Shown here: piece after piece, positions 1 to 64,000 of the stretch | Layout: each line of letters opens with the position of its first letter | Position numbering within the stretch: position 1 is the stretch's first letter | Origin: Sphingobacteriales bacterium | GTDB lineage: Bacteria; Bacteroidota; Bacteroidia; Chitinophagales; Chitinophagaceae | Direction: 5' to 3' | DNA length: 64,000 nucleotides | Assembly (NCBI GenBank): GCA_004144175.1 | Contig: SEFT01000016.1 | Location: 1 to 64,000, forward strand | Translations under genes and position numbers: made by a program | Notes under the pieces: model-generated | Told to the model about the DNA's origin: nothing | The model's database searches: none | What the model saw: only the letters and a program-made list of their open reading frames with translations

Positions 1-26
1 TAATGTATTTAATAAATAAATTAAAA

Positions 27-521
27 TTATTTTCCTTTCAAACTATCGCGCATGTCCATAACCTTCGTTCGGTTGGCTGCTTTTAAATCGTGAAGATCCT
101 GCATCAGTTTTTCGTCGCTGATGGCTAGCATCTGTACTGCCAGCAAACCGGCATTATGCGACGCATTTACTGCAACTGTTGCCACGGGAATTCCGTTTGG
201 CATTTGTACAATAGATAATAAAGAATCCCATCCGTCGAGCGAGTTGCTCGATTTTACCGGAACACCGATTACCGGCAAAGTGGTGATTGCAGCAACCATA
301 CCCGGAAGGTGAGCTGCACCACCCGCACCGGCAATGATCACTTTTAATCCACTCCCTTCGGCGGCCTTTGCATACTCATACATCAGCTCGGGACTACGGT
401 GTGCCGACACTACGGTGAACTCATAAGGGATATTAAATTTCTTCAATACTTCGGCGGCCGGCGCCATCACATCAGCGTCCGATGCACTGCCCATGATGAT
501 GCCTACTACTGGCTTACTCAT
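27..521 (-). CDS. purE: N5-carboxyaminoimidazole ribonucleotide mutase PurE
   Basis: Class I PurE moves the carboxylate of N5-CAIR to C4 of the imidazole ring in de novo purine synthesis in the cytosol. At 164 residues it has the usual bacterial length. The signatures GSASDADVM (11-19), SAHRSP (39-44, catalytic His41) and [10 protein letters not shown] (65-74) are all present. The ATG lies 2 nt after the purK stop, so the two are almost certainly co-translated, and PurK makes the PurE substrate. Only 26 nt follow the stop before the window edge, so its terminator cannot be seen. Nothing in the protein is unusual. Confidence 0.97.
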
Positions 522-523
522 AA

Positions 524-1654
524 TTATTTTTTTAGCAATTGACGAATTTTCTGTGCTTTGTTTTCTGCGTCTTCGATAGTGCTGCCAAGGATGGTAACAT
601 GCCCCATCTTACGGCCTTCACTGCCCCCCTTCTTACCATACCAGTGCAGATGGCTACCGCTGATGCTCACCGAAGTTTGAATCGCTTCTTCGAAATCTTC
701 TTTTTTAGACAGATGCGGTTCCAGCAGGTTTACCATTACCGATGGCTGAGTATAGCTGGTGTCGCCAAGTGGCAGCCCGAGCATGGCCCTGATGTGCTGC
801 TCGTACTGTGAAGTAACACATCCTTCTATGCTATGGTGCCCGCTATTGTGCGGACGAGGCGCCAGCTCATTTATCACTATTTTATCGTCTGTCGTAACGA
901 ACATTTCGACGGCGAGGATGCCCACAAGGCCTAATCCTTCCCCTATTTTAGCAGCCATTTCCCGGGCCTTTTTTTCCTGCTCTTTGCTGATGTTGGCCGG
1001 GCACAACTGGTAGTCGAGTATGTTTCGTTCATTATCAAATATCATCATAACAGGGTCGAAGGTGCTCACCTCGCCTTTCGTGTTTCGCGATACAATTACA
1101 GCTATTTCATATTTAATAGAGGCCAGATCTTCGAGCACACTAGGCTTATCGAACGCACCGGCGATGTCTTGTTCGCTCTTCAAGATCATCACTCCCCTGC
1201 CATCATATCCATCGCGGCAAAGCTTCAGGCAAGCGGGTAATTTTTCCTTATATGAGTTGAGTTCTTCCTTATTATTGATAAGTACCCCCGGCATTACCGG
1301 CACGCCAAATTGCATGAGTGCTTTCTTTTGTTCGTACTTATCCTGCACCATCCGGATGATGGCTGGTGATGGGTAGACCTTCACACCCTGCTTTTCTAAA
1401 GCCTCCAGCGCGTCCACATTTACCGCTTCAATTTCTATGGTTACGATGTCTTTGTCTTTGCCAAAGTTCACTACCGCATCGTAGTCGAGCAGGCTGCCAT
1501 TGGTAAAAGATGAGGTATAACGTGCACAGGTGGCATTCGGGTCTTTATCCATTACGGAGACATTCAAACCAAAATCGATAGCTGAACGAATGAGCATCGA
1601 ACCAAGCTGGCCGCCGCCCAATATGCCAAGTTTTATGTTTTGAGAGATCTGCAT
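524..1654 (-). CDS. purK: N5-carboxyaminoimidazole ribonucleotide synthase PurK
   Basis: ATP-grasp enzyme that carboxylates aminoimidazole ribonucleotide with ATP and bicarbonate, the step before PurE. The start is set at [15 protein letters not shown] (ATG at 1654). The open frame continues upstream to 1750 but would run into the 3' end of the neighbouring chrA-like gene, and those 32 residues look non-coding. From this start the protein has 376 residues, close to family length. [12 protein letters not shown] (about 10-21) is the N-terminal nucleotide-binding loop, and [15 protein letters not shown] near residue 290 carries the metal/ATP ligands of the ATP-grasp fold. Translationally paired with purE. 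Confidence 0.96.
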
Positions 1655-1715
1655 TGCTTTAATATTATATATAGCTTTTTCCAGGCCACAAAGATGATTA
1701 AAAATATCCGGCTTC

Positions 1716-2828
1716 TTAAAAAAGGGACAGTACGTACCCCAGGACTGCACCGCCTACAATGACAAAAGAAGTATTGAGACTCCGGAAACGGAACACGACC
1801 AACAGACTTAAGCAGGCAATCAGGATAGTCCGCCAGTCACTTATCGAATATTTTGCCATTTCAACACATACGGCAAGTATGATTGCCACCGAGGCTACAT
1901 TGACGGTATCCAGAAATGCCGACATTATTTTCGACTTTCTGAGTTTCGGAATGATGGGATTAAGCAGGGCGACGAATAGGAAAGATGGAAGAAAAATGCC
2001 AATCGTTGCAGCTACTGCTCCACCAAAGCCGGATATCTGCCAGCCAATAAAGGTAGCGGAAGAGAAGACAGGACCGGGAGTAAACTGGCCTACAGCAATG
2101 GCATCGATCAATATCTGCTTGCTGATGATATTTGTTTGCACCAGCTCTGCATCCAGAAATGCGAAAAGTACATAGCCACTACCATACAGAATAGAGCCGA
2201 CCTTCAGGAACTTTAGGAATACGCTTGTATGAGAAAGGGGAACTATGGATAGCGGGATAATGCTGTTTAGTGTCTCGCTACAATTGCGCATCATATGTAG
2301 TAAGATGCCCACAGCACCAGCACCAAATAATACCAGTATCTCATCAGCTCCTGCCAGCACTGCGATGGTGCATAATATGGCAATCACCCATAATTCTATC
2401 GTTTTAAAGGCAGTTTTAGCTAGCGGGATAATAGCTGAAATAATGACCGCAATGATGGCCGGTTTGATACCATATATAAATGGAGCTACTTGCGGCAGGT
2501 GGCCGTATTGCTGATAGGCCCATGCAAAAACCGAGGTAATAATGACCGCAGGCGATATGAAACAGGTACCTGCTACGATCAATCCCTTCCATCCCGCACG
2601 TTCGTGCCCGCAATGCATCGTTAGTTCAGTAGAGTTGGGTCCGGGTATCAGGTTGGTAGCGCCTATCAGGTCTACAAAATGCTCCCGCGTTATCCATTGT
2701 CTTTTTTGCACCACCTCTTTCTCCATCATGGCGATGTGCGCGGCTGGCCCTCCGAAACCGATGCATCCCAGCTTAAAGAAAACCCGGGCTACTTCTGTAA
2801 GGTTGGCATTGGGTATCTTTTTTGGCAT
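1716..2828 (-). CDS. chrA: ChrA-family chromate/anion transporter
   Basis: Inner-membrane protein of 370 residues with two homologous CHR halves, the long-chain chromate ion transporter (CHR) architecture. The first half has the family motif FGGPAAHIAMMEKE (about 25-38) and a PGPNSTE loop. The second half repeats it with GQFTPGPVFSSATFIGW. About ten hydrophobic segments can be seen. Family members export chromate by proton exchange, but many chromosomal copies have no proven substrate, so chromate specificity is an inference from homology. It lies 61 nt upstream of purK on the same strand and may share its transcript; no functional link to purines is evident. Confidence 0.88.
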   Translation of the reverse strand: MPKKIPNANLTEVARVFFKLGCIGFGGPAAHIAMMEKEVVQKRQWITREHFVDLIGATNLIPGPNSTELTMHCGHERAGWKGLIVAGTCFISPAVIITSVFAWAYQQYGHLPQVAPFIYGIKPAIIAVIISAIIPLAKTAFKTIELWVIAILCTIAVLAGADEILVLFGAGAVGILLHMMRNCSETLNSIIPLSIVPLSHTSVFLKFLKVGSILYGSGYVLFAFLDAELVQTNIISKQILIDAIAVGQFTPGPVFSSATFIGWQISGFGGAVAATIGIFLPSFLFVALLNPIIPKLRKSKIMSAFLDTVNVASVAIILAVCVEMAKYSISDWRTILIACLSLLVVFRFRSLNTSFVIVGGAVLGYVLSLF

Positions 2829-3034
2829 CTGCGGTAATGACTATAGTGCAAAAATGATTAAAAAATATCTGGATTTTGTGTGGCGTGCTTCATATAAACA
2901 GATAAAGACATGCACAATATATCATCTATTACTACAATACATTCCGCTTAACATTTAGTTCATCGTTTCGTTACAGTGCATTAACGATTTGGTTACATAG
3001 CCCGTCTAGTTTCGCCCTCAAATAAAGACACTAT

Positions 3035-5134
3035 ATGAAAAATACATTGACTCGCATGCTTGGCTTGTCGTGCCTGGCGCTAGCTACCAACAGCTCAGCC
3101 CAGCTTACAACAGGTCCCAGCTCTTCACAATCCCCTTATGTAGTTCCAGTGGCAACAGCTACAGGCACAAAGATCACATCGATCCTGACTGTTGGCGATG
3201 CAATTAATGGCTATAAATTCGCGGGCCTACCAGACGGAATTGGCGCTTACGACAATGGAAACGGAACATTTACCCTTCTTGTAAATCATGAAATGGGCAA
3301 CACTGCGGGAGCAGTACGAGCACACGGTACAACCGGTACCTTCGTTTCTAAGTGGATCATCAATAAAGCTGATCTTAAAGTGTTGAGCGGCGGTGATCTG
3401 ATACAACGTCTCAACCTTTGGAATCCAACAACATCAACCTACACAACGCACTACGTATCAAACCCTGCAACTTCAGGTTTGGGCCGTTTCTGCTCAGGCG
3501 ATCTTCCGGCCGTTTCTGCTTTCTATAATGCTACTACAGGTTTAGGTACTATGGAGCGTATTATGATGAATGGTGAAGAAACCGGTTCTGAAGGTCGTGC
3601 TTTCGGCCATATCGCAACAGGCGCTAACGCAGGTAGCTCTTACGAACTGCCGAATCTCGGTAAGTCATCATGGGAGAACTACGTTGCTTGCCCCAAAGCT
3701 ATGGATAAGACAGTTGTGATAGGTATGGATGATGCTACACCGGGTGAGGTATATGTATACATAGGTACTAAGAAAAATACGGGTAATGACATAGAGAAAG
3801 CTGGCCTTACAGGCGGAAAGCTATATGGCGTCGCGGTGAATAGCCTGTTATTGGAAACAAATGGAAGTGTGCCCGCTGCTAATACAGCGTTTACACTGGT
3901 AGACCTGGGTGATGTATCAGCTATGACAGGTGCTGCAATACAAACAGCAAGCACAAACGGCGGAGTTACAAAATTCCTGCGTCCTGAAGATGGTGCATGG
4001 GATCCGTCAAACCCTACCGATTTCTACTTCCTGACCACAAACGGATTCGGAAGTCCTACGCGTATGTGGCGCCTGCGTTTCAGCAATGCAAGCGATTATG
4101 CTCAGGGTGGTACCATTACTGCTGTACTGGATGGTACTGAAGGTGCCCAAATGATGGATAACATGGGTATAGACAATTGGGGCCATATCCTGATACAGGA
4201 AGATGTCGGTAACCAAGCTCATAATGGCAAAACTTGGCAATACACGATTGCTAATGATGCTTTTAAACTTATAGCCGAGCATGATGCTACAAGAGTAATT
4301 ACAGGCGGAGCTAATTTTATTACTCAAGACGAAGAAGCTTCCGGGATTATTGATGCACAGGAAATACTGGGCGCAGGTTGGTGGCTAGGTGTGGATCAAA
4401 TGCACAAAGGTATTGGCGGCGAGTTAGTAGAGCCCGGACAGATGTTCGCACTTTACAATCCCGATACGTATAATTCAAATCCGGAAGTTAACCTGCAGGG
4501 AAACAACAGTAACATCCCTAGCGGCAGCAACACTCCATCCGGTAACAACAACACAGACTTTGGTAACGTTTATGTATCAAAATCTGCTACTAAAACGTTC
4601 ACGATACAGAATAACGGCGCTGCACCGCTTTCTGTAGCCGGCATAACTATGACCGGTACCAACGCAAGTGAATTTACACTGGTAAGTGCACCTACTTTCC
4701 CGTTGACTGTAGCTGCGAGCGGATCTCAGGTTATCACAGTTGAATTTAAACCTACTGCTACGGGCCTGCGTACGGCTATGCTCAACATCGCAAGCAATGA
4801 CTTTGATGAAAAAGCATATACAGTAGCGCTGCAAGGTGTTGCACAGAATACACTTGGCGTATCGAGCCTATCTGATGGTTCGTTCATGAAACTGTTCCCG
4901 AACCCTACAAGGGATGAGGTAACAGTGGCTGTAACGCTGAAAAAAGCAGAGCAGATAATGGTGAACGTACTGGATATAAACGGTAAGCAAGTGATTGCCC
5001 CAGTTGCTAACAAGTACGGCATCGGTGATCATAACATTGTGCTGAGCACATCATCATTACCCAACGGTACTTACTATGTACAAGTAGCTGCAGGTAGTGT
5101 AGTAACCAAGACCAAACTTGTGGTAATGCATTAA
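3035..5134 (+). CDS. T9SS-exported PhoX-like (DUF839) beta-propeller protein
   Basis: Secreted protein of 699 residues. A signal peptide ends near SSAQ (about 20-23). Residues 25-480 resemble the PhoX/DUF839 calcium-dependent phosphatase propeller: NHEMGN, MNGEETGSEGRAF, VIGMDDATPGEVYVY, RPEDGAWDPSNPTDFYFL and DNMGIDNWGHILIQED match its metal-binding loops. A Ser/Asn-rich linker (about 480-505) leads to a choice-of-anchor D (ASPM/HYDIN-like Ig) domain (about 510-605). The last 80 residues (KLFPNPTRDEVTV...NGTYYVQV...KTKLVV) are a type A T9SS sorting domain, so the mature protein should be outside the outer membrane. Phosphatase activity is inferred, not shown. A hairpin terminator follows. 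Confidence 0.85.
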   Translation: MKNTLTRMLGLSCLALATNSSAQLTTGPSSSQSPYVVPVATATGTKITSILTVGDAINGYKFAGLPDGIGAYDNGNGTFTLLVNHEMGNTAGAVRAHGTTGTFVSKWIINKADLKVLSGGDLIQRLNLWNPTTSTYTTHYVSNPATSGLGRFCSGDLPAVSAFYNATTGLGTMERIMMNGEETGSEGRAFGHIATGANAGSSYELPNLGKSSWENYVACPKAMDKTVVIGMDDATPGEVYVYIGTKKNTGNDIEKAGLTGGKLYGVAVNSLLLETNGSVPAANTAFTLVDLGDVSAMTGAAIQTASTNGGVTKFLRPEDGAWDPSNPTDFYFLTTNGFGSPTRMWRLRFSNASDYAQGGTITAVLDGTEGAQMMDNMGIDNWGHILIQEDVGNQAHNGKTWQYTIANDAFKLIAEHDATRVITGGANFITQDEEASGIIDAQEILGAGWWLGVDQMHKGIGGELVEPGQMFALYNPDTYNSNPEVNLQGNNSNIPSGSNTPSGNNNTDFGNVYVSKSATKTFTIQNNGAAPLSVAGITMTGTNASEFTLVSAPTFPLTVAASGSQVITVEFKPTATGLRTAMLNIASNDFDEKAYTVALQGVAQNTLGVSSLSDGSFMKLFPNPTRDEVTVAVTLKKAEQIMVNVLDINGKQVIAPVANKYGIGDHNIVLSTSSLPNGTYYVQVAAGSVVTKTKLVVMH

Positions 5135-5167
5135 TCATAGGCTTAGTAAGTATAACTTAATCATAGA

Positions 5168-5198
5168 GGGGTGCGCCTGAACAGCGCATCCCCCTTTG
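5168..5198 (+). terminator. Intrinsic terminator after the PhoX-like gene
   Basis: GGGTGCGC pairs with GCGCATCCC (one G-T wobble) around the loop CTGAACA, followed by CCTTTGAATTTAAA. It lies 34 nt after the stop and separates this gene from the peroxidase gene. Confidence 0.6.
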
Positions 5199-5237
5199 AA
5201 TTTAAAGTTTGTGTGTATCATTTAGTGAAGCGCGTAT

Positions 5238-7163
5238 ATGAAAAGAAAACTCACACTCTCGTTATTACTGCTCTGTATTATTGTCTTCATCTTTTCTTTT
5301 AAAGAAAGCAATACATCAGAGGTTTATATATCCACCTACAATCAATACCTGAATGATTTTAAATCTACACAACAAAAATTATTAGAAGTAATAGCAGGCA
5401 GTGACCTGCAAAAGGAAGCGGATGTCACGCGCATCAAAGAAGAGATAGCGCAGACAAGAAGAAAACTTAAAGCAGTTGACTTCTGGTATCGCTACCTGGA
5501 ACCATTGGTCTATAAAAAGATGAATGGCCCGCTACCTGTAGAATGGGAAACAGAGGTATTCGAAAAATTTGAAAAGCCTTATAAAAGAGAATGTGCCGGC
5601 CTTACACTGGCAACACTATACCTTGATGAAGAAACACCGTCGAAAGATTCGCTGTACAGTTTGATAAAAGCTTCGCTCGATGCGACTGCTGTATTTGCAG
5701 CAGACTCCATAACGCGCAACCTGTACACCCATCACCATTTTTTTCTGTGCAACAGGTTGCATATACTAAACCTGGCTGCCATCTATACTACAGGTTTTGA
5801 GTGCCCCGATGGAGACGCTGTAATACCCGAGCTAAGAGCGATGATGGAAGATTTACAAACTATCTACAGTGCATACAATAAGAGTTATCCTGAAACAGCA
5901 TTGCCGGAAAGCTACTTGCAACTGTATGCAGAGGCAACCGCCTTTGTAAAGCAGCAGCCGGATGATAATGCTGTATTCGACCACTTTACTTTTATACGCG
6001 ATTATGTCAACCCGCTGTTTCTCGAAAATCAAAGGCTGATAAATAAGTATAAGGTAGTAAGCCGAAACCTGATTGACTATGCGCTCAACAAAAATGAGAC
6101 GACCATCTTTGACAAGGCATTATACAATGGGCAAAATCCGAAAGGTATATTCTCCCGGGTACGGGACGAAAAAGACCTTGCAGAGATAGACCGGCTGGGC
6201 AAGCTGTTATTCTACGACCCTATATTATCGGGCAACAATTTGCGTAGCTGTGCATCCTGCCACAAGCCAACAGAATTCTTTACAGATACGCTGGCCGCTA
6301 CTGCATTTCATTTCAATCGCAATGACATGCTGCCAAGGAATACGCCATCGCTGGTGAATGCGCAGTACAATCATCTGATAATGGCAGATGGTAAGCATTA
6401 CACACTGCAGCATCAAACGAAAGATGTAATGGCCAACCCGCTGGAGATGGGCTGCGACCCGAAAGAGATGCTGGCTAAGGTGCTGAGCTGCGACGAGTAC
6501 CGCAAAAGCTTTGAGAAACTGGTAAAGTATACACCGCAAGAGCCTGAAATTTCGGTGGAACACATTTCATCAGCCATAACTTTTTATTATTCCAAGTTTA
6601 GTAAATATTACGCACCATTCGACGAAGCGGTGAATGGGCATAGGCAACTGGATGCCAATGCCAAAGCAGGCTTCAATCTGTTTATGAGCAAAGCGCAATG
6701 CGCTACCTGCCATTTTGTACCGCAGTTCAATGGCGTAAAGCCGCCTTATATAGGCTCTGAGTTTGAGGTGCTAGGTACGCCGAAGGATATTACCTATAAA
6801 GAACTAAGCACTGATAAAGGCAGATACGAGGTGAACCCTGCTAAAGAAACAATGAATGCCTTCAGAACAGGTACGGTAAGAAACTCCATGCAGACCAAGC
6901 CATACATGCACAATGGTGTATTTAAAACCATGGAGCAGGTAGTAGACTTCTACGATGCAGGAGGTGGTGCTGGGCATGGACTGAATGTGGCAAACCAGAC
7001 GCTGTCATCAGATTCATTAAGACTTACAGCACAGGATAAGACCAATCTTATCGCTTTTATACAATCGCTGAACGAACAGGTACTATTTGAAGCTCCCCCA
7101 AAGAAACTCCCGGGTTCGAAGATGAAAGAACTAAATACCAGGAAGGTAGGGGGTGTTTATTAA
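5238..7163 (+). CDS. Di-heme cytochrome c peroxidase-like (MauG/CcpA family) with helical N-terminal domain
   Basis: Exported protein of 641 residues with an N-terminal hydrophobic signal/anchor (5-22). Residues 25-290 form a long, mostly helical domain without haem motifs, reminiscent of the imelysin-like N-terminal halves fused to such enzymes in Bacteroidota; that resemblance is tentative. Residues 310-630 are a di-heme peroxidase domain with two c-type haem sites, CASCHK (about 338) and CATCHF (about 488). They lie in typical contexts: LGKLLFYDPILSGNNLRSCASCH, NTPSLVNAQYN and RTGTVRNSMQTKPYMHNG. Family members reduce hydrogen peroxide or oxidise protein substrates in the periplasm. The next gene, 11 nt downstream, encodes a small cytochrome c that could be its electron partner. 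Confidence 0.88.
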   Translation: MKRKLTLSLLLLCIIVFIFSFKESNTSEVYISTYNQYLNDFKSTQQKLLEVIAGSDLQKEADVTRIKEEIAQTRRKLKAVDFWYRYLEPLVYKKMNGPLPVEWETEVFEKFEKPYKRECAGLTLATLYLDEETPSKDSLYSLIKASLDATAVFAADSITRNLYTHHHFFLCNRLHILNLAAIYTTGFECPDGDAVIPELRAMMEDLQTIYSAYNKSYPETALPESYLQLYAEATAFVKQQPDDNAVFDHFTFIRDYVNPLFLENQRLINKYKVVSRNLIDYALNKNETTIFDKALYNGQNPKGIFSRVRDEKDLAEIDRLGKLLFYDPILSGNNLRSCASCHKPTEFFTDTLAATAFHFNRNDMLPRNTPSLVNAQYNHLIMADGKHYTLQHQTKDVMANPLEMGCDPKEMLAKVLSCDEYRKSFEKLVKYTPQEPEISVEHISSAITFYYSKFSKYYAPFDEAVNGHRQLDANAKAGFNLFMSKAQCATCHFVPQFNGVKPPYIGSEFEVLGTPKDITYKELSTDKGRYEVNPAKETMNAFRTGTVRNSMQTKPYMHNGVFKTMEQVVDFYDAGGGAGHGLNVANQTLSSDSLRLTAQDKTNLIAFIQSLNEQVLFEAPPKKLPGSKMKELNTRKVGGVY

Positions 7164-7174
7164 AAGATACAGAG

Positions 7175-7612
7175 ATGAATGCTTTAAGACTTGCAATACT
7201 AACAATCAGTGTAATAACCTCGATAGAAGCTACGGCGCAGAAAAAGCAAAAGCCGGAGTATGTGTTTCCGGAGTCGATGCCTGCCCAGATAAAGGAGCAG
7301 TACATGTCGTTCTCAGACAAAGGCTATGCGTTATACCAGATGACCTGTGCTAAATGCCATGGCGGAAAGAAGGTAAAGGGAAAAGAGTTCATACCTGACT
7401 TTACACCGGAGCAGCTGGAGGCTTACCAAATAAGGATTACTAATGCTACCCACGAAGCCGAACTACAGGAGAATAATCTGAATGCGGAAGAGCTGGCACT
7501 GATAACTACCTTCTTTACTTACAAAAAGAAGAATGAGATATCGAAAAAAGAGAAGCTTAAAAAGGCAGCTGAGGACAGCCCCAAAAACAAAGTAGCAGCC
7601 CATAATCACTAG
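7175..7612 (+). CDS. Small exported c-type cytochrome
   Basis: Protein of 145 residues with a signal peptide ending near EATAQ (18-22) and a single haem-attachment motif CAKCHGG (Cys58, Cys61, His62) in the setting KGYALYQMTCAKCHGGKKVKGKEF, typical of mono-haem cytochrome c. The C-terminal third is lysine-rich and helical. It starts 11 nt after the di-heme peroxidase stop, so it is probably co-transcribed and may donate electrons to that enzyme (inference from context). Its last codons and stop form the left arm of a bidirectional hairpin terminator. Confidence 0.8.
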   Translation: MNALRLAILTISVITSIEATAQKKQKPEYVFPESMPAQIKEQYMSFSDKGYALYQMTCAKCHGGKKVKGKEFIPDFTPEQLEAYQIRITNATHEAELQENNLNAEELALITTFFTYKKKNEISKKEKLKKAAEDSPKNKVAAHNH

Positions 7613-7626
7613 AGCTGCTACTTTGT
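7587..7626. terminator. Bidirectional terminator between cytochrome c and hemL
   Basis: Perfect 13-bp stem ACAAAGTAGCAGC (7587-7599) / GCTGCTACTTTGT (7614-7626) with a 14-nt loop. The stop codon of the cytochrome gene (7610-7612) is in the loop. It lies between convergent genes and would serve both the cytochrome operon and the hem operon. Confidence 0.8.
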
Positions 7627-7644
7627 CTATTTATACTATGATAA

Positions 7645-8925
7645 TCAAATCGTCTTAAAAAAGGCTGCCGCTTTCTCTACCGTCCTGTCTATATCTTCTT
7701 TCGACAGTGCATTGCAAATGAACCAGGTCTCGAATGCGGATGGCGGCAGATAGATGCCCTCATTCAGCATGGCGTGGAAGAAGCGATTGAACAAAGCATT
7801 GTTGGCAGATGCAGCAGAAGCGAAATCAGTAACAGGTTTATTGCTGAAGTGTATGCTGATCATAGAGCCGAGCCTGTTGATCACATAAGGCGTATTGATG
7901 CCTTGCATTGCCTGCTCCAATCCTTGATGCAGATAGGCCGTTTTATCATCAAGGTCCTTGTAGATAGACGGATTATCTTTCAGCGTTTTCAGCATCGTAT
8001 ATCCTGCTATCATAGCCAGCGGATTACCGCTTAGCGTGCCTGCCTGGTATACATTGCCCAGCGGCGCTATATGCTGCATGATCTCTTTCTTACCACCGAA
8101 GGCACCTACGGGCATACCACCACCTATTACCTTGCCATAGGTCACCAGATCGGCCCTGACGCCCAAGCGCTCCTGTGCGCCTCCTGCTGCAAGGCGGAAG
8201 CCAGTCATTACTTCATCCATAATAAATACAATACCTTCTGCATCGCAAAGGCTACGCAAGCCTTCAAGGAAACCCGGAGCCGGAGGTATGCAACCCATGT
8301 TGCCTGCGACAGGCTCTATGATGATGGCTGCAATCTGTCCTTTGTGCTGTGCGGCCAGCGCCATCACTGCATCCAGATCGTTGTATGCAGCGGTAAGCGT
8401 ATCGTCCGATACCGATGCCGGTACGCCGGGTACTGTTTGTATATTAAACGTAGCAACACCGCTGCCCGCCTTTACCAGGAATGAATCGGCATGGCCATGA
8501 TAACAACCTTCAAACTTGATGATCTTATTACGGTTGGTATAACCACGGGCCAGGCGTATAGCACTCATGCAGGCTTCTGTGCCACTGCTAACCATACGTA
8601 CCAGGTCTACATTGGGCACCATACTGATGATCAGCTCTGCCATCTCTATTTCCAGCTCGGTAGGCGCACCGAAGGAAGTTGAATCAGCTGCTTTCTTTTG
8701 TATGGCTTCTATCACAGGCTCATAAGCATGGCCTAGTATCATAGGCCCCCACGAGTTGATGTAGTCTATGTATTGCTTACCGTCGGCATCGTACATATAA
8801 GCGCCTTTGCCGCGCTGCATAAATATGGGTGTACCACCTACACCTTTAAAGGCGCGTACGGGTGAGTTAACACCGCCCGGTATACTTTGCTGTGCTCTTT
8901 CGAATAACTGCTGGCTTTTAGTCAT
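7645..8925 (-). CDS. hemL: Glutamate-1-semialdehyde 2,1-aminomutase HemL
   Basis: PLP enzyme converting glutamate-1-semialdehyde to 5-aminolevulinate, the second dedicated step of the C5 haem route. At 426 residues it is full length. The N-terminal [15 protein letters not shown], the cofactor-binding [11 protein letters not shown] (Asp237) and the Schiff-base lysine in [15 protein letters not shown] (Lys265) are all present. It is the last gene of the leftward hem operon, 24 nt after hemB, and is followed by the bidirectional terminator. Confidence 0.97.
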
Positions 8926-8949
8926 CTTAGTATCTTCTGTCTCTATTTT

Positions 8950-9924
8950 TTAACTGATTAATTTAACGGCGTCTTTGGCAAAGTATGTGGCAATGATATC
9001 AGCGCCCGCTCTTTTAATGCTGGTAAGCGACTCGAGTATAGCTTTCTCTTCATTGAGCCAGCCCATTTGCGCGGCCGCTTTTATCATAGCATATTCGCCG
9101 CTCACATGGTAGGCACTCACGGGTATGTCTACTGTATTCTTTACTTCGCGGATGATGTCGAGATAAGCCATAGCGGGTTTCACCATCACTATGTCTGCGC
9201 CTTCTTCTATATCCATCAGTACTTCTTTAATCGCTTCCTTGCGGTTGGCAAAGTCCATCTGGTAAGTCTTCTTATCGCCAAAGCCCGGCGCACTATCCAG
9301 CGCATCGCGAAACGGTCCGTAGAAGCAGGACGCATATTTTGCGCTGTAGCTCATAATGCCGGTCTTGGTAAATCCTTCTGCTTCCAGTGCCTCGCGTATG
9401 GCTATAATGCGGCCATCCATCATATCGCTGGGCGCTACAAAGTCGGCGCCTGCCTGCGCGTGGCTTACGCTCATCTGTGCCAATACTTCTACAGTAGCAT
9501 CGTTTGCGATCTCACCATTCTCTACAATGCCATCGTGGCCATAAGAAGAGAATGGGTCAAGCGCTACGTCAGTCATTACCAGCATATCGGGGCAGGCACC
9601 TTTTATAGCACGGATGCTACGTTGCATCAGGCCATCGGGGTTCAGCGCCTCAGTACCTTTGTTATCTTTTAACTCATCTTTACACTTGATGAACAGCAGC
9701 ACCGAACGGATACCCATACTCCACAGTTCCTTTACTTCTTTCACCGTCAGGTCTATACTGCGGCGGTAGTAGTTCTGCATCGATGCTATCTCTTCCTGTA
9801 CATCCTCGCCTTCGACGATAAACAATGGCGCTATGAAATCAGCAGGCGTCAGTATCGTCTCCGCAACCATCGCGCGTATAGCCGGCGACTGTCTCAATAT
9901 TCTGTTTCTTCTTATCAAATGCAT
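8950..9924 (-). CDS. hemB: Delta-aminolevulinic acid dehydratase (porphobilinogen synthase) HemB
   Basis: Condenses two 5-aminolevulinate molecules to porphobilinogen. 324 residues. The two active-site lysines are in SYSAKYASCFYGPFRDA (Lys196) and DIVMVKPAMAYLDI (Lys249). The loop that holds three zinc-binding cysteines in the E. coli-type enzyme reads TDVALDPFSSYGHDG here, with Ala/Asp in place of Cys. This is therefore the magnesium-type rather than the zinc-dependent class. It lies 13 nt after hemF in the operon. Confidence 0.97.
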   Translation of the reverse strand: MHLIRRNRILRQSPAIRAMVAETILTPADFIAPLFIVEGEDVQEEIASMQNYYRRSIDLTVKEVKELWSMGIRSVLLFIKCKDELKDNKGTEALNPDGLMQRSIRAIKGACPDMLVMTDVALDPFSSYGHDGIVENGEIANDATVEVLAQMSVSHAQAGADFVAPSDMMDGRIIAIREALEAEGFTKTGIMSYSAKYASCFYGPFRDALDSAPGFGDKKTYQMDFANRKEAIKEVLMDIEEGADIVMVKPAMAYLDIIREVKNTVDIPVSAYHVSGEYAMIKAAAQMGWLNEEKAILESLTSIKRAGADIIATYFAKDAVKLIS

Positions 9925-9937
9925 CAGCTAATATATT

Positions 9938-10852
9938 TTACATATTCACCCAGTCCTGGGGTTTCAATAATGCTACAAGTTCTGCTTCAGGTGTGCCGGG
10001 TTCGGGATGGTAGTTGTATTGCCAGCGTGCGCGTGGCGGTAGGCTCATCAGGATGCTCTCCGTTCTTCCGTTCGTCTTCAGGCCAAACAAGGTACCGCGA
10101 TCGTGTATCAGGTTGAACTCTACATAACGGCCACGCCTTATTTCCTGCCAATCTTTCTCGCGCTCACCATAAGGCATATCTTTTCTTCGTTCAACTATAG
10201 GTATATATGCGGGTATAAATGCGTTACCATTGGCTTGCTGAAAGGCGATCAGTTCCTGCTCGCGTTCTGCGCTATCCGGTCTTTGATAATCATAGAATAC
10301 GCCACCTATACCACGTGCTTCATTGTTACGGTGCTTGTTTACAAAGTACTCATCGCAGTGCTGCTTATGCTTCGGATAGAGTTCAGCACCGAATGCATCC
10401 ATTGCTTCTTTCAACGTACTATGGAAATGTCTCCCATCTTCTTTGAAAGCATAATAAGGTGTTAGGTCGGCACCGCCGCCAAACCAGTTATCCAGCCGCT
10501 TACCTTCTTTATCATACAGCTCAAAGTAGCGCCAATTGGCATGTACCGTAGGTACATAGGGGTTGAGCGGATGAATTACCAATGAAAGACCGCACGCAAA
10601 GAAGTTGCTATCCGGTACTTTAAAAGCTTCTTGCATGGCAGCAGGCAAGTGCCCGTGTACCGCAGAAGTATTTACACCGCCCTTCTCAAACACAGCACCA
10701 TCAGAGATGATTCTTGATATACCGCCACCGCCTTCTTCACGTGTCCACTTATCTTCTACAAATGCAGCCTTGCCATCTACGCCTTCCAGCGCAGCGCAGA
10801 TCTCATTTTGCAGCCGATGTATGTAATTGGTAAATACCTGCTTTGTTTCCAT
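9938..10852 (-). CDS. hemF: Oxygen-dependent coproporphyrinogen III oxidase HemF
   Basis: Oxidatively decarboxylates coproporphyrinogen III to protoporphyrinogen IX using O2. 304 residues, normal length. The family motifs SLVIHPLNPYVPTVHANWRYFE, NWFGGGADLTPYY and RRGRYVEFNLIHDRGTLFGL are clear. The ATG shares one base with the hemE stop (TAATG), which implies translational coupling. HemF rather than the radical-SAM HemN in the operon means this haem route needs oxygen. Confidence 0.97.
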   Translation of the reverse strand: METKQVFTNYIHRLQNEICAALEGVDGKAAFVEDKWTREEGGGGISRIISDGAVFEKGGVNTSAVHGHLPAAMQEAFKVPDSNFFACGLSLVIHPLNPYVPTVHANWRYFELYDKEGKRLDNWFGGGADLTPYYAFKEDGRHFHSTLKEAMDAFGAELYPKHKQHCDEYFVNKHRNNEARGIGGVFYDYQRPDSAEREQELIAFQQANGNAFIPAYIPIVERRKDMPYGEREKDWQEIRRGRYVEFNLIHDRGTLFGLKTNGRTESILMSLPPRARWQYNYHPEPGTPEAELVALLKPQDWVNM

Positions 10853-11880
10853 TACTCCCCTGCTTTGTACTCCTTCACTGCATTTACAAATGCTTTCGCA
10901 TGGTCTACAGGTACGTTCGGTAATATACCATGGCCAAGGTTGGCTATGTACCGCTGCGTGCCAAATGCATCTATCATCTTCTTTACTTCTTTCTGTATCT
11001 CGGGTATCGGTGCCAGCAGCTTCGATGGATCGAAGTTGCCTTGCAGGGTGATGCTGTTATTCGTCAGCTCACGTGCCAGCTTTGGTGTTACTGTCCAGTC
11101 GAGTCCCAGTGCTGCTGCGCCGCTGTTCGTTAGGTCGGCCAGTGCATACCAGCTACCTTTAGGGAAGAGTATTACGGGCGCTGTTCCTTTCAGTGCCTGT
11201 ACGATCTGCTCCAGGTAAGGTTGTGCGAAAGTTTTAAAATCATCAGGGCTCAGCATACCGCTCCAGCTATCAAATACTTGCAGTACATCTGCGCCACCAA
11301 TGTTTACCTGTGCTTTCAGGTAGGTAATGGTAACATCCGTTATCTTCTGTAGTAATGTATGCGCTAGTTCAGGCTCTGTAAAGCAAAACTGCTTCGCCTT
11401 ATCGAACGACTTGCTGCCTTTGCCCTCTATCATGTAGCAAAGTATAGTCCAGGGCGCGCCTGCAAAACCTATAAGGGGTACACGGTTGTTTAGTTCTTTC
11501 TTCGTCAGCTTCAGCGCTTCCAGTACGTACGATAAGCGGTGCTCCGTATCGGTCGTTATCAGCGCATCTATATCTGCTTTGGTCTTTATGGTCTTTGGCA
11601 GCAATGGACCTTTACCTTCTTCCAGCAGCACTTCCAGGCCCAGTGCCTGTGGTATTACCAGTATGTCCGAAAATATGATAGCCGCATCTGTACCTACCTG
11701 GTCTATGGGTTGCAAGGTTATTTCACAAGCCAGTTCAGGAGTTTGTACGCGCGTAAAGAAGTCATACTTCTGGCGCAGCTTTATATAGTCGGGCAGGTAA
11801 CGGCCTGCCTGGCGCATCATCCATACCGGTGGGCGTTCTACAGTTTCTCCTTTCAGCGCCTTCAAGAATAAGTGTTCCAT
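10852..11880 (-). CDS. hemE: Uroporphyrinogen decarboxylase HemE
   Basis: Decarboxylates the four acetate side chains of uroporphyrinogen III to give coproporphyrinogen III. 342 residues. The N-terminal signature [16 protein letters not shown] (active-site Arg), the [16 protein letters not shown] motif and C-terminal [13 protein letters not shown] are intact. It sits 6 nt after hemD and overlaps hemF by 1 nt. Confidence 0.97.
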
Positions 11881-11886
11881 TTTACT

Positions 11887-12594
11887 TTACTGCTCTGCGT
11901 TCAGAGCTTTATAATGATTTACGATCGTTTCTATTAATATGGATGGTTCAGGGCGTTCGCTGATGATGGTAGGATTGGGATAAGATGATAATGCATTTGC
12001 GGTAGTATGACCGATTGCAAAAAACGGTACTCCGTCTGTAAGCTTGTTCACGCTGAAGAAACTTTCTACTCCGCTGGGGCTAAAGAACATGATCCCATCA
12101 TATTCTTCATTTACCTGGTGTGGGTTTGGGATAGTGTTATAAACAACTACTTCCTTTATGTTGGTGTTATGCCTATTTAAATAATCAGGGATGGTATTCA
12201 ACCTGATGTTGCTGCAAAAGAAGAGGGCTTCTTTTACCTGGTCTTTTACTACAAGTTCAGCCAGTTCTCTGCCTGTATCAGTTGTTCCTGCTACGTTCGC
12301 ATTCGGCATCAGTAAGCGAACTGCTTGCAAGGTTGCTCCTGCTATGCAATAGATATTCCAGTCCGGTGATGCGTGAATATATTCGGCAACTATCTTAACG
12401 GCTTGCTCGCTTGTAAAGATGATCGTCTTGATCTGCTCAGTACTCCTTAGAGACTTCCTGAGCGCTTCCGCATGAACAGGCTCTATCCGGATGAAGTTCT
12501 TGCAACTTATCCCGATACCTTCATTGGCCGCATAGTCTATATGTGTCTGCGGTAGTTGCTTAGTAGATAATATGTGTATGCTAGTTTCCGGCAT
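11887..12594 (-). CDS. hemD: Uroporphyrinogen-III synthase HemD
   Basis: Cyclises hydroxymethylbilane with ring-D inversion to uroporphyrinogen III. The family is poorly conserved; assignment rests on length (235 residues from MPETSIHIL), two alpha/beta halves, motifs such as IIFTSEQAVKIVAEY and MFFSPSGVESFF...FFAIGHTTANAL, and position between hemC and hemE. The open frame extends upstream to 12669, but the ATG at 12594 is preferred because it overlaps the hemC stop by only 14 nt, typical of coupling. Confidence 0.92.
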   Translation of the reverse strand: MPETSIHILSTKQLPQTHIDYAANEGIGISCKNFIRIEPVHAEALRKSLRSTEQIKTIIFTSEQAVKIVAEYIHASPDWNIYCIAGATLQAVRLLMPNANVAGTTDTGRELAELVVKDQVKEALFFCSNIRLNTIPDYLNRHNTNIKEVVVYNTIPNPHQVNEEYDGIMFFSPSGVESFFSVNKLTDGVPFFAIGHTTANALSSYPNPTIISERPEPSILIETIVNHYKALNAEQ

Positions 12595-13504
12595 TACGAA
12601 TTTCGGCCAGTATCTCCCGGCCGCCGTTGGCAATAAGCTCTTCTGCTGCTGTAGTTCCCAGGTCTTCACAAGCTGTAGCGGGTACGATCTTCTTGATATC
12701 TATTCTTTTTCTTCCGTTCAGGTTCAGCAGGTTGCCCTCAAATATCATATCGCCACCGTCCATCCTTGCCAATGCACTGATAGGTGTAGAGCACCCGCCC
12801 ATCAGCGTACGGAGAAATTCACGCTCTATGCGCGTGCATACTTCCGTTGTTTTATCATTGAATGTATTACAGTATTCCAGTGTCTCGGTATCAGCGGTGC
12901 GGCATGCTACCATAATGGCACCCTGCGCGGGTGCGGGCAGCATCCAGTCCAGTTCTAAGGAGTTTTCGGGGCGTATCTCTATACGGTCGAGCCCGGCAGC
13001 GGCAAATATGGCGCCCTGCCAGTTGTTGTCTTTCAGCTTTTGCAGGCGGGTATTTACATTACCTCTCAGGTTCTCTATCACATGGTTGGGAAACCGGTTG
13101 AGCCACTGCGCCTTGCGGCGTATGCTGCTGGTAGCTATTACGGCAATTGCATGCACATCGTCCAGAAAGATGTAGTTATCCTTCAGTACCAGCAGATCTT
13201 TATAACTGGCCCTCGGCAGTACCGCAGCCTGCGATAAGCCTTGTGCCAGTTTGGTTGGTACATCCTTCATCGAGTGTACCGCAATATCTATTTGATCATT
13301 CAACAGCGCAGCATCCAGCGCTTTGGTAAAGATGCCCTGTACACCCAGTTCATACAACGGCGTACTCAGGTCAATATCTCCATCGCTTTTTATAAATACC
13401 AGCTCTGCCCCCACACCCTGCTGCTCCAGTAATTGCCTTACCTGGTTGGCCTGCCACACGGCAAGCCTGCTTTCGCGGGTGCCAATTCTTAATATTCTCT
13501 TCAT
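12581..13504 (-). CDS. hemC: Hydroxymethylbilane synthase (porphobilinogen deaminase) HemC
   Basis: Polymerises four porphobilinogens into hydroxymethylbilane. 307 residues. N-terminal RIGTRESRLAVWQANQV, the central DIAVHSMKDVPT loop with its catalytic Asp, and the dipyrromethane-cofactor cysteine in LRTLMGGCSTPISA (Cys238) are all present. It starts 12 nt after the hemA stop, and its 3' end overlaps hemD. Confidence 0.97.
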   Translation of the reverse strand: MKRILRIGTRESRLAVWQANQVRQLLEQQGVGAELVFIKSDGDIDLSTPLYELGVQGIFTKALDAALLNDQIDIAVHSMKDVPTKLAQGLSQAAVLPRASYKDLLVLKDNYIFLDDVHAIAVIATSSIRRKAQWLNRFPNHVIENLRGNVNTRLQKLKDNNWQGAIFAAAGLDRIEIRPENSLELDWMLPAPAQGAIMVACRTADTETLEYCNTFNDKTTEVCTRIEREFLRTLMGGCSTPISALARMDGGDMIFEGNLLNLNGRKRIDIKKIVPATACEDLGTTAAEELIANGGREILAEIRNAGN

Positions 13505-13516
13505 CAGGTATTCTGC

Positions 13517-14719
13517 TTAGGCAATAAACTCGTTTATTGCTTCAATATAATGGCAGCCAACGGTATTTTCTACACGCAGCTTAGTAGCCATTCCATTCAC
13601 TGCTTTTTGTATTTTCTTTTCCGGGCACACATTGCCGGGCAATGTAATGTCATTAGACGTAAGTTCCGAAAGCTTCTTCTTTAGTGCCTTCAGGGTAGGT
13701 ACATATTTGCGCATTTCATACCACTCTACAAATTCGCAGATATGCTCATCGATGATCAGCCTTGCCTTAGGTACTTCCTGCAGGCGGTTTTGCAGCGTCT
13801 CATCTTTTATCTTCGATAGCTGGTCTACATTCACTACCGCTACGTTGGGTAGGGTCAGTACATCCGCAGCTACATTATAAGGGATAGACATGTCGATGAT
13901 CAGTTTATCGCCATAGCCTTCCAGTTGATGCTTCAGGATGGTTGGTTCGGTAGCATTGGTAGCCACCAATATAATGTCAGCTGCTTTTATCTCCTCATCC
14001 AAAGCGCTCAGCGGTGCATGTCTCAGGCCCATTTCTTCGGCCAGCCTTTGCGCTTTTTCTTCTGTGCGGTTAATGAGGGTGATATGTTTGGTATGCAGGT
14101 AGTCTACCAGGTTCTTGCAGGTATTGCGGCCTATCTTGCCGGTACCCAGCAGTAGTATGTTCTTGCCTTTTACGGCTTTTACGTGCTCCTTTATATATTG
14201 TACGGCAGCAAAGGAAACAGATACTGTACCGCCACTCAGCGTTGTATTACTCTTTATAGCCTTCGACGACTGCAATACATTATTCAGCATACGCTCGAGG
14301 AAGGCGCTGATGAAGCCATGCTTTTTTGCAAACTTGGCAGCCTGTTTTAGCTGTCCTACTATTTCATAGTCGCCTAAGATCTGAGAATCGATACCAGCTG
14401 CTACTTCAAAGATATGTACCAGTGCATCATCGCCGTTCTTTATATAGGCCATGCTTTTGAAAGTCTCTGCATCACCCTCGGTCTGGGTGCAAAGCAGGTC
14501 TATCAGTTGCCGGGGGTCTTTGGCAATGCCATATACTTCTGTACGATTGCAGGTCGATAATAGGAGCAACTCATCCAGCCCATACTCCGGCGCAGTGGCC
14601 AGAATATCAGCATATTGCTGCTGGTTGATCGCAAAGGATCCTCTGATCGTCGCTTCGGTCTTCTTATAGTTTATACCTACAATCCAGAAATCCGAAATTC
14701 TACTCTCTCTGTTGTACAT
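13517..14719 (-). CDS. hemA: Glutamyl-tRNA reductase HemA
   Basis: NADPH-dependent reduction of glutamyl-tRNA to glutamate-1-semialdehyde, the committed and usually regulated step of the C5 pathway. 400 residues. The catalytic cysteine is Cys57 in LLLLSTCNRTEVYG. IDSQILGDYEIVGQLKQA is the substrate-binding loop, and KNILLLGTGKIGRNTCKNL starts the NADPH Rossmann domain. It is the first gene of the leftward seven-gene hem operon. Its promoter must lie in the 185-nt divergent gap shared with hemH. Confidence 0.97.
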   Translation of the reverse strand: MYNRESRISDFWIVGINYKKTEATIRGSFAINQQQYADILATAPEYGLDELLLLSTCNRTEVYGIAKDPRQLIDLLCTQTEGDAETFKSMAYIKNGDDALVHIFEVAAGIDSQILGDYEIVGQLKQAAKFAKKHGFISAFLERMLNNVLQSSKAIKSNTTLSGGTVSVSFAAVQYIKEHVKAVKGKNILLLGTGKIGRNTCKNLVDYLHTKHITLINRTEEKAQRLAEEMGLRHAPLSALDEEIKAADIILVATNATEPTILKHQLEGYGDKLIIDMSIPYNVAADVLTLPNVAVVNVDQLSKIKDETLQNRLQEVPKARLIIDEHICEFVEWYEMRKYVPTLKALKKKLSELTSNDITLPGNVCPEKKIQKAVNGMATKLRVENTVGCHYIEAINEFIA

Positions 14720-14904
14720 TTTCTATGGGTAAACCTACCGGGGGAAACGGCGCAGCAAAAATACTGGCTAAGGCTTCGATAATTAAATTTCTGTGTCATG
14801 GTTATGTCATTTGCAGGGATGATTGTCATCAATCACTTGAATGATCTTTTTCTTTGCAGCCTGTAACTGACGCAGGTTTTACATTATATCAAACTTTATA
14901 CATC

Positions 14905-15957
14905 ATGCCGGGTGCCACTGAGGGGGTCGTGTTAATGAATTTAGGTTCCCCTGATTCTACATCTATACCAGATATTAAAAAATACCTGGATGAATTTCTG
15001 ATGGATGGACGTGTGATAGATTCTCCCTATCTCATCCGCTTTATGCTGGTGAAGGGTTTTATCGTTCCGTTCCGTGCACCGCAGTCGGCAGAGGCTTATA
15101 GATCTATATGGACTGAGCATGGCTCGCCGCTCATCATCCTTACCGAACAGCTAAAGCTGGCCATAGAGCAACAGATACCTCAACCAGTAAGTATAGCGAT
15201 GCGGTATGGAAACCCATCCCCCAAGGCGGCATTCGATGAGTTGATGCGCGAGAACCCCGATCTGAAGCAGGTAACCTTGGTACCACTATACCCCCACTAC
15301 GCTATGTCAAGCTACGAAACGGCGGTGGAGTATGCGAAGACCATACATAAAAAGGGGAAATATCCTTTCCGCTTAGACTTCATAAAGCCGTTCTATGATC
15401 ATGCAGATTATATAGATGCGCTCTGCGATAGCATGAAGCCACACCTGGAGCAGGACTATGACCATGTGTTGTTCAGCTACCACGGCATACCCGAGGGACA
15501 TATATATAAAGGAGACACTACCGGGCAGCATTGCCTGAAAGTGGCTAACTGCTGCGAAACACCTTCGCCGGCGCATAAGGAGTGCTACCGCCACCAGTGC
15601 TTTACAACTACCAAGCTGGCAGCTGCACAGTTGAACATACCTGCCGGTAAGTTCAGTTCATCGTTCCAGTCGCGCCTGGGCCGTGCCGAATGGCTGAAGC
15701 CCTATACTGTAACGCAGCTGCAGGAGTTTCCGAAGCAGGGAATCAAGAAGCTGGTGATACTGTGCCCCGCTTTTGTAAGCGACTGCCTGGAAACGCTGGA
15801 AGAGATAGCAGAAGAGGGCAGAGAGATATTTATGCATGCAGGCGGCGAGTCGTTTACACTCATACCCTGCCTCAACATACACCCGCTTTGGGTAAAGTCG
15901 CTGGCTACCTGGCTCGACAAGACTGCGAAGGGCAGTAAAGAAATGCTTCTGCAATAA
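14905..15957 (+). CDS. hemH: Ferrochelatase HemH
   Basis: Inserts Fe2+ into protoporphyrin IX. The start is set at MPGATEGVVLMNLGSPDS (ATG 14905), giving 350 residues; a TTG 51 nt upstream is open but its extra residues are unlike the family. The metal-inserting histidine is His193 in LFSYHGIPEGH. Cysteines at about 210, 216, 217, 227 and 232 (HCLKVANCC...ECYRHQC) resemble the internal cysteine cluster that binds [2Fe-2S] in some bacterial ferrochelatases; cluster binding is an inference. It is divergent from hemA and followed 11 nt later by hemJ. Confidence 0.96.
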   Translation: MPGATEGVVLMNLGSPDSTSIPDIKKYLDEFLMDGRVIDSPYLIRFMLVKGFIVPFRAPQSAEAYRSIWTEHGSPLIILTEQLKLAIEQQIPQPVSIAMRYGNPSPKAAFDELMRENPDLKQVTLVPLYPHYAMSSYETAVEYAKTIHKKGKYPFRLDFIKPFYDHADYIDALCDSMKPHLEQDYDHVLFSYHGIPEGHIYKGDTTGQHCLKVANCCETPSPAHKECYRHQCFTTTKLAAAQLNIPAGKFSSSFQSRLGRAEWLKPYTVTQLQEFPKQGIKKLVILCPAFVSDCLETLEEIAEEGREIFMHAGGESFTLIPCLNIHPLWVKSLATWLDKTAKGSKEMLLQ

Positions 15958-15968
15958 ACTGCCCGCTG

Positions 15969-16493
15969 ATGTATACATATGTAAAGGCGTTGCACATCAT
16001 TTTCATTGTTACCTGGTTCAGCGGTATGTTCTATATCGTTCGGCTGTACATTTACAACAGGGAAGCAAACGATAAGCCAGAGCCGGAGAAAACCATTCTG
16101 CAGCAGCAGTTCAAAATAATGATAAAGCGGCTATGGTTTGGTATAACCTGGCCATCGGCTGTGCTCACGCTTATCTTCGGTACCTGGATGTGGCACCTGT
16201 ATGGCTCTATGCCCGCATGGCTGATGGTGAAGCTGGGTTTTGTGGCTGGGCTATTCCTGTATCATCTTTCGCTACACCATATATATAAGCAGCAGATGGC
16301 GGCTGCCTTCAAATACTCGTCGCAGCAGCTACGCATCTGGAACGAAGTAGCTACCATCTTTTTGGTTGCTATAGTAATGCTGGTGGTAGTAAAGCAGAGT
16401 ATGAGCTGGCTATGGGGTATCATCGGGCTGCTGCTGTTTGTAGTTGTGCTGATGAGCGCCATTAAAATTTACAAAGCCCTTCGCAAAAAATAA
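15969..16493 (+). CDS. hemJ: Protoporphyrinogen IX oxidase HemJ
   Basis: Membrane protein of 174 residues with four to five transmembrane helices, matching the HemJ (UPF0093) family that oxidises protoporphyrinogen IX to protoporphyrin IX. Visible marks are YVKALHIIFIVTWFSGMFYIVRLYIYN (His9, Arg25), WFGITWPSAVLTLIFGTWMW and WLMVKLGFVAGLFLYH (Lys88), where the family has its invariant His, Arg and Lys. The position directly after hemH, in a cluster that otherwise lacks a protoporphyrinogen oxidase, supports the assignment over the loosely similar CopD family. Confidence 0.9.
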   Translation: MYTYVKALHIIFIVTWFSGMFYIVRLYIYNREANDKPEPEKTILQQQFKIMIKRLWFGITWPSAVLTLIFGTWMWHLYGSMPAWLMVKLGFVAGLFLYHLSLHHIYKQQMAAAFKYSSQQLRIWNEVATIFLVAIVMLVVVKQSMSWLWGIIGLLLFVVVLMSAIKIYKALRKK

Positions 16494-16504
16494 CCTGCTG
16501 CCTG

Positions 16505-16512
16505 TACCTTTA
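16505..16512 (+). promoter_or_regulatory. Possible -7 element (TACCTTTA) upstream of the methyltransferase gene
   Basis: Seven of eight bases match the Bacteroidota -7 consensus TAnnTTTG. It ends 5 nt before the ATG, so a transcript from here would be nearly leaderless. No convincing -33 element was seen. Confidence 0.3.
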
Positions 16513-16517
16513 CAGCC

Positions 16518-17705
16518 ATGTCGGTATATACTACACAAGCGCCCATTACAATTACCTGCCACAAGCGGCTGGCTCCATATCTTGAAGCAGAGGTAAAAGA
16601 ACTGGGTTTTGAGGTGGAAGAAACTTTTGTGACGGGTGTTCGCCTGTTCGGCAGCATCAACGACTGCATTAAGCTCAACCTTAACCTGCGCTGTGCCAGC
16701 CAGGTGCTATATAGCCTCATGCAGTTCGACGCTGTAGATGCTAACGATATATACGAGAACATCTACGCCTGCCCCTGGGAAGATGTACTGCCCAAAGGCG
16801 GCTATTTCTCCGTTACCAGCAATGTCTTCAACGAGACCATCAACAACAGCATGTTTGCCAACCTGCGCGTAAAAGATGCAGTGGTGGACAGAATGCGCGA
16901 AAAGACGGGTGAAAGGCCTGCTACGGGTGCCGAGCTGTCGGGCGCGGTAGTACACCTCTTCTGGAAGAACGATGAGGCCGAGCTATTCTTAGATACATCG
17001 GGCGACTCGCTGGCGAGACACGGCTACCGAAAGATACCCGGCCGCGCACCGATGTTGGAAGCGCTGGCTGCTGCTACCATCATGGCTACTAAATGGGACA
17101 GGGTCTCCCCTTTCGTAAACCCCATGTGTGGTTCAGGCACCGTTGCCATTGAGGCAGCGCTGATCGCGACCAATACACGTCCGGGCCTGTTCCGTACCAA
17201 CTATGCCTTTATGCATATGCTGGGCTATGACGAAGAGGTGTACTTAAAGGAAATGGAACTGCTGGAAAGCCAGGTAAAAGAAGTGCCGGGACTGCGCATC
17301 ATTGCCACCGACTACAGCAACCAGGCTATTGCCAATGCACAAAAGAATGCCGTAGCAGCGGGTGTAGCCAACCTTATAGAATTCAGCATCAGCGATTTTG
17401 CAAAAACCGAAGTGCCCGAGGGTAGCGGAGGTGTAGTGTACTTGAACCCCGAATACGGCGAGCGCTTAGGTGAAGAAACGGAACTGGAAGAAACTTACGG
17501 CCGCATAGGCGACTTCCTGAAAAAGGGCTGCCGTGGCTACTACGGCTACATCTTCACCGGCAACCTGGACCTGGCTAAGAAGATAGGCCTGAAGGCAAAG
17601 CGCCGCATAGAATTCTACACCAGCACCATCGATTGCCGACTGTTGGAGTATGAACTATATGAGGGAACAAGAAAGCAACCTAAAGAACAAACGGATACAG
17701 AATAA
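16518..17705 (+). CDS. THUMP-domain class I rRNA (guanine-N2) methyltransferase, RlmL N-terminal type
   Basis: RNA methyltransferase of 395 residues. Residues 1-160 are a ferredoxin-like/THUMP RNA-binding region (ITCHKRLAPYLEAEVKELGF, LRVKDAVVDRMREKTGERP). The catalytic domain follows, with SAM motif I FVNPMCGSGTVAIEAAL (about 200) and motif IV LNPEYGERLGEE (about 310). Family members make m2G in 23S or 16S rRNA. Motif IV is usually NPPYGER; Glu replaces the second Pro here. This may be a lineage variant and cannot be judged without an alignment. It follows hemJ by 24 nt and ends inside a strong terminator. Confidence 0.88.
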   Translation: MSVYTTQAPITITCHKRLAPYLEAEVKELGFEVEETFVTGVRLFGSINDCIKLNLNLRCASQVLYSLMQFDAVDANDIYENIYACPWEDVLPKGGYFSVTSNVFNETINNSMFANLRVKDAVVDRMREKTGERPATGAELSGAVVHLFWKNDEAELFLDTSGDSLARHGYRKIPGRAPMLEALAAATIMATKWDRVSPFVNPMCGSGTVAIEAALIATNTRPGLFRTNYAFMHMLGYDEEVYLKEMELLESQVKEVPGLRIIATDYSNQAIANAQKNAVAAGVANLIEFSISDFAKTEVPEGSGGVVYLNPEYGERLGEETELEETYGRIGDFLKKGCRGYYGYIFTGNLDLAKKIGLKAKRRIEFYTSTIDCRLLEYELYEGTRKQPKEQTDTE

Positions 17706-17734
17706 TTAAAGGCTCCTCACGGGAGCCTTTAATT
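17704..17734 (+). terminator. Strong terminator at the end of the hemH-hemJ-methyltransferase unit
   Basis: Perfect 13-bp stem with arms 17704-17716 and 17722-17734 (core AAAGGCTCC / GGAGCCTTT) and a 5-nt loop. The TAA stop codon of the methyltransferase forms its first bases. Confidence 0.85.
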
Positions 17735-17777
17735 ATATAGAAAGTCGCAGCGAATGCAATGACTCGCGATCATTGAG

Positions 17778-18515
17778 CTACTTCTTATTCTTTTTCTTCA
17801 GCTGCACCTTCATAAAGCCATCATCGGTCAGGTTGTGCCATACTATTTTATAGATGTTGTTGTTGTTCACTTTCGATATCAATATATCGCCATTAGGGCT
17901 TACGGTAGCATTATCCATCATATCGGCTGTGATGCCTTGCGTCAGGTTCATCACCTGCAGCATCATGGTAGAGAGGTAGGGCATATTTTCCATTACTACT
18001 ACATCTTGCCCCTGTACTTTCAGCTCTACCGGGTCGTTTATCACAAAGCGCACGGGTATAACCGCGCCGTCGCGCATCAGGTTACCGTTCAGCTGTAGCG
18101 CAGGGTAGGTGGGCGTAGAGGCAAAGTTGATCTTATACTTGATCTTATCGTAAGTGCCCGCCGGTACGGTTATGTCGCCAATGCCGGTGCCGGGGCGGAA
18201 CAGCTCTACCAGCCTGTCAGTCTTAGACCGGTACATCACATCTTCCGCGTCCGATTTTGCTTCAAACTTAATATCCGTCACCATGCCCTGTGCCGATACC
18301 CAGTCGAAAGTAGAGCGTGCAATGGGGCCATTTACCATAACCGGCTCCAACTCATAAGTTACCGGTATCTCCCTGGCCGATATTGCCGGATCGGCAGGGT
18401 TAGTATTTGTTGTACCGGGGTTCGTGACTACCAGTTCATTTTTATCTTTATCGCAACCCGTAAGAACAGCAGCGCCCATCAGGGCTGCGGTCATAAATGT
18501 CATCATCTTAGTCAT
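17778..18515 (-). CDS. Hypothetical lipoprotein
   Basis: A 245-residue protein starting at MTKMMTFMTAALMGAAVLTGC; the lipobox LTGC places the lipidated cysteine at residue 21. The ATG at 18515 is chosen because the open frame to 18587 only adds residues in front of the signal peptide. After a Thr/Asn/Pro-rich linker (30-50) the body is beta-rich, with no recognised catalytic motif (RSTFDWVSAQGMVTDIKFEAKS, GIGDITVPAGTYDKIKYKINF). The C-terminus is lysine-rich. The protein is probably periplasmic and attached to a membrane; function unknown. It is divergent from the large gene at 18927. Confidence 0.75.
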   Translation of the reverse strand: MTKMMTFMTAALMGAAVLTGCDKDKNELVVTNPGTTNTNPADPAISAREIPVTYELEPVMVNGPIARSTFDWVSAQGMVTDIKFEAKSDAEDVMYRSKTDRLVELFRPGTGIGDITVPAGTYDKIKYKINFASTPTYPALQLNGNLMRDGAVIPVRFVINDPVELKVQGQDVVVMENMPYLSTMMLQVMNLTQGITADMMDNATVSPNGDILISKVNNNNIYKIVWHNLTDDGFMKVQLKKKNKK

Positions 18516-18926
18516 ACGCACAGTTTTATGTATTTCCCCGCGTAAAGATGTTGCCATCCGCTGTGCAAGCAGATTGATATGTGGCATGCTTCAACTGCAA
18601 GCAACTAGATATCATTACTTAACGCATCAACAAATGAGTCAACCGCCGCACTTTTTTAACATAAAATAATGATATGCACGTCTCCACGTCCAATAAATAA
18701 TTGCAAGCAATGCTAGGCTGAATTCAATATGTAGACTTACACATTGATTACCAATTTGCTGAACCTGTAAATCAGCATGATAGCTCGTGTAGACAAATTT
18801 TCTCAAAAAAATATCTATCAGTATTTCAGCCAGTTATAAAAATGGGCAAATCGTATCTGTATACTTGAAGCGCTCACGGCAACAGATTTGTATGTAGTAA
18901 GTACACCTTATTAATTAAATAGTGTA
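18516..18926. other. Divergent intergenic region without a gene
   Basis: 411 nt, AT-rich, between two divergent starts. It must hold both promoters. TATACTTG at about 18859-18866 is one mismatch from the TAnnTTTG -7 element and points toward the right-hand gene. No hairpin, repeat or credible small ORF was seen. Confidence 0.5.
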
Positions 18927-21900
18927 ATGCGCTACCTCTTTCTGGTACTAATATCATTGTCGCTGATACAATTAGGTTATGCTCAACCCAAGGTCACGAA
19001 TAGGATCGTTATAATAGGTAATGCCTACGAGGCGGTGAAAGCCGACAACGGTTTCCTCGACGCTGTCAAAAACAGCATCGTTTTCGATTCTGGGACGATT
19101 GTACTCTTCATGGGCAATAACACACATGCACCCATCGATACGGCAGCTCTTCGGAAAGAAGCATCCATAATAGATAATACAAACGCCAAAGCATTTTTCG
19201 TACCTGGCTACCACGACTGGGCCGATGGTAACGAAAAAGGGTACAGAGCTATACGCCGCCAACAAAAGTTTATAGATGGCCTGGGTAATAAGAACATCAA
19301 ATTCTACCCCGGAGATGGTTGTCCCGGACCGAAGAAGATAGACCTGAAAGATGGCGCGGAGCTGCTCATTATGGATAGCCACTGGTGGCTGCACGAGCAC
19401 AGTAAGCCCAATATAGAGTCGGACTGTAAGTTCCGTACGCGCGAAGAAGTACTGGCCGAGCTGGAAGACTTTGTGCGCGATAACCATGATAAACTGATCA
19501 TGGTAGCCAGCTATCACCCCTTCCGCAACAAGGGTGTGCATAGCGGTACCTTCGGCATCAAGCAGCATATCTTCCCGCTTACCGATATCAGGGGGCAGAA
19601 CTCCTTATATATACCGTTGCCACTCATTGGCTCATTATACCCCATCGCTCGCAATGCCATCACTACCAAGCAAGACCTGATAAACGGTGCTTACCAGGAC
19701 ATGGCCGAGACAGGCGTAGGATCGCTGGCAGGCCTGCGTCGTACCTTTCAGGAACATGCAAATACCATATTTATATCGGGGCAGGAGCACAACCAGCAAT
19801 TGATAGAAGAGGGCAATCTGCATTATATAGTGAGTGGTGCAGCTGTTGGCGGAGGCCGCGTGCGCCATGGTCGCGATGTTTCTTATGCAAGTTCAGCCCA
19901 GGGCTTTACGGTTATTGAGGTAACGGAAGACCGCAAGGCGCATATACAGTTTTACGAGGTAGATGGCAGAAACGTAAAACCCGCCTACACCGCCAAGACC
20001 ATAGACTACGGCGCACCGCCACCGCTAGCCGCAGACACGACGACCTTCGGTAATATCAATACAAAATATACCGTAGCGTCTGTGAATAAAGACATGCAGG
20101 ATGTCTCGGATCTTCGCCACCTGCTGGCTGGTGAAAACTATAGGAAGGAATGGGCAGCTGATGTAAAGATGCGGGTCTTCCACCTAAACACTGAGAAAGG
20201 TGGGATGAAGATAACAGGTATAGGCGGCGGGCACGAAAGCAAGTCGCTACAGCTGGAGGATAAGGATGGCAAGAAATGGGCGCTGCGCTCGATCAATAAG
20301 AATCTGGATCCCGTGACACCTCAAGGCCTGCGTGGTACTATTGCTGCCGATGTAGCGCACGACCTGCTGTCCGGCGTCCATCCATATGGAGCATTAGTGG
20401 TACCGGGTATTCAAACACCGCTGAAAATAGTACATGCCAAGCCCGAAGTGATGTTTGTGCCAAACGACCCTGCATTGGGCGAGTACCGTACATCATTTGC
20501 TAATACGGTAGTGCAACTGGAAGAACGCAAACCTTCATTGAACGAAAATGAAACGGTAGGTACCCACGAAGCCATCAACGATATGGTGAAACATGGCGAC
20601 CACCTGATAGACCAGAAGACTTTCCTGAAGGCCAGGCTTACCGATTTCTTGCTGGCCGATTTTGACCGACACTATGGGCAGTGGTCATGGGGAACGATCG
20701 ATACTGCCGGTAGGGCAAAATACTACCCCATACCTAAAGACCGCGACCAGGCATTATATAATAACCGGGGCCTCATCATGGATATAGGCAGGCGGAAGGG
20801 CTATAAGTTTATGACCAACTTCCGCTATGGTATAAAGAAAATCAGAAACATGGGGCTGGTGGGTGCATATATGGATATGTACTTTACCAATGCCCTGACC
20901 GAAGAGGATTGGCGCATGACACTGGCAGAGTTTAAGAATACACTAACCGACCAGACATTGGCCGCTTCGGCCCGCAGGCTACCTGATGAGATATATGAAC
21001 TGAGGGGTAAAGAGATAGAAGACAAGCTAAAGAACAGGCGCGACGCCCTGGTCGAGCAAGGGATGGACTATTACAAGTTCATCGCCAGAAAAGTAAATGT
21101 GCTGGGTGGCAATAAGCAGGATATATTCAAGGTATCGGGCAATGATGATGGCCTGCTGGTGCAGGTATATAGTAAAGAGAAGGACGGTGCCGAGAGCCTG
21201 CGTTACTCCCGCCTGTTCGACCCCAAAGTGACTAAAGAGGTACGCCTGTTTGGCTTTGCGGGGGACGACTACTTTGATGTAGATGAATCTGCGAAGTCAG
21301 GTATCAGGCTGCATATTGTAGGCGGAAAAGGTGATGACACATTTGATGTAAGGGGTAAAACCAGGAACAAACTCTACGACTTATCGTATGAAGATAATGA
21401 GGTAGTTTCCCGTAGTCGCACTACTAAGCTATTTTCCCGCGACCCAGGTGTGAATGAGTACCGCCTGCAGGAGCACCTGCACAATAGCTTTAAGTTTCCG
21501 GTGGTAGCGGCGGGCTTCAACCCCGATGATGGCCTGCTCCTTGGCCTGGGCTTTTCCCACCAAAGGTTTGGCTTTAAAAAATACCCCTATGCTACAAGGC
21601 AACGCCTATCCACGTTAGTGGCCGTTAGCCGCAAGGCATATCAGTTAAGGTATAGCGGCGAGTTCAATGAGGTGATCCGCAGGTTCGATCTGCTGGTGAA
21701 GGGAGAGCTGGTAAACCCAACGCTCAATAATTTCTATGGTCTGGGTAATGAAACACCAAGAGACGATAACCGTCCGCAAGAGTACTACCGCACACGTTAC
21801 AACTATGTGTCGGGCGATGTAATGCTGCGCAAGCGCTTCCTCAACGATAGTATCATGAGCTTTTCGATAGGCCCTACCGCATACCACTACTGGTATAACC

Positions 21901-22559
21901 CCGACCCCAACAGAAGCCGCATACTGGAGTACCCGTCAACAGTTGGCCTCGACTCGGCAAGTGTTTATCAATCAAAACTTTATGCAGGCGGTAAGGCAAT
22001 ATTCACCGTCAATAACCTGAACGATGAACTAATACCCGTACGTGGTATCAACTGGACCACAGAATTTACCGCACAAAAGGCGCTGAACGAAAACACTACT
22101 GCTTATACGAGGCTCATTTCTACAATGGACTTGTATGCCGAGCTAAGAGCGCCAATGAGGTTGATGGCAGGATTACACTTAGGTGCAGGCCATATCTTCA
22201 GCAAAGACTTTGAATATTTTCAGGCGCTTACACTGGGTAGCAATAACTATCTGCGCGGTTATCGCCGTAACCGATTTGCCGGATCATCGATGGCTTATGC
22301 AAGCGCTGAACTGAAAGCTAAGTTGTTCAATATCAATACCTATCTGCTGAAAGGTGACTTTGGTTTGGTGGGCTTCAACGACTTTGGCCGGGTTTGGATG
22401 AAAAACGAAACCTCCGACAAATGGCACCATGGCTATGGCGGTGGCATCTACCTAATACCATTCAATACTGTAATGCTGTCGGCCGTAATGGCCGTGTCGG
22501 AAGACGACCAGCTTTTCAACATAACACTGGGCACGCGAATAAACCTCGTCTATCAATAG
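18927..22559 (+). CDS. Degenerate calcineurin-like phosphatase domain fused to an Omp85-type surface-antigen barrel
   Basis: Large envelope protein of 1210 residues. A signal peptide ends near GYAQ (17-20). Residues 24-350 follow the order of a metallophosphatase fold, but its metal ligands are substituted: IIGNAYEA for GDxG, LFMGNNTHA for GDN, VPGYHDW for GNHDW, ASYHPFRN for HHP and SGQEHNQQL for GHEHNLQ. Residues 380-860 are a linker/accessory region with no recognised motif. Residues 890-1210 are beta-rich and end in an Omp85-like barrel with the loop motif LRGYRRNRFAGSS and an aromatic-containing C-terminus, so the C-terminal half should sit in the outer membrane. Intact versions of this fusion are known in Bacteroidota; loss of ligands here suggests a non-catalytic binding role. 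The 3' end is inside a terminator. Confidence 0.8.
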   Translation: MRYLFLVLISLSLIQLGYAQPKVTNRIVIIGNAYEAVKADNGFLDAVKNSIVFDSGTIVLFMGNNTHAPIDTAALRKEASIIDNTNAKAFFVPGYHDWADGNEKGYRAIRRQQKFIDGLGNKNIKFYPGDGCPGPKKIDLKDGAELLIMDSHWWLHEHSKPNIESDCKFRTREEVLAELEDFVRDNHDKLIMVASYHPFRNKGVHSGTFGIKQHIFPLTDIRGQNSLYIPLPLIGSLYPIARNAITTKQDLINGAYQDMAETGVGSLAGLRRTFQEHANTIFISGQEHNQQLIEEGNLHYIVSGAAVGGGRVRHGRDVSYASSAQGFTVIEVTEDRKAHIQFYEVDGRNVKPAYTAKTIDYGAPPPLAADTTTFGNINTKYTVASVNKDMQDVSDLRHLLAGENYRKEWAADVKMRVFHLNTEKGGMKITGIGGGHESKSLQLEDKDGKKWALRSINKNLDPVTPQGLRGTIAADVAHDLLSGVHPYGALVVPGIQTPLKIVHAKPEVMFVPNDPALGEYRTSFANTVVQLEERKPSLNENETVGTHEAINDMVKHGDHLIDQKTFLKARLTDFLLADFDRHYGQWSWGTIDTAGRAKYYPIPKDRDQALYNNRGLIMDIGRRKGYKFMTNFRYGIKKIRNMGLVGAYMDMYFTNALTEEDWRMTLAEFKNTLTDQTLAASARRLPDEIYELRGKEIEDKLKNRRDALVEQGMDYYKFIARKVNVLGGNKQDIFKVSGNDDGLLVQVYSKEKDGAESLRYSRLFDPKVTKEVRLFGFAGDDYFDVDESAKSGIRLHIVGGKGDDTFDVRGKTRNKLYDLSYEDNEVVSRSRTTKLFSRDPGVNEYRLQEHLHNSFKFPVVAAGFNPDDGLLLGLGFSHQRFGFKKYPYATRQRLSTLVAVSRKAYQLRYSGEFNEVIRRFDLLVKGELVNPTLNNFYGLGNETPRDDNRPQEYYRTRYNYVSGDVMLRKRFLNDSIMSFSIGPTAYHYWYNPDPNRSRILEYPSTVGLDSASVYQSKLYAGGKAIFTVNNLNDELIPVRGINWTTEFTAQKALNENTTAYTRLISTMDLYAELRAPMRLMAGLHLGAGHIFSKDFEYFQALTLGSNNYLRGYRRNRFAGSSMAYASAELKAKLFNINTYLLKGDFGLVGFNDFGRVWMKNETSDKWHHGYGGGIYLIPFNTVMLSAVMAVSEDDQLFNITLGTRINLVYQ

Positions 22560-22571
22560 ACGAGGTTTATT
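22538..22571 (+). terminator. Terminator overlapping the 3' end of the phosphatase-Omp85 gene
   Basis: Near-perfect palindrome: 22538-22553 pairs with 22556-22571 (core AAACCTCGTCTAT / ATAGACGAGGTTT), followed by TTTTATA. The left arm encodes the last residues (LVYQ) and the stop codon is in the right arm, so the terminator is partly coding. Confidence 0.85.
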
Positions 22572-22599
22572 TTTATACAGCTTTCTTTTAAATGAATGA

Positions 22600-22884
22600 T
22601 TAAGCGTAAACAGGATCGGAATTGTAGTTCGATACCACATCATCCCTCCTCGGTTGCTGCGTACGTTTCTTCTTAGGCAGCAGATAGCCCAGCAACCTGC
22701 GCAAATAAGCTATAAGGAAAATAACCGGCGATAGTGCAATCAACGCGGTCAATGCAACGGGAACCAAAAGTATAGCAGCTGCGATAGAGTATACCGTATA
22801 CCCGCCTGCCATCAACAATCCCCCAAATATTCTTTTCACGTAATTAATTCCTTTCAACGGAGCTGTTTGTAATTGTTTTTCCAT
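22600..22884 (-). CDS. Small two-helix membrane protein
   Basis: A 94-residue protein with two hydrophobic stretches (about 18-42 and 43-66) separated by little polar sequence, then a basic tail (RRLLGYLLPKKKRTQQPRRDD). It probably sits in the inner membrane with a cytoplasmic positive tail. No family recognised. It is convergent with the preceding gene and monocistronic. A 255-nt gap with no other feature separates it from the T9SS adhesin gene. Confidence 0.6.
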   Translation of the reverse strand: MEKQLQTAPLKGINYVKRIFGGLLMAGGYTVYSIAAAILLVPVALTALIALSPVIFLIAYLRRLLGYLLPKKKRTQQPRRDDVVSNYNSDPVYA

Positions 22885-23139
22885 ACCCTTTCAGTCTTCA
22901 CTTTTCCTACCCACAAGAGGTTATAATTGTGCATATAAATTTTCGTTCCAACACGGGAAATCGAACAGGTGTACGATATAAGCTCTATTAATAGTTTTTC
23001 TACATAGTGTGATGTATAAATTATTATTATAATTTTACTCCCGAGTCTTATTAAATTATATTTATTTTGTTAAGCGGAGCAGGCTCATTATTACCCATTA
23101 ATATTTCAATCAAAAATTCTATAACAATAAACATCTAAT

Positions 23140-26100
23140 ATGAATTCAGACTTCTGCACATCACCCCGGTGGCTACACAATATAGTCTCATCCGGAAGAT
23201 TAGTTATGACGTTGCTGATCTGCTTCTTAGTATTGGAAGCACATGCACAACCGGCAGTAACCATTACTAACGGTCCTACAACTTGCGGCGGAACCAATGG
23301 ATTGATCCGGGTATCTAACCTGATCATAAATCAGCCGTATATTGTATATTATGTAAAGAATGGCACAGCGCTACCCGGTGCATTTATACTCAGTACAGAC
23401 GGAAGCGGCAACTTAGATATTGTAACCTGGGGAACCTTTACGATGACTGCGGGCACCTATACGGATATACAAGTAAGTGATGGTGTAACCACCAGCACTT
23501 TCCCCGGTCCCTATACACTAACCGATCCTGCGCCACCAAATCCGTCACCTACATCCAATAGTCCCGTTTGTGAGGGTGGAACGCTCAATCTTTCAACAAC
23601 AATGCTCGGTGCGACCTATCTATGGTCTGGACCTGGTGGCTTTTCGTCGAATAGTATGGCTCCGTCTTTATCTCCCGTGACGACTGCCCATGCCGGAACG
23701 TATACGCTACGCGTAGTTGCCAATAGTACGCTATGCACTACGTACGTCAATGTACCGGTAGTGGTTAATGCGAAACCGGTGATCGGTACCATATCGGGTC
23801 AAACAATGTGCGCAGGAACCAACAGTACATACGTAAATATACCTGTAGACCTGCCCGGCACTACATTCTCCTGGGCCAATAGTAATGCTTCAATAGGACT
23901 GGCTGCCAGCGGCACAGGTAACATTCCTTCCTTTACTTCTACTAATACTACCAATGCTCCCATTACAGGTACTGTTACTATTACACCTACCAACAATAGC
24001 TGTGTGGGCAGTACCAAGAACGTCGCATTTACTGTCAATCCTATACCGGTGTTGGATCCTATCAGTAATAAGAATTTGTGTCATAATAACGTTTCACCTG
24101 GTATTCCTGTTACAAGTGCAGTATCAGCCTTCGCTTCATGGACCAATAGCCAGCCATCTATAGGTTTGGCGGCTTCGGGTGTAGGGAATGTTTCTTCCTT
24201 TACAGCTACTAATACAGGTACAGCTCCAGTAACAGCCGTTATCACTTATTCTGCATTAGCCAACGGCTGTACAGGGCCGAACATGACGTTTAATATAACC
24301 GTTGCTCCAACACCAGCTGTTAGCACAATAACCAACCAGGTTTATTGCAATGGGTCTACAGCCCCTATATTAAACATTCCTGCTACAATTTCAGGTACTA
24401 CATTTACCTGGACCAATTCGCAACCATCCATAGGGCTGGCAGCAAGCGGCACAGGCAATATTCCCGCTTTTACTACTATGAACAATACCGCCGCACCCGT
24501 GACAGCTACAATTGCCATTACACCTTCGGCTAATGGTTGCACCGGCCCTGTTCAGACATATACTATTACCGTCAACCCAACCCCTGGTACTAATGCAATA
24601 GCTAACCAGGTACATTGTAATGGTGCAACTGCACCGCTGACAGCAATATCGGGAACAGTATCGGGAACCAGCTATGCCTGGACGAACAATACAACGACAA
24701 TAGGTGTAGCAGCCAGTGGCTCAGGTAACATTCCGGCCTTTACCGCAACAAATGGCGGCATAGCTCCCGTCGTAGCAACGATTAGTGTGGTTCCGTCTGC
24801 AAACGGCTGTACCGGGGCCACGTCTTCCTTTACCGTTACAGTCAACCCGACTACAATAATAGGTACTATAGACAATCAAGCCGTTTGTCATGGTTCAAAT
24901 ACGGAATCGGTAAATATACCTGCAACGGTGAGTGGCACCACATTTGCCTGGACAAACAGCAACACGGCTACAGGCTTGGCAGCCAGCGGCACAGGTAATA
25001 TTGCGAGTTTTACGGGAACTAATACTACTAACGCGCCGCGAGTATCAACAGTGAGCGTCACGCCAACTGCCAATGGCTGTACCGGACCGGTAAGCACATT
25101 CACCATTACCGTAAATCTGATACCAACAGTAAACACTGTATCGGACCAAACCAGATGTAATGGTTCTGCAACTGCCGCTATTACCTATACCGGTAATGTT
25201 TCAGGCACGTCTTATAACTGGGTAAATAATAACACGATGATCGGCCTTTCGGCCAGCGGCACAGGTTCCATTGGAAGCTTCAATGGCACAAACACTACAA
25301 ACGCAACTATTACATCCACCATTGCGGTAACACCGGTTGCTAACAATTGTACGGGTACTACCAGCTATTTTACTATTACGGTGAATCCTACTCCGACCGT
25401 GATAGCCATACCTTCGCAAACTGTATGTAACGGTGCGCCTACCGCGGCTGTAAATATAGGTGCGCCGGTAAGTGGTACAACATTTGCCTGGACCAACAAT
25501 AATACAAGCATTGGCCTCGCTGCATCGGGAACCGGAAACCTCCCTTCCTTTACCGCTACCAATATACAAAGCACCACAGAGGTGGCCCAAGTAACTGTGA
25601 TACCAACAGCAAACAGTTGCGTAGGTACTGCCTCAATAGCAGAGTATGTAGTACACCCCACGCCTGTGATAGATGCAGTATCAGGCGATGCTGCATGTAA
25701 CGGAGCAACCGTACCGGCAGTAACGCTTAGCAGCGCAGTATCGGGCGCTACATTCGCGTGGACCAACAACAAAACTTCTATCGGCCTCGGTGCAGGAGGA
25801 ACTAACGCAAATATTCCTTCTTTTACCGCCAGTAACACTACTACAGCGCCGGTTATAGCTACAATATCGGCTGTTGCTACTGCTAATAATTGCGTAGGTA
25901 ATCCGATGACCTATACTATTACCGTTAATCCTACACCAACGGTAAACACCCTTACCGACCTGGTTGTTTGTAATATGGCCAAAACACCCGCGATAGGCTT
26001 TAGTAGCCCTGTTAGCGGTGCTACGTATGCATGGGTGAACGACCTGCCGGCTATCGGCCTTGCCGCCAGTGGTACAGGCGCCATCGATACATTTACTGCA

Positions 26101-27510
26101 ATAAATAATACACCACTGCCTGTAGTGGCTACAGTTACCGTTACGCCAACAGCAAATGGTTGCGTGGGTATCGATAGCAGTTACACGATCACAGTTAATC
26201 CTACTCCTCTGCTGAGCAGTGTATTGAATCCGGCAGCATTGTGTAACAAGATCACCTTTAGCTATACGCCTACCAGCGCTACTCCGGGCACTACTTTTGC
26301 CTGGACGCGTGCAGCTGTAGCAGGTATTGCAAACAGCTCAAGATCCGGCACGAATAATCCTAACGAATCTCTGGATAATACAACGCCTAACCCGCTAACC
26401 GTAAAGTATGTTTATACACTATCAGCTAATGCTTGTAACAATGAGCAGATCGTGTTGGTAGTAGTAAACCCGACACCGAAGCTTACCAGCCCGCTTACTG
26501 CAGTAATATGCGGCGGTAGCAACTTTACCTATACACCAGCTACCCTTACAGCCGGCACCACCTTCGCATGGAGCCGCAGCGCCATCACCGGGGTAACACC
26601 TACCACCGGCAGCGGCACAGGAAACATCAATGAAACACTGACCAATGCTACCAGGCAGCCCGTAACGGTTACCTATAATTATGTACTGACGGCCAATGGT
26701 TGCAGCAACACAGAACAGTTGAAGCTTCGCCTCGACTACCTGCCGGATGCACCGATGATCAGCACGATGCCGCCTACCACCCTTTGCGCCGGTACCATGT
26801 ACCAAAACTTTGGCGTGGACAAAGCACCGGGAACAGACAGGCGCTACTACTGGACTGCCGATAATGCAGTAGTATGGGCGCAAGGCGAAGACAGGCAATA
26901 TGCTGTGGTAAACTTCCCGGCTCAAACAACAGCTTTGGTTAAGGTGACTGTAGTAATCCCGAGTACAACTTGTAAAGTAGAGTCTAAATACGAAGTGAGT
27001 GTGAAAGCTGATAAGGCACCGCAACCGGAGCTGACTTATTTCAATGATCGTTTTATCGCCTTATTTGATGCTGCTTCATACCAATGGGGCTACGATGATA
27101 AAAGGTCGCTGGAACCGACTCTTTATCCGCATGAAACAGGCCAGGATCATTACGACGCCAACCCTGACTTTGATAACAGATATTATTGGGTAGCCACTGT
27201 GAGTAATGGCTGCACGCAAAAGACCTACTACAATAAGCCGCTTGACGTAGCGACGACCGAGGTTAAAGAGCACAATCTGAAGCTCTATCCTAACCCCGCT
27301 ACTGACAAAGTAACTGTAGAGCTGAAACTGAGCAACGGTGGTAATTACAAGATAGCGCTGCATGATATGGCCGGAAGGATCATCAAGACAACAGACGCAA
27401 CGGGCGATAGAACATCGATAGATGTGGCCGAGCTACCTGCCGGTTTCTACATGATAAGCTGTTATGCTAACGGCGTAAAGATGGTGTCATCCAGATTTGC
27501 TAAACACTAA
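23140..27510 (+). CDS. Giant T9SS-exported PKD/Ig-like repeat protein (adhesin-like)
   Basis: Secreted protein of 1456 residues with a signal sequence ending near EAHAQ (about 36). Residues 125-240 form an Ig-like domain. Residues 243-1052 are nine tandem PKD-like units averaging 90 residues each, marked by FAWTNxxxSIGLAASGTGNIPSF, a conserved NGCTG cysteine and a VCNG cysteine. Two shorter diverged units follow (about 1053-1230), then a further beta domain. Residues 1380-1456 are a T9SS type A sorting domain (LKLYPNPATDKVTVELKL...LPAGFYMISCYANG). Such proteins are typically displayed on or released from the cell surface and act in adhesion or matrix formation; no enzyme domain is visible. 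An outer-membrane barrel gene follows 26 nt later. Confidence 0.88.
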   Translation: MNSDFCTSPRWLHNIVSSGRLVMTLLICFLVLEAHAQPAVTITNGPTTCGGTNGLIRVSNLIINQPYIVYYVKNGTALPGAFILSTDGSGNLDIVTWGTFTMTAGTYTDIQVSDGVTTSTFPGPYTLTDPAPPNPSPTSNSPVCEGGTLNLSTTMLGATYLWSGPGGFSSNSMAPSLSPVTTAHAGTYTLRVVANSTLCTTYVNVPVVVNAKPVIGTISGQTMCAGTNSTYVNIPVDLPGTTFSWANSNASIGLAASGTGNIPSFTSTNTTNAPITGTVTITPTNNSCVGSTKNVAFTVNPIPVLDPISNKNLCHNNVSPGIPVTSAVSAFASWTNSQPSIGLAASGVGNVSSFTATNTGTAPVTAVITYSALANGCTGPNMTFNITVAPTPAVSTITNQVYCNGSTAPILNIPATISGTTFTWTNSQPSIGLAASGTGNIPAFTTMNNTAAPVTATIAITPSANGCTGPVQTYTITVNPTPGTNAIANQVHCNGATAPLTAISGTVSGTSYAWTNNTTTIGVAASGSGNIPAFTATNGGIAPVVATISVVPSANGCTGATSSFTVTVNPTTIIGTIDNQAVCHGSNTESVNIPATVSGTTFAWTNSNTATGLAASGTGNIASFTGTNTTNAPRVSTVSVTPTANGCTGPVSTFTITVNLIPTVNTVSDQTRCNGSATAAITYTGNVSGTSYNWVNNNTMIGLSASGTGSIGSFNGTNTTNATITSTIAVTPVANNCTGTTSYFTITVNPTPTVIAIPSQTVCNGAPTAAVNIGAPVSGTTFAWTNNNTSIGLAASGTGNLPSFTATNIQSTTEVAQVTVIPTANSCVGTASIAEYVVHPTPVIDAVSGDAACNGATVPAVTLSSAVSGATFAWTNNKTSIGLGAGGTNANIPSFTASNTTTAPVIATISAVATANNCVGNPMTYTITVNPTPTVNTLTDLVVCNMAKTPAIGFSSPVSGATYAWVNDLPAIGLAASGTGAIDTFTAINNTPLPVVATVTVTPTANGCVGIDSSYTITVNPTPLLSSVLNPAALCNKITFSYTPTSATPGTTFAWTRAAVAGIANSSRSGTNNPNESLDNTTPNPLTVKYVYTLSANACNNEQIVLVVVNPTPKLTSPLTAVICGGSNFTYTPATLTAGTTFAWSRSAITGVTPTTGSGTGNINETLTNATRQPVTVTYNYVLTANGCSNTEQLKLRLDYLPDAPMISTMPPTTLCAGTMYQNFGVDKAPGTDRRYYWTADNAVVWAQGEDRQYAVVNFPAQTTALVKVTVVIPSTTCKVESKYEVSVKADKAPQPELTYFNDRFIALFDAASYQWGYDDKRSLEPTLYPHETGQDHYDANPDFDNRYYWVATVSNGCTQKTYYNKPLDVATTEVKEHNLKLYPNPATDKVTVELKLSNGGNYKIALHDMAGRIIKTTDATGDRTSIDVAELPAGFYMISCYANGVKMVSSRFAKH
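23866..26295 (+). repeat. Nine tandem 270-bp coding repeat units
   Basis: The nine class A PKD-like units occupy exactly 2430 bp (9 x 270 on average; individual units 89-91 codons). The protein motif is strongly conserved, but at the DNA level the units are well diverged, so the array is old rather than a recent expansion. Confidence 0.85.
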
Positions 27511-27536
27511 TCACTAAACGACAAAAGACAGAAACG

Positions 27537-28535
27537 ATGAAACATATATATAGTCTACTACTGGCTGCCGGATGTTCGCTTACTGCTATGGCACAGTCTG
27601 AATCTAATGTATCAAGATGGTATCTTGGTGTAAATGCCAAAGGTGGCGTACACACCTACGATGCAGAACAAATAGATATCGCAGCTAACTACCTTAATTC
27701 AATCAATCCGTCTATCGGTACGGTTACCTATACCGCAGGTAACTCTATGGGCTTTGATGTGCAGGTGGGTTACTTCATAGGTAAGAAGGCAAACTTTGGG
27801 TTTGGTACCGGTTTGTTTTATTTGAAGCAAAGTGGTGACGCAGAGCTGGATAAGTTTGTTATCCACTATCAAAACCGTGACTACACAAACGATGTGTACA
27901 GGCAGATAGTAACACTGAAGGCGCCTATCGCGGAAGAGATAAAAAGTACCAACGTCAACATCCCGATCGTGCTGAAGTACAGGACCAACCTGTCGAAAGC
28001 ATTTGGCTTTGCGATTGATGCGGGCATCGTTTGCAACCTGAGCATGAGGCACAGATATACAACCAATGCCTCATTCGACTACGAAGCCGTATATAAGTTC
28101 CAGCGCATGAGCGATGGTACCTGGTTTCCAGTATATGATAACTCAACAGACGCAGGCACTTACGAATGGAAGGGTATGACCATATCGGAGACGGAGCGTA
28201 CAAGGTCGGCAAGCGATGTGAATGCGCATTTTAATGCATTAAGAGCGCAAGGCTACAACGTAGGGGTGGCACAAAAACCAAGAGCTACCGGTTACGAGTC
28301 TTACAAGGCTGGCTCTATCGGATTTCTTGTACAGCCTTCGCTTGCTTTCCGCATCAGTAAAGCAGTATCGCTGAATGTTGGCGGTTACTATCTGTACCAG
28401 AAATTTGAAGTGCCGGGCGAGCGTACCTGGCAGCTTACATCAAACGTAGGCTCTTATTCCAGCATCATGGGTGCACAGAAGAATGTAAAGATGCAAAACT
28501 ATGGCGGCAGCCTCGGCCTTGGTTTCAATCTCTAG
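27537..28535 (+). CDS. Outer-membrane beta-barrel protein
   Basis: A 332-residue protein with a signal peptide (MKHIYSLLLAAGCSLTAMAQ). Alternating beta strands suggest a small porin-like or PorT-like barrel: VSRWYLGVNAKGGVHTY, MGFDVQVGYFIGKKANFGFGTG, VNIPIVLKYRTNLSKAFGFAID, and a last strand NYGGSLGLGFNL. It starts 26 nt after the giant T9SS protein and ends at a terminator, so it is likely co-transcribed. It could anchor or help export that protein (inference from context). No specific family identified. Confidence 0.75.
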   Translation: MKHIYSLLLAAGCSLTAMAQSESNVSRWYLGVNAKGGVHTYDAEQIDIAANYLNSINPSIGTVTYTAGNSMGFDVQVGYFIGKKANFGFGTGLFYLKQSGDAELDKFVIHYQNRDYTNDVYRQIVTLKAPIAEEIKSTNVNIPIVLKYRTNLSKAFGFAIDAGIVCNLSMRHRYTTNASFDYEAVYKFQRMSDGTWFPVYDNSTDAGTYEWKGMTISETERTRSASDVNAHFNALRAQGYNVGVAQKPRATGYESYKAGSIGFLVQPSLAFRISKAVSLNVGGYYLYQKFEVPGERTWQLTSNVGSYSSIMGAQKNVKMQNYGGSLGLGFNL

Positions 28536-28561
28536 CAGCCCTTAACAAAATACATTTATTG

Positions 28562-28587
28562 CATAGTCCGCCAATCGGCGGACTATG
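28562..28587 (+). terminator. Terminator after the barrel gene
   Basis: Perfect 11-bp stem CATAGTCCGCC / GGCGGACTATG with an AATC loop, followed by TTATTTTTAT. Confidence 0.85.
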
Positions 28588-29423
28588 TTATTTTTATCTG
28601 CACCGGGCAAAGGTTGTTTTTGCCTTAAGAACTATTATCGTTACATAGCAAATGCATATTTCCACAGTTTGATGAATCTTTACTTATTGTAAAACAACTG
28701 TTTTCAATTTCACAAAAACAGAGTTAAACCAAAAAGTGTGGAAGCGGGCCCGAGCTTACAAGTCAGTTTTATGATGTTAAATTTCCCGCCGTTTTAATTT
28801 TTTTAACGATTGATAGTTAATGTGTTAAAACAGCCGCAGCATTTATCGCACCAAAAACCGGCAAATAATTGAAGGTAGTGGTACAACCTTTTCTTTATAC
28901 TCATCGGAAAGTTGATTGAAAAGAAGTTAAGAAAGAAGAAGAGTAGAGAGGATAGTGAGACGGGTTATGTGTGGTAGATACAAGATCATCTTCAGAGCGT
29001 TTCGCTCTTAGTTCTGTGCAAAAATTCTACACGCGTAGCAGAACTTGTTTCACTGAAATTGAAAAAAGAATTAGAGTAAAGAAGTGTTTTGTTGAACTGG
29101 ACATTAGGAGTATTAGGAAGGATTTTGGAATTGTGGACCGGGATGAGATGATAGACGATTGTAGTGAATGAGGAACACCTTTACTTTCTGCACATCACCA
29201 AGCACAGAAAGTTTACAAAGGAAAGATTAATTGGCAATGACGCCGTAACAGATGCGCTGTCGGACAGAGGTATCTATTACAGCAACAGGTAAGACGAACA
29301 AAGCTTACGAAAGACTGGATGTAATGTTTAGCATGGACTAAAAGACCGCAACGGCGCCGGTGCACAGGCGCGCGTGCAAAAAAGGATGAATCTAAAAAAA
29401 TTAACCTGTTCATTTTCATTGTT
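28588..29423. other. Long intergenic region with structured-RNA-like hairpins
   Basis: 836 nt without a credible gene. Hairpins seen: AGAGCG-TTT-CGCTCT (28994-29008); directly after it AGTTCTG...CAGAACT (29010-29045) enclosing CTAC-ACGC-GTAG; and a two-part stem CCTTT/CTTTCTG...CAGAAAG/AAAGG (29178-29221). A purine-rich stretch precedes them (28916-28960). It could be a long 5' leader of the hydrolase gene or an independent RNA. A 66-codon GTG-started frame at 28971-29171 overlaps the hairpins and does not look like protein. Confidence 0.45.
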
Positions 29424-30263
29424 ATGAAAAAGATAACTGTTCTAATCTTATGCATTTTAGTGACCGCATTTAATAACGTATCGGCACAATACAAAATTTC
29501 TAAACCTAAGAAACCTACCGGCCGTTTGGCTATGACCAGGCAACAGCCTGCACCCAAGCTGGGCCACATGGTATCATTCAAAAACCCCGATAGCAGCATA
29601 GGGCAAGCATTTCACCTGCCTGCAACACGCAGGTCAGAAAATGCACTGCTTATCATCCACGAATGGTGGAGCCTGAACGGAGGTATAGATATACACGTAC
29701 AAAAAGAAGCAAAACGCTGGCAAGAGCTGTTGGGAGACATAGATGTATATGTACTCGACATCTATGACAGCCGTGTAGCGGCATCGCTGGACGAAGCCCG
29801 CAAACTAGCAGCAAAAGTAGACCCCAAGCGTGGTGAGAACCTGGTAAAAGGCGTTATCAACCATATAGGACAAGAGCGCCGCGTAGCTACACTTGGCTAC
29901 TGCACAGGTGGCACATGGGCCTTCAACGCGGCAACCATTGCAGGCACTCAGATAGCAGGCTGTGTGATGTACTACGCCGAACCAATCAAAAACGCTTACC
30001 AGATACGTGACCTGCACTCTGATGTATTCTATGTATGGGCTACAAAAGACGAGCATGTAAATAAAGTGAACCTGGGTACCTTCAAAAGAAGGGTAGAGTC
30101 TTCAGGACACACCTTCCAGGTAGCAGCCTTCGAAAAAGATCACGCATTTGCCAACAAGCAAAACCCGATGTACGATCCTGCATCGGCCCTGAAAGCAGAA
30201 AAACAAGTTGTTAGCTTCCTGAAACAAAAGCTAATGCCTGAGAAGATATTCGTTACGAAATAA
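29424..30263 (+). CDS. Exported dienelactone hydrolase-family protein
   Basis: Alpha/beta hydrolase of 279 residues with a signal peptide (ending near VSAQ, about 22). The dienelactone hydrolase triad is visible: nucleophile Cys in LGYCTGGTWAF (about 156), Asp in VWATKDEHV and His in FEKDHAFAN. The early LLIIHEWWSLNGGI is the family oxyanion-region motif. The family hydrolyses lactones or esters; here the substrate is unknown and the location is probably periplasmic. It is monocistronic, with a terminator 30 nt after the stop. Confidence 0.88.
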   Translation: MKKITVLILCILVTAFNNVSAQYKISKPKKPTGRLAMTRQQPAPKLGHMVSFKNPDSSIGQAFHLPATRRSENALLIIHEWWSLNGGIDIHVQKEAKRWQELLGDIDVYVLDIYDSRVAASLDEARKLAAKVDPKRGENLVKGVINHIGQERRVATLGYCTGGTWAFNAATIAGTQIAGCVMYYAEPIKNAYQIRDLHSDVFYVWATKDEHVNKVNLGTFKRRVESSGHTFQVAAFEKDHAFANKQNPMYDPASALKAEKQVVSFLKQKLMPEKIFVTK

Positions 30264-30294
30264 GTTTTACGCATCTTAAACATAGCAACACAAA

Positions 30295-30322
30295 AAAGCG
30301 CGGGCTGTCTAGCCTGCGCTTT
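30295..30322 (+). terminator. Terminator after the dienelactone hydrolase gene
   Basis: 12-bp stem AAAGCGCGGGCT / AGCCTGCGCTTT (one G-T wobble), loop GTCT, followed by GTTATTT. Confidence 0.8.
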
Positions 30323-30397
30323 GTTATTTACGATACTTGATAAACTTGTATGAAAAGACGATTATGAAAAGTGTAACGTGGATGCATCTATAGAGAT

Positions 30398-30844
30398 ATG
30401 GGACTTGTATACCTTCTATCGCTTTTTGTAGTACTGCTTCCTGCTTGCAACAGCCGAAATGAAAGGCAATGCTACAGACCCATATACCTTGATAGCCCAA
30501 AGCAGATCCTTCTCAATGATCTGCGCGCTACCTGCAAAGACGACACTGCCTGCTTTATAGCTTGTGCAGGTCACGACTTTCGGAAAGGCAGAATAATACT
30601 CTTCCAACAAGGATTATTGGAAGCAAACAGTTTCCGTAATCACTATATCGAATGCATCGAGCGCAACACAGTTATACATATCATAGGTACAGGATGCGTT
30701 AGCGAATATGGGATCGATTGCTACAATAGGACAATGTCAGCGTTAATCATAGAAAGGTATGGTCAAAACTACCTTGACTCTTGTCGCATAACAGCGGAAA
30801 AAGCAAGCGAAAAAAATAGCCATCTGAGGAGATCAATATGGTAA
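30398..30844 (+). CDS. Hypothetical cysteine-rich lipoprotein
   Basis: A 148-residue protein with a short signal and lipobox LLPAC (Cys17). Eight or so further cysteines are spread through the body (RQCYRP, RATCKDDTACFIACAGHD, YIECIER, GTGCVSEYGIDCYN, DSCRIT), suggesting disulfide bonds in the periplasm or outer-membrane leaflet. No family recognised. It ends before a bidirectional terminator facing the leftward secreted-protein genes. Confidence 0.6.
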   Translation: MGLVYLLSLFVVLLPACNSRNERQCYRPIYLDSPKQILLNDLRATCKDDTACFIACAGHDFRKGRIILFQQGLLEANSFRNHYIECIERNTVIHIIGTGCVSEYGIDCYNRTMSALIIERYGQNYLDSCRITAEKASEKNSHLRRSIW

Positions 30845-30893
30845 AACAATACTTCCCCCTTTAGGGGTTAGGGGCCGATGCTAGCCGCACACA

Positions 30894-30923
30894 AGAAACC
30901 CCGGGATTTCTCCCGGGGTTTCT
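30894..30923. terminator. Bidirectional terminator
   Basis: Perfect 13-bp stem AGAAACCCCGGGA / TCCCGGGGTTTCT with loop TTTC, located between convergent genes. Confidence 0.8.
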
Positions 30924-30983
30924 ATTAACCGCCATAATAAATAAGTATATTCCGGCAGTATATTTTCAATACTTAAACTAAGA

Positions 30984-31412
30984 TTATCGCGGCATTCCAC
31001 CATCGTTGGCTGGCAATACCATGCTTTGATCCAGATAATTAATATTACGTACTTCATTTTTCTTAGTACCATCATTCTGAAGGCTCTCTTTACCTTGATA
31101 TGGTGCATCCGGCTCATCAACTATCACACGAAGACGCGAATTACGTGCAGTACCTGTACCTGTAACAGGGTTATAGCCCATATGTGTGTAGGTATCCATC
31201 ATCCGCAGCGAAGCTGTTGGATCATTAGTGGCTTCTTTCCTGCCAAGGCCTTTGGTCTGCTTAGATGCCGATTTAGGATTGCATACCTGGTATTGATCAC
31301 CTATCAGGCATATTTTGTAGTTCTGTGAACTCGAACTTTTAGTCTTGCTTTGTGCTTCGGCGGTAAAATACGATGCACCGAATACTGCGAGTATCATTAA
31401 TATCTTTTTCAT
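30984..31412 (-). CDS. Hypothetical small secreted protein
   Basis: 142 residues from MKKILMILAVFGASYFTAEAQ (ATG 31412; the frame is open 7 codons further but the signal peptide starts here). After cleavage the body begins with a Ser/Lys-rich stretch, then YKICLIGDQYQVCNP with two cysteines, and is otherwise polar and low in hydrophobic residues. No family recognised. Same strand as the next small secreted protein, 87 nt apart, so possibly co-expressed. Confidence 0.6.
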   Translation of the reverse strand: MKKILMILAVFGASYFTAEAQSKTKSSSSQNYKICLIGDQYQVCNPKSASKQTKGLGRKEATNDPTASLRMMDTYTHMGYNPVTGTGTARNSRLRVIVDEPDAPYQGKESLQNDGTKKNEVRNINYLDQSMVLPANDGGMPR

Positions 31413-31499
31413 AACGCTCAATTTTCTAATCACTTATTAATTCTCATTATTACATTTTATAAGACCGTGCCAAGGTTATTTACAAAATGTAAAATGCCG

Positions 31500-31925
31500 T
31501 TAGGGGCGGTATCCACCAGTAGTTATTACATTAGAATTTATGCTGCTGGGTGTTGCCCTGTTAGTATTAGTACTGCCTGAAGTCGGACTGCTATAATTGA
31601 TCGTGCTGTTATAGAAACTATTTGCACTTGTATTCATGCTGCCGTTTACACTCATCGTCGGCGCAAGCCCATCCGTATAAGGCTGCCTGTTCGATTCATT
31701 ACTATACCCCGGCGTCCAATATGTACCGTTAGACGTCATACTAGCGCCTTGTCTGGTACCGATTGAATGATTATCCTTATTATAAAATTGACTATTATTC
31801 TGGAAAGTGGCATTTGGCGGCGATGACTGTATGTGTGTGGGTGGCAAGTTGCTCATACCTACCTGTGCTTTCGAAATTGCCGTAACTCCTATCATCATTA
31901 TTAAACCTAAAAATATCTTCTTCAT
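31500..31925 (-). CDS. Asn/Ser/Thr-rich small secreted protein
   Basis: 141 residues: signal peptide MKKIFLGLIMMIGVTAISKAQ, then a low-complexity body rich in Asn, Ser, Thr and Gly with scattered aromatic residues (NSQFYNKDNHS, GTYWTPGYSNESN, SFYNSTINYSSPTSG). It looks disordered or surface-exposed; no enzyme motif. A strong Shine-Dalgarno sequence precedes the ATG, unusual in this genome, which suggests high expression. Function unknown. Confidence 0.6.
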   Translation of the reverse strand: MKKIFLGLIMMIGVTAISKAQVGMSNLPPTHIQSSPPNATFQNNSQFYNKDNHSIGTRQGASMTSNGTYWTPGYSNESNRQPYTDGLAPTMSVNGSMNTSANSFYNSTINYSSPTSGSTNTNRATPSSINSNVITTGGYRP

Positions 31926-31930
31926 GGCTC

Positions 31931-31937
31931 TCCTCCT
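31931..31937 (-). promoter_or_regulatory. Strong Shine-Dalgarno sequence (AGGAGGA)
   Basis: Read on the minus strand, GAAAGGAGGAGAGCC directly precedes the ATG at 31925. Almost no other gene in the window has a comparable site. Confidence 0.6.
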
Positions 31938-32061
31938 TTCTATCTAACCTCATACACTAGTAAAACCAATCCCCTGACATATAATGAAATGTGAAATCAC
32001 TACATTAATTTCTCCTTTGGGTGTATTAAGCTAATTGATGAAGTATAACCTTATTTTTAAG

Positions 32062-32069
32062 TATTTTTG
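32062..32069 (+). promoter_or_regulatory. Possible -7 element (TATTTTTG) for the Nfu gene
   Basis: Exact match to TAnnTTTG, 16 nt before the ATG. A TTG at 32035 is 24 nt upstream, slightly farther than the usual -33 spacing. Confidence 0.35.
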
Positions 32070-32085
32070 TAAAAATTAAATATCC

Positions 32086-32676
32086 ATGTTGAAGACCGGC
32101 AATACTATTGTGAGCATATATACCGAAATGACCCCTAACCCGGAAACAATGAAGTTTGTTGCTAACAAGCTGCTTTACCCGGGCAAAAGCATCGATTTCC
32201 CTGATGAGTCGAGTGCAGCACCTTCACCATTGGCCAAAGAGCTGTTCGCGTTCCCTTTCATACGCAGTGTCTTCATTGCCAGCAACTTTGTAACACTTAC
32301 TAAAAATGTAGATACGCAGTGGGAAGAAGTGATCCCTTCTATCCGCGAATTCCTGAAGCAATACCTGGAAGCCGGTAAACCGGTAATAAACGAAGACCAG
32401 ATAGTAATAAAAGCAGATACCAATACAGTAAATGCCGATGACAGCGATGTGGTAAAGCGCATTAAAGAACTGCTGGAAAACTACGTGAAACCAGCTGTAG
32501 AGATGGACGGTGGTGCTATCAGCTTCAAAGGTTACGATAATGGTGTGGTAAAGCTGATGATGCAAGGTTCATGCTCCGGCTGCCCTTCATCTATGATCAC
32601 GCTGAAGTCTGGTATCGAGGGAATGATGAAGCGTATGATACCGGAAGTACAAGAAGTAGTAGCAGAATCAGAATAA
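32086..32676 (+). CDS. Nfu-type iron-sulfur cluster carrier protein
   Basis: Cytosolic 196-residue protein with an N-terminal Nfu domain (TEMTPNPETMKFVANKLL, about 14-31) and a C-terminal NifU-like domain (about 120-190). The latter contains the cluster-binding CSGCPSS motif in MMQGSCSGCPSSMITLKSGI. Such proteins hold and pass a [4Fe-4S] cluster to target enzymes. Monocistronic, with a typical terminator. Confidence 0.93.
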   Translation: MLKTGNTIVSIYTEMTPNPETMKFVANKLLYPGKSIDFPDESSAAPSPLAKELFAFPFIRSVFIASNFVTLTKNVDTQWEEVIPSIREFLKQYLEAGKPVINEDQIVIKADTNTVNADDSDVVKRIKELLENYVKPAVEMDGGAISFKGYDNGVVKLMMQGSCSGCPSSMITLKSGIEGMMKRMIPEVQEVVAESE

Positions 32677-32695
32677 TAATTTATAGCAATATTCT

Positions 32696-32733
32696 AAAAA
32701 GAACCGGCAGTCCTGAGGCTGCTGGTTCTTTTT
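32696..32733 (+). terminator. Terminator after the Nfu gene
   Basis: AAGAACCGGCAG pairs with CTGCTGGTTCTT (one G-T wobble) around TCCTGAGG, followed by a T run. Confidence 0.85.
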
Positions 32734-32779
32734 TTTTATACCTGCTTATTATCTATTTTTAAAACTCTGAAATAGCAAA

Positions 32780-33865
32780 ATGAGCAATCAAAACAACTAT
32801 GTGGCCATTATGGCCGGTGGCATCGGCAGCCGTTTCTGGCCAGTAAGCCGTACCAAGTATCCAAAACAATTCCTTGATCTGCTGGGTACGGGCCGCTCCC
32901 TCATCCAATGGACATATCACAGGTTTCTGGAGATATGCCCTAAGGAAAACATCTATTTCATTACCAATCAGCATTATATAAACACGCTCAAAGAGCAGAT
33001 ACCCGATATCAGCGACCACAATATCATCAGCGAACCTTCGCGCAAGAACACAGCTCCCTGCGCCGCTTACTTCGCCCACAAGATGATGGCGCTGAACCCC
33101 AATGCCAATATCATCATGTCGCCTGCTGACCACCTGATAATGGACGAACGTGCATTTGAGCGCACTGCCCAGGATGCACTTGACTTTGTAGCCACCCACG
33201 ATGCGCTGCTAACGCTGGGTATAAAACCTACCCGCCCTGATACAGGCTATGGCTATATACAATATGACGTAGAAGAAGAGCTGGACAAAGTGTATAAGGT
33301 AAAGACCTTTACCGAAAAACCTTCGCTGGAGTTGGCACGTACCTTCCTGAAGAGCGGTGACTTCCTTTGGAACTCGGGCATCTTTGTATGGAATGTAAAG
33401 ACCATTATGGATGCGCTGGAAAAGTACATGCCCGAGATGCACGAAGTATTCCTGCAGGCAACGGATGTATACAACACACTCCGCGAGCATGCCGTTATCA
33501 GCGAGCTTTATTCGCAGTGTACCAATATCTCTATCGACTATGGCATTATGGAGAAAGCCAAGAACGTGTATGTAATACCTTCTTACTTTGGCTGGTGCGA
33601 CCTCGGTACATGGGAGTCCGCGTATGAGAACTCCGATAAAGATTACCTGGGCAATGCCGTACATGGCGACAACGTAATGGTGATAGATGCCACAGAGTGT
33701 ATGGTAAAGGGTAATAACGATAAGCTGATCGTACTACAAGGCCTCGAGAAATTCATTGTGATAGACACACCAGATGTACTCCTTATATGCGAGCGCACCC
33801 GCGAGCAGCAGATAAAAGAATACGTGGCCGAAGTAAAACGTAACAAAGGAGAAAGATACCTCTAA
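32780..33865 (+). CDS. Mannose-1-phosphate guanylyltransferase
   Basis: Makes GDP-mannose from mannose-1-phosphate and GTP for glycan synthesis. 361 residues, the short form without an isomerase domain. The nucleotide-binding signature GGIGSRFWPVSRTKYPKQF (about 12-30), the SPADHLI motif (about 114-120) and the sugar-binding FTEKPSLELA (about 175) are intact. It is followed 5 nt later by the aminotransferase gene. Confidence 0.94.
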   Translation: MSNQNNYVAIMAGGIGSRFWPVSRTKYPKQFLDLLGTGRSLIQWTYHRFLEICPKENIYFITNQHYINTLKEQIPDISDHNIISEPSRKNTAPCAAYFAHKMMALNPNANIIMSPADHLIMDERAFERTAQDALDFVATHDALLTLGIKPTRPDTGYGYIQYDVEEELDKVYKVKTFTEKPSLELARTFLKSGDFLWNSGIFVWNVKTIMDALEKYMPEMHEVFLQATDVYNTLREHAVISELYSQCTNISIDYGIMEKAKNVYVIPSYFGWCDLGTWESAYENSDKDYLGNAVHGDNVMVIDATECMVKGNNDKLIVLQGLEKFIVIDTPDVLLICERTREQQIKEYVAEVKRNKGERYL

Positions 33866-33870
33866 AGCAC

Positions 33871-35031
33871 ATGCAGCTACCGCAGAAACATTCCGCTACC
33901 GGAACCACGATATTTACCGTAATGAGCGCCTTGGCGCAGCAGCACAATGCCATCAACCTTTCGCAGGGCTTCCCCGACTTTGCTATAGACGCAAAGCTGG
34001 GGCAACTGCTGGAAGAAGCAGCGCAAGGAGGCTGGAACCAATACTCGCCTATGCCGGGGCTGCCTATGCTGCGCCAGGCTATAGCCAAAGATTTTGAGCG
34101 GCGCTATGGAGTAAGCATCGATGCGGATAAAGAGGTAACCATCACTCCCGGTGCTACCTATGCTATATACACTGCATTTACAAGCATACTAGAGCCGGGC
34201 GATGAAGTGATAGTGCTGGAGCCGGCTTACGACAGCTATATACCCAATATAGAAACCAACGGCGCAAGGGCTATAATAGTTCCGCTTTCATCACCCGGCT
34301 TCAGTGTCGACTGGAATCTGGTAAAAGATGCTATTTCTGATAAGACCAAAGCGATAATTATAAATACCCCGCACAACCCTACGGGTGCTGTGTGGGCCAA
34401 AGAAGACTGGGATCAGCTGGCCGATCTGGTACGCGGTACCGATATTTTCATCTTGTCGGACGAGGTATATGAGCAACTTATCTTCGACGGCATGCCGCAC
34501 TATACCGTATTGCAGCACGAAGAGCTAAGACAGCGAAGCTTCGCACTGTATTCGTTCGGAAAGGTGTTTAACAATACAGGCTGGAAGATCGGCTACTGTA
34601 TAGCCCCACCTGCGTTTACCGATGCATTTCGGCGCATCCACCAGTTCCTGTGTTTCTCCGTCAATACACCTGCGCAGTATGCCATTGGTACGTACCTATC
34701 TCAACCGGTATTGCCTGATGTAGGAGCCCTGATGCAACAGAAACGCAACTACTTCCTCGATCTGCTGAAGGATACCGCCTTTACCATACACCAGCCTGCG
34801 GCAGGCAGCTACTTCCAGATAGCGGGCTACGAGCAAATAAGCGACCTGCCCGACACTGATTTTGCCAAATGGCTGACGCAGGAGTACGGCGTGGCCACTA
34901 TACCCGTAAGCGCATTCTATAGCAATAAGAAAGACGATAAGCTGATACGCTTCTGCTTTGCCAAAAAAGAAGAAACGCTTAAGGCAGCGGTAGATAAGTT
35001 AAAGGCGCTCAAGCCAGCTACGGTTTTGTAA
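33871..35031 (+). CDS. PLP-dependent class I aminotransferase (methionine/kynurenine aminotransferase type)
   Basis: Fold-type I aminotransferase of 386 residues. The PLP lysine is Lys231 in YSFGKVFNNTGWKIGY. NTPHNPTGAVW, LSDEVYEQLIFDG and the C-terminal LIRFCFAKKEETL match the YbdL/kynurenine aminotransferase group, which acts on methionine and aromatic amino acids. The substrate is inferred. It starts 5 nt after the guanylyltransferase stop and overlaps the convergent TSUP permease gene by 14 nt. Confidence 0.9.
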   Translation: MQLPQKHSATGTTIFTVMSALAQQHNAINLSQGFPDFAIDAKLGQLLEEAAQGGWNQYSPMPGLPMLRQAIAKDFERRYGVSIDADKEVTITPGATYAIYTAFTSILEPGDEVIVLEPAYDSYIPNIETNGARAIIVPLSSPGFSVDWNLVKDAISDKTKAIIINTPHNPTGAVWAKEDWDQLADLVRGTDIFILSDEVYEQLIFDGMPHYTVLQHEELRQRSFALYSFGKVFNNTGWKIGYCIAPPAFTDAFRRIHQFLCFSVNTPAQYAIGTYLSQPVLPDVGALMQQKRNYFLDLLKDTAFTIHQPAAGSYFQIAGYEQISDLPDTDFAKWLTQEYGVATIPVSAFYSNKKDDKLIRFCFAKKEETLKAAVDKLKALKPATVL

Positions 35032-35785
35032 GGTAGTCGTAGCCCAGCTTTAGTATCAGCGCCAGCACTACGGCTATAAAGAACATACGTATAAAACCGC
35101 TGCCCTTTTTAAGGGCCAGGTGCGAGCCTGCATAGCTACCCAGCATATTGGCAATGCCTACCGGCAATGCAATATTCCATACGATGCCGCCCTGCACCAG
35201 GAAGAACGACAGCGCGGCAATATTGGTAATGCAGTTGATGACCTTACCATTGGCAGAGGCATGGAGGAAATCATAACCAAACAACAGCACGAAAGAGAAG
35301 ATTAGAAAGCTACCCGTGCCCGGCCCTATCAGCCCGTCGTAGAAGCCAATGATAAGCCCCATAGATATGGCATAGGTAAAGTACCGGTACCTGCTCAGCT
35401 GCTTATCTACATGATGCAGGCCAAGATGCTTCTTGAAGATGGTATACAGCAATACCAGGAACAGAATACAAATGATAAAAGGCATGAACTGCTCCTTATG
35501 TATATAGCTTACCAGCAGCGCCCCGCCAAACGAACCCGCAAAGGCGCTGACGATAGCAGGTGCTAAGTGCTTCCAGTCCATCTTCACCCGGCGTATATAC
35601 CGCACTGTAGATACCGAAGTGCCAAAGAAAGAAGCCGTCTTATTGGTAGCCAGTGTTTGTAATAAGCTTAGTTGCGGCTGCAAAAGGAACATCGCCGGCA
35701 GTTGTATCAATCCGCCACCACCCACCATAGCGTCCACAAAGCCGGCGAGGAAGGCAAAAAAGCAAAGTAGGAGCAGGAGCGACAT
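35018..35785 (-). CDS. TauE/SafE (TSUP) family permease
   Basis: Inner-membrane protein of 255 residues with about eight hydrophobic segments. The N-terminal GFVDAMVGGGGLIQLPAMF is the TSUP signature, and GFYDGLIGPGTGSFLIF is its internal repeat in the second half. Family members export sulfite, sulfoacetate or related organic anions; the substrate is unknown here. Its 3' end overlaps the convergent aminotransferase gene by 14 nt. Confidence 0.9.
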   Translation of the reverse strand: MSLLLLLCFFAFLAGFVDAMVGGGGLIQLPAMFLLQPQLSLLQTLATNKTASFFGTSVSTVRYIRRVKMDWKHLAPAIVSAFAGSFGGALLVSYIHKEQFMPFIICILFLVLLYTIFKKHLGLHHVDKQLSRYRYFTYAISMGLIIGFYDGLIGPGTGSFLIFSFVLLFGYDFLHASANGKVINCITNIAALSFFLVQGGIVWNIALPVGIANMLGSYAGSHLALKKGSGFIRMFFIAVVLALILKLGYDYLTKP

Positions 35786-35864
35786 TTGATAATGAAAGAA
35801 CTAAAGTATATCAAATAATCGTTGCAATTTCTACATTTGATGTATTAACAAATAAACCCCCGCA

Positions 35865-36809
35865 ATGAATTCAGGAAAAGTTTCGCGTGTAGGATGGATC
35901 ATATTCCTTTCAATACTGAGCGTAGCGCTGACGCTCCTGATCACGATTGAATTTACTTCTGAGTACGGATACGCACTCTATATCGGTGTACCAACCATGG
36001 TTGGCTTCATCGCCGGATTTATAATCAATTCGCCTTCACGGTTTAGCACTATTAAAAAAATATTGCTGGCCATGCTTATCACTGCAATCCTTTGTGTACT
36101 ACTTATTGTGATCGGTATTGAAGGGGCAATATGTATCCTAATGATCGTTGGCCCCCTGTATGTGCTAGTGTTAATAGGCTATATTATTGGCAATGCGATA
36201 CGTAGGAAGAACCTTGTTCGGAATGATCTGGTGCTTTTTTCTATTTTTTTGGTAAATCCTGTTTGTATCATCAGCGATACGCAAATAGAGATGGCGGATG
36301 ACAGCGTTAGCTCGTCTATTGTCATTAATGCACCTGTGCAAAAGGTATGGGATGTTATGACGCATCGCGTGGTGTATAATGAGCATCCCAATTTTTTCTT
36401 TCAGAAGGGAGTAAACTACCCGAAAGATATGGAGCTGCAGCAGAAGGATGGTAAGACCTACCTGCACTGCAATCTGCGCAATGGTACTACCGACCTGCTG
36501 GTTACCGACCTTGTACCAGAGCGCCTGATGCGGTTTCATTTGATAGAGGAGGTGATCCCTATGAAAGAGCTTACTATTTACGACTCGCTGGATGCACCTC
36601 ATACGCACCCCGAATATTTTAAGCTGCACTATGGCGAGATAAAGCTGGAGCCGCTTACAGCAGGCAGCTGCAGAATACATGCCTATTCTAACTTCGCCTA
36701 CAAGCTATCGCCTGCCTTTTACTGGAGCTGGTGGGGCCACTACCTTGTAGATAAGATGCACAGAAATGTATTGAGCAAAATTAAAACAGCATCGGAAGGT
36801 GAGCAGTGA
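35865..36809 (+). CDS. Membrane protein with C-terminal SRPBCC-like domain
   Basis: 314 residues. Four hydrophobic helices span about 10-125. A soluble domain of SRPBCC/polyketide-cyclase type follows (about 145-310): VINAPVQKVWDVMTHR, LVTDLVPERLMRFHLIEE, GSCRIHAYSNFAYKLSPAF. This fold usually binds a hydrophobic ligand. The stop overlaps the start of the next gene by 11 nt, so the two are coupled; a shared lipid-like substrate is possible but unproven. Confidence 0.75.
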   Translation: MNSGKVSRVGWIIFLSILSVALTLLITIEFTSEYGYALYIGVPTMVGFIAGFIINSPSRFSTIKKILLAMLITAILCVLLIVIGIEGAICILMIVGPLYVLVLIGYIIGNAIRRKNLVRNDLVLFSIFLVNPVCIISDTQIEMADDSVSSSIVINAPVQKVWDVMTHRVVYNEHPNFFFQKGVNYPKDMELQQKDGKTYLHCNLRNGTTDLLVTDLVPERLMRFHLIEEVIPMKELTIYDSLDAPHTHPEYFKLHYGEIKLEPLTAGSCRIHAYSNFAYKLSPAFYWSWWGHYLVDKMHRNVLSKIKTASEGEQ

Positions 36810-37542
36810 GATACAGGTGCCCGTCACCGATAATACCGGCATATACCAGCCCGGCAAGATCAGGCTACTTTTCAATACGATGAGCCGTACCTACGAACGG
36901 GTCAATTACATTACATCATTCGGTTTCTCATCCCGCTGGCGCAGGCAGTTCATCCGCCGCGTAAACCCGTCGGCAGGTAAGGTGAAGATCATCGACCTGA
37001 TGACCGGGATGGGCGAGACATGGCCGGTTATCCTGAAACACTTTCCCGCTGCCGAACTTACGGCACTTGATTTTTCACCGGGCATGCTCCGCTTTGCACG
37101 GCAGAAGAACCATAAGAAATACAATGACGCTGTACAGATAACCGAGCAGGATATGCTGCACAATGAATTGCCCTCAGCGCATTTCGATTATGTATTTTGT
37201 GCATTTGGGCTCAAGACATTTAGTAAAGCCCAGCTACAGCAATTGGCGGCAGAAGTAAAGCGGATATTAAAAGTGAACGGGCAATTCTCGTTTATCGAAG
37301 TTTCTGTACCACGAGGAGGCTTCCTCAAACTATTGTACACCTGGTATCTGAAACGGCTTATCCCGGTATTGGGCAGAATGTTACTGGGTAACCCTGCCGA
37401 ATATAAAATGCTGGCTGTGTACACCAGTAAGTTCAAAGATGCCCGGCATGTCTGTAAAATATTTGCAGATGCGGGGCTTACTGTTAAGTATGACAGCTAC
37501 TTCAATGGCTGTGCCAGCGGTATACATGGCATCAAACAATGA
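36799..37542 (+). CDS. UbiE/COQ5-type class I SAM methyltransferase
   Basis: 247 residues, starting at a GTG that overlaps the preceding gene by 11 nt. The Rossmann motif is IIDLMTGMGETWPVIL; ALDFSPGMLRFARQ is motif II and FDYVFCAFGLKTF is motif IV. The N-terminal FNTMSRTYERVNYITSFGFSSRW resembles the demethylmenaquinone methyltransferase start, but the usual G-T-G-D loop is altered (TGMGE) and the substrate is uncertain. It is translationally coupled to the SRPBCC membrane protein. Confidence 0.8.
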   Translation: MSSEIQVPVTDNTGIYQPGKIRLLFNTMSRTYERVNYITSFGFSSRWRRQFIRRVNPSAGKVKIIDLMTGMGETWPVILKHFPAAELTALDFSPGMLRFARQKNHKKYNDAVQITEQDMLHNELPSAHFDYVFCAFGLKTFSKAQLQQLAAEVKRILKVNGQFSFIEVSVPRGGFLKLLYTWYLKRLIPVLGRMLLGNPAEYKMLAVYTSKFKDARHVCKIFADAGLTVKYDSYFNGCASGIHGIKQ

Positions 37543-37648
37543 CTATACATGCCCAAACCCGTGAGGATATACCATAATACCCGTATAAATACGGGTAGAT
37601 AAATTGTTACTTATCAGTAACTTTGTTATAAAATAAAAAATACATTTT

Positions 37649-38338
37649 ATGCATTCTGTATCTGTTGGGTTTAGTGTGGCTTCGGTTGCAATAGGTGTCT
37701 TATTTATTGCCCTCTTCAGCCATATCAAAGATTTTTTGAAAGACCAGACTACGGCAAACCCTGTGCGCCCATATAGCCTGGGCCGCAGCATTATGTTCTA
37801 CTGGACGGTTATTGTGGTTTTCTCGCTCTGCTACCTCGGCATTACGCTCGACCAGATGCCTACGTTGGACAACAGCGTACTGTTATTGATGGGCATCGTA
37901 GTAGGTACATCGGGCACAGCAAGGGTAATTGACTATGTACAGATAGGAAACGGCGTAAAGCGCCACCAGGACGATGGCAGCCAGGGCTTCCTGCTCGACA
38001 TCATATCCGACCAGAACGGACTAAGCATACACCGCTTTCAGCACGTAATATTCAATATTGTATATGGCGCATACTTTGTTGCTTACACTATAGGCGATCA
38101 TGCTATGCCCATATTTTCAGACACCGTACTCGGCTTGTTGGGTATCAGCTCGGGTGCATATGCCCTATTGAAGATCCCCGAAAATCCGCAGACACCTGCT
38201 CCGCCGCAGCCCGCCCCGCAAGCTATGCCGCAGCCAACCGCAACCAATGCAGGCATGATACAACCAAGCGTACAGCCTATAGCAACGGTGCCTATGCAGC
38301 CTGTGGCTGGCACAGATACAGTGCAGACACCTGCTTAA
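37649..38338 (+). CDS. Hypothetical membrane protein with Pro/Gln-rich tail
   Basis: 229 residues. About five hydrophobic segments lie in residues 5-175 (for example SVGFSVASVAIGVLFIALF, SIMFYWTVIVVFSLCYLGI and VLLLMGIVVGTSG). From residue 178 a proline/glutamine/alanine/threonine-rich tail (PQTPAPPQPAPQAMPQP) of about 50 residues looks disordered. No family recognised. Followed by a perfect palindromic terminator. Confidence 0.7.
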   Translation: MHSVSVGFSVASVAIGVLFIALFSHIKDFLKDQTTANPVRPYSLGRSIMFYWTVIVVFSLCYLGITLDQMPTLDNSVLLLMGIVVGTSGTARVIDYVQIGNGVKRHQDDGSQGFLLDIISDQNGLSIHRFQHVIFNIVYGAYFVAYTIGDHAMPIFSDTVLGLLGISSGAYALLKIPENPQTPAPPQPAPQAMPQPTATNAGMIQPSVQPIATVPMQPVAGTDTVQTPA

Positions 38339-38360
38339 TAGCAAAGAACGAACGACCTGC

Positions 38361-38406
38361 TTAATATAAAAAACACCGGCTGATCAGCCGGTGTTTTTTA
38401 TATTAA
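38361..38406. terminator. 46-bp perfect palindrome acting as bidirectional terminator
   Basis: Arms 38361-38383 and 38384-38406 are exactly complementary with no spacer (centre CACCGGCTGATCAGCCGGTG). A-rich and T-rich outer flanks give a terminator in both directions between convergent genes. Confidence 0.9.
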
Positions 38407-38428
38407 TATGTGCTTTAAGCTCTGCTTG

Positions 38429-39262
38429 TTATGGTACTATGAAAGGGTCCATAATGATTTTCAGATCAGCTTCGAGCAATGGCTCGTCGAATGCTTCGGT
38501 TACCTGTGCTTCCGAAACTGCGTATCCGCCTACACTCTCCAGCGACCTGCTACCCTGTATATCCAGGTTCTCGCCTTTGTAGGTATGCTGTACAAAGTTG
38601 TTTTGTATAGTAGTAATGTCGCTGTTAGCGTAGGTTACCCATGGTTTCACCGGTGCCCCCATTCGCCTGCGCTCCATACGGATAAAGGCCGCATGTTTCG
38701 CCTCTATAGAATGTATGCGCATGGCATCTTCTATTATTCCCGTAACATTTATCCTGGGCAACTGTCCCTTATATGCTCTCACGGCAGTGTCTTCAAACAC
38801 CTGCGCCAGCGTCAAAAAGTCGTTGTAGTTATTAAATGCGTTACCGAATTCGCCAGCGCCGGTGCCGTACCCGCCCGAAAAATCAAAATTGGGCATATCG
38901 GGCTTAATGCCGGAAGTACTCATCAGGAAGTCTGACAGAAACCTCACGTGGCGGTTTTCATCCTCAGCCAGTTTCCGGATGGCATTATGGTGCGCACCGG
39001 GATAGTTGTTGATAGAGGCTACAGCTACACCATAGAAACCAGCCTCCAGATACTCAAACCTAAGCAGCACCGAAAGTGTTTCATACAGTACGTCTGTATT
39101 CTTACCATAAGCTTTTTTGAACATAGAGCCCAGCGCAAGCGGCAAAGCAGCAACGGCTACTTTAGAAGTGAAGCTTTTGAGGATATGACGCCTGGGGCTT
39201 ATCTTTTCGAATACCTCGGGGTCAGCTTCATGAATTATATTGAGTACTTTCTTGAAATCCAT
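38429..39262 (-). CDS. Ferritin-like domain protein with intact di-iron ligands
   Basis: 277 residues. A twin-arginine-like stretch (SPRRHILKSFTSKVAVAALPLALG, about 22-45) suggests export. The four-helix ferritin-like domain has E (LLRFEYLEAGFY), ExxH (EDENRHVRFL), E (VFEDTAVRAY) and ExxH (HSIEAKHAAFI), so all expected carboxylate and histidine ligands are present. Its biochemical role (oxidase, stress protection or iron handling) is unknown. It lies 18 nt after a paralogous gene on the same strand. Confidence 0.85.
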   Translation of the reverse strand: MDFKKVLNIIHEADPEVFEKISPRRHILKSFTSKVAVAALPLALGSMFKKAYGKNTDVLYETLSVLLRFEYLEAGFYGVAVASINNYPGAHHNAIRKLAEDENRHVRFLSDFLMSTSGIKPDMPNFDFSGGYGTGAGEFGNAFNNYNDFLTLAQVFEDTAVRAYKGQLPRINVTGIIEDAMRIHSIEAKHAAFIRMERRRMGAPVKPWVTYANSDITTIQNNFVQHTYKGENLDIQGSRSLESVGGYAVSEAQVTEAFDEPLLEADLKIIMDPFIVP

Positions 39263-39280
39263 TGTTTAAGAACTTTTTCT

Positions 39281-39979
39281 TTAGTAACCGAATGATGCGC
39301 TTGACAGTTTTGTATACAGGTAACCACTCGCGTAGTCGAGAATGGTCTGCGAGGGCAGTTGCTGGTCCATACCGTTTTCGTTAGCTGTGTCAGCAAAGCT
39401 GCCGGGCGCTATCATTTCGTGTATGTAAGCGTTATGCCTGCATTTTACCGACGCCATCTTGGTAGTAACGCCTTTCCATTCCTGCGAGATGGTACGGCCT
39501 ATTACCCGGTTATAAGCCATTACCGAGATGTCTGTTATCCTGCTGGCATGCTCCAGCACTTCGCCTTTGTTGGTAAAGTTGATGCCTTCCAGTTTTACTT
39601 CCAGTTCGGGTTTTGCCTGGTTGCCCAATAGCGATTTCATCAGCTCGCGGTGGGCGATGCAATGCGCACGCATATCGTCAAACAATTGGGTATCGCTATC
39701 CATGCCTATAAAAGGCGAAGCCATCACTTTGGTAAAGAATGCAGCCGATATCTGGTCGGTGATGTATAGCATATTAGCTCCACCTATATCGCTACTGCCA
39801 AGATCCAGTACATTTTCGGCAGGTATTACTTGTTTATCGTCATCATCGTTGTTGCAGGATGCCATGAGCATACCTGCCCCTGCCAGTGCGCCGGCATAGG
39901 TTAAGAATCGCCTGCGGGACAGGCCATCGGTAGCATTAAGCGCTGCTATATTGGCTTTGTCCATGATCTCTTCTTGCAT
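39281..39979 (-). CDS. Ferritin-like paralogue with substituted di-iron ligands, Tat lipoprotein
   Basis: Starts at MQEEIMDKAN (ATG 39979; 39964 is possible). A Tat motif SRRRFLTYAGALAGAGMLMASC carries a lipobox cysteine, so the protein is probably a folded-exported lipoprotein. Aligned helix by helix with the downstream paralogue, the two histidines are kept (CIAHREL, KCRHNAYI). The carboxylate positions are replaced: none in helix 1, Cys for Glu in helix 2, Thr in helix 3 and Lys in helix 4. It is therefore probably not a di-iron enzyme by itself and may pair with its paralogue 18 nt downstream. Confidence 0.82.
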   Translation of the reverse strand: MQEEIMDKANIAALNATDGLSRRRFLTYAGALAGAGMLMASCNNDDDDKQVIPAENVLDLGSSDIGGANMLYITDQISAAFFTKVMASPFIGMDSDTQLFDDMRAHCIAHRELMKSLLGNQAKPELEVKLEGINFTNKGEVLEHASRITDISVMAYNRVIGRTISQEWKGVTTKMASVKCRHNAYIHEMIAPGSFADTANENGMDQQLPSQTILDYASGYLYTKLSSASFGY

Positions 39980-40284
39980 AGTTTTTCTTTTATAAAAATA
40001 TAGAAGCCTCGGTTGAAACAATATCCGTACAGCACCTCTTTGCAGACGTGCCGGTAAGTAAATCTAATATATGTTCTTTGGTTTTCATAGCGTTTACGCG
40101 AAAATTAGTTTTTGGCAGGTAGGTGCCTCCCCTGCCGCATAAAGTGCTATGAACAGGTAGTTGCAAGGAGGGGGTTAGTTGTCAGGTCGAAGCGAAAGGC
40201 TCCGACCAATGAGGTTTGCAATTCTTCGACCTGTCATAACGGACGGTTTTTAACCTTTCTGTTCTCCGGTACTTTTAGCTAACC
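39980..40284. other. Intergenic region with competing hairpin arms
   Basis: 305 nt between the anti-sigma gene and the ferritin-like pair. CAGGTCGAAG (40183-40192) can pair perfectly with CTTCGACCTG (40224-40233). GGTCGAAGC (40185-40193) can alternatively pair with GCTCCGACC (40199-40207, one wobble). The two structures exclude each other. Confidence 0.5.
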
Positions 40285-40938
40285 CTACAACGTCACGAAC
40301 GAAAATCTTTTCGTGATACTGTCATCGCCAAGGCTGGTGCCCCTGGTGTCGCTCGACTTTCTTTCAATGGTTTGTGGTGTTACAATGGTAATATCCATAT
40401 TGCCGGCAGGTGGCAGTTGCCTGGCATCCGTTGCCGCAACGGCAGGTTCCCCTACCTGAGGTGCATCGGCTTTTTCTTTTTGTTTCGGCGCTGCCGTTAT
40501 ATAAACAGTATCGTACACCGTTACGGTACCAGCCTGTTGGGCATGGGTCAGGTATACGGTATCAGTACTCGTAATAATTTTGGCGGTACTTACCTTTCGG
40601 TACAGTTGAGTAGTAAATACCATAAGCCCGGCCGATACAAAGAACAACAGTATAGCCGCTGCTCTCCATACCGTAGTGGCTGGTTTGAATACTACTGCTT
40701 TTGATTTTTTTTGCTTCATATATTGCAGCAGGCCGTCCTTTATCGCTTCGCGATTTTCTATCTCGGCTACAGGGTTTTGTTGTCGCAATTCCTTGCGTGT
40801 AGCATGCAGGGTAGTGTATTCTTCTTCCGAAAAATATTGCAATGCTTCGGCGCGCTGTGCAGCGCTCAGCGCGTTCAGCTCTTTCTGCTCCAGCCAGTCC
40901 AGTACATGGGCCGGTATTCTTTCTACGTCTTTTTTCAT
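40285..40938 (-). CDS. Probable anti-sigma factor
   Basis: 217 residues. The N-terminal 95 residues are cytosolic and helical (HVLDWLEQKELNALSAAQR). One transmembrane segment follows (about 89-110, RAAAILLFFVSAGLMVFT), then a periplasmic tail rich in Thr/Val (TDTVYLTHAQQAGTVTVYDTVY). Overlapping the ECF sigma gene by 4 nt (ATGA) is the classic arrangement for a membrane anti-sigma factor. It lacks an obvious zinc-binding HxxxCxxC motif. Assignment rests on topology and context. Confidence 0.75.
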   Translation of the reverse strand: MKKDVERIPAHVLDWLEQKELNALSAAQRAEALQYFSEEEYTTLHATRKELRQQNPVAEIENREAIKDGLLQYMKQKKSKAVVFKPATTVWRAAAILLFFVSAGLMVFTTQLYRKVSTAKIITSTDTVYLTHAQQAGTVTVYDTVYITAAPKQKEKADAPQVGEPAVAATDARQLPPAGNMDITIVTPQTIERKSSDTRGTSLGDDSITKRFSFVTL

Positions 40939-41501
40939 TTTCTAAAATCTTTTAAATGGCTACCCAGCTTCTTCAGCAGGTAATAGATGCACGATTTTAC
41001 AGAGCCTTCGGGTATGCCGGTGATATCAGCCACTTCTTTAATGCTTAGCTCCTGCTCAAAACGCAGCAGATAAACCTTTTGCTCTTTATCGCTTAAAGTT
41101 TCCAGCAGCTTTTTTATCTCTTGCTGCAATATCCGTAGGTCGCTTTTGGCTGCAGTAAGCATGGCTACTTCCGTATCGCCTTCGGTATACAGCTGTAACA
41201 AACGGCTATGGGTCTCTTCGTTTCGCAACTGATTTTTGCATGCATTACCCACAACCGTATATATCCAGGTAGAAAACTTCTTTTGCCTGTTAAACCGCTC
41301 GGGCTTTTGTATGATCTTCAGAAATACATCCTGTACTATATCCTCCGCCTGTTCCATACGGCCGACAAGCCCGTATGCATACCATACGAGCTTATCGAAG
41401 TAACGGTCATAAAGCTGCGCAAAAGCCTTTTCATTACCCTTTGCAACGAGCGCCATAAGCTGCTCATCACCCGACTTGCCGATATTATGAAATCCAAACA
41501 C
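40935..41501 (-). CDS. ECF RNA polymerase sigma-70 factor
   Basis: 188 residues with region 2 (AQLYDRYFDKLVWYAYGLVGRMEQAEDIVQDVFLKI, about 32-67) and region 4 helix-turn-helix (LSIKEVADITGIPEGSVKSCIYYLLKKL). It lies 3 nt after the upstream secreted-protein gene and overlaps the anti-sigma gene by 4 nt, so the three form an operon. It probably controls an envelope-related regulon, perhaps including these genes. Confidence 0.93.
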   Translation of the reverse strand: MFGFHNIGKSGDEQLMALVAKGNEKAFAQLYDRYFDKLVWYAYGLVGRMEQAEDIVQDVFLKIIQKPERFNRQKKFSTWIYTVVGNACKNQLRNEETHSRLLQLYTEGDTEVAMLTAAKSDLRILQQEIKKLLETLSDKEQKVYLLRFEQELSIKEVADITGIPEGSVKSCIYYLLKKLGSHLKDFRK

Positions 41502-41504
41502 AGC

Positions 41505-42680
41505 TTATCCTTCGGCTAAATAGGTTTTTACCTTCTCTTCTATCTCTGTGCCATCGCTAATGATGTGTATCTTCTCTTCAATCCATGCCCTGCGTTGGCT
41601 GTCTCCCGATAGCTTATAATGCTCGTACAACTTTAGCATGGGTATTATATAATTCATGTTTATCTGCTTTACCAGGTCGGCAGATATATCAGGACTAAAA
41701 TGCTTATCAAGATAATCCAGTGCATAGAGCTGTTCTATATTTTTTTTCATGAAGGCTATGTTATCGACAGGCACTTTGCTATAACGCATAGACAGCCCGG
41801 TAACATATAGTTCCGACTCAACAGGCGGGTCAGTCTTGTCAGTAAGATACGAAGCTGTGAGCGCTAGGTATAGCGGATACTTCTTGCTGTTATTGGCCAT
41901 ATACCTGATGATGCCCTTATGAAAACGCTGCAGCGCGGCCTCATTGGCACTGTGGGTATTTCCCCAGAGCTTTTCCCAGGGTTCCAAACCTATTTCTTTA
42001 AACACCCTATCACGGTATTCATCTATCTGCATCAGCGATACATTGACGACGTGTACATCCTTACGAATACCCAATGCCTGCAGTGCATAGGCAGGATAGG
42101 TATCGTTGTCGCCCGAAGTTATGAGGATGGCATTAGGTTCCAGACCTATCAGGGTATTGTAGTTGTAGCTGAGCATACCCGCTGACAGGTCGCCGGCTTC
42201 GTACTTCTTTTTGCTATACCGGTCTCTGGCAGCCACATCCCTTTCTATCTCAGCCAGATTTATCATACCGTCGAGGTGCTCTATACGGTTCGAGGCTATC
42301 TCTTCCGCTTTTTTCAGGTATGGTACATATTTCATATCCGAGCCCCCTATCAGCCACTTTATCATGTTGTACTCATAGCTGTGTGGTAACTGCTTCTCCA
42401 TATCAGCAGCTATCTTGTTGAACACCTCATTCTTTTGTTCTTCTGTACGCTTTTCTTCCGGGTTCATGCGCAGCAGCAGCCTGGTAGCATAGTAGTAGTT
42501 ATACCATGCAGCGGCATCTTTAGGATTTTTATCCAGTACTTTTTTCCAGGCTTCTGCCTGCTCTTTATACCAGGTTATAGGGTTCTGCTCGCGGCTGTAT
42601 GGTTGTACTTTTTGTGGCTTCTGTGCGTTCGCTGTCTGCAAAGTGATGCCCACCAAGAGTGCTGTAAGAATATTTTTCAT
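41505..42680 (-). CDS. Exported protein resembling the C-terminal module of DUF2723 proteins
   Basis: 391 residues from MKNILTALLVGITLQTANAQ (ATG 42680). The open frame reaches 42875 but overlaps the DUF4279 gene and lacks a signal there. The central motif GLEPNAILITSGDNDTYPAY followed by GIRKDVHVVNVSLMQIDEYRD is the same as the soluble tail of DUF2723 protein-O-mannosyltransferase-like membrane proteins, here without the membrane part. The rest is helical and TPR-like (AWKKVLDKNPKDAAAWYNYYYATRLLLRMNPEEK). Probably periplasmic. First gene of the sigma/anti-sigma operon; role unknown. Confidence 0.75.
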   Translation of the reverse strand: MKNILTALLVGITLQTANAQKPQKVQPYSREQNPITWYKEQAEAWKKVLDKNPKDAAAWYNYYYATRLLLRMNPEEKRTEEQKNEVFNKIAADMEKQLPHSYEYNMIKWLIGGSDMKYVPYLKKAEEIASNRIEHLDGMINLAEIERDVAARDRYSKKKYEAGDLSAGMLSYNYNTLIGLEPNAILITSGDNDTYPAYALQALGIRKDVHVVNVSLMQIDEYRDRVFKEIGLEPWEKLWGNTHSANEAALQRFHKGIIRYMANNSKKYPLYLALTASYLTDKTDPPVESELYVTGLSMRYSKVPVDNIAFMKKNIEQLYALDYLDKHFSPDISADLVKQINMNYIIPMLKLYEHYKLSGDSQRRAWIEEKIHIISDGTEIEEKVKTYLAEG

Positions 42681-42760
42681 GCGGTAATGCTTTTTACAAA
42701 TTCTTATACACGCAGAGTTGTATGCAGGTTCAATCAGAGAGCTATAAAGTTTTTTGCAAT

Positions 42761-42790
42761 GTTCTGGATGCTTCGTAGGACATCCTGAAC
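42761..42790 (+). repeat. REP-like palindromic element, copy A (diverged)
   Basis: GGATG-CTTCGTAGGA-CATCC with outer GTTC/GAAC arms. Diverged member of the family seen at 43325, 59117 and 60862; same orientation as the 59117 copy. Confidence 0.6.
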
Positions 42791-42825
42791 GCGAGATAGA
42801 ACGCCGTTTTCCGACCAGACCACCT

Positions 42826-43272
42826 CTAGTACTTCCTTCTACGCCGCTTTTTTTTCGACCTAAAGAACATGTCATTATATAAAGACATGTCTATGCTTAA
42901 TTCTAATTCACCGACAAGTTTTAATAACTCGGGTGGCAGGTGTAGGGTACTGGTCCAGTTAGCCATTTTATGCTCTATACCAAAATCCAGGTTGGCATAC
43001 TCTACTCCGGGTACTTCGCGTACACGTTGCAACTTTTCGTAATTGTCTTGCAAAAAAGTCAGTACTTCCTGCACTTGCCCTTTGAAGTTGTCAAATCCTG
43101 CTTCAGTAATGCTTCTTGACACAATGGAATAAGGTAGGACACGAATATAAGGAGGTCGCTTAAGTTTCCTTTCGTGGCCTTTTCGCCTTATATCAAACGA
43201 ATGAAAACCGGTATGTTGTACAAATGCATCGGGGTCAAGGTCATGACCTATAAAACTCAAATTGCAACTCAT
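42826..43272 (-). CDS. DUF4279 domain protein
   Basis: 148 residues. The N-terminal LSFIGHDLDPDAFVQHTGFHSFDIRRKGHE matches the DUF4279 start (usually FxIxGxxLDPDEITxxLG...KG), and the rest fits that short alpha/beta family. The C-terminus is a basic run (RSKKKRRRRKY). DUF4279 proteins are often found singly near toxin/immunity loci, but no toxin is visible here, so no role is assigned. The gene is bracketed by REP-like copies A and B. Confidence 0.65.
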   Translation of the reverse strand: MSCNLSFIGHDLDPDAFVQHTGFHSFDIRRKGHERKLKRPPYIRVLPYSIVSRSITEAGFDNFKGQVQEVLTFLQDNYEKLQRVREVPGVEYANLDFGIEHKMANWTSTLHLPPELLKLVGELELSIDMSLYNDMFFRSKKKRRRRKY

Positions 43273-43324
43273 TGATACAAATGTATAAGCTTTAAGATTC
43301 TGTTGCGATGTAGGCTAATATTAG

Positions 43325-43353
43325 TCGGGATGCCCTGCGGAACATCCTCGAAC
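43325..43353 (-). repeat. REP-like palindromic element, copy B
   Basis: GGATG-CCCTGCGGAA-CATCC. Shares 20 nt exactly with copy D at 60862. A half-element CATCCCGAACGAC follows at 43384-43396. Confidence 0.75.
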
Positions 43354-43431
43354 GACAGTCAACAGTATTTTGCATTATTTAATACATCCCGAACGACATT
43401 GAGAGCATTCGGACAACATAGCTTTAGTATA

Positions 43432-43439
43432 TATCTTTG
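43432..43439 (+). promoter_or_regulatory. Possible -7 element (TATCTTTG)
   Basis: Exact TAnnTTTG match 4 nt before the ATG at 43444. If used, the transcript would start at or near the start codon. Confidence 0.35.
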
Positions 43440-43443
43440 CAAT

Positions 43444-43773
43444 ATGAATACTAAAGTGTTTGCATTAATGCCGTGTGTTATAGGTATTTCTAGCATAATC
43501 TTCTTTAGATACATAATTAAAAAGAAAATGAAGGAAACTATTTCCACCTATCATTTCAATGGAATTATTACAAATAGTTATTTGAGTTCTCGCAATCATG
43601 CAGAGCCGATAATAATTATTGATGGTTGGCGTGACATCAAAACCCATTCGTACCAACTTTATAAGCAAGCGGATAAAGGTGATTCAATTGCAAAAGTTAA
43701 AGGCACAATGGAGTATATACTTGTGAAAAAGAACGGATCAACTATTATTGAAGCGGATAGATTAGAGTACTAA
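43444..43773 (+). CDS. Hypothetical single-helix membrane protein
   Basis: 109 residues from MNTKVFALMPCVIGISS (ATG 43444; an upstream frame to 43303 runs through REP copy B and is not credible). One N-terminal transmembrane segment (about 5-23) is followed by a basic KKKMK and a small soluble region with beta-strand character (SYLSSRNHAEPIIIIDGWRD). Notably AT-rich compared with its neighbours, suggesting separate origin. No family recognised. Confidence 0.5.
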   Translation: MNTKVFALMPCVIGISSIIFFRYIIKKKMKETISTYHFNGIITNSYLSSRNHAEPIIIIDGWRDIKTHSYQLYKQADKGDSIAKVKGTMEYILVKKNGSTIIEADRLEY

Positions 43774-44321
43774 ATTCGTCATTATTCGGAATGTTCAACA
43801 GTGTTCCAAGCAACTGACCTTCATCTCCACTACACCATATCAAAACCAACCCTGTTTCGCCTTTAGCGAAACTACTACTCTTATTTCGCCTGCCTCATTA
43901 TGCACACCCCTTTTGTTTATGGTATGTGGCAGGTTTCCTACACCTGTACACCCGCTCAACAGCTGCGTAGCGGCAGCTGTACAACCACATAGCACCCAGG
44001 CAGCATCAGCTTAACATCACCTGAACAGCAGCAGAGCAGCAGCTTTACAGCACCGTACGCGAAGGATAAACATACAGGAAACCAATACAATGCCGAAAGT
44101 GAAACCGCAAAATCGTGCAGCATCCAAAATTATCGACGCTCATCAACCCTGAATATCGATTTAGCAGAGAAATAAGGGGTGTACATTCCGCCCCATCCGG
44201 TTGAAAGGCGGCAACTTTGTACCAACTCGATATCATGATGATAACACAAGCATCCTAAACCTAGCCAACCAAATCTAGCCAAACAGCGTAAGTAACAGAT
44301 ATGATCGTCAGTCCACAAAAA
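43774..44321. other. Intergenic region of accessory island 1
   Basis: About 550 nt without a credible gene. It contains the GCTG-rich dispersed repeat (copy 1) and a small palindromic GGAATGTTC...GTGTTCC at about 43789-43809. The low-complexity CAGC-rich part (43949-44054) spuriously opens short frames. Confidence 0.5.
43949..44090 (-). repeat. Dispersed repeat R, copy 1 (minus orientation)
   Basis: On the minus strand 44071-44037 reads GTTTATCCTTCGC, 3 nt, then CGGTGCTGTAAAGCTGCTG, identical at 32 of 35 positions to 58089-58123 on the plus strand. TTGTATTG also recurs 11-16 nt upstream in both. A GCTG-rich tail follows to 43949. Confidence 0.75.
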
Positions 44322-44347
44322 AGCCGGATATCCATAGATATACGGCT
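44322..44347 (-). terminator. Terminator for the leftward small gene at 44377
   Basis: AGCCGGATAT / ATATACGGCT (one mismatch) around CCATAG; on the minus strand the hairpin is followed by TTTTTT. Confidence 0.7.
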
Positions 44348-44376
44348 CGTAATATATTAGCTGGTTAATTCTTGCT

Positions 44377-44616
44377 CTAATTCTTGCCCACTACAAATAC
44401 GAAAGGTACAGTAGTGCGCTCGCGCAGGGCAGTATGTACTTTAGGGGCCTGCTTTATTACCTTATACTTCTGCAGGTCTATCACTTCCAGGTTGTTCGTA
44501 TACAGCCTGGTCACCGTAAGATTGCGCAGGTAGCCCGAAAGGAAAGAAGCTGCGCTCATGTCAGCCGCCATAATGTCTTTGCGGTAGTGTAACCAAACTT
44601 TGTCTTCGCCCCACAT
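44377..44616 (-). CDS. Hypothetical small protein
   Basis: 79 residues from MWGEDKVWLHYRKDIM (ATG 44616; the frame is open further upstream but without a better start). Mixed alpha/beta composition with no signal or membrane segment and a valine/phenylalanine-rich end (TTVPFVFVVGKN). No family recognised. A well-formed terminator 30 nt after its stop supports real leftward transcription. It could be coupled by a divergent promoter to the glycosyltransferase gene. Confidence 0.45.
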   Translation of the reverse strand: MWGEDKVWLHYRKDIMAADMSAASFLSGYLRNLTVTRLYTNNLEVIDLQKYKVIKQAPKVHTALRERTTVPFVFVVGKN

Positions 44617-44810
44617 AGGTAAATGTTTTTTAGTGTGTCCGCTTTGGTCGTTTGTACACTTTGTTGATGTCCGATCCGCAACCGCAGCCTTTAGTGGTAC
44701 TACAACTTTGTGCCAACAACGTAATCCCACTCATTATCAATATGTAAACCAACAGTCTATGGACACTCTTACGCATAGTAAATCATCTACTTCTGTAAAA
44801 ATAAGGATAT

Positions 44811-45902
44811 TTGGGTATCAGAAATCCTAAAAAAATATTGGTAGCCCCACTCGATTGGGGATTGGGGCACACCACACGCTGTGCGCCCATCATCCGGCAC
44901 CTGCTACACGCCGGCCACGACGTAACTGTGGCAGGCAATGCAGCGCAAACGAATTGGTTATCAGGAAGTTTCCCAGGCATCCGAACCATACCGCTCGATG
45001 GTTATAATATAAGGTACGGGCGCACCCGCAGAGGCTTGATAGGGTCGATACTCCGGCAGATACCCCATATCCTGAAAACCATCAGCCGCGAACATCAGTG
45101 GCTGCTACAGGTGCAAAAAGACGAGCAATTCGACGGCATCATCTCTGACAACCGCTACGGGCTGCATCACCCCGAAGTGCCGTCGGTCATTATGACCCAC
45201 CAGCTGCAGATACATACGGGCATGGGACTAGCCGCCGATAGCCTATTGCGCAGTATGCACTACCGCTACCTGCAGCGCTTCAGCGAATGTTGGGTGGTGG
45301 ACGTACCCGGCCAACCCAACCTGAGCGGCAGCCTGGCGCACCCACCGGTGATGCCTGCAAATGGTAAATACATAGGCCTGCTCTCACAGCTGGACCCGGC
45401 AAGGCAACAGGCTGCTGAAAAACACCTGCTCGTACTGCTATCTGGTCCCGAACCCCAACGCAGTTTGCTCAGCGATCTGCTCTGGCAGCAGGTGCAGGGG
45501 TATGATGGCTCCGTAGCCTTTGTGGAGGGGGGCGACGATATATCCTCGCGTACCAGTATACCCAGCCACATAACCTACTACACGCGCATTACCAAAGATG
45601 CCCTGCAACCCCTGCTGACTAACGCCGGTATGGTAGTGTGCAGGAGCGGCTACTCCACCCTGATGGACCTGGCCTGCCTGGGCAAGAAGGCCATACTGAT
45701 ACCCACCCCCGGCCAAACGGAGCAGGAATACCTAGGCAGGTACCTGCAAGCGGAGCAAGTCTATCTCTCCATGCCACAGGAAGGTTTTAATCTGAATAAG
45801 GCATTGCAGCAGGCAAAGACATTTCCCTACCGGCAGCTGGATATTACGGAAGACTACTCCGTATACAAGGTGGTACTGAACCAATGGGTAGACAGGCTTT
45901 AG
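44811..45902 (+). CDS. MurG-like (GT28-type) glycosyltransferase
   Basis: 363 residues. KKILVAPLDWGLGHTTRCAPIIRHL is the N-terminal GT-B nucleotide/acceptor loop. GMVVCRSGYSTLMDLACLGKKAILIPTPGQTEQEYLGRYL in the C-terminal half is the UDP-sugar binding region of the MurG/GT28 type. It probably transfers a sugar to a lipid or cell-wall glycan at the inner membrane face; the substrate is unknown. The start is uncertain: the TTG at 44811 with AAGGA 5-6 nt upstream is used because no ATG lies before the first motif. Confidence 0.82.
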   Translation: MGIRNPKKILVAPLDWGLGHTTRCAPIIRHLLHAGHDVTVAGNAAQTNWLSGSFPGIRTIPLDGYNIRYGRTRRGLIGSILRQIPHILKTISREHQWLLQVQKDEQFDGIISDNRYGLHHPEVPSVIMTHQLQIHTGMGLAADSLLRSMHYRYLQRFSECWVVDVPGQPNLSGSLAHPPVMPANGKYIGLLSQLDPARQQAAEKHLLVLLSGPEPQRSLLSDLLWQQVQGYDGSVAFVEGGDDISSRTSIPSHITYYTRITKDALQPLLTNAGMVVCRSGYSTLMDLACLGKKAILIPTPGQTEQEYLGRYLQAEQVYLSMPQEGFNLNKALQQAKTFPYRQLDITEDYSVYKVVLNQWVDRL

Positions 45903-45917
45903 GATAATGCTTTTACC

Positions 45918-45925
45918 TACCTTTG
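45918..45925 (+). promoter_or_regulatory. Possible -7 element (TACCTTTG) for the EamA gene
   Basis: Exact TAnnTTTG match, ending 6 nt before the GTG at 45932. If used, the mRNA would be leaderless or nearly so. Confidence 0.4.
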
Positions 45926-45931
45926 CGCGCT

Positions 45932-46840
45932 GTGACGGATAAGTTCAAATCGCACCTGGCGCTGTTCGGCGCCAATATGTTTTACGGCGCCGGCTTTACG
46001 GTAGCCAAGCAGGTGATGCCCAGGCTGATAGAGCCGCTGGGTTTTATATTCATCCGCGTAAGCGCGGTGACGTTTTTGTTTTGGCTCAGCTACTTTGGCG
46101 GCAGCAAATATCAGGAGAGCATCGAAAGGAAAGACTGGCTAAGGCTGGTGCTGGGCGGCCTGTTTGGCGTAGCGCTCAACCAGATGCTGTTCTTCATGGG
46201 GCTCAACCTTACCTTCCCTATACACGCGTCGCTTATCATGATGAGCACACCGTTGCTTATCACCATCATAGCTATATTCATACTGCGTGAGCGCATCAAG
46301 TGGGAGAAAGGCTTTGGACTGCTGCTGGGTATAGGCGGCGCTACACTGCTGATGAGCGCCGGTAAAGAACTGACCATGACGGGCAACTCTGCCCTGGGCG
46401 ACTTCTTTATCTTCCTCAATGCCACATCGTACGCCGTGTACATGGTAATGATAAAGCCGCTGATGCACAAGTACCGGCCCATCATCGTAATACGCTGGGT
46501 GTTCCTCTTTGGCTTCCTCATGGTACTGCCATTTGGCTGGCCGCAGTTCGCAGCTATCGAGTGGTCGCAGTTTGGCGCCGGCGACTACCTGGCGGTATCG
46601 TTCATTGTTATCTGTACTACGTTCTTTACCTACCTGTGGAACATGTATGCACTCAAGCACCTGTCGCCTTCTACGGCAGGAGCCTACATCTACCTGCAAC
46701 CGATATTCGCCGCAGTCATATCCGTACTGGTGATGCACGAGCAACTGACCTGGGTAAAGATGCTGGCTACGCTGCTGATATTCTCGGGCGTTTATTTGGT
46801 TAACTTCGGCTTCAGGAGGAAAACAGATATAGCTAAATAG
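45932..46840 (+). CDS. EamA/DMT-family transporter
   Basis: 302 residues with ten predicted membrane helices in two EamA repeats (about 8-140 and 150-295). GANMFYGAGFTVAKQVMPRLIEP and FIRVSAVTFLFWL open the first repeat; ALKHLSPSTAGAYIYLQPIFAA closes the second. The DMT superfamily exports amino acids, metabolites or drugs; the substrate is unknown. Start chosen at GTG 45932; a TTG 9 nt upstream overlaps the putative -7 element. Confidence 0.87.
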   Translation: MTDKFKSHLALFGANMFYGAGFTVAKQVMPRLIEPLGFIFIRVSAVTFLFWLSYFGGSKYQESIERKDWLRLVLGGLFGVALNQMLFFMGLNLTFPIHASLIMMSTPLLITIIAIFILRERIKWEKGFGLLLGIGGATLLMSAGKELTMTGNSALGDFFIFLNATSYAVYMVMIKPLMHKYRPIIVIRWVFLFGFLMVLPFGWPQFAAIEWSQFGAGDYLAVSFIVICTTFFTYLWNMYALKHLSPSTAGAYIYLQPIFAAVISVLVMHEQLTWVKMLATLLIFSGVYLVNFGFRRKTDIAK

Positions 46841-46897
46841 CCAACCTATCATCAAAGGTTCGCGTCTTTTGTACTGCCTGTTTCGGCCACATACCTG

Positions 46898-47542
46898 ATG
46901 AGATATATACTGCTGCTGCTTTCGTTATTGGTTCCGTTTGCGATGGATGCGCAGGGAGTGTTTACCTCTGTGCACGGCGGTATGGCGAGATACAGCGCTA
47001 CAGAAACTAACGACCCATACGGCTCTATAAGGGTAGGCACTGACAGGAAGCACTTTCAATTTGGCGGTGCGCTTGAGTTTTCCTTTGGCAATGAATACAG
47101 GCATTTCTCACACCCTAATGTGTATGGGGTAATGAAATTCTACACTACGGAAAGTGTGACCTATGGTATTGCTCCCAATATATTTGCCAACTACAAGCTA
47201 CCCATAGGCAAGAGCTACCTATACGCTGGCGCCAGCCTCGGTATGTACTACTATCCCACCACCAGTTTTTCACTCGTGCTCTTCCCGGGTGAGGATGACT
47301 ACCTGCCAATGCGCCATATCAAATACCATTGGAATGCCATGCTGGGGGCGCAGGCAGGCTACAATCTGCACCTCAGCAAGAGCTTTGGTTTTAATCTGGA
47401 AGCGGGGTACAGAATAGTACCGGCACCGGGTAAGGATATCGTTTATATCCCGTTGTCAGTTGGTATCAGGTATACGCCTTTAAAGCGCATAAAAAAGCCC
47501 GGTACCAAGGCGCCGGGCAATGAAGTAAAAGAAACGCAGTAA
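46898..47542 (+). CDS. Outer-membrane beta-barrel protein
   Basis: 214 residues with a signal peptide (ending near MDAQG, about 22). About eight amphipathic strands follow, for example FQFGGALEFSFGNEYRHF, VTYGIAPNIFANYKLPIG, SYLYAGASLGMYYY, MLGAQAGYNLHLSKSFGFNLEAGYRI and LSVGIRYTPL: an OmpA/OprF-like eight-stranded barrel without a peptidoglycan-binding domain. Specific function unknown. Confidence 0.75.
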   Translation: MRYILLLLSLLVPFAMDAQGVFTSVHGGMARYSATETNDPYGSIRVGTDRKHFQFGGALEFSFGNEYRHFSHPNVYGVMKFYTTESVTYGIAPNIFANYKLPIGKSYLYAGASLGMYYYPTTSFSLVLFPGEDDYLPMRHIKYHWNAMLGAQAGYNLHLSKSFGFNLEAGYRIVPAPGKDIVYIPLSVGIRYTPLKRIKKPGTKAPGNEVKETQ

Positions 47543-47558
47543 AGCTATAGCCTTTCTA

Positions 47559-47999
47559 TTATTGCGGCTTTTGAGCAGCATAGCTCATCATCCAGTTGAT
47601 GCCGAATTTATCTACCAGCATACCGAAGTAATCGCCCCAGAAGGTATTGTTGAGTGGCATGGTAACTTGTCCGCCTTGCGCCAGCCCGTTGAATAGCTTA
47701 TCTGCTTCTTCTTTGCTATCTGCATTTATCGAGATAGAGAAGTTGTTGCCCGGCTTAAAGCTCGCAGACCACTCACCGCCTGTGTCGCTTCCCATCAGCA
47801 TGGTCTCTTTGCTTATCGGCAGCGAAACGTGCATGATGCGCTCGGCTTCTGCGCCTTCCATTGGTTTCATACCTTCTTGCGGAGGCATATCTTTAAAGCG
47901 GCCCAGATACGGGAACTCGCCGCCAAATACCGATTTGTAAAAATTGAAGGCTTCTTCGCAGTTGCCATTGAAGTTGAGGTAAACATTTACTGATGCCAT
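47559..47999 (-). CDS. VOC-family (PhnB-like, glyoxalase fold) protein
   Basis: 147 residues from MASVNVYLNFNGNCEEAFNFYK (ATG 47999; upstream frame to 48155 rejected as it has no family match). NVYLNFNGNCEEAFNFYKSVFGGEF and ADSKEEADKLFNGLAQGGQVTMPL...FWGDYFGMLVDKFGINWMMSY are typical of the PhnB/YdcJ-like metal-binding VOC group, also called 3-demethylubiquinone methyltransferase-like. The exact activity is unknown. Confidence 0.88.
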   Translation of the reverse strand: MASVNVYLNFNGNCEEAFNFYKSVFGGEFPYLGRFKDMPPQEGMKPMEGAEAERIMHVSLPISKETMLMGSDTGGEWSASFKPGNNFSISINADSKEEADKLFNGLAQGGQVTMPLNNTFWGDYFGMLVDKFGINWMMSYAAQKPQ

Positions 48000-48090
48000 A
48001 GTGTTGAATATTTTTTGTGTGATGTTGCAAATATAAACTTCTGCTTTTCTTAAACAGGGTGATTTTGCACTAATCAGACATCGGGTTATA

Positions 48091-48294
48091 CTATCTGTCC
48101 TTTTTGATTTTGGAAACAGATAGCTGTAATGGCGCACGGCTGAATTTGACATCATAGCCCAGCTTACGCATATACCTGGAAATAAAAATAATGATCGCTA
48201 TAGTGAGCAATATGTGTTGAATTATAATTCCTCTGAAAATGAAAGCAGGAATGAATACGAATGGCCAGTGACCATAACTAATACTTATATCCAA
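48091..48294 (-). CDS. Possible small membrane protein
   Basis: A 67-residue frame with two hydrophobic segments (about 10-24 and 26-40) and a basic C-terminus (VSKIKKDR). It has only a TTG start, so it may not be real. No family or neighbour link is evident. Apart from this frame the 367 nt between 48000 and 48366 hold nothing recognised. Confidence 0.35.
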   Translation of the reverse strand: MDISISYGHWPFVFIPAFIFRGIIIQHILLTIAIIIFISRYMRKLGYDVKFSRAPLQLSVSKIKKDR

Positions 48295-48366
48295 CCCTTA
48301 TATGTATTCTAAAGTTAAGATTATCAGGCCAAAGAGCAAAATAAAATTAGGATGTTACGCCAGGTA

Positions 48367-48843
48367 CTACGCAGGCACCTGCTCTCTTATCATCTTCTTA
48401 AGCAAACTTATTTGCCCCAAGTGATAGTGGCTATGTTCGATAAGGCCATGCAGGTTGCGATAGTAGATGCCATACTTATCATTCCTGAAAATCTCCCAAA
48501 GCCTTTCTTCCGGTAGCTGCTCTATAAGGCCGGCTAGTGTTTCTGCATTAGTAAAGGTCTTAGCCAACATATGCTGCCACTCCTCTTCCGATTGTAATGG
48601 CGGCAGCTCGAAGCTATACTTGTCGTGTGCCTCCAGCGGATTGCCTTGCAACACCTGTGTTATGGCGTCTACATAGTAATTCATATGAAAGACAAGCACG
48701 GCTATGGTGTTGAGTGAAGATACTTTGGTAGTGGCCTCCTTTAGCGTGACCCCGCCGAGTGTTTCCTTCATGCTTACGCAGGTCCAGTTGCCGCCGAAGT
48801 ATAGTTCTTTAAAGTGTTTGGCTACTTGTTGTGAGAGATTCAT
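48367..48843 (-). CDS. DinB-like four-helix protein
   Basis: 158 residues. The DinB/YfiT-like metal-binding histidines are seen in LVFHMNYYVDAI (about 53) and LIEHSHYHLGQISLLKKM (about 137 and 141). Related proteins include thiol transferases and stress-induced proteins, so the activity cannot be stated. It is monocistronic and divergent from the GNAT gene 114 nt away. Confidence 0.83.
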   Translation of the reverse strand: MNLSQQVAKHFKELYFGGNWTCVSMKETLGGVTLKEATTKVSSLNTIAVLVFHMNYYVDAITQVLQGNPLEAHDKYSFELPPLQSEEEWQHMLAKTFTNAETLAGLIEQLPEERLWEIFRNDKYGIYYRNLHGLIEHSHYHLGQISLLKKMIREQVPA

Positions 48844-48957
48844 ATAACTTTAAATTTTTCCAACCTTGGTAAGTTACATGAAAAATAATTTTTTAAGACG
48901 CATCACTTAACAGTGGCAATGAAGCCGTTTATAATCTGGTTTATCATGTATAGTATA

Positions 48958-49431
48958 ATGCCCGCTATAAAAATCGCATCCTTCCAGCCATCTTACCAGC
49001 ATGGTGTCGATGAACTGCTCCACTCGATAACACCCGAATATGCAGAACCATTTTATGATCCTCTCGGTAAGAAGATGGAAGACCTGTACCTGCTGTCTGG
49101 CAGGAGCTATTGGGTAGCATTAGTTGACGGACTAGTTGCAGGAACGGTAGGGGTGATCATTAGCAAGGAGTATGCTATACTGAAGAGTCTCTTTGTGGCA
49201 AAGGCGTACCGTGGCGGGCAACTGCAACTAGCCAGCAAATTATTAGAAACTGCTACAGGTTTAGCCATAAAAGAAAAGTGCCCGGTGATATACCTGGGCA
49301 CTATGAAGCAATTTGAAGCGGCGCAGCGCTTTTATGAGAAGCATGGGTACATGCAAATAGATGCCACCAATATGCCTGCGGATATACCGCCCAATGAATA
49401 CGATACTGTCTTTTACAAAAAAGACCTTTAG
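48958..49431 (+). CDS. GNAT-family N-acetyltransferase
   Basis: 157 residues from MPAIKIASFQPSYQHGVDEL (ATG 48958; a GTG at 48913 and an ATG at 48919 extend the frame by an unlikely hydrophobic stretch). The acetyl-CoA motif A is ILKSLFVAKAYRGGQLQLASKLL and the C-terminal FYEKHGYMQID is motif B. The substrate is unknown. Its stop abuts the convergent T9SS gene at 49432. Confidence 0.82.
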   Translation: MPAIKIASFQPSYQHGVDELLHSITPEYAEPFYDPLGKKMEDLYLLSGRSYWVALVDGLVAGTVGVIISKEYAILKSLFVAKAYRGGQLQLASKLLETATGLAIKEKCPVIYLGTMKQFEAAQRFYEKHGYMQIDATNMPADIPPNEYDTVFYKKDL

Positions 49432-51984
49432 CTACATCTTCGTGATCCTCTTTACGAGCTGTTGCCCGCCTGACAATGCTTTGATAAAATATACCCCGCG
49501 CGATACATTGCCAAGGTCTATCGTGAGACTCAGGCTGTTGGCAGATGTGCCTTTTATGATATCCCTTCCGTAGCTATCTGTTACCGCATATTCATCTATC
49601 ACCGCACGCGATGTAATGATGAATGTTCCATTTGACGGGTTAGGATAGACCGTAAGATAGCCTTTGCCCGATGGTGTACCTGTTACATTTATTACCGATG
49701 TAACTGCCTCTGAACGATGCTTACCTGCAATTACCCGATACGTAAAGCTATCTATACCTGTAAATCCTTCTTCGGGTACGTAGGTAACAGAACCGTTGCG
49801 CTCCACAAATAAAAGCCCATTTACAGGTGCCCTGTCAATGGCTGCTTCCATAACTGATCCGTCGAGACTCCAGTCGTTCCGTAGCAATCCTGAGTCGGCA
49901 GGTATTGTTAGCCTCATGCCTGCTTTTACATCAAAAGTATCGGTGACAGCCATCGGGTTGCCGGGGAAATCTTTGAGTTGTTCTTTAGCTATCAGGTAAG
50001 ATTCCTTAAGGTAAGGTACCACGTCTGTTGCACTATTCCATTCGGGCCAAGAGAATCTGTTCTGTGTCATCGCAAAGAAGTTGTTGTAAGCAATGCTTAC
50101 TGCAATGCCGTCCGATTTCAGCAGCTCTCTTTCTGCAGTGCTGCGGTCATCATTCATCACCATCATAGTGCTGGGGTCTATGATATTCAGCAGCGTCCAA
50201 GGCAGTTTTACCTCAATTGCAAAGCTATCAAGCTTTACGGCGTCCATAGATGTAGGTGGTAGTCCCAGCCTGTTCACTCGTAATGAACCTATGTACTGCA
50301 CTTCCTGCTCATTGTTGTTATTCTTCCAGCGTACGATCTTCCAGGGTTTGCCATCGGTAGGTACTGATCTGTATAGCTGTTCAGGTGCCGACGTCTTATG
50401 CCAGATGCCGTACAGGTCATAGGCTTCGGTTACGAATAGCTCGGCCCTGTCGTTTGTGATCATTAATGCAAACTCTGCACGCTTGCTTATTTGCTTGCCA
50501 TTCGGCAATATCGATTCTCCTTTGGTAGAGTCATATGTATCGAATGCGATCCAAACCGTATCGAGTATTGGCAGTGGTTTTTGTATCTTCAGCTTTAGCC
50601 ATAGATAGGCAAAGTCGGCCCTGGCTTCCAGTTTTTCAACTGCGCAATTGGTGCAAAGGTCTTCCCAGGCTTGGTAAGGATTGTCTTTTTTGCGGAAGCC
50701 CATCACGCCAAAGTTCTGCTCGGCCGACATCACGTTTTGCCACAGTATGCGCCTGTCAGCGATGAAGTCCATCGGGTCTGTTATCCAGGTACGTTTGAAC
50801 CATTCATCCATCAGGGCAAATTGTACACCGCCACCACAGCCCGACTCCTCTATATTGTGCAGCAAGCGCATATTGGCATCCCCCTGTTCGCGCTCATCGA
50901 AACCACCATGGTGCATACCGGTGGTAGAATAGTGAGCTTTGCCCCAGCTCGATGGTACCCCATACTCGGCAATGATCAACGGCATATGGTGGTAATGCTC
51001 CTTGAGTGCTGTAAGGTAGCCGAGGTATGGGTTTTGGCCCAGGTAATCTCTATAGCCCGAATACTTTACGTCTTGGCTCATAAAGTCGGGGTAGTAAGGG
51101 TAGGCGTGGTAGCTAGCAAATACACCGGCTTTCGCGCCTGAGAAGTCCAGCTCTGATATGTCCAGCGAGGCACTGTCCTCGTACCTGTTTTTTTCAGAAG
51201 GGTGATACAAGGGATCGAGTGTAGGCCAGCTCGAAAAGCTGACAGGGCGCTGAGTCTCGTACTTATCATGCTCGTACGACAGCAGATAATCCATGCGTGC
51301 TATCACCCAGCTCTCAGCCGGTTTGGTGTTTTGTATCGTCAGGTACTTGCCTTTGAACGCTGTTATTTCCGCATGTTTCTCATTGGTATGCCATACCTCA
51401 GGCGGGTGCGTTTCGCGGCCTATGATATAGCTGATGGTCCATTTCGATACGTCTACCGTATAAGTACCGAATGCCTTACCGAAGCGATGGGCTATGGTAC
51501 GGTTACCATGCACGCAGTCCACATTCTCTTCTATCTCTTTATTGAAGAACGGCGTTAGCGTATGGAGGTCTTCGTCGTAGTTGGGCACTTCCTCTTCCAT
51601 CCATACACCTTGAAAAAGCAGTATAGGCGAATTGGCGTGGGCCCTGTTGAAGGAGTCAAGCACCTCGTAGAAGTGGGGGTAGTGCAATGTGTATAGCCTT
51701 ATGGTATTATAGCCTGCGTCGCGTATCAGTTGTAGCCAGTTGAAATAGTCGGCCTTAGATGCTTGCAGCTCACTCGGGAAGGTCCCCGGTACCGCAATGC
51801 CCATATTGATACCCTTGATGAACAGCGGTACGTACCGCTCACCATTCCACATGGTGATGTGCGTGCTGTCGGTCGAAAAGGGCAAATTGCCCCCATGGGC
51901 GTCCATCCGCTTCGGGATAAAAAAGAACAAAACAAGGCATGCAAAAAAAATCGTATTGCACCGGATCAGCTTGCAGATATTCAT
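49432..51984 (-). CDS. T9SS-exported glycosidase-like protein with cadherin-like domain
   Basis: 850 residues. After a signal peptide (about 1-29), residues 45-440 resemble a (beta/alpha)8 glycoside hydrolase of the GH2/GH5 clan: FIKGINMGIAVPG, YNTIRLYTLHYPHFYEVL, and LIIAEYGVPSSWG near 335 carrying the likely nucleophile Glu. Residues 450-660 are an unassigned beta-rich region. About 690-770 is a cadherin-like/Ig repeat (GLLFVERNGSVTYVPEEGF). The last 80 residues are a T9SS sorting domain (LTVYPNPSNGTFIITS...GVYFIKALSGGQQLVKR). It probably acts outside the cell on a polysaccharide; the substrate is unknown. Confidence 0.8.
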   Translation of the reverse strand: MNICKLIRCNTIFFACLVLFFFIPKRMDAHGGNLPFSTDSTHITMWNGERYVPLFIKGINMGIAVPGTFPSELQASKADYFNWLQLIRDAGYNTIRLYTLHYPHFYEVLDSFNRAHANSPILLFQGVWMEEEVPNYDEDLHTLTPFFNKEIEENVDCVHGNRTIAHRFGKAFGTYTVDVSKWTISYIIGRETHPPEVWHTNEKHAEITAFKGKYLTIQNTKPAESWVIARMDYLLSYEHDKYETQRPVSFSSWPTLDPLYHPSEKNRYEDSASLDISELDFSGAKAGVFASYHAYPYYPDFMSQDVKYSGYRDYLGQNPYLGYLTALKEHYHHMPLIIAEYGVPSSWGKAHYSTTGMHHGGFDEREQGDANMRLLHNIEESGCGGGVQFALMDEWFKRTWITDPMDFIADRRILWQNVMSAEQNFGVMGFRKKDNPYQAWEDLCTNCAVEKLEARADFAYLWLKLKIQKPLPILDTVWIAFDTYDSTKGESILPNGKQISKRAEFALMITNDRAELFVTEAYDLYGIWHKTSAPEQLYRSVPTDGKPWKIVRWKNNNNEQEVQYIGSLRVNRLGLPPTSMDAVKLDSFAIEVKLPWTLLNIIDPSTMMVMNDDRSTAERELLKSDGIAVSIAYNNFFAMTQNRFSWPEWNSATDVVPYLKESYLIAKEQLKDFPGNPMAVTDTFDVKAGMRLTIPADSGLLRNDWSLDGSVMEAAIDRAPVNGLLFVERNGSVTYVPEEGFTGIDSFTYRVIAGKHRSEAVTSVINVTGTPSGKGYLTVYPNPSNGTFIITSRAVIDEYAVTDSYGRDIIKGTSANSLSLTIDLGNVSRGVYFIKALSGGQQLVKRITKM

Positions 51985-52092
51985 AGTCGTAAGTAGCCGT
52001 TATATGTCTCTGGTTCAAAGATACCAAAAGGCCGCCAGATGCGTATCGCTCTCCTGACGGCCTTATTGAAATTTTGTATACAATGTCCATTC

Positions 52093-52587
52093 TTAATCAT
52101 ACTTCAGGCCGGGATGGCCGAGCAGTCTGCGCCATAGCGCCAGCTGGCCTATCAGGGTTGCTTCGCGGTACATGGTGAAACAGATCATGTCATACCATTT
52201 CATCTTCGTGCCGCCCATATCAAGATCGCTGTTCAGCTTCTGGTCGTCCATCTTTATAAGAGCCTCACGGGCTATGGGTGTTATGGCCTCCCAGTCGTTC
52301 AGGTATTCAGCTATGGTAGGGTATTTCGTCCCTTCTTTTATGCCTTGGTTATTTTTAAACAGCTCTTCGCCGGATTGCTTTATCGTCTTGTTGAACTCCG
52401 AAGCCATCATAAACCGCTGGTTGACGGCCGACCCGGCGATCCATGCCATGTGGTTGGCTTCGGTATCCAGGCGGTTGTGCATGTCATCCTCCGATAGCCC
52501 GACAAGCGCCTTTGGGAAAAAGCCGGTATGATAGTCGAATAGCTTTAGCAGTGCCTGTGTACGAGTGCTGACTGTTTTCTGTTCCAT
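52093..52587 (-). CDS. DinB-like protein
   Basis: 164 residues from MEQKTVSTRTQALLKLFDYHTGFF (ATG 52587). Helical, with HMAWIAGSAVNQRFMMA and MICFTMYREATLIGQLALWRRLLGHPG positions that match DinB helices 2 and 4; the last expected metal histidine appears as Arg in YREAT. It is therefore probably a degenerate or alternative-metal member. Role unknown. Confidence 0.7.
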   Translation of the reverse strand: MEQKTVSTRTQALLKLFDYHTGFFPKALVGLSEDDMHNRLDTEANHMAWIAGSAVNQRFMMASEFNKTIKQSGEELFKNNQGIKEGTKYPTIAEYLNDWEAITPIAREALIKMDDQKLNSDLDMGGTKMKWYDMICFTMYREATLIGQLALWRRLLGHPGLKYD

Positions 52588-52694
52588 AGTTATCGTTTGC
52601 AGTTTGTACAAACTTAGGCGAATGTCATTTTTATACGCGGGTGTTTTGCGTCTTATTCAGGTATGTTTGCGACAGAGCATAATACAGTATACTA

Positions 52695-55160
52695 CTAATC
52701 TGCCTTAGCTTCGTAGTGTACACTGCGCTCGTCCTTTTTGTTCCACTTTATCTTCACCTTACCATCGTCGCCGTCTACGGCTTTCAGGTGTAGGGTGAGG
52801 CCCTTCTTCATCTTCTCTTGCTTCTCGTCTGGGTTGGTCAGAAATTCGTCTTTCTTCGAATTACGCAACGGTATATCCATTTCTATATGCGTACCCTGCT
52901 GCATACTATACACCCCACGCAGGAAGATGTTGATAGCGCTCGACTCTACGGTCATCGGCCTGATGTACACTTTGTTCCCCTGTATATCCAATGTGTTTTT
53001 CAGCTTGCGCAGCTCTATATCATTCAGGTTGCGGTTGCGGAAGATAAAGCGCGCCACCTTATTCAAGGGTTCAAAGTTTACCAGCCTGCCATTCTGTAAG
53101 TCGAAGTCGACGGTGCCGTGCATAGAGGCTGGTACGATCTGCCCGTTGTCGCGCATGTTGCCGGTGATGTTTACCGCAGTGGTTAGGTTTCCCTGTATAT
53201 TCTGTTCGGTAATGGCATCCTGCCCGAAGTTCTCGAAAGCATGAAACAGCTGCTTGATGTTCACGTTGTCAATATTAGTCTTTACATCGAACCTGTTGTT
53301 ATTGTTTTGCTGGATGTTGCCACTGGCAGTAATGCGCCCGCCAGCATGGCTTAACCCCAAGTACTGTATTCCGATGCCTGCCTGCGTAAGGCTGATGTTG
53401 GATTGTATCTGCTCGGCTGTAAAACGCTTGTAGAGCAGCTTGCCTACTTCCAGCCGCATATGCACACTGCTCTCGTCCAGCACCTTGTCGAGCCTTGCCG
53501 CAATGTCTTTATTGCCTTTCGGTTTTGACGGCTGCGATTGGGTTGGCCCCATCGTATTCTTATCGCCTGCCCCGCGTTTGCCTATGAAAGATAAGAACTC
53601 ATCCAGGTTCACCTGTGGGCTGGTGATGTGCCAGTCGAGCAATATCTTCTCAGGCTGCGTGTAGTATAGATTGGCAAAGTTGCCGATGCGCCCGTCCATG
53701 GCCAGGCTGGTATTGGCTGTCCTTACGTTCACCTTTTGTATCAACAGGTCATCACCCGTGAAGCGTAACACAGCATTGCAATTATTCAGCTTCAGGCGGC
53801 GGGGTATGTATGTCATATTAGCGTTGCCAACCTGTATGGTACCGTAGATGTACTTACGGCTGGTATCGTCTTTCCGGATGCCAGCGCGGTATAGCAGGTT
53901 TACTTTGGCCGTACCATTGTCGAACCGAAAGCTATTACCACCCAGTATATCATTCAGCTTTGCCAGTGCGAACTGCGAGCGGAAACGCCCTTCCAATATC
54001 GGGTCTATCAGGTTGTATACGCGTACGGTATCAGCTGTAATGGGTATACCTTCCCATTGCCCTTTCATACTATAGATATGTATGGCAGAATTGGGGTCGT
54101 TGTGACCGGCGGTCGGGTTTACCTCATTGATAAAATGCCCTTTGAAGCTACAGTTCTTTATCTCCGCATCGGGAATTTTCATGGTGTTATTAGCAATATT
54201 GTAAGACACTTTTACCAACGGCGTATCTCTGAATTTGACCTTCCCCTTGATAAGCGCCTGTACCGATATAGGCTTTTCAAAGTCGATGCTGTTCAGCTTC
54301 GATGATATGTTGGGCGAGAGCAATGCCGTCACATTCCGGTACCGGGCTTTATCATTGATGATGTGCAGTTCAAATGCCGTCGGTGTTTGGTTGAGATAGA
54401 ACTTACCGCCTATGCGATAGTCATCCCCGCCTATGGCAAAGCGCTGTACGGGTATATCCATTATACGCTTCACATCATTGTAGCTGATCTTCACCGTGGT
54501 TTTCAGCTCCTTGTCTTTCAGAAAGCTTCCCTTTTCGGTATTGAAGGCGAAATGCTTTACCAGCGCATTGACACCGAATACCCCTTCCCATCCATCAGCA
54601 CTATAATCCAGCGCGCCATCCAGTTCCCTTATCTGTAGCTGGAAGAGCTTGAACTTTACCTGGTCTTCAAACCGTACTACTACATCGTGCAGCTCTATAT
54701 TGTTGATGTGCGGCTTTTCTTTTTTGCCCTTGCCCTTTTCTTTCTTGGCAAATACGCTGGTATTGGAGTAGCCAGTACTATCGACGAATATGGCAATGGT
54801 GCCGATGTTCACGTCGATGGTATGTATCTGCGGGGCGCTCCTTAATACCGATAATATATTGAGCTTCACAAACAATTCCTTTGCCTTCAGCAGGTCCCGG
54901 CGATGCTGCTGCCAGAGGGTGTCGCGTATGGCTACATCGGTAATGGAGAAAGACACAAAGGGGAAACCCTTTAGCAGGCTGGGTTCTATAGTGCCTATTT
55001 CTATATCGCCATTCAGGTTGTCATTCAGCTGGTTTACTACGGCATCTGTTATCTGCTTTTTATTGCGGCTGACGTAGATACCCAGGGCTACCCACAGCAC
55101 CAGTACTAGGCCAAGCAAAGATGCCAGTATTTTCAGCGATATTCTTGTCCAACGCGGCAT
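52695..55160 (-). CDS. AsmA-family envelope protein
   Basis: 821 residues with one N-terminal membrane anchor (about 8-27). A long region of repeated beta strands follows, typical of AsmA/TamB-like lipid-transfer proteins spanning the periplasm. NKKQITDAVVNQLNDNLNGDIEIGTIEPS is the conserved N-terminal AsmA motif; the C-terminal part (about 600-760, LQNGRLVNFEPLNKVARFIFRNRNLNDIEL) is the AsmA_2 domain. The Lys-rich end is polar. Such proteins help move phospholipids to the outer membrane; that role is inferred from family. Monocistronic, divergent from the lipoprotein gene at 55320. Confidence 0.88.
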   Translation of the reverse strand: MPRWTRISLKILASLLGLVLVLWVALGIYVSRNKKQITDAVVNQLNDNLNGDIEIGTIEPSLLKGFPFVSFSITDVAIRDTLWQQHRRDLLKAKELFVKLNILSVLRSAPQIHTIDVNIGTIAIFVDSTGYSNTSVFAKKEKGKGKKEKPHINNIELHDVVVRFEDQVKFKLFQLQIRELDGALDYSADGWEGVFGVNALVKHFAFNTEKGSFLKDKELKTTVKISYNDVKRIMDIPVQRFAIGGDDYRIGGKFYLNQTPTAFELHIINDKARYRNVTALLSPNISSKLNSIDFEKPISVQALIKGKVKFRDTPLVKVSYNIANNTMKIPDAEIKNCSFKGHFINEVNPTAGHNDPNSAIHIYSMKGQWEGIPITADTVRVYNLIDPILEGRFRSQFALAKLNDILGGNSFRFDNGTAKVNLLYRAGIRKDDTSRKYIYGTIQVGNANMTYIPRRLKLNNCNAVLRFTGDDLLIQKVNVRTANTSLAMDGRIGNFANLYYTQPEKILLDWHITSPQVNLDEFLSFIGKRGAGDKNTMGPTQSQPSKPKGNKDIAARLDKVLDESSVHMRLEVGKLLYKRFTAEQIQSNISLTQAGIGIQYLGLSHAGGRITASGNIQQNNNNRFDVKTNIDNVNIKQLFHAFENFGQDAITEQNIQGNLTTAVNITGNMRDNGQIVPASMHGTVDFDLQNGRLVNFEPLNKVARFIFRNRNLNDIELRKLKNTLDIQGNKVYIRPMTVESSAINIFLRGVYSMQQGTHIEMDIPLRNSKKDEFLTNPDEKQEKMKKGLTLHLKAVDGDDGKVKIKWNKKDERSVHYEAKAD

Positions 55161-55276
55161 AGTATAATTCAGCCGTGTATAAACGCCTGAAATATATAGT
55201 TGTATAAAACTGTGCCATTTCAGCCCCTGTGCTATAAAGGGGTATTTTTCCCGGTACGCTCGATATATGTGTTGTT

Positions 55277-55284
55277 TACTTTTG
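55277..55284 (+). promoter_or_regulatory. Possible -7 element (TACTTTTG)
   Basis: Exact TAnnTTTG match, 35 nt before the ATG at 55320. Confidence 0.4.
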
Positions 55285-55319
55285 AGACCATCTCATCATG
55301 CATACTCAAACAAACGACC

Positions 55320-56693
55320 ATGACCTCTCGTATTTTAACAGTACTCACCGCCGCTGTGCTGATAGCCAGCTGCCAGCCAAAAGAGGAAGCGACAGCTCCC
55401 GCATCATTCACCTTCTCAGTAGAGCAAGATGCCGGCTTCACCAATCTGCCGGCACTTCAGTCTTTCGTACTGGCTACCGATGGCGACGACTGGCTTATCT
55501 TCGGCGGCCGCACCAACGGCTTCCACGGTTTTGGTTCATCCCAGAACTTCCCGTTCAAGAAGGCCAACTACAACATCTTCGTCTACAACACCAAAGACAA
55601 AACGCTGGACAGCATACCTACCAGCATGCTGCCGGCCGCACTCCGCAGCCAGTACTCGTCGACCAACATGCAGGCGCGCCAGGTAGGCAACAAGCTGTAT
55701 GTATGTGGCGGCTATGGCCAGAACAACGCCGGCATGCCTGACTCGGCCTGGGTCACCTACAATACCATCTCGCGTATAGATGTGAAGAAGATGATACAGG
55801 CAGTGCGGGCCAAGGACTCGGCCAAGCTTGCTGCGTCTATAGCCTATGTAAGCGACGACATTGTAAAATCGACCGGTGGTGAGCTATACCAAATGCCAGA
55901 CGGACGCTTCTACCTGTGCCTGGGCCATATATTCCAGGGGCTATATACCAGCGACTCCGGTGCCACGGGTAATCCATTCGTTCAGCAGTATCTCGACTCG
56001 GTGCATGTCTTCAAACTGAAGGAAACCGGTAACAGCATCGCATTCGATGGGCCGTTCTCTTATATAAGCGATGGCCTTAATGATAGCGTTACACAGTTCC
56101 ACCGCCGCGACCTGGTGGTAGTACCTGGTGTCAATAAAGATAAGAGCTTTGGCATCAGCATCTTTGGAGGTGTGTTCACCTACCGTAGCGATAATCCCTT
56201 CGGCAATCCTATCTACATCGCTGCTAACAATACGCAGAGCTATACCATCGACTCTAACTTCAACCAACAGGACAATATATACTCAGCTCCCAGCTTTGTG
56301 CTATACGACGATGCGATGGACCGTGTATATACTACCATCTTTGGCGGCCTGGGTAATGACAGTGCTATACAGGACAACGCAGCCTTTACTACGCTGATAT
56401 CTACTATATGCCGCGATAATAAAGCCCTCACCACCAACCTCGCCTACAACCCCAATCCACTGCCTGCCATGGTAGGTGCCGAGGGGGCCTTTATACACGA
56501 AAAGGGTACGCCTCGCTATAAGGGCAACAACCTGGAGGTGATAGACTACCGTAAGCTTAAGGCAGGCGAAAAGCAACTGGTAGGCTATATCTACGGTGGC
56601 ATTTTATCGAACGCGCCAGAGTGGGGTGACCCCAGCAACCCGACAAGGCCCAGCAGCAATGTGTATAAAGTATTTATAACACTTGCAAAGTAA
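55320..56693 (+). CDS. Kelch-like lipoprotein
   Basis: 457 residues from MTSRILTVLTAAVLIASC (ATG 55320; frame open to 55200 but without a signal). The lipobox IASC gives the lipidated cysteine at residue 18. The body shows kelch-like blades: DWLIFGGRTNGFHGFG, LYVCGGYGQNNAG, FGISIFGGVFTYRS, YTTIFGGLGNDS and VGYIYGGILSN. This suggests a beta-propeller on a membrane surface. Specific function unknown. Ends at a terminator. Confidence 0.75.
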   Translation: MTSRILTVLTAAVLIASCQPKEEATAPASFTFSVEQDAGFTNLPALQSFVLATDGDDWLIFGGRTNGFHGFGSSQNFPFKKANYNIFVYNTKDKTLDSIPTSMLPAALRSQYSSTNMQARQVGNKLYVCGGYGQNNAGMPDSAWVTYNTISRIDVKKMIQAVRAKDSAKLAASIAYVSDDIVKSTGGELYQMPDGRFYLCLGHIFQGLYTSDSGATGNPFVQQYLDSVHVFKLKETGNSIAFDGPFSYISDGLNDSVTQFHRRDLVVVPGVNKDKSFGISIFGGVFTYRSDNPFGNPIYIAANNTQSYTIDSNFNQQDNIYSAPSFVLYDDAMDRVYTTIFGGLGNDSAIQDNAAFTTLISTICRDNKALTTNLAYNPNPLPAMVGAEGAFIHEKGTPRYKGNNLEVIDYRKLKAGEKQLVGYIYGGILSNAPEWGDPSNPTRPSSNVYKVFITLAK

Positions 56694-56726
56694 ACTCAGT
56701 TCATAGTTTGTATTTCTAGTTCCCTG

Positions 56727-56759
56727 AAGGGTCTCCTGTTTCCGGGAGGCCCTTTTTTT
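56727..56759 (+). terminator. Terminator after the kelch-like lipoprotein gene
   Basis: AAGGGTCTCC pairs with GGAGGCCCTT (one G-T wobble) around TGTTTCCG, followed by TTTTTT. Confidence 0.8.
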
Positions 56760-56761
56760 CA

Positions 56762-57937
56762 TCAGGCATCATATGGTTTTTGAATGGTGATCGGTAAAGG
56801 CTCGGGCTGGTTGCTTTGCAACTCGCTTTCAGCCTCTGTTTTGCGCTTGGGCCTTGTCAGCGAGAACATCCAAAAGGCATTGTACCGCTGGCATATCTTG
56901 TAGAAGATGATAGGTATGATAATACCACCTGCCCATACAAGCAATACCAGCGCAGGGATATTATTGATATGAAGTACCCTATTTGCCGCAATGCGTACAA
57001 GGTCCATTACGATCATCTGCATACAGTATATGTACAGCGAGTAAAAACCGATCTGGCGCAGCACCCTGGCAGAGCCATAGCGCTGTAGCAGGAACGACAC
57101 ATTCACAGACAGCGAGCAGCCTACCAGTGCTTCGAAGAAATAGAAGAACGGCATTTTATGCTCTACATAGTTGATGCCTTCATCCGTAGGCTTCAGGTTG
57201 TAGCCAGCAAAAATGTATTGAGTAATAAGGAACAGCAAAAACAGCGGGAAGAATATCTTCCACGATGCCAGCTTTTGCCTCACCTCGTCATTGTGGAATA
57301 CCTGCGACATGACATCACCGATGGCAAAGAAGATGTAGAACTGGAAGATGTCGGTAAGGAATCCATACGACAAATCATTTAGGTGGATGTATGCCGACAG
57401 GCAAAACAGCACCGAGCCCAGCATCAGTTGAGCCGTGCGGCCAAACTGCAAAACTACTTTTACACATGCATACAAAACACCAATGCAAAACAGTGCGTTG
57501 AGATACCAGAAGTGCCCTGTCTCACGGGGATCAAAAAGCAGCTGTGCGTATTTTACCGGGCTGACATAGCCGCCACCGTAGGGCGAGAACCTGGCCTGAA
57601 GTATCTGTAGCGTTATCTGGATGATGCCCCATAGCAGCAGCGGGTATAATATATTATTGAAGCGATCGCCGATGTACTTGCCCATGCCCCGCTTCTGTAA
57701 GCTTTTGCCTATGAGCGAGCCGGATATGATGAAGAACAGTGGCATGCGGAAACCGTATAGGAATACCGAAATGTACGTGAGCCAGGGATAGGCGCTGAGG
57801 TCTATCATATGGGTTTGAAGCGTAAACAGGCAATGCCCGAATGCTACTAGTATGATGCTGATACCTTTATCATAATCCAGCCATTGCAGCCTGTTTTCCT
57901 TTTGCACGGTCTTTGAGGTGTATTGATCAAAGCTCAT
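56762..57937 (-). CDS. Acyltransferase family 3 membrane protein
   Basis: 391 residues with about ten transmembrane helices. The N-terminal LQWLDYDKGISIILVAFGHCLF contains the family's active-site His (about 37), and RMPLFFIISGSLIGKSL is the second conserved segment. Members O-acetylate or acylate cell-surface sugars or membrane glycans. The C-terminal tail is polar (KRKTEAESELQSNQPEP). Convergent with the kelch-like gene. Confidence 0.88.
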   Translation of the reverse strand: MSFDQYTSKTVQKENRLQWLDYDKGISIILVAFGHCLFTLQTHMIDLSAYPWLTYISVFLYGFRMPLFFIISGSLIGKSLQKRGMGKYIGDRFNNILYPLLLWGIIQITLQILQARFSPYGGGYVSPVKYAQLLFDPRETGHFWYLNALFCIGVLYACVKVVLQFGRTAQLMLGSVLFCLSAYIHLNDLSYGFLTDIFQFYIFFAIGDVMSQVFHNDEVRQKLASWKIFFPLFLLFLITQYIFAGYNLKPTDEGINYVEHKMPFFYFFEALVGCSLSVNVSFLLQRYGSARVLRQIGFYSLYIYCMQMIVMDLVRIAANRVLHINNIPALVLLVWAGGIIIPIIFYKICQRYNAFWMFSLTRPKRKTEAESELQSNQPEPLPITIQKPYDA

Positions 57938-58354
57938 ATCCTTTTCACGTTTTTTAGAGGGTACGCCTGGCGGTTGCCGGCGTTAAACTTCATTAACAAT
58001 TAAAATTCTTGCCAGCGAGGTGATGGAGTAACAATGACACGGAACTTTTTTCTGCATTCATCATTTGTATTGTGTCGGTTTGGCACTCGTTTATCCTTCG
58101 CCGCCGGTGCTGTAAAGCTGCTGTTATGCTGTCGTAAAGGTGCTGCTGTGCTGCCGTTGTGCTGTCGTTACGATGTTGCTGTGCTGCTCTTATGGTGACG
58201 TTGTGCTGTCGTTATGCTGCGGTATGTACCGGCCTGATCTGTACGTGCGGATCGTTGTGCATTGTGCGGCCTTTTTATTTCCATTTTACGATAAACACAT
58301 GCAGACCGCAACCTTGTGGTGCAGCCTTGTTGAGGTGATAGATATGTTGGCCGG
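57938..58354. other. Intergenic region of accessory island 2, left part
   Basis: 417 nt without a credible gene. It contains dispersed repeat R copy 2 and its GCTG-rich tail. A forward frame at 58140-58478 lies within the low-complexity repeat and the antisense of the next gene and is not real. Confidence 0.5.
58065..58225 (+). repeat. Dispersed repeat R, copy 2 (plus orientation)
   Basis: The core 58089-58123 matches copy 1 (44071-44037 on the minus strand) at 32 of 35 positions. The tail 58124-58225 is a degenerate GCTGTYGTTATGCTG-like repeat. Confidence 0.75.
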
Positions 58355-59005
58355 TTATCGCCTTTGCTGTTTGGCGAGTAAATCCCCGATGGCAGCAAAG
58401 GTGGTGTGGGCCTGTACGCGGAGGTTTGGGTTGGCTTGCAGCCGGTCTAGTGCGTGGAAAATGGATTTTTCGTTATAGTCGGCATAGAGGGCCATGCTTT
58501 GGTGAATGTTGAGCGGGGACAGATGCTTGTTTACATCAGGCGCTCTTTGTATGACCGCCTGTTTTAGCTGGCAGTGCATCTCTGCCTCTTTGGGGCTGTA
58601 ACCGGCGTCTAAGCAGGCTTTTGTTTCTTCCTGGTCTAATACCTGTTCACAAGACACTTCGCCCGTAGCTGATACTACCGTAGCTTCAGGCTTTTGTTGC
58701 TTGCTGCGCCTGGTATAGCTGAGGGTTGACATTAGGTATCCACTTTCCACTGCCAGCAGTTCGTATATTTCTATCATATGCTGTAGCAGTTGGGTAAATG
58801 CATTTGCCGCAATACCTACCTGCCCAGCCAGCCTGCGTATGCGTGCATGGGTATGCTCTATACGCATGCCTTCCTCACCGTGCATTATTTCCAGTATCAT
58901 CCAATAGGCGCCATAGCCCGTAGCCCCATGGTCGCCCACGAGGGCTGCTATCCTTTCATTGTGGCGTGTATCTGTTGAGTGGCGAAGGATCTTTGCTCTT
59001 GGCAT
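58355..59005 (-). CDS. DUF4373 / Lin1244-type domain protein (phage-replication-like N-terminus)
   Basis: 216 residues. ILRHSTDTRHNERIAALVGDHGATGYGAYWMILEIMHGEEGMRI matches the DUF4373 N-terminal domain (FxHDTxxRNDxKIxxLxxxxGxxGYGxYWxxxE) found in phage or plasmid replication-initiator-like proteins. The C-terminal half is helical with no recognised motif. It lies between repeat R and REP copy C. It is probably an isolated remnant or passenger of a mobile element; its role is unknown. Confidence 0.7.
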   Translation of the reverse strand: MPRAKILRHSTDTRHNERIAALVGDHGATGYGAYWMILEIMHGEEGMRIEHTHARIRRLAGQVGIAANAFTQLLQHMIEIYELLAVESGYLMSTLSYTRRSKQQKPEATVVSATGEVSCEQVLDQEETKACLDAGYSPKEAEMHCQLKQAVIQRAPDVNKHLSPLNIHQSMALYADYNEKSIFHALDRLQANPNLRVQAHTTFAAIGDLLAKQQRR

Positions 59006-59400
59006 ATCTTATAGGGTTTATATGCAAAGATGAGCTAATGGTGGCCGGAGAAGGCTTTTGCACACCCCCTTTTTAGGTTGCGTACAGAATGCTTTTACCC
59101 TTTAGGATACGACGTTGCTCGGGATGTTCCGCAGGGCATTCCAAATAATGACGAGGTCTGTAAGCGGACGGTTGGATATTGGTAGGGCAAAACAATACGC
59201 TTCGATCCAGTTGGAACACATCCGAACAAGGACGTTAATATATTAGCTAATGGCTTCAAATAAGCTTACCTTCACTGTAATTGCATTTGAACGTCTTCTG
59301 ATCCGCATTTCTATTCTTCTCTTCAGTCCTTGTTTATTGCTGTTATAGTTACAGTGCCTATAGGGCAATTCCGCCTTATAATAATGTTACACAGATTTCC
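59006..59400. other. Intergenic region with REP-like copy C
   Basis: 395 nt without a credible gene. Contains REP-like copy C and a partial CATCCGAAC at about 59219. AT-rich near the start of the following small gene. Confidence 0.5.
59117..59143 (+). repeat. REP-like palindromic element, copy C
   Basis: CGGGATG-TTCCGCAGGG-CATTCC. Its reverse complement shares 21 nt exactly with copy D (60862). Confidence 0.75.
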
Positions 59401-59679
59401 ATGAAAACCAAATTGAGCACATTAGCAGAGGTGGCAAGATTGCGCACGGGCGACATTGTAAAAAGATTTCCTACACAGGGCGAACCGCAGGACACTTTCG
59501 ATGAAAGCCGCAAAAAGCATACAGATACCTTCGAGATAAGATCCATAAACGCATCGAATGAAATGGTAGAACTGGTAATGACCGGCGAGTCGGTTCATAT
59601 GTTCTCATCGGCGGGCGATATAGGCAGGGTATTCATTAAGTCTTACAACCTGATAGAAGAAAAGGTTTGGTGGGTATAG
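59401..59679 (+). CDS. Hypothetical small cytosolic protein
   Basis: 92 residues with no signal or membrane segment. Polar, with SH3/OB-like beta character (LRTGDIVKRF, MVELVMTGESVHMF, GRVFIKSYNLIEEKVWWV). No family recognised. First of four orphan genes between REP copies C and D, 36 nt upstream of the next. Confidence 0.55.
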   Translation: MKTKLSTLAEVARLRTGDIVKRFPTQGEPQDTFDESRKKHTDTFEIRSINASNEMVELVMTGESVHMFSSAGDIGRVFIKSYNLIEEKVWWV

Positions 59680-59715
59680 GCTCATTGTTTTTTTTAAGAA
59701 AGCCAATAGTAAGCC

Positions 59716-59991
59716 ATGAATAACAAAATGCCCGACTGCAAGCTATACCTCAGCAGCAACAGGCAGTACCTGACCAATGACCAAGGCGCCAACCTCTATT
59801 CGAAGATAGAGGTGGATGGTAAGGTATATTACCGCATCATAGGACTGGAGTCTGAAGCCTTTGAGAAGGTGTGTAACAATATGATAGCCGTTAGTGTGTG
59901 TACAACACCCAGGATCGACCGTAAAGATGAGCAATGGGAAGAGGTAAATATATGTACCGGTTGGAACCTGGTACAGAAAGACCTTTCATAG
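59716..59991 (+). CDS. Hypothetical small cytosolic protein
   Basis: 91 residues, no signal or membrane segment. Several cysteines (DCKLYL, KVCNNM, VSVCTT, NICTGWN) and a beta-rich core (LYSKIEVDGKVYYRIIGLESEAF). No family recognised. It shares orientation with the preceding gene. Its 3' end, including the stop, forms one arm and loop of a bidirectional terminator. Confidence 0.55.
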   Translation: MNNKMPDCKLYLSSNRQYLTNDQGANLYSKIEVDGKVYYRIIGLESEAFEKVCNNMIAVSVCTTPRIDRKDEQWEEVNICTGWNLVQKDLS

Positions 59992-60013
59992 TGTAAGGCC
60001 ATTCTGTACCAGG
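59967..60013. terminator. Bidirectional terminator between convergent orphan genes
   Basis: Perfect 12-bp stem CCTGGTACAGAA (59967-59978) / TTCTGTACCAGG (60002-60013). The 23-nt loop holds the stop codon of the rightward gene. Confidence 0.75.
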
Positions 60014-60019
60014 GGAGCG

Positions 60020-60250
60020 TTAGTCAAAATGTATGACCACCTCTGTGCCTTCTTCATCGGGCATAGGCAGCGGCTCATAAGCATGCGGTGCCAGAAATAC
60101 AGGTATGGCGGTGCCGGTATATTGCCTCAACTGATGCTGCTCTATACGCAGCCCAAAGAATACATCATTAAGGCACTGTACGTCCAGCGACACTTTCTTG
60201 TCGTCGCTTGCTATGGTAAGGCTGGTAATAAAAGCCGGTATTGCATTCAT
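60020..60250 (-). CDS. Hypothetical small protein
   Basis: 76 residues, no signal. Beta-rich (FITSLTIASDDKKVSLDVQCL, YTGTAIPVFLAPHAYEPLPMPDEEG, ending VVIHFD). No family recognised. 28 nt downstream of the other leftward orphan gene, so probably co-transcribed. Confidence 0.5.
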   Translation of the reverse strand: MNAIPAFITSLTIASDDKKVSLDVQCLNDVFFGLRIEQHQLRQYTGTAIPVFLAPHAYEPLPMPDEEGTEVVIHFD

Positions 60251-60278
60251 AAGCGTATGTGTTTAGAAGCGTTTACAA

Positions 60279-60641
60279 TTAATGCTGTTGGTGATGGTGC
60301 GATATAAAGTAAGTGCTATCGGTAGCGAAGCCTGCCAGCAGGTATGCCTCGTACGCACGCAGAAATTCGGGGTTGGCCCTGCAAGCATCAAACAAAGCCT
60401 CGATATGGCCGCTGGTGTAGGTGCCAGTAGTTACAAGTCTTGTAAGCTCGGGGTTTGCATGGGCCCATTGATGGGGCAGAGCATGATCGCGGTAGAAGGA
60501 AATAACAATCTCGCCTTTGTAATAAACGGGCATAAGGTTCATATCCTCTTTCATAGTAGCCATTTCGGCTGTTAGCTCGGGGTAGTCTTTAGGGCTAAAC
60601 TTATCAGTACCCGAAACGTCGTATTTTTTGACAATATCCAT
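60279..60641 (-). CDS. Hypothetical small protein with His-rich C-terminus
   Basis: 120 residues, no signal. Mostly helical (YPELTAEMATMKEDMNLM, HIEALFDACRANPEFLRAYEAYLLAGF) and ends in SHHHQQH, a possible metal-binding tail. No family recognised. Leftmost REP-bounded gene of the island on this strand, 28 nt before the next. Confidence 0.5.
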   Translation of the reverse strand: MDIVKKYDVSGTDKFSPKDYPELTAEMATMKEDMNLMPVYYKGEIVISFYRDHALPHQWAHANPELTRLVTTGTYTSGHIEALFDACRANPEFLRAYEAYLLAGFATDSTYFISHHHQQH

Positions 60642-60965
60642 AACTTCTGTTTTAAAAACAGCAGATGTAAGAGGATCGAAACCTAGGAAAGAAAGTCAGA
60701 AGATTAGGAAAGAATTACAGTGCTCTCGATGAACAATAACTAAAGGTAGACTTAATAAGTGGTATGCTACGTTAATGTTTTTTATTTGTGTTGTACAGGA
60801 AGGAATGTGTCTTGACTCAGTGCTGGCGAAGTCCGTTCGGAGAACGGCGCTTTATCCTGTATTCAGGATGCCCTGCGGAACATCCCGAACAACGAATATT
60901 CATGTGCGTGTTCTTCACAAACAGGCTCGGTTGATATAGGGCATAGTTCTTTTGCCTCTTTTAAT
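60642..60965. other. Intergenic region with REP-like copy D
   Basis: 324 nt without a credible gene. Holds REP-like copy D and the promoter of the UvrA-like gene; TTCTTTTG at about 60947 is a weak match to the -7 element. Confidence 0.5.
60862..60889 (-). repeat. REP-like palindromic element, copy D
   Basis: GGATG-CCCTGCGGAA-CATCC, 20 nt identical to copy B and 21 nt identical to the reverse complement of copy C. Confidence 0.8.
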
Positions 60966-63506
60966 ATGAAGAAGCAACATTCAGGGAATGAGGATTTTAA
61001 AGGCTTTGTCCGTGTGCGTGGGGCCCGCGAGCATAACTTGAAAAATGTGAATGTTGACATACCCCGCGATGCGCTTGTGGTGTTCACTGGCGTATCAGGA
61101 TCGGGAAAATCTTCCCTGGCTTTTGGCACCTTGTATGCAGAGGCGCAGCGCCGCTATCTCGAGTCGGTATCTCCCTACGCACGCCGGCTATTCAACCAGA
61201 TGTCGGTGCCTGAGGTCGATGCGATAGAAGGGTTGCCGCCTGCTGTAGCACTGCAGCAACAGCGCGGAGCCGTCACTACACGTTCTTCTGTAGGTAGCGT
61301 CACTACACTTTCTAATCTGCTGCGCATGCTCTACTCGCGTGCGGGAGACTACCCCCGTGGCCAGACTATAATTTATGCTGAAGCATTCTCTCCCAATACA
61401 CCCGAAGGTGCTTGTCCCGAATGCCATGGGCTGGGCCGGGTATACGAAGTAACGGAGCAGTCGATGGTGCCCGATGATTCGCTCACCATTCGTGAGCGTG
61501 CTATAGCTGCATGGCCAACTGCCTGGCAGGGTCAGAATCTGCGTGAGATACTGATGACCCTTGGCTATGACGTAGATACGCGCTGGCGCGAACTATCTCA
61601 GGAAGACCGCGACTGGATACTATTTACAGAAGAGCAGCCCACGGTGCCGGTTTACTCCGGCCTTACCATGGCAGAAGTAAAAAGGGCATTGAAGCAAAAG
61701 ATGGAGCCCAGCTATATGGGTACCTTCACCAGTGCGCGGCGCTATGTGTTGCAAACATTTGCCACTTCGCAAAGTCAGCTCATGAAGAAAAGAGTGGCGC
61801 AGTATATGATTGGCAGCGAGTGTAAACTGTGCCATGGCAAAAGACTCCGCAGGGAATCACTATCTATTAAGTTCGATGAACTGGATATAACCGAAATGTC
61901 GCGGCTGCCCCTGAGCCAACTGCACCAAATATTTACACCGTATGCTACTGGCAAGGGCGCTGCAAAGGGCTCAGAACATACCCATCCCGAAAAAGAGCTG
62001 GTAACACAACGCATTGCTCAGGACCTTGTGGGCAGGCTGGGTGTCATTCTCGATCTTGGCCTTGGCTACCTCACACTCGAGCGGAACACGCCAACGCTAT
62101 CTCCGGGAGAGCTGCAACGGCTAAGGCTGGCCACACAGGTTCATTCCAACCTTTTCGGAGTAGTATATGTGCTCGACGAGCCATCGGCAGGTTTACACCC
62201 TGCCGACACCGAAGCTTTGCTGCGGGCATTAGATAAGCTGAAGGCATCGGGCAATTCCCTATTCGTGGTAGAGCATGAGGTGGATGTGATACGCCATGCT
62301 GACTGGATCGTGGATGTAGGGCCTGCAGCAGGCGTTCACGGGGGGCATGTACTCTATAGCGGTCCGCTGGCAGGGCTGGCTGGGGTAGAACAATCTATAA
62401 CAAGACGGTTTATCTCTGACACCCAAAAAAAGAAACAACGCACCTACCGGCAACCTAGCGGCTGGCTGCGACTTGCAGGCGTCAGCCGGAATAACCTGAA
62501 CAAGTTGGATGCATCTTTCCCCTTGGGTGTATTTACCAGTGTTACAGGCGTATCAGGTTCTGGCAAGAGCAGCCTTGTGAGCCAGGTGTTGGTGGAGCTG
62601 GTAGCGGAGCAGCTAGGGCAGAAGCTGGACGATACTCCTCCCGATCAGCAGGATCTCCTGCACGAGGAAGTGGTAACACTAGATGGCAGGATCAAAGAAG
62701 GGATGGACAAAATAAAGCGGCTGGTGCGTGTCGACCAGAAACCGATAGGACGTACACCACGCTCCAACCTGGCTACCTATACCGGCCTTTTCGATCATGT
62801 AAGAAAGCTGTTTGCAGCAACGAAGATGGCTAGATCGAGGAAGTATGATGTAGGTCGCTTCTCTTTCAATGTAGCGAAGGGCCGCTGCCCGCATTGCGAA
62901 GGTGAAGGCTTTGTGATGGTAGAGCTGTTGTTCCTGCCAAGCGTATACTCGCCCTGCCCTACCTGCCATGGCAGTCGGTACAACGAAAAAACACTGGAGA
63001 TACGCTACAAAGACAAGAACATAGCCGAGGTGCTGGATATGACAGTAGATACCGCATGGGAATTTTTTGCTGATGAACCCCAGTTGCACCGTGCGCTGGA
63101 TGTAGTGCGACAAGTAGGCCTGGGCTATCTGCGCCTGGGGCAGCCTGCTACCGAACTATCGGGCGGCGAAGCGCAGCGCATAAAGCTGGCAACCGAGCTA
63201 CAGCGTATGCAGCGCGGCAATACATTATATATACTCGATGAGCCTACCACAGGCTTGCACCCATCGGATGTAGAGAAGCTGATGGTGCAGCTGAATGTAC
63301 TGGTTGATGCCGGCAATACGGTCATTGCGGTAGAGCATGACATGTACGTAATAGCCGCCAGCGACTGGATCATAGACATTGGCCCAGGTGCAGGCGAAGA
63401 TGGCGGACAAATTGTCGCAGAAGGAACTCCGGAACAACTGGCCGGGAATAAAAAAAGTAAAACCGCTCAATACCTGGCCAGACATTTAAATATCGGTGGC
63501 TCGTGA
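60966..63506 (+). CDS. UvrA-like ATPase without UvrB-binding domain (UvrA2 type)
   Basis: 846 residues, shorter than the 940 of E. coli UvrA. Two ABC ATPase domains: Walker A GVSGSGKSSLAF (about 42) and GVSGSGKSSLVSQ (about 528); signatures LSPGELQRLRLATQ (about 378) and LSGGEAQRIKLATE (about 732). The zinc motifs CPECHGLG, CKLCHGKR and CPHCEGEG...CPTCHGSR are present. Between LYSRAGDYP and FSPNTPEGACPEC only about 15 residues occur where UvrA has its UvrB-binding domain. The protein therefore belongs to the second UvrA class, whose role (DNA damage tolerance or drug resistance) is less clear than repair. It directly follows accessory island 2. Confidence 0.9.
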   Translation: MKKQHSGNEDFKGFVRVRGAREHNLKNVNVDIPRDALVVFTGVSGSGKSSLAFGTLYAEAQRRYLESVSPYARRLFNQMSVPEVDAIEGLPPAVALQQQRGAVTTRSSVGSVTTLSNLLRMLYSRAGDYPRGQTIIYAEAFSPNTPEGACPECHGLGRVYEVTEQSMVPDDSLTIRERAIAAWPTAWQGQNLREILMTLGYDVDTRWRELSQEDRDWILFTEEQPTVPVYSGLTMAEVKRALKQKMEPSYMGTFTSARRYVLQTFATSQSQLMKKRVAQYMIGSECKLCHGKRLRRESLSIKFDELDITEMSRLPLSQLHQIFTPYATGKGAAKGSEHTHPEKELVTQRIAQDLVGRLGVILDLGLGYLTLERNTPTLSPGELQRLRLATQVHSNLFGVVYVLDEPSAGLHPADTEALLRALDKLKASGNSLFVVEHEVDVIRHADWIVDVGPAAGVHGGHVLYSGPLAGLAGVEQSITRRFISDTQKKKQRTYRQPSGWLRLAGVSRNNLNKLDASFPLGVFTSVTGVSGSGKSSLVSQVLVELVAEQLGQKLDDTPPDQQDLLHEEVVTLDGRIKEGMDKIKRLVRVDQKPIGRTPRSNLATYTGLFDHVRKLFAATKMARSRKYDVGRFSFNVAKGRCPHCEGEGFVMVELLFLPSVYSPCPTCHGSRYNEKTLEIRYKDKNIAEVLDMTVDTAWEFFADEPQLHRALDVVRQVGLGYLRLGQPATELSGGEAQRIKLATELQRMQRGNTLYILDEPTTGLHPSDVEKLMVQLNVLVDAGNTVIAVEHDMYVIAASDWIIDIGPGAGEDGGQIVAEGTPEQLAGNKKSKTAQYLARHLNIGGS

Positions 63507-63535
63507 ATAAACGCTGCACAATCTTAAATCCGACC

Positions 63536-63556
63536 GGTCAAAGCGTCTCGCTTTGC
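63536..63556. repeat. Short hairpin after the uvrA-like gene
   Basis: CAAAGCG-TCT-CGCTTTG within GGTC...GCC. No T-tract follows, so a terminator role is unsure. Confidence 0.35.
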
Positions 63557-63595
63557 CCTACTAATTCCCATGCTTCCCGCTTACTAATCCCTCCG

Positions 63596-63603
63596 TACCT
63601 TTA
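63596..63603 (+). promoter_or_regulatory. Possible -7 element (TACCTTTA)
   Basis: Seven of eight bases of TAnnTTTG, 19 nt before the ATG at 63623. Confidence 0.3.
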
Positions 63604-63622
63604 CACCACAAACCCAGATAAC

Positions 63623-63967
63623 ATGTCTAAAAAACACCAGGGCCGGGCAGATGGGTTGGTCTATTCTACCAACCAGGATTATTACAACAACTTCGACGAT
63701 AACGAACCGGCGCAGGAGACTGCACCTAAGGATAAGCAGAAGCTACGGGTAAAGCTGGACAGCAAGCAGCGGGCGGGTAAGCTGGTAACGCTGGTTGAGG
63801 GCTTTAGCGGTACAACAGAAGACCTGGAGGCGCTGGGCAAGCAGCTGAAGACTAAATGCGGAGCGGGCGGCAGCGCCAAAGATGGCCTCATCATCGTACA
63901 GGGCGACTATAAAGAAAAAATTATTGCCTGGCTGAAGGACTGGGGCTATACATTAACCAAAGGATAA
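63623..63967 (+). CDS. SUI1/YciH-family translation-factor-like protein
   Basis: 114 residues from MSKKHQGRADGLVYST (ATG 63623; the upstream frame from 63503 lacks homology). The C-terminal half has the SUI1/eIF1 fold signature VTLVEGFSGTTEDLEALGKQLKTKCGAGGSAKDGLIIVQGDYKEKIIAWL, as in YciH, which can affect start-codon selection. The N-terminal half is acidic and polar. Only 33 nt follow it to the window edge. Confidence 0.93.
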   Translation: MSKKHQGRADGLVYSTNQDYYNNFDDNEPAQETAPKDKQKLRVKLDSKQRAGKLVTLVEGFSGTTEDLEALGKQLKTKCGAGGSAKDGLIIVQGDYKEKIIAWLKDWGYTLTKG

Positions 63968-64000
63968 GCGTATTTTTGCGCCGTCATAGATATAATACAT

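Follow-up and report, generated by a model that had tools for sequence, protein, structure and literature searches.

Arrays of short direct repeats that lie beside the gene for a replication initiator are found in the iteron origins, such as lambda O with ori-lambda and the iterons of plasmids, and ParMRC parC and similar segregation arrays are made up of 11 bp direct repeats to which an oligomerising protein binds. The repeat considered here, R, resembles an iteron origin in being a directional array of direct repeats beside a gene of an initiator family, with one end that is slightly AT-richer. Unlike those origins, it consists of approximately 9–12 units of 11 nt on the 3' side of the gene, lacks a clear AT-rich melting region and is present in 29 chromosomal copies, most of them without the gene, and any role in binding or replication is putative. 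To our knowledge, 11 bp iterons are unusual for initiators. With the parC-like arrays R shares 11 bp direct repeats, but it forms many chromosomal sites and there is no plasmid. A second type of repeat present at the same loci, REP, recalls the REP/REPIN systems with their REP-associated tyrosine transposases, as there is a short palindrome, it occurs in inverted pairs, and the genome includes three Y1_Tnp (REP-transposase-like) genes; this likeness covers REP alone and not R, and the REP copies are few. Multicopy small RNAs, FopS among them, also exist in Bacteroides, where FopS is described as ending in a terminator hairpin and conserved across the Bacteroidaceae, and another multicopy RNA family as adjoining transposases or invertases (PMC11697453). 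R is like these in being dispersed as many paralogous copies that have a promoter-like motif, but differs from FopS in being an 11 nt array that lacks a clear fold and has no convincing counterpart in the relatives searched.

The window, a stretch of 64,000 nt from a Sphingobacteriales bacterium, includes two islands that an earlier note had described as carrying R and REP in mirrored order around unrelated cargo. R is indeed common to both, on the minus strand in island 1 and the plus strand in island 2 (80 % over 65 bp, E 5e-13). While the shared 65 bp stand, the full R is longer and made up of phased 11 nt units, extending over about 58045–58226 in island 2 (+ strand, 86.7 bits) and about 43935–44115 in island 1 (− strand, 86.1 bits). 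In island 2, an AT-richer leader (58045–58104) precedes approximately 10–11 units of 11 nt starting at 58105, and a PF14297 (Lin1244_N/DUF4373) gene (58355–59005, − strand) converges on R. Ahead of this gene lies a motif, M, followed after 26 nt by a box (59022–59072, − strand). The R of island 1 has no adjoining PF14297 gene and is flanked by two outward M motifs, a weaker M with its box (44172–44222, + strand) and one with a weak box (43864–43914, − strand), both directed away from R. The islands do have different cargo next to the repeat they share, and the DUF4373 assignment holds (31.6 bits, cutoff 25), whereas the match of the island 1 ORF at 42826–43272 (− strand) to DUF4279 is weak and, at 22 bits, below the curated cutoff of 25. 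A further cargo ORF of island 1 (43444–43773, + strand) has its 3' end facing R. The four island 2 ORFs regarded as orphans (59401–59679 and 59716–59991 on the + strand, 60020–60250 and 60279–60641 on the − strand) are just that, with zero Pfam matches at E up to 0.1.

A profile search of the contigs of this genome revealed 29 copies of R, scoring 70–106 bits. In 14 genomes of the same genus there were only four weak matches to the model (16.9–18.9 bits), none including an 11 nt array, though very weak copies may be missed because, in these genomes as in this one, just 150 of the 963–1,574 first-look candidates per genome were scored. One strict pattern, which recovers 14 of 24 known copies, gave zero matches in two public collections that may omit this genome and near ones. 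Hence, among the genomes searched, the R family is found only in this one.

The copies have in common a fixed start and approximately 14–17 phased 11 nt units. MAFFT aligned 28 of them over 151 columns free of gaps and, by our own count, each of the 29 matches has exactly as many bases as model positions, even though the mean identity between copies, compared at fixed offsets with gaps disallowed, is 0.589 (range 0.459–0.814). The autocorrelation of conservation at lag 11 is 0.76 in the array and 0.47 in the leader, and at lag 3 it is 0.39 and 0.14, respectively. Judging from the unit scores, the ends of the array vary by whole units, leaving approximately 9–12. R is non-coding: pN/pS across it is 0.71–0.96 in all six frames, stops interrupt every frame in at least 10 of the 29 copies and, though some ORFs cross R, no frame is open under purifying selection, and a protein-coding repeat was therefore rejected.

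PF14297 genes adjoin 11 of the 29 R copies, and R lies at the 3' end of 11 of the 15 such genes in the genome. The distance from stop codon to R anchor is 250–526 bp in nine pairs and, in the other two, the called ORF enters R. The ten closest paralogs share a mean identity of 0.74 over their first 100 residues and 0.39 over the remainder, as expected if they have a DNA target in common. These genes are under purifying selection, with dN/dS about 0.16–0.37 in 43 of the 45 pairs; the two remaining pairs have reached dS saturation, and many pairs have a high dS. The island 2 gene gives 0.17–0.33 when compared with nine paralogs, and dS is saturated in several of these comparisons. On homology, the PF14297 proteins are relatives of phage replication initiators. 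The island 2 protein matches phrog_2562 'replication initiation protein' (E 1.3e-5), and a divergent paralog matches a Porphyromonas phage protein (29.5 % over 105 residues, E 6e-4) that is annotated as a replication initiation protein and adjoins a DnaC-like helicase loader. In one relative from the same genus, a DnaB gene (PF00772, 91.6 bits) comes after the PF14297 gene. The PF14297 genes of the relatives have no R-like array nearby; some have AT-rich short-period stretches upstream. A search with the family profile gave no solved structure at E up to 1, and a single-sequence AlphaFold model of the protein (mean pLDDT 39.9) was unusable.

The R at anchor C4:34795 scores 186 in an R-trained matrix (range 144–195), although beside it is just a remnant of the 5' end of a PF14297 gene, recognised by DNA homology. 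Co-divergence of PF14297 and R was considered as evidence and dropped. A Mantel test with whole proteins gave r 0.37 (P 0.004) with the two ORFs extending into R included, but with the first 100 residues of the 11 genes r was 0.19 (P 0.11), falling to 0.12 (P 0.24) when those two ORFs were left out.

Motif M (AAAGGGGGTGTGCA) is followed, at a spacing of exactly 26 nt, by a CATCTTTGC box, in which the A and the TT are present in all 24 sites used to train the matrix and the third T in 19 of 24. M is aimed at R in 21 of the 29 copies, ten of these without an intact PF14297 gene; 14 of the 21 sites belong to the training set and seven are independent, two of the latter with a weak box. In four copies M motifs face outward from R and four others have no M match. 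M, a putative promoter, also stands ahead of two prophage ORFs.

R is probably a protein-binding site and not one half of a composite transposon. The best reading of these sequence data, which we hold tentatively, is that R is the cis-acting site of an oligomerising protein, likeliest that encoded by PF14297, and is distributed in dispersed cassettes. Each chromosomal cassette would comprise M and R, with or without a PF14297 gene, R being a non-coding, iteron-like array of phase-locked 11 bp units that an oligomerising protein would bind in cis. We infer that the PF14297 protein is the likeliest partner and would coat the array as initiators coat iterons, that the R copies lacking the gene may be further operator or titration sites, and that binding could serve to control the M promoters, in copy control or in titration of the initiator. 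As in an iteron origin, a direct-repeat array adjoins an initiator-family gene in the 11 copies noted above. Counted against this reading are the 18 of 29 R copies without PF14297, the 4 of 15 PF14297 genes without R, a leader with no melting region, and the small or 22 nt gaps that free pairwise alignment introduces in many R pairs, on which account whole units inside the array may have been gained or lost. The leader is 59–61 % AT, compared with 52–59 % in most flanking windows, but its stability is little below that of the flanks, and R as an origin with an AT-rich melting region was rejected as there is no dip.

A role for R as RNA is as easy to draw as one as DNA, because M would transcribe through R in the 21 copies at which it is aimed. 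R would then be an M-driven, C/A-rich, unstructured tail with an RNA-binding protein or a target RNA as its partner, either as the 3' UTR of the PF14297 mRNA or, in the solo copies, as a short RNA of approximately 200 nt. Besides the orientation of M, including in copies with no intact gene, this is favoured by an excess of G over C on the plus strand from about −75 to +250 of R, a strand bias one transcript long, by the gene 3' of R, which by eye heads towards R in 23 of 27 copies (two more, C35 and C24:5513, are ambiguous) and in 12 of 16 solo copies (P 0.038), and by the precedent of the Bacteroides small-RNA families (PMC11697453). However, M faces away from R or is missing in the eight copies already mentioned, the plus strand has no consensus fold, and five of six minus-strand RNAs have z-scores of −0.47 to 0.66, no better than shuffled sequences (z −2.3 in the remaining one). 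Rfam 15 gave 0 matches at the gathering score in 40000–64000 and the one R locus scanned has no minus-strand terminator-like site. Moreover, neither a seed nor a terminator needs an exact 11 nt phase over many units, and we consider this explanation doubtful.

R might instead lie behind genes as a wrapping or topology site, used by gyrase, a nucleoid protein or another protein of general function. A study of the E. coli gyrase motif describes GC content phased at 10.75 bp in two arms over approximately 130 bp and sites enriched downstream of highly transcribed operons (PMC6379681). R, too, is mostly located behind the 3' ends of genes, and base counts, in our reading, show its unit to be best conserved at G bases that follow a pyrimidine, while neighbouring positions tolerate transitions. 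But the gyrase motif is symmetric and degenerate whereas R is directional with a fixed start, and a site of general use would hardly be absent from all 14 same-genus genomes or tied to PF14297 and M, making this an unlikely explanation.

That the cassettes are an old, now inert transposable family, with long units that include the gene and short derivatives without it, would fit the 29 scattered copies. The homology of the long units spans from an A-tract to just past M and mostly ends there (in a few pairs approximately 100 bp further), the short units of approximately 300–330 bp have both ends in common and, among the stretches examined, four R copies lie 0.14–1.1 kb past the 3' end of a tRNA gene. 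One R cassette is found beyond the tRNA-Ser and tRNA-Pro genes that follow dnaA. In 2 of the 14 relatives dnaA is, by eye, followed by tRNA-Ser and tRNA-Pro and then an apparent integrase or recombinase, and in the other 12 there are no such tRNAs in the first 330 nt; the locus is thus a hotspot but provides no clean empty site. At island 2 the relatives revealed no empty site, as the long matches to the flanking UvrA-like gene in the 14 genomes are just 42–44 %. The cassette has no transposase and, by eye, no terminal inverted repeat, and its ends may simply be a promoter and a 3' end. Were the family inert, copies at 59 % identity would also be expected to have lost their exact phase, and the genes their low dN/dS, and we regard this origin as decidedly unlikely.

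In a bolder alternative, which seems very unlikely, the cassettes are domesticated phage origins, spread over the chromosome as decoys to sequester the initiators of infecting phages. Such decoys would combine a phage-type initiator gene or none, the putative promoter motif M, of the kind seen in the resident prophage, and an iteron array with no melting region. A parallel is the 'inhibition phenotype' of lambda plasmids, in which oop transcription together with the origin iterons blocks rep-lambda phages (PMC3349717). There, a promoter, a short transcript and iterons take part and the AT-rich part is unneeded, as might apply to R, but the phenotype is an engineered plasmid effect and R is similar in layout only. 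A PADLOC scan covered eight proteins and provides no count of enrichment, as five of the eight were picked for their defence-like look.

The REP elements are separate from R. All four copies proposed in the window are present at the orientations given: A (42766–42785, + strand, 4 mismatches to the core) with a foldback interior on its 3' side, B (43328–43347, − strand) and C (59122–59141, + strand, 1 mismatch) with the outer part only, and D (60866–60885, − strand) with the foldback interior. Local alignment to D scored 52 for A, 48 for B and 50 for C, far above the maxima of 25, 21 and 22, respectively, from 200 shuffles. A and D have approximately 61 bp in common, extending into the foldback-element interior, and B and C just approximately 35 bp in common with D; hence the pairs do not represent duplicates of a single unit. 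REP flanks as strong hairpins were rejected, since the folding of the four regions in the window resembles that of shuffled sequences (z −0.75 to 0.32). The GTAG or CGTC tag named in the title of PMC3733652 is not adjacent to the REP cores examined. The genome has nine REP cores (up to 2 mismatches), of which five are in separate foldback elements whose cores lie approximately 150–160 bp apart (C4 twice, C15 and C47). All nine lie within 6 kb of an R and, in our own reading, on the 3' side of the nearest one, and eight lie within 3 kb, bearing out the expectation that R and REP are associated across the genome rather than scattered independently. Of the six REP clusters, five lie no more than 3 kb from an R, far above expectation for a uniform genome (P about 6e-7), though the chance rate would be higher than this assumption gives if some islands hold much non-coding DNA. 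The mirrored order of the islands is there, but the match in orientation is weak evidence, being mostly automatic, because any inverted REP pair gives first a forward and then an inverted copy in both reading directions; the remainder that is not automatic is an R on one side and an R-adjacent gene running towards it. Only 5 of the 29 R loci have one of the nine REP cores within 3 kb, or 7 if the weaker matches C4:25489 and C6:75507 are counted, and R has partners of its own, namely M and, in 11 copies, the PF14297 gene. With 24 of 29 R loci having none of these cores within 3 kb and over half the cores in elements of their own, the single non-autonomous R-REP-gene-REP mobile unit with variable cargo, ending in R and REP, that the earlier note had advanced is rejected as a unit and hardly credible, their proximity notwithstanding.

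In the literature searched, which left most subscription papers outside, no chromosome was found that combines 29 phased 11 bp arrays with a multiplied phage-type initiator gene and a promoter-like motif. R, PF14297 and M make up a compact, testable system in which to ask why a host keeps many phage-type initiators and their possible binding sites, the candidate answers being regulation, selfish spread or decoy defence. If the last of these were true, R would act much as do the lambda iterons and short transcript on a plasmid that blocks rep-lambda phages.

R, a non-coding array of phased 11-nt units, and the four copies of REP, a short palindromic repeat, are present in the two window islands as the earlier note had claimed, and by BLAST the island R copies (43935-44115 on the minus strand, R1, and 58045-58226 on the plus strand) match each other at 80 % over 65 bp (E 5e-13). 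The label PF14297 (DUF4373/Lin1244_N), for an initiator-like gene family, was upheld above its curated cutoff, and DUF4279 fell under its own. The mirrored order of the islands had been read as a sign of a single unit; the repeats stand, but the frame is weak evidence for one unit because the inverted REP pairs are symmetric. Adjoining island 2 is an accessory UvrA-like ABC protein gene (60966-63506, 846 aa), whose best long match is only 42-44 % identical in each of 14 same-genus genomes, and elsewhere in the window 23833-25577 holds five diverged direct repeats of 128 nt spaced ~270 or 540 nt apart.

The R copies share a common start near ACGGTGCTGTAAAG. Lying 5' of it are a tract of A or T and some five 11-nt units that are AT-richer; lying 3' of it are approximately 9-12 GC-richer 11-nt units, consensus GCTGCTGTTGT. 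Lag-11 self-identity is 0.60 in the array and falls to 0.34 in the leader and 0.29 in the tail; outside the array, most other lags give 0.25-0.29. Mean identity among copies at fixed offsets is just 0.589, 28 copies align over 151 columns with zero gaps, and base count equals model position count in 29/29 model matches. Free pairwise alignment placed gaps in many pairs, some of 22 nt, and whole-unit slippage may occur within the array, the 11-nt phase being kept regardless. A coding repeat was rejected, with pN/pS of 0.71-0.96 across the six frames and each frame stopped in at least 10 of the 29 copies.

In the 4.34 Mb source genome (93 contigs, the window being contig C67), 28 BLASTN matches to the R region represent 25 R loci and three second matches to DNA beyond the array, and a sequence-only model trained on 28 aligned copies finds 29 R copies at 70-106 bits. 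Applied to 150 first-look candidates from each of 14 same-genus genomes, the model gave only four matches (16.9-18.9 bits), none of them at an 11-nt array, and BLASTN found R in 0/38 relatives. A strict pattern, which recovers 14 of 24 known copies, had no match in the genome or viral collections. Within the limits of these searches, R looks private to the source lineage.

PF14297 has 15 matches in the source genome, two of which have stops in their final few codons, and R lies at the 3' end of 11 of these genes, with a stop-to-anchor distance of 250-526 bp in nine; the ORFs of the other two, as called, extend into R. In ten of the 14 same-genus relatives the family is present as a single distant copy or two (best E 2e-13); the other four lack it. 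Judged from its protein matches and neighbouring genes, the family is kin to phage replication initiators: it matches phrog_2562 and a Porphyromonas phage protein annotated as a replication initiation protein and adjoining a DnaC-like loader. A DnaB helicase gene lies directly downstream of PF14297 in one relative, and three further relatives have a similar ORF there (judged by eye). AT-rich short-period repeats (TCTAAAT-like) upstream of PF14297 genes in relatives (extracted stretches L079, L080 and L083) are possibly those relatives' own iterons. Among ten PF14297 genes dN/dS was ~0.16-0.37 in 43 of 45 pairs, the remaining two being saturated. Gene and array distances correlate over whole ORFs (P 0.004); over the first 100 residues the correlation was not significant (P 0.11, or 0.24 minus the two ORFs entering R).

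A promoter-like motif, M (AAAGGGGGTGTGCA), occurs at 24 sites with no more than one mismatch (reversed control, 0), and exactly 26 nt from it all 24 have A, two bases and TT, as in CATCTTTGC, a box that resembles the Bacteroidota -7 element. At PF14297 genes, M and the box are followed by the start codon. R or PF14297 loci account for 21 of the 24 sites, including one at a gene remnant (C4:36557). Of the others, C6:155505 is isolated, and two precede ORFs of a contractile-tailed prophage with terminase, portal, tail sheath and tape measure genes (C77, ~7-31 kb; L110, L111), namely C77:15391 and C77:26478. One of these ORFs is CLP_protease-like and the other had no family match; two leftward host-like genes stand immediately before the second site. 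An M matrix with 0 background matches in 182,000 strand-bases found M directed at R in 21/29 copies, 11 with a PF14297 gene and 10 without an intact one, 14 of these 21 sites being also in its training set. In four copies, including R1, R is flanked by a pair of M motifs that face away from it, those on its right having weak boxes, and another four copies had no matrix match. The gene 3' of R points towards R in 23/27 copies (by eye, two unclear) and in 12/16 solo copies, which lack a PF14297 gene (P 0.038).

Among the stretches examined, four R cassettes lie beyond tRNA 3' ends. The cassette after dnaA occupies a tRNA-Ser/tRNA-Pro site (L035:7430-7636), which in two relatives (L175, L182) is followed by an integrase- or recombinase-like gene, and this tRNA pair looks like an integration hotspot in all three genomes. 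Defence-like genes, picked by eye (L033:4206-6420, L034:2643-5135, L031:17092-18237 and L113:6331-8229), lie within ~1.3 kb of four PF14297 loci, the types being AriA/AriB-like, a type II restriction-modification protein, an NsnB-like ATPase and an AriA-like ATPase. The REP core occurs nine times with no more than two mismatches, five times within foldback elements (core-to-core ~150-160 bp). Y1_Tnp has three matches in the genome (C35:93718, C6:75972 and C88:148323), two of them no more than 3 kb from an R and the other adjoining a PF14297 gene. For five of six REP clusters an R is found no further than 3 kb away, a zone that takes in 4 % of a uniform genome (P 6e-7); this proximity may reflect shared accessory islands. 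At C47:216813-216858 (L041), two REP-like cores with three mismatches each lie ~45 bp apart in inverted orientation, a very short arrangement that is possibly a minimal REPIN.

We tentatively favour R as a putative binding array, which an oligomerising protein would bind, the PF14297 initiator-type protein being the first candidate. No strong AT-rich dip, sought as a candidate melting region, was found at R. With a putative promoter and short transcript, iteron-like units and no melting region, the layout is reminiscent of the lambda inhibition phenotype, for which oop transcription and the iterons are required and the AT-rich part is not (PMC3349717). That R acts as RNA ranks next and is rather unlikely; no plus-strand consensus fold was found, and five of six minus-strand RNAs fold like shuffles, the sixth reaching z -2.3. 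The boldest remaining reading, R as a decoy, is improbable. Iterons and initiators are kinds already known, as are REPs and multicopy small RNAs; neither the present combination nor the exact 11-bp arrays surfaced in literature searches. Returning to the binding array, R stays good in the copy whose PF14297 gene is a remnant, and for this reason R may be used in its own right or act in trans.
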